Below the pieces are notes generated by a model. The model was not told the origin of the DNA and did no database searches. It worked only from the letters and a program-made list of their open reading frames with translations. Below, in pieces: positions 1 through 24,940 of a stretch of DNA of 24,940 bases. Numbering within the stretch: position 1 is the stretch's first letter; every line of letters starts with the position of its first letter. The DNA is taken from positions 1 to 24,940 of the IMG/VR virus record IMGVR_UViG_3300028197_000151, one strand, 5' to 3'. The position numbers and the translations under genes were made by a program. The stretch is from a virus.

Positions 1-519
1 AGTAATAAATCCTGTTCCACCTTGTGCCGCTCCTCTTGCAAGTGAACCAACATCTTTTGCGGCATACTTAACAGAAGCTTCTTGTTCTAGTGTTAAAGGA
101 ATATGTAATGCAATCTGAACTTGTCCGTCTGCTGTATTCATAAGAGATGCTCTTTTTGTGTCTGCACCCATAACCATACCATCTGATTCTCTTCGTTGAC
201 GATTGATTCTTGCACGACTTGTGAATACTATGTAATTATCGTGTTGCTCTTCGAACGGATATTGAAGTTCAATTAGTTGTCCGTCTGGAGACTTCTTTGC
301 TTTGTTCTTTGCTTTGTTGTTTGCATTCAAAGACTTCTGTAATGACGACTTTCTTTTCTCTAAAGTCTGTTTTGCAATTTCTGCCTGTGCTTCCAACTCG
401 TTAGAGTTGATTACTGAGTTGTAGTTCAGTTGTGATAGTTTGGATTTGATTCCTTTTGCACTAGAAATAGCAGATTTTGCTTTATTTACTTTACTTAAAA
501 TTTTGTTAATATTGGGCAT
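1..519 (-). CDS. Probable tail/baseplate structural protein, 3' end outside window
   Basis: This reading frame starts at an ATG at 517-519 and stays open for 173 codons to the left edge, so the C-terminus is missing. Residues 1-80 are Lys/Ala/Asn-rich and probably helical (MPNINKILSKVNKAKSAI at the start). From about residue 85 the protein becomes beta-like, with a stretch resembling the tail-tube cap and baseplate proteins of T4-like phages (IVFTSRARINRQRRESDG, then QIALHIPLTLEQ). AAGG sits 8 nt before the ATG on the minus strand as a ribosome site. It is divergent from gp4, with only 35 bp between the two starts. A gp48-like tail-tube cap is my best guess, from general resemblance and from the tail-tube-fold gene nearby. 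Any other virion protein is possible. Confidence 0.7.
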   Translation of the reverse strand, partial: MPNINKILSKVNKAKSAISSAKGIKSKLSQLNYNSVINSNELEAQAEIAKQTLEKRKSSLQKSLNANNKAKNKAKKSPDGQLIELQYPFEEQHDNYIVFTSRARINRQRRESDGMVMGADTKRASLMNTADGQVQIALHIPLTLEQEASVKYAAKDVGSLARGAAQGGTGFIT

Positions 520-526
520 ATAAATA
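519..526 (+). promoter_or_regulatory. T4-type late promoter TATAAATA upstream of gp4
   Basis: A perfect match to the T4 late promoter box TATAAATA lies 29 nt before the gp4 start codon and reads toward gp4. It sits in the 35-bp divergent gap and overlaps the last base of the ATG of the leftward gene. In T4 this box is recognised by gp55 with gp33 and the sliding clamp. A gp33 homologue is present at 8312-8554, so use as a late promoter for the gp4 block is reasonable. In AT-rich DNA an 8-bp match alone is not proof. Confidence 0.5.
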
Positions 527-554
527 TCCTTAAACGAGTTATATACATCTATTT

Positions 555-986
555 ATGTCATACAGTGGTAAGTTCAAACCAAAGAATTACAAAAAATACA
601 AAGGAGACCCAACAAAAATCTTCTATCGTTCGCTATGGGAGCGAAGATTCATGGTTTATTGCGATAATAACGAAAATGTCATTGAATGGGGCAGTGAAGA
701 AGTCATAATTCCTTATAAATCACCTTTAGACAAGAGAGTTCATCGTTATTTTCCCGATTTTTACATAAAATATGTAAATTCTGCTGGTCAAACAGTAAGA
801 GAAGTGATTGAAGTCAAACCAAAGAGACAATTACTGCCTCCGAAACCCCCAAAACGACAAACTAAGAGATATCTCAACGAAGTAGCTACATATGCCGTAA
901 ATCAAGCTAAATTTAAAGCAGCGGAAGCATTTTGTAAAGAAAGAAGACTAAAATTTCGAATTTTAACTGAAGACCACCTTACATAA
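555..986 (+). CDS. 4: T4 gp4-like head completion protein
   Basis: This 143-aa protein matches T4 gp4, which is needed to finish the DNA-filled head before tail joining. The family start is visible (MSYSGKFKPKN..KYKGDPTKI.YRSLWER), then EWGSEEVIIPY, YFPDFYIKY, the IEVKPK segment, and the C-terminal pattern RYLNEVATYAVNQAKFKAAE with RILTED. The PDF and IEVKPK elements look like a PD-(D/E)XK nuclease core; known gp4 proteins are related to that fold, and here the acidic residues and the Lys of ExK are kept. Length is close to T4 gp4 (about 150 aa). There is no clear Shine-Dalgarno; a TATAAATA box precedes it. It heads the plus-strand morphogenesis block. Confidence 0.93.
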   Translation: MSYSGKFKPKNYKKYKGDPTKIFYRSLWERRFMVYCDNNENVIEWGSEEVIIPYKSPLDKRVHRYFPDFYIKYVNSAGQTVREVIEVKPKRQLLPPKPPKRQTKRYLNEVATYAVNQAKFKAAEAFCKERRLKFRILTEDHLT

Positions 987-1002
987 TACATAAATAGTAT
1001 GT

Positions 1003-1578
1003 ATGTTAGACTTACTTGATAAAATTCAAAATGAATCTCCTTTGGAAAATGCTCAAAGAAGTAAAGAGAGTCTTGAATGGTTTAAAGGCAGACTTAGAAA
1101 GATAAGACAACCAGTAAATAAACTACTAACTGATGATGATTTTCCTATAGTTAGTAGACCAGAGTTAGGCAGAATGTATATGTATCTTTATGATGCAAAA
1201 TACCAAGATTTGATGCCTTATTGGGATAAATTTCCACTCACTATTGTATTTGACTTACTTACAGACGGTTTTATGGGCATAAATTTACATTACATTGCAC
1301 CAAGATATAGAACTGCATTACTTTTGAGTCTTTATGAGATTGCAGTTGATAACGATGACGATGAAGAACAAAGAGTTGCATTATCTTATCAATTAATTAA
1401 GTCTGTTTCAGGTCTTAGATATGCAAAACCATGTGTAAAGAGATATCTTTACGGTCATGTCAACTCCAGAATAGCAGAAATTCCTATGGAGAATTGGGAC
1501 ATGATGGCAATGTTGCCCTCACAAAAATTTAATGTAAACGCAAACACTGTATATGCAGAAAGTAGAGAGAAATTTTAA
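1003..1578 (+). CDS. Conserved T4-like morphogenesis protein, identity uncertain
   Basis: A 191-aa protein between gp4 and a tail-tube-fold protein. Residues 50-100 carry an aromatic-rich core (YDAKYQDLMPYWDKFPLTI, then DGFMGINLHYIAPRYR). Later come SYQLIKSVSGLRYAKPCVKRYLYGHV and an acidic/aromatic tail. I associate this pattern with T4-like phage genomes beside head and tail completion genes, but cannot name it safely. By position T4 gp53 follows gp4 and has similar length, but the gp53 motifs are absent. The T4 DNA-end protector gp2 is another candidate by neighbourhood. CATAAATA at 989-996 resembles a late promoter but is very close to the start. Its last base is the A of the TAA/ATG overlap with the next gene (TAATG), suggesting translational coupling. 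Confidence 0.85.
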   Translation: MLDLLDKIQNESPLENAQRSKESLEWFKGRLRKIRQPVNKLLTDDDFPIVSRPELGRMYMYLYDAKYQDLMPYWDKFPLTIVFDLLTDGFMGINLHYIAPRYRTALLLSLYEIAVDNDDDEEQRVALSYQLIKSVSGLRYAKPCVKRYLYGHVNSRIAEIPMENWDMMAMLPSQKFNVNANTVYAESREKF

Positions 1579-2261
1579 TGGATATTAATAAGATAAAGGC
1601 CAATTTCGATTCAGGTGCGATGAACAATAGATTCGCAGTTAACATGTTCGGACCTGGTGGCATAAAGTTAGAAGGAGTTAGATGTGAAACTGCATCACTT
1701 CCTGGTAGAAGTTTAACAACAAAAGATTTTGCAACGACAGGAACAATAACAAAAAAAGTCACACAAGTAAATAATACAAATGAAGTAGATTTCTCATTTG
1801 TGTGTGATTCAAGTTTCTTTGATAGATATATCATCGAGGCATGGCAATCTTCTATCTTCACTGCAGAAGACGGAAATAGTATCAAACCAATCTTTAATTA
1901 TCCAAAAGATTATTATGGTACAATAGAAGTAGAACAATTTAGAAGAGATGATTCAATGGCATTAAGATACAAATTTCATGATGCATTTCCAGTCTCTTAC
2001 GAACCAATGGCACTGTCAATGAGTGAAGGTGCCTTATTAAAATTTTCATGCAAATTTGCATTTAAAACATTTGATACTGAATATGGGGATGCCCCTCAAC
2101 TTTCGGTACTAAATAAAGGAAGACGATATCTTGATTTAGCAAGAGAGAGTCTTACAGTTGCTAGTCGATACAACAACAAGTCTAAGGACTTTTTAGGGAA
2201 ACTTAATAACTTAGATTCGGCGGGGTCAAGACTGAGCAATTTACTAGGTGGTGGCATCTAG
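1578..2261 (+). CDS. T4 gp19/gp54-type tail-tube-fold protein
   Basis: This 227-aa protein has the signature of the T4-like tail-tube family: N-terminal NRFAVNMFGPGGIKLEG, then CETASLPGRSLTTKD, GTITKKVTQVNNTNEVDFSFVCD, a WQSSIF helix, a strand around YGTIEVEQF, and DAFPVSYEPMALS near the end. In the family this forms the inner tube or the ring that starts tube growth on the baseplate. Tail-tube proteins of this kind are usually about 160-200 aa; the extra C-terminal 40 residues are Ser/Asn/Lys-rich. Next to gp26 and the tape measure protein, a tube-initiator role (gp54-like) is more likely than the main tube subunit gp19, but sequence alone does not separate them. The start overlaps the previous stop by 1 nt. 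Confidence 0.85.
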   Translation: MDINKIKANFDSGAMNNRFAVNMFGPGGIKLEGVRCETASLPGRSLTTKDFATTGTITKKVTQVNNTNEVDFSFVCDSSFFDRYIIEAWQSSIFTAEDGNSIKPIFNYPKDYYGTIEVEQFRRDDSMALRYKFHDAFPVSYEPMALSMSEGALLKFSCKFAFKTFDTEYGDAPQLSVLNKGRRYLDLARESLTVASRYNNKSKDFLGKLNNLDSAGSRLSNLLGGGI

Positions 2262-2283
2262 TAATAACATTATGGAGTAAATT

Positions 2284-2985
2284 ATGGGATTACCAATCCA
2301 ATCAGCACCGACATATAAAACGGTGCTACCAAGTAATGGTCTTGAAATAAAGTTTCGACCTTTTCTTGTTAAAGAACAAAAGGTATTGATGTTGGCAAAA
2401 GAGGGTGATGATAAAACTGAATCCCTCGAAGCAGTCAAAAATATGATTAATGATGTTACCTTTGGAGAGATTGATGCGAATGATTTAGCAATGATAGACC
2501 TTGAATGGTTGTTCATTCAAATTCGTACAAAATCTGTTGGTGAAAGTGCAACTGTTAAAATGAAATGTCTGGAAGATGACTGTTCAGGAACAGGTGAGGC
2601 TTTAATCAATTTCGAGGAAGTAGAAGTTAAGGGAGAAATTCTTGACAATACTATAATGGTTAGTGATGATGTTGGAGTAGTTTTGAGATTACTCAAAGTA
2701 GAAGATACTAAAAGTGTACAAGATATGCCTGAAAATGAGGTGATATTTTATCTATTGAATAAGTCTATAGATAGAATCTTTGATGCAGAAAGTGTCTATG
2801 AGAGAACTGATATTAGTGACGCGGATGTAGATGAGTTTATTGAAAACTTAACCTTTGCACAACTAGGATTATTATCGGAATACTTTGAGAAAACTCCTAA
2901 ACTAACGAAAGAAGTAAATTTCAAATGTGAAATTTGCGGAACTCAACAGAGTAGAGTTTTAGAAGGATTACAAAATTTTTTCTAA
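2284..2985 (+). CDS. 26: gp26-like baseplate hub / tail assembly protein (T4_baseplate family)
   Basis: A 233-aa protein of the T4 gp26 family (Pfam T4_baseplate). It begins with a short beta region (YKTVLPSNGLEIKFRPFLVKEQKVL), followed by a helical region around residues 70-85 (DLEWLFIQIR). Two pairs of cysteines, C95/C100 and C215/C218, suggest a zinc ribbon. The protein ends in the family-typical GLQNFF. In T4 gp26 acts in hub assembly together with gp51. GGAG 6 nt before the ATG is a good ribosome site. The last codons overlap a -1 slippery heptamer followed directly by the stop, and a 60-codon open frame follows in the -1 frame (see the next entries). The tape measure gene lies about 600 bp downstream, as for tail assembly chaperones in other tailed phages. 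Confidence 0.9.
   Translation: MGLPIQSAPTYKTVLPSNGLEIKFRPFLVKEQKVLMLAKEGDDKTESLEAVKNMINDVTFGEIDANDLAMIDLEWLFIQIRTKSVGESATVKMKCLEDDCSGTGEALINFEEVEVKGEILDNTIMVSDDVGVVLRLLKVEDTKSVQDMPENEVIFYLLNKSIDRIFDAESVYERTDISDADVDEFIENLTFAQLGLLSEYFEKTPKLTKEVNFKCEICGTQQSRVLEGLQNFF
2976..2982 (+). promoter_or_regulatory. Candidate -1 ribosomal frameshift site T TTT TTC before the gp26 stop
   Basis: In the gp26 frame the sequence reads AAT TTT TTC TAA, so positions 2976-2982 form the heptamer T TTT TTC of the X XXY YYZ class, directly followed by the zero-frame stop. A tandem -1 slip keeps full pairing in the first codon and continues as CTA ATA GCC into a 60-codon open frame. That frame has no ATG until 3039 and no ribosome site there. 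A weak hairpin (GGTGT 3005-3009 with ACACC 3022-3026) lies 22 nt downstream, rather far for a classic stimulator. The site is seen; its use is inference. Confidence 0.6.
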
Positions 2986-3164
2986 TAGCCCTTTCTCACG
3001 AGTCGGTGTATAACTATTATAACACCAACTTTCAGTTGATGCAACATCATAATTATCAATTATCAGAATTAGAAGATATGATGCCGTGGGAGAGGGAGAT
3101 TTATACGAGTCTTCTCTTAAACTACTTAGAACAGGAAAAACAGAGACAGAAAAGTAAACAATAA
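2982..3164 (+). CDS. 51: gp51-like tail assembly extension, probably made by -1 frameshift from gp26
   Basis: An open frame of 60 codons in the -1 frame relative to gp26, beginning at the slippery site and ending with TAA at 3162-3164. The product begins LIALSHESVYNYYNTNFQ and contains NYQLSELEDMMPWEREIY, then an amphipathic Lys/Gln-rich helix. The PWEREIY-type motif is typical of small proteins encoded next to gp26 in T4-like phages (annotated gp51, hub assembly catalyst) and of the C-terminal part of frameshifted tail assembly chaperones. The first ATG in frame is at 3039 without a Shine-Dalgarno and would remove a third of the peptide. The likely product is therefore a gp26-gp51 fusion of about 293 aa, made in small amount besides gp26 itself. 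Confidence 0.6.
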   Translation, partial: LIALSHESVYNYYNTNFQLMQHHNYQLSELEDMMPWEREIYTSLLLNYLEQEKQRQKSKQ

Positions 3165-3206
3165 TCTTTATTATGTATGCCGTGATTAACAATATGGAGT
3201 TATAAA

Positions 3207-3587
3207 ATGGCAGAAGAACACAAAGACATGTCAAGCAATGAGGTGGAAATTGATTTAGATAAGTATATGGCACTTATCGAAAAACTTGACGCACAAGAAG
3301 ATGTAATCCGAGAAATGAAAGAAGATGCCATTAAGGCAAAACGCGGATTAGAACCACCAAAAAGAAAGTTTATAGATTTGTTCTTAGACGACAATGATTT
3401 GAATGAGAAAGCAATCATCGGATTCATCTCATTCTTTTTAATGATGTGTTTCGGTATAACAGACTTAGTCACAGCACTAGTTTGGGATATAGACTTAAAA
3501 GTCTCTGAAACAATCTATACATCATTTGTAGTAGTCACACTAGGTGCATTTGGAATATCAGAAGCTGGAAAAGCATTCGGTAAATAA
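3207..3587 (+). CDS. Small membrane protein with two predicted helices (between gp26 and tape measure)
   Basis: A 126-aa protein. Residues 1-68 are charged and probably coiled (acidic with KYMALIEKLDAQEDVIREMK). Two hydrophobic segments follow at about 69-92 (IIGFISFFLMMCFGITDLV) and 103-120, joined by a short acidic loop, and it ends in Lys. GGAG 7 nt before the ATG is a good ribosome site. The hydrophobic hairpin could suit a holin, but the place inside the tail block, directly before the tape measure gene, equally suits a tail-tip or DNA-injection membrane protein. No family is recognised. It is co-directional with gp26 and ends 11 bp before the tape measure start. Confidence 0.8.
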   Translation: MAEEHKDMSSNEVEIDLDKYMALIEKLDAQEDVIREMKEDAIKAKRGLEPPKRKFIDLFLDDNDLNEKAIIGFISFFLMMCFGITDLVTALVWDIDLKVSETIYTSFVVVTLGAFGISEAGKAFGK

Positions 3588-3598
3588 AGGAAAATTAA

Positions 3599-5716
3599 AT
3601 GGCAGACGAAGAGATAAAAAAGGTTCGTAAACAGATTTTAGACGAACTCAAAGACGCCCAAAAGAAAGAGAAAAAAATTCGTGCAGAGTTTAATACAGAA
3701 CTTGAAGAGTCTACTGTAGGAACAACTAAAGAATTTAAGAATGTTATCTCTAGTCTCGCTAAAACAAGACCAGAGGCAGCTAAAATTGTTTCTGAGTTTA
3801 AAGGTTTGTCTGCCGACACATTTAAAGGTGCCGTTCTTAATAGAGACCTTATTAAAGGTATGTCTGCTGCGACTGAAATGGCAGAAAAGGGTTGGAGTAA
3901 TCTAACCGAAGAACAACAAGACATTCTATCAGATGTATTTGGTGGACAAGTTGCAAGAATGCAAGGTCTTGAACGAGAAGAAGAGAAATTTACTAACCTT
4001 AGAAAAGAGGCCTTAATAAAACAAGGACAAACTCAACAAAAGATTACCGACTTAGATAAAGTAATGGCAGATGAGAAATCTTCTGCTCTTTCCGATGCAA
4101 TGAAAGCAGTAAAAGATGCAGAAAAGAAAGCAGCGGAAAATGAAACAAAATCACAAGACTTTAAACTACAGGCAAAAATAGAACAGGCTAAAAATGCTCT
4201 TGCAGACGAAGAATCAAACCAAGAAAAGATATTAAAAGAAAAATACAAAGGTCAACAAGAACTATTGTCTAAAGAAATGAAGGACAAAACTTTCTTTGTT
4301 GACCAACATGAAGAATCATTGTCTTCAATTGCACAACACCAAGAGAATGCTTCAAAAGAACTTAAAGCATCTATTGATAAATCTAAAGAAGAACAGATGC
4401 AAGGCCTTTCAAATTTCTCTGATGGTTTTAAAGAACTTGTTGGTTTTGATATCATGGGAACATTCGATGGTGCAACTAAGAAGTTAAATGCACTAGGTAA
4501 AGTTTTCGGTGGAGATGGAGTCTTAGGTGATAAGATTATGGGCAATCTCGGAAGAGTAATGCAAGATGCAGGAAAAGGAATTGGAAAAGCTGCAGGAAGT
4601 CTTAAAAAATCTTTGGGTTCTATGCTTTCAGGAGGCATGACGGCTCTTCGAGGTGCTTTCACGGCCATAGGTACAGGACTCGCAGCAGCGGGAACTGCCT
4701 TAATGACAACACTGACCGCATTCGCTGCTGGTGCCGCTGCATTCATAGGTGGTTTAGCTATGACCGCAGGTGGTCTATTACTTGCCGCTGCACCGTACAT
4801 ACTTGCAGGTATAGCTATTGTAGGTTTAGTCATGGCAGGTATGAAACTATATGAAGAGTCTGAAGGATTCAAGGCAGCGGTCGATACAGTTATAGATTAC
4901 TTCATAGATATTAAAGACTCTATCTTTACAATCTTTGGTGGATTCTTTGACTTCTTTAAAGGTCTATTTACAGGAGACTTCGACCTAATGTTCTCTGGTC
5001 TAAAAGATTCATTTGGTGGATTATGGGATTTAATAAAGGCACCATTTAAAGCAATCGGTAACTTCTTTAAGAATGTATTCGGTATTGACATTGGTAAGTT
5101 TATAAAAGACATGGCAAAGAAACTGTTACCAGATTGGGCAGTCAATCTGATATTCGGCAAAGATGATGAAGCACCGGCAGAAGAAGAACCTTTAAAGGAA
5201 AGAGATAAGTCTAAAGAAGCACTACAAGAACAAAATTTGGCCAGTGCTGAAGAATCTGGATTGTATGAAAAGGTTGGAATGTTTGGTAAGAGTCAAGTAA
5301 ACAAAGACATGATTATCACTGCACCTAATAATCAGTTGAACGCCATTCTTTCTGATGATGATATTGCCGATGAGTCTAAAGAACTAATTCAAAAAGAACT
5401 AGAGGCAAGAAAATCAATCATTGCAGATTATAACGAAGCTAAAACAGCTCTTGCAAATGGTGAGACAAACTTAGCAGACGGTTCTGATGCAAGTCTAGTT
5501 ATGGAATTTGCAGAAGACGATATGGCAAAGAGACGAGGTGATGATATCGAACAAGCAACACAAGATGCAAAACCAAATATAAATGCGGCCGCAGAGGCAG
5601 TTGCTTCAGTTGTTCAACAGAATAATAATAACTCTTCTACTAATGTTTTAGTTCGTAAGGATACTGCTAGAGACGAGAACGATAGATATTATAACGATAT
5701 GGTTGGTGACTTTTAA
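3599..5716 (+). CDS. 29: Tape measure protein (gp29-like tail length determinator)
   Basis: The 705-aa protein has tape-measure architecture. The N-terminal about 270 residues are charged, helical and rich in Lys/Glu/Ala (coiled coil). A long Gly/Ala-rich hydrophobic segment at about 320-415 (for example TALRGAFTAIGTGLAAAGTA and LLLAAAPYILAGIAIVGLV) follows. After it come amphipathic Phe-rich repeats (GGFFDFFKGLF, GNFFKNVFGID) and an acidic C-terminus with a run of Asn. T4 gp29 (about 590 aa) spans the tail tube lumen and sets tail length; the gp26/gp51 position just upstream agrees. The Shine-Dalgarno AAGGA precedes the ATG. Its stop codon overlaps that of the opposing minus-strand gene (5713-5716), with no terminator hairpin in between. 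Exact homology to gp29 is inferred from architecture and synteny. Confidence 0.82.
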   Translation: MADEEIKKVRKQILDELKDAQKKEKKIRAEFNTELEESTVGTTKEFKNVISSLAKTRPEAAKIVSEFKGLSADTFKGAVLNRDLIKGMSAATEMAEKGWSNLTEEQQDILSDVFGGQVARMQGLEREEEKFTNLRKEALIKQGQTQQKITDLDKVMADEKSSALSDAMKAVKDAEKKAAENETKSQDFKLQAKIEQAKNALADEESNQEKILKEKYKGQQELLSKEMKDKTFFVDQHEESLSSIAQHQENASKELKASIDKSKEEQMQGLSNFSDGFKELVGFDIMGTFDGATKKLNALGKVFGGDGVLGDKIMGNLGRVMQDAGKGIGKAAGSLKKSLGSMLSGGMTALRGAFTAIGTGLAAAGTALMTTLTAFAAGAAAFIGGLAMTAGGLLLAAAPYILAGIAIVGLVMAGMKLYEESEGFKAAVDTVIDYFIDIKDSIFTIFGGFFDFFKGLFTGDFDLMFSGLKDSFGGLWDLIKAPFKAIGNFFKNVFGIDIGKFIKDMAKKLLPDWAVNLIFGKDDEAPAEEEPLKERDKSKEALQEQNLASAEESGLYEKVGMFGKSQVNKDMIITAPNNQLNAILSDDDIADESKELIQKELEARKSIIADYNEAKTALANGETNLADGSDASLVMEFAEDDMAKRRGDDIEQATQDAKPNINAAAEAVASVVQQNNNNSSTNVLVRKDTARDENDRYYNDMVGDF

Positions 5717-5916
5717 GAGTCTTTGGAATACTTTTCTTTCCTTGGTATAATCTTAGTTTTGTCTTTATGCATCTGAGTAGATGCGTGTGAAGGTGTTTCT
5801 TTTCTAGCTTTTACTTCTGGTTTCTTTTTACCAAATGCGAGTTCCCAACCGTCAGCATAGGCATCTTCGTTAGAGTTCCTTCTCTTAGAACCTTTTCCCC
5901 CATGCCACTCATTCAT
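5713..5916 (-). CDS. Small basic conserved phage protein
   Basis: A 67-aa protein beginning [20 protein letters not shown], with DGWELAFGKKKPE in the middle and a Lys/Arg-rich tail. Small phage proteins of the pattern WHGGKGS..R followed by W..IFG/FGKK are common, but their function is unknown to me. It is strongly basic and Trp-containing, so nucleic-acid binding is conceivable. The ATG overlaps the stop of the bS21 gene (TAATG), so it is translationally coupled to it and the last gene of the long minus-strand block. It meets the tape measure gene tail to tail. Confidence 0.75.
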   Translation of the reverse strand: MNEWHGGKGSKRRNSNEDAYADGWELAFGKKKPEVKARKETPSHASTQMHKDKTKIIPRKEKYSKDS

Positions 5917-6149
5917 TATCTTGGTCTATAACCTTTTTGTGAAGCCCTTTTTGCATCAAGTTTCTTTCGTCTTTTGATGTCCTGATTTCTTTGATTCTTT
6001 GTATCGTTAGGTTTTTCATGATATTGTCTATCACGAACCTCTTGAACTATACCTGCCCTCTCACATTCTTTCTTAAATCTCCTAAGCATTCTATCGAAAG
6101 GTTCTTCCTGTCGATTCTTAGGGTTGATTTTTGGTCTCACTTCTGGCAT
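5916..6149 (-). CDS. rpsU: Phage-encoded ribosomal protein bS21
   Basis: A 77-aa basic protein matching bacterial S21: [20 protein letters not shown], then [13 protein letters not shown], followed by a Lys/Arg-rich tail. Bacterial S21 is about 70 aa; this copy has a longer N-terminus before the EPFD motif (about 16 residues instead of about 9). S21 sits on the small subunit near the mRNA exit/anti-Shine-Dalgarno region and is among the ribosomal proteins known in viral genomes, including marine phages. A strong ribosome site (AGGAG, 5 nt) precedes the ATG. It lies after gp32, with a hairpin-rich leader-like segment between (6172-6279). The likely role is to replace host S21 and steer initiation toward phage mRNA; that is inference. 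Confidence 0.93.
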
Positions 6150-6304
6150 AATTCTCCTGTTTTAAATAAGTGCATAGTCGCCCCACGCTTTACAGCATCC
6201 CGCTCTATACCGATTATTCCGCTATTAGCCAATAATCTTTCCCTTACTTGGTGCCCCCATTTCTGTCCACGGTCCAAGTCTGCCCTTGTTCTTGCATCAC
6301 TCAT
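6137..6304 (-). CDS. Doubtful small ORF in the structured gp32-rpsU gap
   Basis: A 55-codon frame from ATG 6302-6304 to a TGA inside the rpsU start region (13-nt overlap). The product starts [19 protein letters not shown] and resembles nothing I know. Against it: no Shine-Dalgarno, codons such as GGG, CGG, GCG and AGG that its neighbours avoid, higher G+C, and several hairpins that the same DNA can form. For it: it is stop-free and fills the gap. I regard a structured RNA leader as slightly more likely than a gene; both could be true. Confidence 0.3.
6172..6279 (-). ncRNA. Candidate structured RNA / 5' leader of rpsU
   Basis: Read on the minus strand, three hairpins follow each other. ACTTGG (6274-6279) pairs with CCAAGT (6246-6251). 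GATTATT (6231-6237) pairs with AATAATC (6212-6218), with an inner GCT/AGC. An outer GTATAG/CTATGC stem (6205-6210 with 6172-6177) encloses ATGCT-GTAA-AGCGT (6185-6198), whose loop is a GNRA-type tetraloop. The stretch is visibly richer in G+C than the flanking genes and ends about 15 nt before the rpsU Shine-Dalgarno, which itself stays in an AU-rich single strand. A cis-regulatory leader (ribosomal-protein autoregulation or a ligand switch) or a small RNA are the possible readings. No known motif is recognised. Pairings were found by eye. Confidence 0.4.
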
Positions 6305-6308
6305 ACAT

Positions 6309-6336
6309 AATATAAACACAAGGGCACCCAACTCAA
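6309..6336 (-). promoter_or_regulatory. Possible sigma-70 promoter between gp32 and rpsU
   Basis: On the minus strand TTGAGT (6331-6336) and TATATT (6309-6314) are separated by 16 nt, just after the gp32 stop codon. This would start a transcript near 6300, covering the hairpin segment and rpsU. The match is 4/6 and 5/6. The region also forms a 9-bp stem, TGCCCTTGT (6318-6326) with ACAAGGGCA (6281-6289). Confidence 0.35.
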
Positions 6337-6339
6337 AGA

Positions 6340-7239
6340 TTAACTGTCTTCAGCTAATCTTTTGAAGTAATCCATCGCGTCGTCGCCGTCACTTGTTTGT
6401 TCAGTTGACGATTCTGCTGATGCGATTACAGGTTCAGTTGCAACACTTTCAGTGTTTACATTTCCCCAAGGCACTTCCTCTTGGTCTTCTGCAATACTTT
6501 CTGCTGTGCTACCTGATACTGCACCTGATAGACCTAACACTCTATCAAGTTTCTCTTTGAGTTCGTCATAAGACTTGAACTCGTCTGGAGAGATTACTTC
6601 ACTTAAAGAATGAACTTGACTAAATGTAGAGTTAATCATTGCTTCATCACCTAACGGAGATGTAGAGTCGAACTCTGATTTGTCGTAGTTCCAGTAACCA
6701 TCAACTTTTCTGATTTTGATTTTAAAGTTTGCACCTTCGGTCATATCAAATGGGTTGATTGCACTTTCATCTTCAAATGCTGGAGAGATTGCTTCTTTGA
6801 GTTGTTCAAAGATTTTCTTTCCAAATCTGTATTTGAAAACTCTACCTTCATTGTCTGGATTTTTAGGGTCTGAAACAACATAGACATTTGAGACATAGTG
6901 AAGTCTACGCTTCTGCTTTCTCGCACTTTCTTTGTTTGCTTCAATACCTGTATTCCATAATGTAGTATTGTATTCAGACACAGGGTCTTTTTTATTAAGA
7001 GTCGTTAGAGACTTCTCAATATACCACCCACCAGGTCCTTGAAATCCGTGGTCCCAATATGAAACCCATGGCATTTCTTCGCCTTCTGGAGTTGGTAAAA
7101 AACGAACTACTGCATAACCGTTACCTGATTTATCAAGTTCTGGTTTCCACATAGTATCGTCATTAAAGGATTTTTTCTCACCTTGAGCTGGTGATGCGGT
7201 TTCCATGGCCGCTCTGAGCTTATCTAATGATGCTGACAT
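6340..7239 (-). CDS. 32: Single-stranded DNA-binding protein gp32
   Basis: A 299-aa homologue of T4 gp32, which coats ssDNA during replication, recombination and repair. Family blocks are clear: WKPELDKSGNGYAVVRFLP, WVSYWDHGFQGPGGWYIE, YVSNVYVVSDPKNPDNEGRV, FKYRFGKKIFEQL, EGANFKIKIRKVDGYWNYDKS, and an acidic C-terminal tail ending DYFKRLAEDS, the part that recruits partners in T4. In T4 a zinc ion is bound by one His and three Cys after the WYIE block; here that stretch reads KSLTTLNKKDPVSEYN and has no cysteine, so the zinc site is lost. It is preceded by AGGAG and by both a consensus sigma-70 promoter and a TATAAATA late box. gp59 lies immediately upstream, as in T4. Confidence 0.96.
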   Translation of the reverse strand: MSASLDKLRAAMETASPAQGEKKSFNDDTMWKPELDKSGNGYAVVRFLPTPEGEEMPWVSYWDHGFQGPGGWYIEKSLTTLNKKDPVSEYNTTLWNTGIEANKESARKQKRRLHYVSNVYVVSDPKNPDNEGRVFKYRFGKKIFEQLKEAISPAFEDESAINPFDMTEGANFKIKIRKVDGYWNYDKSEFDSTSPLGDEAMINSTFSQVHSLSEVISPDEFKSYDELKEKLDRVLGLSGAVSGSTAESIAEDQEEVPWGNVNTESVATEPVIASAESSTEQTSDGDDAMDYFKRLAEDS

Positions 7240-7316
7240 TGTATTCTCCTATTATATTCGTATAACATTGTATTTGCATTTTATTAAACAGTACAAACCT
7301 ATGCACTGCCTAGTCC

Positions 7317-7345
7317 ATTATAAGACTTACATAGTGTCCTGTCAA
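7317..7345 (-). promoter_or_regulatory. Consensus sigma-70 promoter for gp32
   Basis: On the minus strand TTGACA (7340-7345) and TATAAT (7317-7322) are spaced by exactly 17 nt, a full consensus host promoter. It lies about 80 nt before the gp32 start, in the 162-bp gap between gp59 and gp32. Such a strong match suggests early, host-polymerase-driven expression of gp32. Confidence 0.8.
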
Positions 7346-7380
7346 CCAGGTTTTCTGTAAAACTTATAAAGTCCTGGGTA

Positions 7381-7388
7381 TATTTATA
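7381..7388 (-). promoter_or_regulatory. TATAAATA late promoter inside a perfect palindrome, upstream of gp32
   Basis: The minus strand reads GGGTATAAATATACCC over 7376-7391: a T4 late box inside a 7-bp inverted repeat with a 2-nt loop. It lies about 140 nt before the gp32 start and upstream of the sigma-70 promoter, so gp32 could be transcribed early and late. No U-run follows, which argues against a terminator. Confidence 0.5.
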
Positions 7389-7401
7389 CCCAAAATTGGT
7401 A

Positions 7402-7992
7402 CTACTCACACAAATCTATTAGTAATGATTTGTATTTCACTCGGTTGAATTCCACGAATGATTTGTATTTGTTTATTTTGACATGAATTCCAGGATAAAT
7501 GATTCTCTCTGATATCAATCTATCCCAATCTTTAGTGAATCCTATAATACCATCCATTATACAGATTGTTTCTAAAGATACTTTCTTTGCCATAAACTCT
7601 TTTAAAAGAATAGGGTGTTGTCCGTTTTTAACTTCTAACACCTTCTGAATCTTCCTTTTACGAAGTAAATCGCTTACTTCGGTTTCGAATAGATAAGATA
7701 ACTTTTGATTATTCTTTTTCCATTCTTTGTAAACTTTAACACACTCATCACTCAATAAGTCTCCTGCCCACAAATCTTTTTTAGAAAGGTTTGCAATATA
7801 GAAATCTTGTAGTTCGTGTTTGTATGTTCTAAACAGTTTACCAAAATGATATCTGTCCTTTCGTTTGAGAAAGGACTTTATATCTGCTTTGACTTTGCCA
7901 TTATACTTAACAAAGTCATAGTCGTTAGAATAGAAGTGTAATTTTATACCAAGGTATAAAGTGTATGCATCATATCCTTCACGACTCGTCAT
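7402..7992 (-). CDS. 59: gp59-like helicase loader
   Basis: A 196-aa homologue of T4 gp59 (217 aa), which loads the gp41 helicase onto gp32-coated DNA at forks. Family pattern: N-terminal GYDAYTLYLGIKLHFYSNDYDFVKYNGKV, the basic KRKDRYHFGKLFRTYKHELQDF, YIANLSKKDLWAGDLL, and KKNNQKLSYLFETEVSDL; the C-terminal half is weaker (HPILLKEFMAKKVSLETICIMD). The gp32-gp59 adjacency is the same as in T4. The ATG overlaps the stop of the upstream 102-aa gene (TAATG), implying coupling. Confidence 0.92.
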   Translation of the reverse strand: MTSREGYDAYTLYLGIKLHFYSNDYDFVKYNGKVKADIKSFLKRKDRYHFGKLFRTYKHELQDFYIANLSKKDLWAGDLLSDECVKVYKEWKKNNQKLSYLFETEVSDLLRKRKIQKVLEVKNGQHPILLKEFMAKKVSLETICIMDGIIGFTKDWDRLISERIIYPGIHVKINKYKSFVEFNRVKYKSLLIDLCE

Positions 7993-8300
7993 TAAGTAAT
8001 GATTTTCTTTTCAGGTGGTGTTTGAATTAATGGTTCTTCTTTACCAATATTCGCAACTGCAGTTTGATGTGCCTCTGCTACCATTTCATTACACTCTGAT
8101 ACGAATACATAAGTTTGTACAACCATAGATTCAGGATTTTCTTTTCCTGTCACTGCGACTCCTTTAGCAAACCCCATACCACCTTCTGGATTCTTAACAA
8201 TCATTTTCGGATTTTTAAGAGTCAATGGTTCAGTCTTTGCAAGTTCCCCTACATACTCTCCAGTAAAAGTCACAACGGTGACTACATCTCCTTTTTTCAT
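7992..8300 (-). CDS. Conserved small protein, possible Sm-like beta barrel
   Basis: The 102-aa protein has a predicted compact beta fold (GDVVTVVTFTGEYVGELAK, LKNPKMIVKN, MGFAKGVAVTG, VVQTYVFVS), followed by a helical and Pro/Lys-rich tail. The strand pattern at the N-terminus is reminiscent of Lsm/Hfq-type barrels, but this is only a visual impression. I know it as a recurrent hypothetical protein next to replication and late-transcription genes of marine T4-like phages. GGAG with good spacing precedes the ATG. It sits between gp33 and gp59, with its stop overlapping the gp59 start. Confidence 0.82.
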   Translation of the reverse strand: MKKGDVVTVVTFTGEYVGELAKTEPLTLKNPKMIVKNPEGGMGFAKGVAVTGKENPESMVVQTYVFVSECNEMVAEAHQTAVANIGKEEPLIQTPPEKKIIT

Positions 8301-8311
8301 AATATCTCCTA

Positions 8312-8554
8312 TTATTTTTTAGTGTCAAAGAAACCTGATAAGGTTGCTTGACTATTAGTTCCACGATTTACCATATTTAAACCTGTTGCCTCTGCTTCTA
8401 ACTTCTCCTTTAAAGGTGGAGATAAAAGTCTTTTGGCACTTTCAGGTTCTAATTGGTTCTCTTCACATACTTTAAGTATAGCAGACATTACATCTGATTT
8501 ACCATAACGGCATATCTTCTCTACTTTTTCTGTAAATTCTTTTTTTGATATCAT
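8312..8554 (-). CDS. 33: gp33-like late transcription coactivator
   Basis: This 80-aa protein resembles T4 gp33, which bridges RNA polymerase and the sliding clamp to activate late promoters. The core KRLLSPPLKEKLEAEATGLNMV matches the T4 segment around GIIEKIQSEAIDENLL. The C-terminus LSGFFDTKK resembles the hydrophobic clamp-binding tail (LDFLL in T4). T4 gp33 is 112 aa; this copy is shorter at the N-terminus. The location next to gp59 and gp32 matches T4 gene order (32-59-33). The ATG lies immediately before the stop of the upstream 88-aa gene. The TATAAATA boxes found in this window are the expected targets. Confidence 0.8.
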   Translation of the reverse strand: MISKKEFTEKVEKICRYGKSDVMSAILKVCEENQLEPESAKRLLSPPLKEKLEAEATGLNMVNRGTNSQATLSGFFDTKK

Positions 8555-8821
8555 CTAAATTTCTCCAACTTCGTAAGTGGTATCGAAACCACCTTTTCTC
8601 ATAGTCCACATATCTTCGTATGAGTCAAGTGTATCTAAATCACAAATAAGGTCATTGATTGCATTTTGTTTATCGTCTGAAAGTTCTTCAATCTCATCTT
8701 CAAGGAAAGACATGAACTCTTCTTCTGTGACTCCAATCTCTGTCAACATTTCTGTTTCAACTTCCTTTTGATTAGCAATCTTAGTTTGATGCCATTCGTT
8801 TTCTATAAATCTAATTCCCAT
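8555..8821 (-). CDS. Small acidic protein of unknown function
   Basis: An 88-aa acidic protein (EEEFMSFLEDEIEELSDDKQ and many Asp/Glu) beginning MGIRFIENEWHQTK. GGAG 7 nt before the ATG supports the start. The position between the nuclease gene and gp33 corresponds to dsbA in T4, but the sequence does not look like T4 DsbA, which is also 89 aa, so I do not transfer the name. High negative charge suggests a protein partner or DNA mimic, which is speculation. Confidence 0.8.
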   Translation of the reverse strand: MGIRFIENEWHQTKIANQKEVETEMLTEIGVTEEEFMSFLEDEIEELSDDKQNAINDLICDLDTLDSYEDMWTMRKGGFDTTYEVGEI

Positions 8822-8822
8822 T

Positions 8823-9503
8823 TTATACTCCGTATATGTTTTTATATTGTTTTCTTAATTGAACTAAATCATCAATGTAGTCTAAAGGATTACATGAGAA
8901 TAATTGAAAAGCATTAAGACCTTCTACTGCTACTAGAGCAACACATTCTTGTACTGCCTGTCCTGTCAACTCTTCTACCATAAGTGCATATGCAGTCATT
9001 TGAATAAACCATGGTTTTGCCATGTACTCTTCTTTATACTTACCACTTGTTTTGAAATCTATAATACATAATTGTTCATCTAAGATACCGACACAATCAA
9101 CACGACCTGCCATTTCCAGATTTGGTGAGAACAAAGGTGCCTCTAAAGCAAGAGGTATAATTTCATCTAATACAGGTTGCATTGCATTGAACATGCCTCG
9201 TTGTAAATCATTCTCTATAACAATATCTTTCTCAGCACGAAGATAGTCTTCTACTAATTGATGAAAGTTTGTTCCTCGTTTTGTTGCTGATGCTGTAATC
9301 TTGTTTGCAGTCTCTTCACCAACTCGTTTTCTCCAGAGTTTGATGTGTTCTCTATTTAAAAGACCTGTGACTGTTGTGACTGAAGGATACTTTGCTTCCA
9401 TACCCTCGAACTGATACATTCTTTTACCGTCTTCACTTACAGTCTTTGCTTGTAGATTTTCTAAATCTGTTATTTCTATAAAATTTTGCATTTGTTTATA
9501 CAT
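8823..9503 (-). CDS. PD-(D/E)XK exonuclease, RecB/Cas4-like
   Basis: Counting from the ATG at 9501-9503 the protein has 226 aa. Motifs of the RecB/AddB-type PD-(D/E)XK nuclease family are present: YPSVTTVTGLL, RGTNFHQLVEDYL (H81), GRVDCVG (D136), IIDFKTSG (D149, K151) and the QxxxY motif WFIQMTAYAL (Q168, Y172). No cysteines of a Cas4 Fe-S cluster surround the motifs. Such single-domain nucleases are common in T4-like marine phages and may process DNA ends in recombination or degrade host DNA. The open frame extends to an ATG at 9557, but those extra 18 residues would overlap the upstream gene by 47 nt, so I prefer the internal start; neither has a strong ribosome site. Confidence 0.88.
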   Translation of the reverse strand: MYKQMQNFIEITDLENLQAKTVSEDGKRMYQFEGMEAKYPSVTTVTGLLNREHIKLWRKRVGEETANKITASATKRGTNFHQLVEDYLRAEKDIVIENDLQRGMFNAMQPVLDEIIPLALEAPLFSPNLEMAGRVDCVGILDEQLCIIDFKTSGKYKEEYMAKPWFIQMTAYALMVEELTGQAVQECVALVAVEGLNAFQLFSCNPLDYIDDLVQLRKQYKNIYGV

Positions 9504-9510
9504 TATACTA

Positions 9511-9843
9511 CTACTTGTTGTTTTTGGATAGGCGGTTTTTAGTTTGTAAGTCAACATGTTTATTGACTATCTCTCTGGTCTTAATATCTTTTGCATCTTG
9601 TACACCAGCAATCTTATCTGCCATTGGTGAGAGTTTATGACCAGATGCAACTTTATGTAATACTTCTTTAAACCCTCCGTCAACTTTAACACGGTCTCCG
9701 TGGCCACCAACAATACTAGGAGTTCCAAGTATCTTTTGTAATAGGTGTGGATTGTCTAATTTGAATTGGTCGAGTTTGGTGTAAGACATGTTATGTTCTT
9801 CTATTTCACCAGTCTCATTATTTAAAAAATCATATAAGGGCAT
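9511..9843 (-). CDS. FmdB-like small protein without zinc cysteines
   Basis: Using ATG 9841-9843, 110 aa start with MPLYDFLNNETGEIEEHNMS, the pattern of phage proteins related to the FmdB zinc-ribbon family (MPxYxF..). The cysteines of the ribbon are absent. Later blocks are FKLDNPHLLQKILGTPSIVGG and GGFKEVLHKVASGHKLSPMAD. These occur widely in T4-like cyanophages as conserved hypothetical proteins; the role is unknown. The frame opens to an ATG at 9885, but that would overlap the upstream gene by 40 nt. The internal start follows the upstream stop directly. Confidence 0.8.
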   Translation of the reverse strand: MPLYDFLNNETGEIEEHNMSYTKLDQFKLDNPHLLQKILGTPSIVGGHGDRVKVDGGFKEVLHKVASGHKLSPMADKIAGVQDAKDIKTREIVNKHVDLQTKNRLSKNNK

Positions 9844-9845
9844 AA

Positions 9846-10382
9846 TTATCTCATCATAAAATGTGGAATATCTCGTTGAGTCCACTTTGCGAAATCTTTT
9901 TTGTATTCGCGGTAGTATTTATGATAGGCCTCAATAGAGTTTCCTGGAACTTTGACATCTTCAGGCATACATTGAGGTGGTTCTGACCAAGTACCTAATG
10001 TGATATTATCAGGTAAACAATTAAGAATGTTTCTAAGTTTAGTATCAGTTAGGTGTTCTCTCTCATATCTGTATGTGTATTCGTCACACAATGCAGTAAA
10101 CATATCGAATGCATATTGATATTGAATTGCATTCTCACGCACCCACCTGGTAGAGGGATGATTGATATGTGATGCCTTGTATAAGATATCTTCTCTATCG
10201 TAATCTAATCTCCACCTTTGAATTCTACGACCACTAGATGCATCAGTGTATTGTTCACCGTCTAACATTCTATGTGCAGTGGATAACATTTGTGCATACT
10301 CGATAATCATCTTAACTACATGTTTATCACAATGTAGTTTTGCACTAACTTCGGGTTCTTCGTGTAAGTAAAATAAATTCAT
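9846..10382 (-). CDS. Conserved phage protein of unknown function (HCDKHVVKM family)
   Basis: A 178-aa protein with a pattern I recognise from many tailed phages: N-terminal MNLFYLHEEPEVSAKLHCDK, then HVVKMIIEYAQMLSTAHR, NHPSTRWVREN, ALCDEYTYRYEREHLTDTK, and at the end AYHKYYREYKKDFAKWTQR. His, Asp and Lys in HCDKHVVKM and the TAHR/HPS motifs are conserved and could form an active site, possibly nucleic-acid related, but no function is established to my knowledge. The ATG overlaps the stop of the upstream gene by 4 nt (ATGA), so it is coupled. Confidence 0.85.
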   Translation of the reverse strand: MNLFYLHEEPEVSAKLHCDKHVVKMIIEYAQMLSTAHRMLDGEQYTDASSGRRIQRWRLDYDREDILYKASHINHPSTRWVRENAIQYQYAFDMFTALCDEYTYRYEREHLTDTKLRNILNCLPDNITLGTWSEPPQCMPEDVKVPGNSIEAYHKYYREYKKDFAKWTQRDIPHFMMR

Positions 10383-10684
10383 AGTTCCTTGATTTCTTGT
10401 AGAATAGATTCTACATTATCCCATGCAAGGTGTCCAACGACATCTTGTGTTATAGGAGTATGGTATGTTATTTCACCTGTTTTGTCAACCGTGAAATCTA
10501 AGACTGCAAGTTCCCATAATCCATTCTGACCACCATAACTGAAATCGTGTTTCACTACAGAGGCACCATAATCATTGCTGAACTTATAACGATGTTGAAC
10601 ACCATTATTAATATAGTCCGTGTTTAAGAGAAACTCTCTATGTCGTTTATGACCATGAACTTTGTCTATCGGTTTATCATACAT
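10379..10684 (-). CDS. Hypothetical protein, beta-rich
   Basis: A 101-aa protein beginning MYDKPIDKVHGHKRHREFLL, with alternating polar/hydrophobic strands (WELAVLDFTVDKTGEITYH) and a short final helix. GGAG about 9 nt before the ATG, in the end of the upstream gene, supports the start. No family is recognised. It starts on the stop of the membrane protein gene upstream and its stop overlaps the next gene, so it is part of the same tightly packed operon. Confidence 0.78.
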   Translation of the reverse strand: MYDKPIDKVHGHKRHREFLLNTDYINNGVQHRYKFSNDYGASVVKHDFSYGGQNGLWELAVLDFTVDKTGEITYHTPITQDVVGHLAWDNVESILQEIKEL

Positions 10685-11046
10685 TATACTAACTCCTTAA
10701 TAATACTAACTAACACATTACCGTATTGTGCAAACCAACCTTGTTCTTCTGTTAGTGCAATACCATATTGGTCTGCAATCAGTATTGCAGTGTCGGTACC
10801 TAAGAATAGATTTCCTGCAAGTGTAAAACCTGCAACACTAATCAATAGAATCAGGTGGTCATTTGTTTTAAAACTATGAATCATATATCCTAAACAACCA
10901 ATCATTATCGCTGATAGACTATAAATCTCCATGTGAAAGTTCCCACTCATTGCAAGTGTAAGACCGGCAAATACAAATACTGTGGAGACTATTTTAAGTC
11001 CAGTCAACATTGCATTTGTTATTTTAGTTTTAGTTCTCTTAGTCAT
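10684..11046 (-). CDS. Small membrane protein with about three helices
   Basis: The 120-aa protein has a basic N-terminus (MTKRTKTKITN), hydrophobic segments at about 15-33, 40-57 and 64-82, and a fourth less hydrophobic stretch near the C-terminus. AAGGAG precedes the ATG. The positive-inside pattern puts the N-terminus in the cytoplasm. It lies about 400 bp downstream of the SleB endolysin gene in the same operon, so a lysis role (holin) is possible, but nothing identifies it. Many marine T4-like phages have such small membrane genes of unknown function. Confidence 0.78.
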   Translation of the reverse strand: MTKRTKTKITNAMLTGLKIVSTVFVFAGLTLAMSGNFHMEIYSLSAIMIGCLGYMIHSFKTNDHLILLISVAGFTLAGNLFLGTDTAILIADQYGIALTEEQGWFAQYGNVLVSIIKELV

Positions 11047-11049
11047 AAT

Positions 11050-11205
11050 TTACTCCTTTATGTCTCTCAACCAATCCCTATAATGAACTGGATTTTCTGT
11101 TACCTTTAAATACTCTTGGTACTCTTCTTTGTTTTCTTTTGACTTTGTCATAGCAGTAACCCAACCGTCTGAGTTATCTTGCCATGTCTTAGTATTTTCT
11201 GTCAT
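11050..11205 (-). CDS. Small hypothetical protein
   Basis: From ATG 11203-11205 this gives 51 aa (MTENTKTWQDNSDGWVTAMT, then a Lys/Glu-rich helix ending WLRDIKE). The open frame has an earlier ATG at 11250, but that region codes for the 29-aa membrane peptide in another frame, and the internal ATG overlaps its stop as ATGA, a coupling junction seen repeatedly in this block. It is soluble and charged, with no recognised family. Confidence 0.7.
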   Translation of the reverse strand: MTENTKTWQDNSDGWVTAMTKSKENKEEYQEYLKVTENPVHYRDWLRDIKE

Positions 11206-11291
11206 AAACCTAATATGAAAGCCAAAGGGATAAAAATATATAAACCCCAAATTAATTTTTCTACTCTATCGAATTGCTCTTTTGTCGGCAT
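11202..11291 (-). CDS. 29-aa single-helix membrane peptide
   Basis: A very short gene: ATG 11289-11291, 29 codons, TGA 11202-11204. It has a strong ribosome site (AAGGAG, 6 nt before the ATG), a charged N-terminus (MPTKEQFDRVEKL) and one hydrophobic segment with Trp and Phe, ending in ILGL. Its stop overlaps the next start as ATGA. It overlaps the end of the upstream gene by 26 nt. The function is unknown; such peptides can be membrane-protein regulators or lysis factors. Confidence 0.65.
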   Translation of the reverse strand: MPTKEQFDRVEKLIWGLYIFIPLAFILGL

Positions 11292-11433
11292 GTTTTTCTC
11301 CTTCGTCTTCATCAAATGGACAACCATTGTGTCCTATCATTGATTTGTTTTTTTGTTCTTCTCTCCATCTTAGGAAGTCTATTGCAACCTCTTTTGATGT
11401 ATGTGTAAGTGTTGATATCTTTTGTCTTTTCAT
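11266..11433 (-). CDS. Small hypothetical protein
   Basis: From ATG 11431-11433, 55 aa (MKRQKISTLTHTSKEVAIDF, then LRWREEQKNKSMIGHNGCPF and an acidic/basic tail). A longer frame to 11487 exists, but the internal ATG overlaps the SleB stop as ATGA, the junction type of this operon, so it is preferred. No family is recognised. There is a single Cys and two His near the end, too few for a clear metal site. Confidence 0.68.
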   Translation of the reverse strand: MKRQKISTLTHTSKEVAIDFLRWREEQKNKSMIGHNGCPFDEDEGEKHADKRAIR

Positions 11434-11945
11434 TTGTAAAATATGTGATGTGTTATTTGAACTGTTTCGTTTAAGGTATCTGCCCAATACGGCTCAACCC
11501 ATAAGTTGTGGTAATGTGTTGCACCCTCTGTAATGTCTGGATACTTACCCATAAGAACATCTTGTGCAACTATATAAGATTCGTAAAATGTATCAGTGTC
11601 TAAAGGTTCGTCTGATTTACCATCACAGAACCAACTAAACTGACATTGATTCCTAATCGGAATCATATTGCCCTTCCAGTTCTCTTTGTACTTCGCATCA
11701 TATACAACACCACACACATTTTCTGGATATGCACTATGTTCCATTCTGTTAAGAACAACATGTGCAACTGCAACTTTACCTGCAAGGGGTTGATTGCCTG
11801 CCTCGAAGTAAATGTTTTTTGCGAGACAAACATTCTCACCGTTCTCATCTGAGGCATGAAGAAGACTAGGCATTAACATGATGAACATAAGTAATGCACC
11901 AAATCCCATACCAATTAAAAAAGCTCTGTAAGTATCACTCATCAT
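11430..11945 (-). CDS. SleB-type cell wall hydrolase (endolysin) with N-terminal membrane segment
   Basis: A 171-aa protein. Residues 8-30 are a hydrophobic signal or anchor segment (FLIGMGFGALLMFIMLMPSL) followed by LLHASDEN, which may be a cleavage site. The rest is a Hydrolase_2/SleB domain: CLAKNIYFEAGNQPLAGKVA with the catalytic Glu at position 48, HVVLNRM, YPENVCGVVY, QCQFSWFCDG, then EGATHYHNLWVEPYW. The family cleaves peptidoglycan as a lytic transglycosylase. With an N-terminal signal, export could use the host Sec system, as in SAR endolysins. The start is either of two adjacent ATGs (11945 or 11942), both overlapping the end of a one-helix peptide gene. This is the likely lysis enzyme of the phage. 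Confidence 0.9.
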   Translation of the reverse strand: MMSDTYRAFLIGMGFGALLMFIMLMPSLLHASDENGENVCLAKNIYFEAGNQPLAGKVAVAHVVLNRMEHSAYPENVCGVVYDAKYKENWKGNMIPIRNQCQFSWFCDGKSDEPLDTDTFYESYIVAQDVLMGKYPDITEGATHYHNLWVEPYWADTLNETVQITHHIFYK

Positions 11946-12045
11946 TTTTCTCCCAAGGAAAGGGTTTGTTAATATGCAACCCTATAAAAATCATACTAAA
12001 CATAATCACACATAGTAAGAAACCTCCTAAAAATCCTATTTCCAT
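11935..12045 (-). CDS. 36-aa one-helix membrane peptide upstream of the endolysin (holin candidate)
   Basis: From ATG 12043-12045 this gives 36 aa with one hydrophobic segment (residues 4-23, FLGGFLLCVIMFSMIFIG) and a polar tail KPFPWEKNDE. GTGGGTG lies just before as a weak ribosome site, and the start follows the upstream stop at 12047. Its end overlaps the SleB start by 11 nt. The size, single helix and tight coupling to the endolysin suit a pinholin or spanin-like factor, but this rests on position only. Confidence 0.62.
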   Translation of the reverse strand: MEIGFLGGFLLCVIMFSMIFIGLHINKPFPWEKNDE

Positions 12046-12046
12046 A

Positions 12047-12253
12047 TTAACACCCACTGGTTGTGTGTGCATATGCATCGGGACAATCTTTGACTCCACA
12101 CATACATTCGTCTTCGAACATATCACCTTGATTTGGGTTCATGTCTTGTGCGTTAGTTGTTCCGTAAGTTGCAAGATTATAAACATCATCTGCTGATAAC
12201 TTACCCTCTGTACATTGTGCAATTAGTTTTGCACTTTCGTAATTAAGCGACAT
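12047..12253 (-). CDS. Small Cys-rich protein
   Basis: From ATG 12251-12253 (GGAG 7 nt upstream) the protein has 68 aa: an N-terminal helical part (MSLNYESAKLIAQCTEGKLS), a TTNAQDMNPNQGDMF linker, and a C-terminal cluster ECMCGVKDCPDAYAHTTSGC with four Cys and one His, suggesting metal binding. The longer frame to 12298 would run inside the upstream gene. It overlaps the upstream gene by 11 nt. No family is recognised. Confidence 0.72.
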   Translation of the reverse strand: MSLNYESAKLIAQCTEGKLSADDVYNLATYGTTNAQDMNPNQGDMFEDECMCGVKDCPDAYAHTTSGC

Positions 12254-12632
12254 ATCTTTCTCCGTTATGGTTCTCACCGTTTCTATTAAAGTTATCAAGT
12301 ATCATGTCAACAACATCTGTTGCCCATATTGATTTACCACCAACATGCCATTGATACTCTTCAGTAGGAATTCTACCGTCTTTCCAATTATAAATTGTGA
12401 CTGTCTCATAGTTCCAGTCGTCATAGTCAATCTCATCAACATTATTTGCATCGTACCATTTGGTATCTAAGTACCACTCACAATTGACTTTGTCATATGG
12501 GTCTGCACTTGTGAATGTTGGTGGACCTAAAACTTGACACAACCTGTCATAGGTTGTTGTCTTATATCCTTGCAATGAAGTCCCACCTGATGTCATATCA
12601 GGAGAACACACTTCGTAATCTTTTATTATCAT
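12243..12632 (-). CDS. Conserved hypothetical phage protein
   Basis: A 129-aa acidic, Trp/Tyr-rich protein: TTYDRLCQVLGPPTFTSADP, KVNCEWYLDTKWYD, then a block around VTIYNWKDGRIPTEEYQWHV. I recognise this pattern from other marine phages as a protein of unknown function. The ATG is preceded by GGAG, which belongs to the duplicated promoter/RBS cassette R1, so the gene probably begins a transcription unit running to the endolysin and beyond. Confidence 0.82.
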   Translation of the reverse strand: MIIKDYEVCSPDMTSGGTSLQGYKTTTYDRLCQVLGPPTFTSADPYDKVNCEWYLDTKWYDANNVDEIDYDDWNYETVTIYNWKDGRIPTEEYQWHVGGKSIWATDVVDMILDNFNRNGENHNGERYVA

Positions 12633-12637
12633 ATTAA

Positions 12638-12697
12638 GTCTCCTTTTTCACTATAGGTATATGGTATCAAAAAGTGATACGCATTGTCAAGCCCTAT
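12638..12697 (-). repeat. Promoter/RBS cassette R1 (copy of R2)
   Basis: This 60-bp element recurs at 13270-13328 with one substitution and one 1-nt gap. On the minus strand it holds TTGACA (12685-12690), an 18-nt spacer containing CACTTTTT, a -10-like TACCAT (12661-12666), a short AT-rich leader and a GGAG ribosome site. It drives the 129-aa gene starting at 12632. The stop codon of the upstream 64-aa gene lies inside its left end. Confidence 0.75.
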
Positions 12698-12888
12698 CTT
12701 GGATAAATTGTAAATGTTGTTGCATACTCTTTGATGCAATGATGAGGTGTTCTATTGTAAACACCTGGTATTGATTTGCCTCTGTACCTAATCCTCGAAG
12801 GATTATTCTTTAGAAAGTCTAAAACGAATTTGTGGTTCCTTACATTCATAGGAAGATTGGCATATTTAATATCGTATAAATTATCCAT
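12694..12888 (-). CDS. Small basic hypothetical protein
   Basis: From ATG 12886-12888 the protein has 64 aa (MDNLYDIKYANLPMNVRNHK, NPSRIRYRGKSIPGVYNRTP, a His pair, TTFTIYPR). It is basic with a predicted beta-rich middle. The start overlaps the stop of the upstream gene (TAATG), so a longer frame to 12936 is not needed. No family is recognised. It ends within promoter cassette R1. Confidence 0.72.
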   Translation of the reverse strand: MDNLYDIKYANLPMNVRNHKFVLDFLKNNPSRIRYRGKSIPGVYNRTPHHCIKEYATTFTIYPR

Positions 12889-13265
12889 TAAACAAACCCT
12901 CCGTCTCTCTTTGTTCCTGCAATTGCACCTGAACAATAACCAGGTCCGTACATGAATCTATCACCTAATTTAAGAACAGGATAACCATCTACGAGATTAC
13001 CTCTTGCTTTGTTTAGAGCAGGAGTTCCCCACCCAGCAGCGAGAAGAACATCTCCTTCTTTGAAATTTGGATTTGATTTGTTGATGAAGCCCCATACAGA
13101 ACCACCACCACCATTTGAATCATCATAAGATACTATTTTAATATACTTACGACCTGCTTTAGCAACATAATAAGCACCATCTTCGGCACAATGAGGCCAC
13201 CTTTCACATTTAAGTTCAGTCAATTCTGCACAAAGTTGGTCTACATATTCGTTTAAGTCTTTCAT
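12888..13265 (-). CDS. Hypothetical protein, Gly-rich
   Basis: The ATG at 13263-13265 has AAGGAG 7 nt upstream and gives 125 aa; an ATG at 13283 lies within the promoter cassette leader and has no ribosome site. The sequence starts MKDLNEYVDQLCAELTELKC, continues AYYVAKAGRKYIKIVSYDD, SNGGGGSVWGFINKS, DVLLAAGWGTPALNKARGNL and ends GSGYCSG-like (GPGYCSGAIAGTK). The G-rich turns and strands suggest a compact beta domain. No family is recognised. It is the first gene behind cassette R2. Confidence 0.8.
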   Translation of the reverse strand: MKDLNEYVDQLCAELTELKCERWPHCAEDGAYYVAKAGRKYIKIVSYDDSNGGGGSVWGFINKSNPNFKEGDVLLAAGWGTPALNKARGNLVDGYPVLKLGDRFMYGPGYCSGAIAGTKRDGGFV

Positions 13266-13269
13266 AATT

Positions 13270-13328
13270 GTCTCCTTTTTCATTATAGGTATATGGTATC
13301 AAAAAGTGATACGCATTGTCAACCCTAT
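13270..13328 (-). repeat. Promoter/RBS cassette R2 (copy of R1)
   Basis: A second copy of the element at 12638-12697. On the minus strand TTGACA is at 13317-13322, the spacer is 18 nt with CACTTTTT, TACCAT is at 13293-13298, followed by the leader and GGAG used by the 125-aa gene at 13265. The stop codon of a 25-aa gene (13325-13327) overlaps its upstream end, as in R1 where a stop also falls in the same place. Confidence 0.75.
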
Positions 13329-13402
13329 AAGAATAGAACTACATATGCACATGTGAAACATAGACCGATAAATCCAATTATCATCATTCTGTCGTCATTC
13401 AT
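13325..13402 (-). CDS. 25-aa membrane peptide
   Basis: ATG 13400-13402, 25 codons, TAG 13325-13327. A strong ribosome site (AGGAG, 6 nt) precedes it. The peptide starts MNDDRMMIIGFIGL and is otherwise a single hydrophobic helix with two Cys. It fills the gap between the 58-aa gene and cassette R2. Function unknown. Confidence 0.6.
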   Translation of the reverse strand: MNDDRMMIIGFIGLCFTCAYVVLFL

Positions 13403-13411
13403 ATATTTCTC

Positions 13412-13588
13412 CTAAATTTCGTATGGCAAATAGTCTTCTACTATCTCTTTGACTTTCTTTTCAGAGTACCAAAGACCACTGAACATTGATTCAGTTCCAT
13501 CTTCCCATTGAACATAGTATCTCTTATAACCGAATGGTCTATCTGAAAAGATTCTAATATTTCCGTATGATTCTACTAATACTCTCAT
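13412..13588 (-). CDS. 58-aa hypothetical protein
   Basis: ATG 13586-13588 to TAG 13412-13414. The product starts MRVLVESYGNIRIFSDRPFG, continues with YKRYYVQWEDGTESMF, WYSEKKVKEIVEDYL and ends YEI. The strand-strand-helix pattern and codon use match its neighbours. The start overlaps the upstream stop as ATGA, so it is coupled. No family recognised. Confidence 0.72.
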   Translation of the reverse strand: MRVLVESYGNIRIFSDRPFGYKRYYVQWEDGTESMFSGLWYSEKKVKEIVEDYLPYEI

Positions 13589-13815
13589 GCAAGTAACCCC
13601 TCATTTAAATCTAAGAACTCTAAAATTATTTCTCGTTCTGACTTCTTTAAGTCTTTTATTTCTTGGAGACCCCAAGTAGTTCCGATAGTCGTGAGTCTAT
13701 TGCCAGCAACAACACAAGTATTCCACTTTGCATCATCTTTAGCAAACACTTTATTCTCTTCTGCCTGTGTTATCATTTCTCGACCTAGTTTGACTAACTT
13801 CATTGTTTCGTCCAT
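13585..13815 (-). CDS. Small hypothetical protein
   Basis: A 76-aa protein, MDETMKLVKLGREMITQAEE, then DDAKWNTCVVAGNRLTTIGT, ending in a charged helix (KKSEREIILEFLDLNEGLLA). AGGAG 7 nt before the ATG and a promoter at 13848-13877 show it starts a transcription unit. No family is recognised. Confidence 0.78.
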   Translation of the reverse strand: MDETMKLVKLGREMITQAEENKVFAKDDAKWNTCVVAGNRLTTIGTTWGLQEIKDLKKSEREIILEFLDLNEGLLA

Positions 13816-13847
13816 GTTATACTCCTGTATTGTTATTAACAGTGTCT

Positions 13848-13877
13848 AGTATACTAAAAAGTGTGGGGTAATGTAAA
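13848..13877 (-). promoter_or_regulatory. Promoter P3, related to cassettes R1/R2
   Basis: On the minus strand TTTACA (13872-13877), an 18-nt spacer and TATACT (13848-13853). The spacer carries CACTTTTT two bases before the -10, exactly where R1 and R2 have it, although the remaining sequence differs. It lies 32 bp before the 76-aa gene. Confidence 0.6.
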
Positions 13878-13883
13878 GCGGTT

Positions 13884-14132
13884 TTATAAACTCTTTTGAA
13901 TGTCGTCTAATTCTTGGAGTTTCTTATTGATAATTTCCACTCTGTTAGGCCAGTAGATGTAATCCTTATCTGAATCCTTTGCAAGATTCTCTAACAGTGG
14001 TCTTACAAAGTTATCCAATTTGTTGATTACATCCGTTGCAGTTGTAGTCTTCTCAATTATCTTTGTATCAATGGCCGCAAGTTCGTCTGCATCCATCGCT
14101 GTAAATCCGAAATCGTTATATTCTGTACTCAT
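13884..14132 (-). CDS. Conserved small phage protein (YIYWPNR)
   Basis: From ATG 14130-14132, 82 aa: an acidic N-terminus (MSTEYNDFGFTAMDADELAA), a helical middle, and the C-terminal block KDYIYWPNRVEIINKKLQEL. This FGFTAMDADE...YIYWPNR pattern recurs in T4-like marine phages as a protein of unknown function. The start lies 4 nt after the stop of the 2OG oxygenase gene; the longer frame to 14159 would overlap it and is not needed. Confidence 0.75.
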   Translation of the reverse strand: MSTEYNDFGFTAMDADELAAIDTKIIEKTTTATDVINKLDNFVRPLLENLAKDSDKDYIYWPNRVEIINKKLQELDDIQKSL

Positions 14133-14136
14133 AGTA

Positions 14137-15063
14137 TTATTTAGTAAAGATGAACTCACTTAATTTGGATAAAGTTTCACCATATTGACCATGTGTATTC
14201 TGTCCTAAGAGATTGCAAAACTCTATTTGTTTTAACTCTATGTTATCAGAGTTAAGAATAGTATCAACTCTATTTGTCATAGAACAAAATTCATACACTA
14301 GTGATTCAGATTTCTCTCCAATTTGTTTTTTAATTTCTTCTCTTGTGATTTTTTCTGCATCAAAATTATAATACTCTGTTCCATAGATTGAATGAAACCA
14401 ACATGCCTTTATAACATCTTCACTGAACTCATGCTCTTGAGCAATCTTTCCAGTGGTGAGTAAGTGTTCGAAAAAAGTTCCTCCACTGTGTTCTGCATTC
14501 TTTGTTTGTTGATAGAGATAATCTAAACATGGTGTGGTGTAATTTAGGTCAAAGTATTTAAACACTAACACTCTTCTGATATTACCGAATGTTTTACTTA
14601 GAGGTCTTGCGGCATGTAATAAACTAGAATTAAATATGAATACTCTTCCCTCTTTTGGTAATACTGATTTTATAATTTCATCATTCTCAAATATAACAGT
14701 CTCACCACCCCAATTGATATCCCATTCTTCATTCAAATATATGATTGCTGTCTTTTGAGGAATATTTGAATTTTTAGAATCTACATGTGCCGCTGCATCA
14801 TTACCAAAACAATAACCATTAATGTATGCTCGTTGAATACCCCAACCATCCATGTCTAATTCTTGGTGTATTTTTTCTAAAATTGGTGACCACATTTCAA
14901 CAGACCTCATATCAAAATAAGTATCAAATCCGGCATCACATATGTTGTGATTCCAATGTAAGAATTCTTTTGTGTCGACATTCGAAGGCCAACCATAGTG
15001 AAAGGGTAGAGATTGTTGTGACACTCCTCTGACCAAGTCATTTGAAACCTGTTTAACAATCAT
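14137..15063 (-). CDS. 2OG-Fe(II) oxygenase fused to a C-terminal HD-like domain
   Basis: A 308-aa protein. Residues about 75-175 form a prolyl-4-hydroxylase-like jelly roll: H93-x-D95 (AAHVDSKN), TAIIYLNEEWDINWGGETVIF, H150 in SSLLHAARP, and an Arg pair at 163-164 for 2-oxoglutarate. These are the iron and cofactor ligands. Residues about 190-308 hold a separate helical domain with GGTFFEHLLTTGKIAQEHEF and CWFHSIYGTEYYNFD, resembling HD-like domains with an HSIYGT motif (DUF6817-type, from memory). The ATG overlaps the stop of the SDR gene (TAATG), which in turn overlaps the radical SAM gene, so the three are made together. Substrate unknown; a sugar, nucleotide or peptide are possible. Confidence 0.85.
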   Translation of the reverse strand: MIVKQVSNDLVRGVSQQSLPFHYGWPSNVDTKEFLHWNHNICDAGFDTYFDMRSVEMWSPILEKIHQELDMDGWGIQRAYINGYCFGNDAAAHVDSKNSNIPQKTAIIYLNEEWDINWGGETVIFENDEIIKSVLPKEGRVFIFNSSLLHAARPLSKTFGNIRRVLVFKYFDLNYTTPCLDYLYQQTKNAEHSGGTFFEHLLTTGKIAQEHEFSEDVIKACWFHSIYGTEYYNFDAEKITREEIKKQIGEKSESLVYEFCSMTNRVDTILNSDNIELKQIEFCNLLGQNTHGQYGETLSKLSEFIFTK

Positions 15064-15641
15064 TAACTGAATCTCTTCATATCTCTTAGAGTTTCTTTAT
15101 CACTTTGTATGTTCTGATAATTAGCATGTGCCTGAAGTGTAATCTCTGGAATCTCATACTGTGGAAAAGATGTAATTAGTTTGTGAATTAGACCTGCAAC
15201 ATCTTGGTGTTTAACACTCGGTAGATTATCATCATTAAGTAATCCTAAATTAAGTGTGGTCATTTTGTATCTCTTCTTAGAGTTGTACTGGTAATTATTT
15301 GCAAGGTGATTGAGTTGTGCTTTCTCACTTGCATACACATAACCTTTTGATATGTTTGGTTGACTTGCACGACTAGAGATATTGATAATGAATTTTGTTT
15401 TCTCACCTTCCCAGGCTTCGTGTGCAATCGATAGAATCTCTGATTGGTCTTGATGTGCAAGATTGATTAGAACATCACAAGGTTTGTATCCTCTGAACAC
15501 CCAACAATCTGCCCCATTCATTGTAATATCTTCACAACGAATTGGTGATACCTCTATTGTATTACCTTGATAAGGTGTTGCTTCAAGTGTGTCTTTAATA
15601 ATCTTTGCAAGACCACTAGTTCCTGTTATTGCTATTCTCAT
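15063..15641 (-). CDS. Short-chain dehydrogenase/epimerase-like protein
   Basis: A 192-aa Rossmann protein: N-terminal MRIAITGTSGLAKIIKDTLE as the dinucleotide loop (GxSG variant), DVLINLAH at the end of the fourth strand, KFIINISSRAS, and the catalytic YxxxK as YASEK (Y103, K107) with Ser 89/90. The C-terminal part is shorter than in classical SDRs (about 250 aa), which leaves little of a substrate-binding region. A strong ribosome site (AAGGAG) precedes the ATG, which lies 26 nt inside the end of the radical SAM gene. With a radical SAM enzyme upstream and an Fe(II) oxygenase downstream it probably does one redox step in a small modification pathway. Confidence 0.82.
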   Translation of the reverse strand: MRIAITGTSGLAKIIKDTLEATPYQGNTIEVSPIRCEDITMNGADCWVFRGYKPCDVLINLAHQDQSEILSIAHEAWEGEKTKFIINISSRASQPNISKGYVYASEKAQLNHLANNYQYNSKKRYKMTTLNLGLLNDDNLPSVKHQDVAGLIHKLITSFPQYEIPEITLQAHANYQNIQSDKETLRDMKRFS

Positions 15642-16551
15642 AATACTCCTTAACTATATCAAATGATTGTTTACCAAATAGTGAACCATCAACACTACAT
15701 TTATTACAAGGGGACATACTTCTATTTCCCTTTATTAATTTCTTACGAATCTTTGTCATAGGTTTACTAAACCACACATCATGTAATGTGGAATGCATCA
15801 AGTTACCTACGACATGTTCTCTGCCCCAATCGTTAGAACAAAACAATACATCTCCGTTCCAATCAACAAACATCTTGTAGAAAGGATAGTGACACACTTT
15901 GCCCTTTAGATTCTCTATGGTGTCGTCTTCTATTCCAACCCAATCCATAACTCCACTTCTATTGTTTAGAATAAGTCCGTGGGTTTCGAAATCACCCCAA
16001 TGCATACGATACTTGTATTTGTTTTCTGGAATATATTTCATGACTTCATCAAAGTGTTCCATTTGTTCCACTCCGTCATAAAGATTAATGTAAAGTAAAT
16101 CCAATCCACTAAACTCGAACAACTCTTCTGCATATTCTCTAGTAAGTTTATCACCGTTAGTATTACATTCTATTGTTGCATAAGGAACTGTACTTCTAAA
16201 TGTATGTACGATTTCTCTGAATCTTGGGTTGAGTAGATTCTCTCCGTAACCACTTAAAGATATCTTACCTCTGAATCCATTCTCATGTAATTCCTTTCCA
16301 ATGAGTTCTGCACCCTTAGGTGTCATGTGTAAGTTTCTATTTGGAAAGACTTCAGGATTTGCACGAGGACAAAACGAACATGTTCTGTTGCACAACTCTG
16401 TAGTGTTAACTTCGACTGTAAGAATAGAACTGAGTTCATTCAGTTGGTCTTGGTCTTGTCGACTCCAATGTCTCTTTTCTTGTTCTCTTCTATGTTCCAA
16501 GAAATCATATTGGTCTACTGCCTGAATAGGAATGTTTCTTTTATCCGACAT
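15616..16551 (-). CDS. Radical SAM enzyme with SPASM-like C-terminus
   Basis: A 311-aa protein. The radical SAM motif CxxxCxxC is C54-NRT-C58-SF-C61, within LTVEVNTTELCNRTCSFCPR. SLSGYGENLLNP follows as the SAM-binding GGE-like region. The C-terminal part has four more Cys, C220 (CHYPF), C238 (FCSNDW), C282 and C285 (CNKC), a reduced SPASM-type auxiliary cluster region with VDWNGDVLFC. Such enzymes act on peptides, sugars or nucleotide-linked substrates. It opens the three-gene cassette with the SDR and the 2OG oxygenase and itself overlaps the upstream gene by 11 nt. Electron supply and Fe-S assembly would come from the host or from the phage A-type carrier at 22237. Confidence 0.92.
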   Translation of the reverse strand: MSDKRNIPIQAVDQYDFLEHRREQEKRHWSRQDQDQLNELSSILTVEVNTTELCNRTCSFCPRANPEVFPNRNLHMTPKGAELIGKELHENGFRGKISLSGYGENLLNPRFREIVHTFRSTVPYATIECNTNGDKLTREYAEELFEFSGLDLLYINLYDGVEQMEHFDEVMKYIPENKYKYRMHWGDFETHGLILNNRSGVMDWVGIEDDTIENLKGKVCHYPFYKMFVDWNGDVLFCSNDWGREHVVGNLMHSTLHDVWFSKPMTKIRKKLIKGNRSMSPCNKCSVDGSLFGKQSFDIVKEYYENSNNRN

Positions 16552-17011
16552 GTACTTCTATGTACCTTTCAGTATCTAGTCCTGATTCTTTAACAAATTG
16601 AAATTCAACAACATCTTCGTCTTCTAAATTACACCAATCTTGTGGTAGTAAAATAAATTGTGGGTCGTCTTCTTGATTGATGAGACAAGACCTAGGGTCT
16701 CCATTCTCTTTGTAATTGTAGAGTTGAACTTCTAATGCCTCTAATGTATTACCTATTCGTGGACAAGGATAAGAGATTGCACTAATGTAAAAGTTCTCTT
16801 TCTTTTTACTGTCTAACTTTTTAAATAGATATACGGATTGTCTGAACTGTAAACCAAGAAAGATTGTTTGGTCTTCTGGCAGATTGAACCTGAGCAGATT
16901 CTTTTCAAAGGGTCTCTCTGAATAGATTCTGCTTACTTGGTCTTTATTGAATTGTGAAACGGTATACTTTCGTTTAGAAGTATCCACCATCTCTGACATC
17001 ATCATCACCAT
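16541..17011 (-). CDS. Hypothetical protein upstream of the radical SAM gene
   Basis: The chosen start, ATG 17009-17011, has GAGGAG 7 nt upstream and gives 157 aa; later ATGs at 16999 and 16990 are possible, and the frame open to 17122 runs inside the acidic gene. After MVDTSKRKYTVSQFNKDQVS come IYSERPFEKNLLRFNLPED, a beta-rich part (TIFLGLQFRQSVYLFKKL), and an acidic end with QDWCNLEDEDVVEFQF. It looks like a beta-sandwich or tail-type protein; no family recognised. It overlaps the end of the acidic coiled-coil gene by 38 nt and the radical SAM gene by 11 nt. Confidence 0.72.
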   Translation of the reverse strand: MVMMMSEMVDTSKRKYTVSQFNKDQVSRIYSERPFEKNLLRFNLPEDQTIFLGLQFRQSVYLFKKLDSKKKENFYISAISYPCPRIGNTLEALEVQLYNYKENGDPRSCLINQEDDPQFILLPQDWCNLEDEDVVEFQFVKESGLDTERYIEVHVG

Positions 17012-18359
17012 CTTTTTTCTCCTCGTCACTTCGAGTTGCTTCTGTTTCAGATGCACTGATGAAATCACCGTCTTCTTGCAATGATGCAATAAACGATTCT
17101 GTTTGTTCTTCAAACTGGTCAATCATTTCTTCTTTTGAACCACTTAGTTCGAACCCTAACTTATCACCCTCTTCTTGTACTTCTGTTTTAGAAATGTTTT
17201 CTAATTCTGACCTTGAAGGAATTGTAATCTCTTCATACTCTTCTTCTGCATCATCAATCTTTGCTTGAGCAGAGGCGAGAAGTTCTTCTTCAGTATCAAA
17301 GGTCGGAATAGTTTTCTTTTCTTCTTCTACTGGTGCAGTAATGTTTTCAGGTTCACTTACTTGTGCTTGAATGTTTGGGGCATTACCACCTGAGATTATA
17401 GGTTTAGATGTGACTTGTCCTGTAGAAACAACTGGTTCTGAATCCTCTAAACTTTCAAGTGTGTCTTCAAACTTTTCGTTGACATCTTCTAATGCTTGTT
17501 CTGGTGAAACACCATTATAAAACATTTCATCATCTACGAAGTCTGCATCTTCATCGAAGTCGTCTGCAAAACCTATTTCAACATCTTCAAAGACATCAGG
17601 TTCTACCAACAATTCATCGGCAGCTGCAACTTCGTTAACTTTTTCTACTTCGTCATAGAATGATTCTACTGTATCACCTTTTGGAACAAATTGTGTATCT
17701 GCATTTGGAGTTATGGTAACAGACTCTTCTTCAAAGTCTTTGAATGCCTTCTTGGCTTCTGCAACTTGATTTGCAGTTTCACCAATAAATGGTTCTTCAG
17801 GTCTTGCCTGTCTTACCATGTCCCATGCTTTAGACTTTGGCCTATCAGAGGCATTCATTTCAGCAGATGCTCTTGACTCGTCTAGTAAATCTTGTATTGG
17901 TTTAGATGTGACATTGTTCTGAACATTTGATAATGCTTCGAGTTGTGCCTGAAGAATTTTGTTTTGTTCTGCAACAATTTTTAATTCTTGTTGTGCAAGT
18001 TTCTTCGCCTGTCTTTCTGCAACAACCAGTTCATCCTTTTCTGCAAGACTAGATGCAATTAAGTCCCTTTGTTTTTGAACTTCTTCTTGTTCTAGTTCTT
18101 GTATTCTTTTAGTTGCAACTTGTACTTGGGTATTGTAATCTATAATACCTGCATTGACCTGTTCTCTGATTTGAACAAGTGCGTCTAGTTCATCTAGTTT
18201 AAAGTTACCTGCTGATAACCCTTTCTGCATGATTTGATTAACTTGTTCTGCGTTAGCAGGTTTTAATCCTACAGTAAAGGTGTTAAGTCTGTTGGTGATT
18301 CGTTCTAACTCGGAGAGTTCCACTGTTTCACTTGCAAATGTTGATTGTTCGTCTGCCAT
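16974..18359 (-). CDS. Acidic coiled-coil protein, probably structural
   Basis: A 461-aa protein. Residues 1-60 are mixed (ELERITNRLNTFTVGLKPA). Residues about 75-150 are a long coiled coil rich in Glu/Gln/Lys/Ala (VATKRIQELEQEEVQKQRDL). From about 210 to the end it is very acidic and low complexity, with runs of Asp/Glu such as DDFDEDADFVDD and a DDD near the C-terminus. There is no enzymatic motif. A near-consensus late box (AATAAATA, 18462-18469) about 100 nt upstream would fit a virion protein. A 109-bp leader with small hairpins precedes it. Low-complexity acidity also occurs in scaffold-type proteins, so this remains open. Confidence 0.8.
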   Translation of the reverse strand: MADEQSTFASETVELSELERITNRLNTFTVGLKPANAEQVNQIMQKGLSAGNFKLDELDALVQIREQVNAGIIDYNTQVQVATKRIQELEQEEVQKQRDLIASSLAEKDELVVAERQAKKLAQQELKIVAEQNKILQAQLEALSNVQNNVTSKPIQDLLDESRASAEMNASDRPKSKAWDMVRQARPEEPFIGETANQVAEAKKAFKDFEEESVTITPNADTQFVPKGDTVESFYDEVEKVNEVAAADELLVEPDVFEDVEIGFADDFDEDADFVDDEMFYNGVSPEQALEDVNEKFEDTLESLEDSEPVVSTGQVTSKPIISGGNAPNIQAQVSEPENITAPVEEEKKTIPTFDTEEELLASAQAKIDDAEEEYEEITIPSRSELENISKTEVQEEGDKLGFELSGSKEEMIDQFEEQTESFIASLQEDGDFISASETEATRSDEEKKDGDDDVRDGGYF

Positions 18360-18461
18360 AATATATCCTAAAAATCCATGGAGTGGTACTCGACTAGAAG
18401 TTTATACATCGAAGTTAAACTAAACTCCCTTTCTTTTATGTATAGTCTCTGACCACATTAA

Positions 18462-18469
18462 TATTTATT
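18462..18469 (-). promoter_or_regulatory. Possible late promoter (AATAAATA)
   Basis: A one-mismatch version of the T4 late box TATAAATA on the minus strand, about 100 nt before the 461-aa acidic gene and at the end of the upstream gene. The 18360-18468 gap has no ORF. It contains GGAGT/ACTCC and AGTTTA/TAAACT inverted repeats, which could fold the leader, and no strong sigma-70 pair. Confidence 0.3.
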
Positions 18470-18987
18470 TAAACTTGTATCTCAGGAAACGCTTCTGATG
18501 CAATTTCCTTTGTTATGTTAGGGAATGGATTCTTCTTATCCTTAACCAAGTCAATTAGTTCTGCTTCTCTATGATGCATACCTTCTAACAGTTCAATCCA
18601 CATTGTCTCTCTACGAGCCTGTGGTACCTGTTCAGTCACAAAGTATTGAAACTTTTTAAACTCAAACTTTAATCCTGTTTCAGATAGTTGTGAATCAGGT
18701 GCATCATTCTTTTTGTAAGGAGTTTGTCCTTCAGGTAATGTTGAATGAATGTTCTTATCGAACAACCACCTTAACACTTTGCTTACTGCACCGTTTCTAT
18801 CATTACATATTCTTAAACCGTTTACTGCAGTTGGTATATCATCTTCTGCAATGATATTCGCTTGACATAATACTTCGTATACATCTGCTCCGTTTTGAAG
18901 TCTCACTCTTTCAGTGATTAACTCCATCTTTGGTTTGTTAGGAGCACCCTTCGGTCTTCCTCTTCCTTTTTTCTTTTCTGTTGTCAT
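18469..18987 (-). CDS. Conserved phage protein with AT-hook-like N-terminus
   Basis: The 172-aa protein starts MTTEKKKGRGRPKGAPNKPK, an AT-hook-like basic stretch (GRGRP core). After that come a helical region (VYEVLCQANIIAEDDIPTAV, GAVSKVLRWLFDKNIH) and LKFEFKKFQYFVTEQVPQAR, then an acidic/hydrophobic end. I recognise the KFQYFV-type central block from other T4-like marine phages but not a function. Minor-groove binding of AT-rich DNA by the first 20 residues is a reasonable inference. It follows the RNase H gene in the same operon. Confidence 0.82.
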   Translation of the reverse strand: MTTEKKKGRGRPKGAPNKPKMELITERVRLQNGADVYEVLCQANIIAEDDIPTAVNGLRICNDRNGAVSKVLRWLFDKNIHSTLPEGQTPYKKNDAPDSQLSETGLKFEFKKFQYFVTEQVPQARRETMWIELLEGMHHREAELIDLVKDKKNPFPNITKEIASEAFPEIQV

Positions 18988-18990
18988 AAT

Positions 18991-19446
18991 TTAGGTCCTC
19001 ACCATATTATATTGTGTAAAATCACCAATGTTGTCCATCAATTCATTCAATCTATGCTCTCTAAGATAATCAAATACTTTACCACTCGGTGGTGTAGACT
19101 CACCAAAACAGTCAAGAATATTTTCTACGACATCATCTGGTATAAATTCTAAGTCAATCAAAGTTTGATTTCTTAAATAGTTCCGATAGTATTTATCGTC
19201 CTTTTCAATGCTAATCCTGAGGTACTTATCGACTACAGGTTTTCTTAAAGGGGTTTGTCTGATACCTTCATCTAAACAATTGTCTGCTGATAGTATATTT
19301 GGTATACCGTCTGACTTATCTCCTCTGAGAATGTGTTCTTTTAGAAATGTATCTGCATCATCTGGTGCAACGAACTTGTTTAGATTAGGAGACCATTGTT
19401 TTACATAGTCATACTTCTGCAACTGTTGGAAGTCCTTATCACCTGA
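18991..19446 (-). CDS. rnh: RNase H (T4 rnh-like), C-terminal fragment after a frameshift
   Basis: This frame is open from the TCA codon at 19444-19446 and continues the RNase H sequence: SGDKDFQQLQKYDYVKQWSP, then HILRGDKSDGIPNIL, a region matching T4 RNase H RTPSMKTSIVE (QTPLRKPVVD), TLIDLEFIPDDVVENIL and PPSGKVFDYLREHRL. It holds two of the acidic metal ligands (the D residues of SGDKDF) and the helix-hairpin region. No start codon with a ribosome site exists near its beginning (a TTG at 19420-19422 would drop SGDKDF). It is therefore not a gene of its own but the second half of an interrupted rnh. Its N-terminal part is the next entry. Confidence 0.85.
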   Translation of the reverse strand, partial: SGDKDFQQLQKYDYVKQWSPNLNKFVAPDDADTFLKEHILRGDKSDGIPNILSADNCLDEGIRQTPLRKPVVDKYLRISIEKDDKYYRNYLRNQTLIDLEFIPDDVVENILDCFGESTPPSGKVFDYLREHRLNELMDNIGDFTQYNMVRT

Positions 19447-19840
19447 TTAGGACTGGTTCCTTTGAATGTTTAGTTAGAACTGCAATGATATCATCAGCCT
19501 CACATCTTTCGACATACAGGTAGTGGTAGGGAAAGTTATCTCTTATCTCGTCTTTAACTTTCTGCAGTGTGTCGAAGATAAGTTTCCAATCCATATCAGA
19601 TGCATCTCTTGTCTTCTTACGGTTTGCTTTGTATTGTGGAAAGTATTCTCGTCTCCAAGGATTACTTGCATCAGTACATAGAACTATTTGTCCATACTGA
19701 GACGAGTATCGTTTACTGTAATTTCTTACAGAGTTTAGAATCATGTGTCTTAACATATCTTCGTTAATCTCACCATCATTCATTTTGAGTTGTGCCATCA
19801 GACCTGCTATTATGGTCTGAGTAAAATCTATTAGTATCAT
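19439..19840 (-). CDS. rnh: RNase H / 5'-3' exonuclease (T4 rnh-like), N-terminal fragment
   Basis: 133 aa matching the first half of T4 RNase H (305 aa), the flap-type 5' nuclease that removes RNA primers. It begins MILIDFTQTIIAGLMAQLKM with D5 as a metal ligand, then RHMILNSVRNYSKRYSSQYG, QIVLCTDASNPWRREYFPQY with D57, KANRKKTRD, and CEADDIIAVLTKH with the acidic ligands E114/D116/D117. It ends in VLIR and a TGA, where the family continues VLIISGDKDF. The rest is encoded in another frame right after it. A 2-nt loss in a TCTC dinucleotide repeat explains the break exactly. Start and upstream stop overlap as ATGA. Confidence 0.88.
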   Translation of the reverse strand: MILIDFTQTIIAGLMAQLKMNDGEINEDMLRHMILNSVRNYSKRYSSQYGQIVLCTDASNPWRREYFPQYKANRKKTRDASDMDWKLIFDTLQKVKDEIRDNFPYHYLYVERCEADDIIAVLTKHSKEPVLIR

Positions 19841-20547
19841 TTAATCACTTTTATTAATAATGTATTCTTAGTAATTCTATTGTTTCCTTCTTTCTCTTTA
19901 GAACGAGGTATCTCGTCCATGAAACCTTTAGCAATAATATTACCACCTGATACCAGTCTATCAAGTAAAGTTAAATCTGTCAAGGTCTTTTCTATACATT
20001 CGTCTGCATCTATTATCTTACTACCATTCACTCTAAGACCACCATAGGATTTAAACATGGTAAGTTTCTTTGTGGATGTGTTGTATCCAAACAACAACGA
20101 TGCACGAATGATATCCTCTGGATTTATGGATTTATATTTCTTCCACTCTGAAAGATAAGGAAGTTTCTTTACTAACTGTGCTGGGGTTTTAGGTTTAGGT
20201 GGTTTACGAACTGGTGTATACTCTGCAATATACTTTTCAATATCGGTTTCAAACTCTTTAAGTTTCTTTATAATCTTTGTCTTCTGACCTTTAGTAAGGA
20301 AGTTATATGCCTCATCTAATTGAGGACAACCTTCTTTGTTGGTCATCTCGTATTGCATTTCTTCTGTAAACCCTTTCATGTATGCAACAACTTTACCAGA
20401 GTAATCTAATTGTTTGAGATACTTGTACATAGAGAAAGGTATGGACTTCTTATCCATAAGAGTATCGATTTGTGCTTCGACTTCGTCTAAGGCACCAATG
20501 GCCTTATTCTTCATTCTCTCTTGTATACTAACCGTTTGCGTGTTCAT
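19837..20547 (-). CDS. Hypothetical protein upstream of RNase H
   Basis: A 236-aa basic, mostly helical protein: MNTQTVSIQERMKNKAIGAL, KSIPFSMYKYLKQLDYSGKV, a Lys-rich middle with PVRKPPKPKTPAQLVKKLPY, then EDIIRASLLFGYNTSTKKLT and a C-terminal region with KSYGGLRVNGSKIIDADECI, ENNRITKN-like ending in TLLIKVIK. The blocks DYSGKVVAYM, LFGYNTSTKKLT and GLRVNGSKIIDADE look conserved, and I have seen a similar protein next to rnh in T4-like cyanophages, without function. It starts 20 nt inside the end of the RimK-like gene and its stop overlaps the RNase H start. Confidence 0.82.
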   Translation of the reverse strand: MNTQTVSIQERMKNKAIGALDEVEAQIDTLMDKKSIPFSMYKYLKQLDYSGKVVAYMKGFTEEMQYEMTNKEGCPQLDEAYNFLTKGQKTKIIKKLKEFETDIEKYIAEYTPVRKPPKPKTPAQLVKKLPYLSEWKKYKSINPEDIIRASLLFGYNTSTKKLTMFKSYGGLRVNGSKIIDADECIEKTLTDLTLLDRLVSGGNIIAKGFMDEIPRSKEKEGNNRITKNTLLIKVIK

Positions 20548-21919
20548 CGTTTCTATTTGTTAACATAAATTTACGAGCAGGATTTATCATCAAGTTTGCT
20601 CTCTTCATAAAGTCTCTGTTAGCAAGAAAAGGTATTTGATTCCTTTTATCTAACGAAACTTCTATTTCATAAATTGTATTTAGAAAATTTATTTCCAATA
20701 GAACGACTGGCCTTTTTTCGGCAGGTTTTAACAACTCTACATATCGATGTAGAGGTTCTTTGTATTTTACTCCTTCGGTAGTCCATGAGACTACTTTATT
20801 TTTCACGGTTAAATCATCCGCGTGCAAGGCACATGTCGTTGTATTATTACCAGTATCCATCTTAACAGTTAGTTCCTGTCCTTCAACTTCTAATGTTTCT
20901 AATACACCACATTCTGTTGCACTTCGTTTCCATGAATCTCTGTCGAGGAGATTATCTAAAACAATTTTATTAATATCACCATCAATTACTTTGTTGATAC
21001 CTTCGGTACCAGGTGAATGGTTAACTTCGATAATGAATGGTGAGTCTTTATCTCTGTTCTTTGCTGGCATAAAGTCTACACCAACCCATTGTCCGTTCAC
21101 CGCTTTGGCTGCCTGTAAGACTGCCTCTTGTTCAACTTCAGTAAGTTTAATCTCTTCAGGTTCAGAACCTTGTGAAACATTACTTCTAAAGTCGTCAAGT
21201 ATCTTAGGTCGTTTCATCGCACCTATGATTTCTTTGTTCACAACAATACATCTAACATCGTAATCAACTTCAATGTATTCTTGTAATAGTATATCTGCAT
21301 AAGGGTCAATCTTATAAACCAACTGAACGGTTGATTGTAATGACCTTTCTGTTTCAATCAATAGAACACCAACACCTTTACTTCCTTGTAGTGTCTTTAA
21401 CACCATAGGGAACTTAGACTTCAATGCCTCATGGGCAGTCTCTATTGATTCTTTATCTGCATTTGGTATCAGTACGGTCTTAGGTTGATTCATACCAATC
21501 TCTTGCAGTCTAAGATAACATCTAAACTTATCTGCACATACTTCAATTGTTTCTCTGAAGTTGCAAACAGGAATACCATATCTTTCTAATTGAGATACTA
21601 AATCCAGATATGAATCTTTTTTACCAACTGCACCACGAATGATTACAACTGTATCTTCATCGATTTCAAATCCAAATGAATCATCTTCTTTGTGTATAGT
21701 TATGGTACCTTTATCTTCATCACGCATGATGAATGCACCATTGACACGACAATCATATACTTCGTGTCCTAGTTTCTCTGCAAGTTTAACTAACTTTGCA
21801 CTCGTCGCTTTAGGGTTTGACTTCTTCGGTTTTTCTGCGAGTACAACCAGACGATAAGGATTTTTAGCATCCTTATTCTCCGTTATTGTTTGCAACTCAT
21901 TAAAACTTTTAATCATCAA
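20528..21919 (-). CDS. RimK-like ATP-grasp ligase fused to a RimB-like (zinc/aspartic) protease domain
   Basis: A 463-aa two-domain protein. Residues about 20-325 are RimK-type ATP-grasp: RLVVLAEKPKKSNPKATSAK, VVIIRGAVGKKDSYLDLVSQ, ADKFRCYLRLQEIGMNQPKT, VLKTLQGSKGVGVLLIE (ATP-lysine region), LLQEYIEVDYDVRCIVV, and FIIEVNHSPGTEGI with the metal ligands E298 and N300. In bacteria RimK adds glutamates to the C-terminus of ribosomal protein bS6. Residues about 345-460 match the RimB-like protease family: VKMDTGNNTTTCALHADDL with the DTG motif at 355-357, RPVVLLEINFLNTIYEIEVS and FLANRDFMKR. In Escherichia coli RimB and RimK are separate proteins. A second ATG is one codon downstream of the first. 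Substrate in this phage is unknown. Confidence 0.9.
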   Translation of the reverse strand: MMIKSFNELQTITENKDAKNPYRLVVLAEKPKKSNPKATSAKLVKLAEKLGHEVYDCRVNGAFIMRDEDKGTITIHKEDDSFGFEIDEDTVVIIRGAVGKKDSYLDLVSQLERYGIPVCNFRETIEVCADKFRCYLRLQEIGMNQPKTVLIPNADKESIETAHEALKSKFPMVLKTLQGSKGVGVLLIETERSLQSTVQLVYKIDPYADILLQEYIEVDYDVRCIVVNKEIIGAMKRPKILDDFRSNVSQGSEPEEIKLTEVEQEAVLQAAKAVNGQWVGVDFMPAKNRDKDSPFIIEVNHSPGTEGINKVIDGDINKIVLDNLLDRDSWKRSATECGVLETLEVEGQELTVKMDTGNNTTTCALHADDLTVKNKVVSWTTEGVKYKEPLHRYVELLKPAEKRPVVLLEINFLNTIYEIEVSLDKRNQIPFLANRDFMKRANLMINPARKFMLTNRNDEHANG

Positions 21920-22262
21920 TTCTACTTTCCTTTTCTTTATGTAATTCTACAAAATATTCTGCATCTACTACAGCAAGTGGTTTCTTACCATTCTTTTTAA
22001 TTACTACAAGAGGTTCATAACTTTTGCAATTAGACTCTGCTTGTTCCATTGCTGACCAGATATTAACTTTCTCCTGATTCTTACATTCTACACTATAAGG
22101 GAAGATTTGTCTAGTCTGTTTTCCCATGATGATATCTTCACCACTAGAACCCATAGGTCTTGATTCTAAATCTTCTTCGTCTGCATTTAGATGTTCGACT
22201 AACATCTTTGCAACCCATTGTTGTAATCTTCTACCTTTAGCTTTGGCTGACGAGGTCTTCAT
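21909..22262 (-). CDS. Small PD-(D/E)XK nuclease
   Basis: A 117-aa protein: basic helix KAKGRRLQQWVAKMLVEHLN, SRPMGSSGEDIIMG with D43, FPYSVECKNQEKVNIWSAME with the ExK motif E59-C60-K61, and a helix with EQAESNCKSYEP. The order and spacing fit a compact PD-(D/E)XK fold as in Hjc-type resolvases and small phage endonucleases. It could cut DNA during recombination or packaging, or act against host DNA; these cannot be told apart here. The ATG is inside the 3' end of the IscA-like gene (26-nt overlap) and its end overlaps the RimK-like start by 11 nt. Confidence 0.82.
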   Translation of the reverse strand: MKTSSAKAKGRRLQQWVAKMLVEHLNADEEDLESRPMGSSGEDIIMGKQTRQIFPYSVECKNQEKVNIWSAMEQAESNCKSYEPLVVIKKNGKKPLAVVDAEYFVELHKEKESRIDD

Positions 22263-22569
22263 TAAATTGTATACTCACTCCACATCCACAAGAAGATACT
22301 TCTTTTGGATTTATAATTTTAAAATATTCATTAAGACCGTCTTTAACCCAATCTAAAGTTGAACCACTCAAATAAGGTACAGACATCTCATCTAACACTA
22401 CATTAAATTTACCATAGTCAACAAGTTTATCAGACATGTTAATATAATCTGATGCGTCTTCAATATAATATTCGTAACCTGCACACCCACCACCTTTAAC
22501 TCCGAGTCGGATAAAACCGACCTTCTTCTTAATGAGTTGTTGTATTGCTGTATCAGTTACCTCTATCAT
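22237..22569 (-). CDS. A-type iron-sulfur carrier (HesB/IscA-like)
   Basis: 110 aa with the whole family pattern: GFIRLGVKGGGCAGYEYYIE (C29), a helix (STLDWVKDGLNEYF), and INPKEVSSCGCGVSI with C94 and C96; these three Cys are the cluster ligands of IscA/ErpA proteins. It is of normal length for the family (about 107 aa). The carrier would supply Fe-S clusters to target enzymes; phage-borne members are known from marine T4-like phages. AGGTGG before the ATG is a ribosome site. Downstream genes overlap it; the carbamoyltransferase C-terminal gene ends 9 bp upstream. A possible client in the phage is the radical SAM enzyme at 15616. Confidence 0.9.
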   Translation of the reverse strand: MIEVTDTAIQQLIKKKVGFIRLGVKGGGCAGYEYYIEDASDYINMSDKLVDYGKFNVVLDEMSVPYLSGSTLDWVKDGLNEYFKIINPKEVSSCGCGVSIQFNEDLVSQS

Positions 22570-22578
22570 ACCACCTAT

Positions 22579-23199
22579 TTATTCGTTTGAGTCCTGTTCC
22601 TCGAATAAACTTACTTTCTTAGGTTTAATCATTGTGTAAGGTATATGAATGTCTTGGTCTTCAGGCACATACAAATAATTAATCTGACTGTTCTGACATG
22701 TTGTGATTGCATCTTCGATTGTCTCGACCAATGCCTCACCACCTAGATTGAATGATGTATTAAATATCATTGGACAACCTGTGATGTTATAGAATGCTTC
22801 TATGAGTTCGTAATAGTTTTTGTTCTGTTCTTTTGTGACTGTTTGTATTCTACAAGTACCGTCTGCATGAACTAAACTAGGAACATCTCTGTATGCTTTC
22901 TCTCTTGCTTGTATCGCAAAGGACATCCAAGGTGATTCTTTTAATTGTTTCATGTCGAAGTAATCGTTTGCATGTTCTAACATAACTGAACCTGCAAATG
23001 GTCTATAGTCTTCTCTTTGTTTAACTGTATTCACAATTTGTTTTGCCATAGGATTTCTAGGGTCAAATAATATACTACGATTACCTAATGCACGAGGACC
23101 CCATTCGGATTCTCCTTGAAAGATTGCAACGATTTGTGCTCTGTCAATCAGTAAGTCAACGACTGTATCTAAGTCTCTTATAATTTTAGTCTTTATCAT
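22579..23199 (-). CDS. Carbamoyltransferase, C-terminal domain as a separate gene
   Basis: From ATG 23197-23199 (AGGAG 7 nt upstream) this gives 206 aa forming the C-terminal domain of the NodU/CmcH/TobZ carbamoyltransferase family: IFQGESEWGPRALGNRSILF, DPRNPMAKQIVNTVKQREDY, RPFAGSVMLEHA and MIFNTSFNLGGEALVETIED are the hallmark blocks. In the full enzyme this YrdC-like domain makes carbamoyl-AMP and the N-terminal Kae1-like domain transfers the carbamoyl group. The N-terminal gene ends 14 nt inside this gene. Sum of lengths (391+206) equals a normal single-chain enzyme. A frame to 23274 is open but its extra residues are not part of the family. Confidence 0.9.
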   Translation of the reverse strand: MIKTKIIRDLDTVVDLLIDRAQIVAIFQGESEWGPRALGNRSILFDPRNPMAKQIVNTVKQREDYRPFAGSVMLEHANDYFDMKQLKESPWMSFAIQAREKAYRDVPSLVHADGTCRIQTVTKEQNKNYYELIEAFYNITGCPMIFNTSFNLGGEALVETIEDAITTCQNSQINYLYVPEDQDIHIPYTMIKPKKVSLFEEQDSNE

Positions 23200-24361
23200 T
23201 TTGTTCTCCTGGAGGATTTGCAACCAGTGTTCGTTCAAACCAGAGGGCTGCACCTGCAGCGGTACCTCCGTCATGTGGCATAGGGTCTACAAAGAACTGG
23301 TGTTCTGGAAAGGCATCGAGATACTTATAGTTGTTCGTGCAATTGAGAGAGTATCCACCACTGAGAACAATGTTCTTACAATCTGGATTCGCATCGACTG
23401 CCATCTGAATTGTTTTAATTGATTCTGCTAGTGTTTTCTCTTCGAGTTCTTGTGCAACTGAGAAGTTATTAAATACACCTGTCTCACTAATTGATTTGGC
23501 GTATGAGGCAAGACCCATAACTTTACCTGCACCTGTACCGATTTCGTCACAACCTAATGCAACTGACATCTGACTGAAGTTCATACCACTTGAAGGTGCT
23601 GATGTGAATTCTAATTCGACACCATCTTTGTTTACGACTAGGGGTTCCATACAATGAAATGCATCGAACGCCATGTTAGGGAACTGCCAACCTATATCGG
23701 ACACCATACGATGATTAGATAATTTCTGGTACTGGAGTTCTGGTTCCATACCAGGTTTGCATAAGTAGACTGAATCAGTCTCTTGATAAGAAGGATACTC
23801 ATCGTGATACCTCATGGCACCACCACCATCCCAAACGATTGCGATTGCATCTTCGTTGTTCTTATAGTAAGGACTTAAATGATACCCACACTCTGCATGA
23901 TAGAAGTGATGTTCAGGTTCACAATGATAGTTTTCTAAATTCCAATGATAACCTGCTAACATATCTGCAATCTCAAAGTCTCTATCACCTAGGTTATCTG
24001 ATAGGTCGACATACTTGCCGTATGTCTCCATTAAAAATTCTATTCGTTCTCTTGTCAACTGTTCTGCACTGACATCTTTTGCAAACTGTTCTGCGAGAAG
24101 TCTATCTTCAATCAGTTGTGGGTCATCGATTGACCATACGAGATTTGCCCTATGGAAGGTTGCAAAGATTAAATGGTCTGGTTCTTGTATGTTCGACTGG
24201 TCAATACACTGAAGGCCTTTATCGTGTTGAGCATCCAGTTTATCGGGGTCCCAAAATTTATGTCTACGAAATCTTGCCTCGTCATGACAATACTTTAGTT
24301 CTCCGTTTTCAACTTCTGCTACCGATGTGTCGTGTGAAATATTTATTCCAATGATTCTCAT
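23186..24361 (-). CDS. Carbamoyltransferase, N-terminal (Kae1-like) domain as a separate gene
   Basis: 391 aa that match the N-terminal domain of NodU/CmcH-type carbamoyltransferases: MRIIGINISHDTSVAEVENG, HHFYHAECGYHLSPYY (His cluster at 151-161), AIVWDGGGAM (D178), GTGAGKVMGLASYAKS, LSGGYSLNCTNNYKYLDAF and PMPHDGGTAAGAALWF. These include the His/Asp metal site and the nucleotide loops of the Kae1/HSP70-like fold. The protein stops right after the domain with a short tail (GEQNDKD) and the C-terminal domain gene starts on an overlapping ATG with its own ribosome site. So the split looks organised rather than decayed. Substrate could be a sugar, an antibiotic-like compound, or a hydroxymethylated base; unknown. 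Confidence 0.9.
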   Translation of the reverse strand: MRIIGINISHDTSVAEVENGELKYCHDEARFRRHKFWDPDKLDAQHDKGLQCIDQSNIQEPDHLIFATFHRANLVWSIDDPQLIEDRLLAEQFAKDVSAEQLTRERIEFLMETYGKYVDLSDNLGDRDFEIADMLAGYHWNLENYHCEPEHHFYHAECGYHLSPYYKNNEDAIAIVWDGGGAMRYHDEYPSYQETDSVYLCKPGMEPELQYQKLSNHRMVSDIGWQFPNMAFDAFHCMEPLVVNKDGVELEFTSAPSSGMNFSQMSVALGCDEIGTGAGKVMGLASYAKSISETGVFNNFSVAQELEEKTLAESIKTIQMAVDANPDCKNIVLSGGYSLNCTNNYKYLDAFPEHQFFVDPMPHDGGTAAGAALWFERTLVANPPGEQNDKD

Positions 24362-24382
24362 AATATAATCCTGTGTGTGTTA

Positions 24383-24562
24383 TTACTTATTGTTATTATT
24401 ACTATAATTCTTTTCTATCTGGTCTAATGTCACCAATTTATCATCAATGAATAATTCAACTGTTCGTTGACTACCTGATTTTTCTCCTGCAAAGAAGCCC
24501 CAAAGAAAGGAACCACCTGCACATGCAGATATAAAAATAAAATGTATAATATATAAATCCAT
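24383..24562 (-). CDS. Small membrane-anchored protein
   Basis: From ATG 24560-24562, 59 aa: one N-terminal hydrophobic helix (residues 2-24, LYIIHFIFISACAGGSFLWG), then EKSGSQRTVELFIDDKLVTL and an Asn-rich end. It sits 4 nt after the stop of the oxygenase gene; the open frame to 24586 would overlap it. No family is recognised. The carbamoyltransferase gene follows after 21 bp. Confidence 0.68.
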   Translation of the reverse strand: MDLYIIHFIFISACAGGSFLWGFFAGEKSGSQRTVELFIDDKLVTLDQIEKNYSNNNNK

Positions 24563-24566
24563 ATAA

Positions 24567-24940
24567 CTATTTAGACATGTTCTCAATGTAGTTAATATTC
24601 AGACACACTCGTCTATAGGCATCATCTGTATTTGAAGTAGAGGCATGAGGTATATGACCATTAAATATAACCATACGATTGGCAACTGACCTTACTTTCT
24701 CATCTTTAAACAATGTATCACCATCGTTATCATTTAAATAAAGTATTGCAGTTGTGTAATCATTCTTCGTATTAGGTAAATCGGTATGAAACTCATGTTC
24801 GACTCGTGACTCTGTTCTAGGTACAAGATTTAATTTCATTCTTAATAGTGAAAAGACATTGAGTTGTTTCAGTATAGGTTCAAAGTGTTCAAACATCCGA
24901 GACTTGACCTGACCTTCACTATACAACATATGAGTATACT
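24567..24940 (-). CDS. 2OG-Fe(II) oxygenase (prolyl 4-hydroxylase-like), 5' end outside window
   Basis: The frame is open to the right edge, with in-frame codons for YTH before the ATG at 24927-24929. That ATG is inside a recognisable family block (YTHMLYSEG), so the gene almost certainly begins outside. Counting from that ATG: RMKLNLVPRTE, H48-x-D50 in HEFHTDLP, TTAILYLNDNDGDTLF, VIFNGHIPHAS with H95, and YRRVCLNINY with R107 as 2-oxoglutarate contact. All three iron ligands and the Arg are present. Small oxygenases of this type are frequent in marine T4-like phages, substrate unknown. A second, larger member is at 14137. Confidence 0.88.
   Translation of the reverse strand, partial: YTHMLYSEGQVKSRMFEHFEPILKQLNVFSLLRMKLNLVPRTESRVEHEFHTDLPNTKNDYTTAILYLNDNDGDTLFKDEKVRSVANRMVIFNGHIPHASTSNTDDAYRRVCLNINYIENMSK

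Follow-up and report, generated by a model that had tools for sequence, protein, structure and literature searches.

The gp26 gene and the open frame downstream of it very probably form a single tail-assembly chaperone (TAC) gene with a predicted -1 frameshift, judging from sequence comparison and structure modeling of the window, i.e., the whole 24,940-nt stretch of viral DNA analyzed, which comes from an uncultivated marine T4-like phage. Programmed -1 frameshifting between gp26 and gp51 had been proposed in the initial annotation, and this proposal gained support from the retained heptamer, the poor downstream starts, and the homology running through the slip site. The majority of ribosomes would stop at TAA 2983 and release the 233-aa gp26 (TAC-N). 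A minority would shift into the -1 frame at T TTT TTC, with the P- and A-site Phe tRNAs re-pairing with TTT TTT, and would read on to 3164, yielding a predicted 293-aa gp26-gp51 fusion (TAC-NC). Slippage would probably be aided by an upstream Shine–Dalgarno (SD)-like element, AGAAGGA, and perhaps also by the TAA that immediately follows the heptamer. If the analogy with gpG/gpGT of lambda holds, the gp26 domain may bind the tape measure, and the gp51 tail may recruit tail-tube subunits. The computed basis comprises the anatomy of the locus and its conservation, the selection acting on the -1 frame, the homology between T4 gp51 and a virtual fusion, and a fold match to the HK97 TAC; the occurrence and rate of frameshifting are inferred, as are the roles of the SD-like element and of the stop codon and, for this phage, a chaperone function with its partners.

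Anatomy and conservation of the slip site

Table 1. Features of the gp26-gp51 locus and of the neighboring genes (positions in the window).
Feature	Position	Strand	Basis or remark
Tail-tube-like gene, directly upstream of gp26	1578..2261	+	phrog_45 tail tube, 3.9e-26
gp26 (233 aa), probable short form of the tail-assembly chaperone (TAC-N)	2284..2985	+	Pfam, PHROG, fold match
SD-like AGAAGGA, candidate stimulator	2961..2967	+	8 nt upstream of heptamer; anti-SD pairing
Slippery heptamer T TTT TTC	2976..2982	+	Sequence; T TTT TTN across relatives
0-frame stop TAA, directly 3' of heptamer	2983..2985	+	Sequence
gp51, putative -1 frame extension, 60 codons and stop	2982..3164	+	phrog_634, phrog_150 C-terminus, pN/pS
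Predicted hairpin, weak, 17 nt past heptamer	3000..3031	+	80-nt fold, z -2.38 (dinucleotide shuffling)
126-codon ORF, good SD, no clear family	3207..3587	+	Between chaperone locus and probable tape measure
Probable tape-measure gene, 705 aa, one gene downstream	3599..5716	+	Weak tape-measure PHROG matches, best 8.7e-5

The 3' end of gp26 (2284-2985) reads CAA AAT TTT TTC TAA. The heptamer that the initial annotation placed right before the gp26 stop was confirmed in letters and coordinates, as were the 60-codon -1 frame continuing from it (open at 2955-3164, with the stop codon at 3162-3164) and the lack of an ATG for 57 nt after it: the first start codon of the -1 frame is GTG 3006, 24 nt past the heptamer, and the first ATG is at 3039. 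In the A+T-rich window, 14 TTTTTTY runs were found versus 35 expected; such a run by itself is ordinary here, and it is the position, frame, and conservation of the heptamer that go beyond chance.

Gp26 matched Pfam T4_baseplate (PF12322, 1.3e-49) and phrog_150 (baseplate hub, 1.4e-53). The -1 frame, read from the heptamer, matched phrog_634, "baseplate hub assembly catalyst" (gp51), at 8.8e-26, and also the C-terminus of phrog_150 (3.5e-6), which means that the phrog_150 model already extends beyond the gp26 stop. The gp51-family homology of the -1 frame begins at the slip site, and in a tblastn search with this frame, phage records matched from residue 1, spanning the ends of their annotated gp26.

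All 80 of the IMG/VR relatives (gp26 identity 33-100%) had an in-phase T TTT TTN closing gp26, together with an open -1 frame encoding LSHDSxxNYYxTNF...PWEREIY. When this set was widened by further loci and by annotated phages, T TTT TTN lay within the last four gp26 codons at 179 of 188 loci, a set that counts the window twice (once as L081); it was also present in 11 of 12 further phage records, spanning 33-53% G+C. The conservation in relatives on which the proposed frameshift hinged is thus present. The further carriers included Vibrio phi-ST2, Aeromonas AS-yj, five Pootjesviridae genera, and Synechococcus S-CRM01. Overall, the heptamer was found in Kyanoviridae, Straboviridae (Cinqassovirus, Ceceduovirus, Schizotequatrovirus), Pootjesviridae, Menderavirus, and a Nitratidesulfovibrio phage, the carriers being marine, Aeromonas, Vibrio, Rhizobium, Stenotrophomonas, and Nitratidesulfovibrio phages. 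Viral scans with gp26 of SRB7757 and of ORM_20 found no relatives.

Dereplication of the 188 heptamer loci gave 76 representatives, chosen by heptamer presence and sharing kinship, so that counts within this set are not independent and the fair denominators are 179/188 and 11/12. The codon preceding the heptamer ended in T in 76/76 of these representatives, and the first Phe of the heptamer was likewise TTT in all of them, compared with 40-95% TTT in other Phe columns; the second Phe of the site was TTT in 16% and mostly TTC. The last base of the heptamer was C in 51 representatives, A in 12, T in 10, and G in 3.

The nine loci without the heptamer were six T4-type records, one truncated T4-type piece, Vibrio phage K444, and Stenotrophomonas phage IME-SM1. 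The latter has five Ts at the slip site, one fewer than the six of YB07 and Moby, its sister phages; its annotated gp26 is therefore wrongly extended, and the one-T deletion is probably a homopolymer sequencing error. In Vibrio phages K444 and K471, both devoid of the heptamer, a start codon overlaps the gp26 stop, possibly a natural switch to separate translation.

Selection and start signals in the downstream frame

Over the first 17 codons past the heptamer, the -1 frame of 23 marine relatives had a pN/pS of 0.29, and the two other frames had 1.8 and 1.4; in the window's own clade, the values were 0.17 versus 4.7 and 1.3. The peptide ahead of any ATG is under purifying selection, and in the -1 frame only.

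This peptide lies upstream of ATG 3039 and partly upstream of GTG 3006, so it would be lost, wholly or partly, if gp51 were a gene of its own, started at one of these codons or by re-initiation past the gp26 stop. The potential starts at 24 and 57 nt past the heptamer, the annotation of gp51 as a separate gene in GenBank records, and the overlapping starts of the heptamer-less Vibrio phages K444 and K471 agree with such an arrangement; however, initiation at ATG 3039 would remove the conserved, selected LIALSHESVYNYYNTNF stretch, and initiation at GTG 3006 would remove LIALSHES. Anti-SD pairing in the window was -5.9 kcal/mol at the gp26 start and at 3207, and -5.6 at 3599; no SD was detected by this measure at GTG 3006 (-1.8 kcal/mol) or ATG 3039 (+1.6). 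Mean pairing across 74 representatives came to -4.2 at gp26 starts and to -0.7 at the first ATG of the -1 frame. Only 26 of the 76 representatives had an ATG no more than 15 nt from the slip site, and the heptamer was retained even in those. An independent start as the main route was ruled out by the SD and selection tests, and a separate gp51 gene appears highly improbable.

The frameshifted gp26-gp51 reading has to accommodate P-SSM2, S-PM2, phiM9, and L044, which keep the heptamer and carry an ATG just past it, so some separate initiation may occur there. The expectation that relatives would lack a start for the downstream frame holds for most of them, which have no good start or ribosome site, but not for those with an ATG after the heptamer; the suggestion that gp51 exists mainly as a gp26 fusion fits the window as a prediction. 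The initial annotation also saw no ribosome site for the -1 frame; this is correct for the two start codons, but an SD-like sequence does lie upstream of the heptamer.

Many GenBank records of cyanophages and marine phages either list gp51 as a gene of its own, named "baseplate hub assembly catalyst", or omit it, and none of the public phage records compared bears a frameshift mark on this locus. We suggest that gp51 should be annotated as a frameshift extension of gp26.

Candidate stimulators of frameshifting

SD-like stimulators of -1 frameshifting sit about where AGAAGGA lies. In Escherichia coli dnaX, the heptamer A AAA AAG is accompanied by an SD-like element upstream and a hairpin downstream. 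The slippery heptamer and the SD-like element about 8-10 nt upstream are common to dnaX and the gp26-gp51 locus, and by this analogy AGAAGGA probably helps slippage; a hairpin 4-6 nt downstream is found here in relatives, whereas the window has no convincing close hairpin. Most relatives have an SD-like element at the same place: mean pairing at this position in the 76 representatives was -6.4, and each of the 60 synonymous-codon shuffles gave a mean between -4.7 and -5.4.

The predicted hairpin of the window had a z of only -0.77 against synonymous codon resampling, i.e., it is no stronger than the protein sequence forces. For this reason it is not claimed as a stimulator, and it is probably not a needed one. 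In relatives, 66-nt downstream folds had a mean z of -1.42 by synonymous resampling, with 38% below -2, compared with -0.27 and 6% for gp26 control segments in the same test. In several relatives, a hairpin lies 4-6 nt past the heptamer. In the P-SSM2 type, an 11-bp hairpin starts 5 nt past the heptamer and is nearly invariant over 18 sequences; since its 11 pairs show almost no variation, it is uninformative on covariation. In a second group, an 8-bp hairpin likewise starts 5 nt past the heptamer, and two of its pairs show compensatory changes (A-U to U-A and G-C; A-U to G-C); 95.8% of its cells were paired and 6 of 500 shuffles reached as high, the covariation evidence being confined to this one small group of six sequences. 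No convincing close hairpin was found among the 66-nt folds of the window or of most relatives with the stop directly after the heptamer.

We tentatively propose that one homologous chaperone gene with the same T TTT TTN might combine a common SD-like element upstream with lineage-specific stimulators. Several lineages (P-SSM2 type, L036/L049/L064 type) would use a hairpin 4-6 nt past the heptamer, and the window lineage, which has no close hairpin, would use the stop that immediately follows the heptamer; Tevenvirinae would have exchanged the device for a separate full-length gene. Lineage-specific stimulators are a less explored part of a known kind of device.

The upstream SD-like element and the hairpins downstream in relatives are translational features, which argues against slippage of RNA polymerase on the T run, whereby part of the mRNA would already have the frames joined. 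Six or seven Ts in a row and a similar product are what such slippage would call for, but six Ts are short for it, and what is conserved is an X XXY YYZ in phase whose last base is free (C, A, T, or G); transcriptional slippage therefore has barely a chance of being the explanation. An indel error or gene decay that split one frame into two, despite the real indel in the RNase H gene of the window and the probable one-T deletion of IME-SM1 at this very site, was ruled out by the same heptamer and frame relation in 188 loci, many of them from cultured phages, and is opposed by the purifying selection on the -1 frame.

Proposed chaperone identity and relation to known systems

The AlphaFold model of gp26 had a mean pLDDT of 86.6. 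The best PDB match of residues 1-84 was the HK97 tail assembly chaperone 2ob9, with a Z of 7.0 over 79 residues and an rmsd of 3.1, which is moderate evidence, being under Z 8 and seen only on realignment; the next match had a Z of 3.0. Foldseek of the gp26 model against PDB gave no significant match, and a PDB sequence search found no relatives. We regard a TAC fold of the N-terminal part of gp26 as moderately supported by the model. The two proteins share 13% identity, and gp26 has a large extra C-terminal part.

The initial annotation placed the locus just upstream of the tape measure gene; it does precede the probable tape-measure gene, but a 126-codon gene (3207-3587) intervenes. A small ORF is present at the equivalent position in phage Melnitz-3. 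A tail chaperone locus would be consistent with the gene order here, in which a tail-tube-like gene, gp26-gp51, the small gene, and the probable tape measure follow one another.

A profile of the virtual gp26-gp51 fusion matched T4 gp26 (5.4e-27) up to the slip site and T4 gp51 (1.1e-17) over almost its full length, the extension included. T4 gp51 is therefore a full-length long form with its own gene, in which a gp26-like domain and the gp51 tail are combined, so the predicted frameshift here would make what T4 encodes separately. The T4 genes are separate and adjacent, as the initial annotation had it, but lie on opposite strands, whereas here one gene with a predicted frameshift would supply both products. 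The two arrangements offer a natural contrast between two routes to a short and a long tail chaperone.

Many tailed phages make tail-assembly chaperones by frameshift. Lambda G/GT consists of a short protein and a -1 extension, is located between the tail-tube gene and the tape measure, and has the heptamer G GGA AAG; Xu, Hendrix and Duda reportedly described the tail-assembly chaperone frameshift of lambda G/GT and relatives in 2004. The locus of the window is similar in having a short protein with a putative -1 extension, in following a tail-tube-like gene, and in standing ahead of a probable tape measure; it differs in its heptamer (T TTT TTC), in protein sequence, and in the small gene before the tape measure. 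Vladimirov, Gautam and Davidson are said to have treated the TAC genes of T4-like phages, gp26/gp51, in 2022 (Virology 566:9-15).

The relevant passage of PMC12846349 cites Vladimirov for slippery poly-T stretches in the TAC-N genes of T4-like phages, and PMC10885494 likewise, where it touches on the subject, cites Vladimirov et al. on TAC genes of T4-like phages. With poly-T slippery TAC-N genes of such phages already published, by these accounts, the predicted gp26-gp51 frameshift is a new, well-supported example of a known trick. For phage Adele (Vandenendeviridae/Andersonviridae), the corresponding passage of PMC12846349 gives a TAC locus with a GTTTTT slip site, inferred from conservation; as described there, it has in common with the present locus a -1 TAC extension and a T-rich slip site, and the phage families differ.

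Several other genes of the window, all on the minus strand, deserve mention. A T4-type RNase H/exonuclease gene (18991-19840) is split into two ORFs because it lacks 4 bases present in ten close relatives, where it is intact (278-284 aa); the deletion is either an assembly error or a real lesion. A NodU-like carbamoyltransferase (22579-24361) is represented by overlapping ORFs, the N-terminal at 23186-24361 and the C-terminal at 22579-23274, the latter with an in-frame ATG overlapping the end of the former; since a C-domain-only PHROG exists, a genuine split gene is plausible. An ATP-grasp RimK-like protein is encoded at 20528-21919, with a weak C-terminal match to the ATP-dependent zinc protease family, and one protein encoded at 14137-15063 combines a 2OG-Fe(II) oxygenase-like domain with a DUF6817/HD-like domain.
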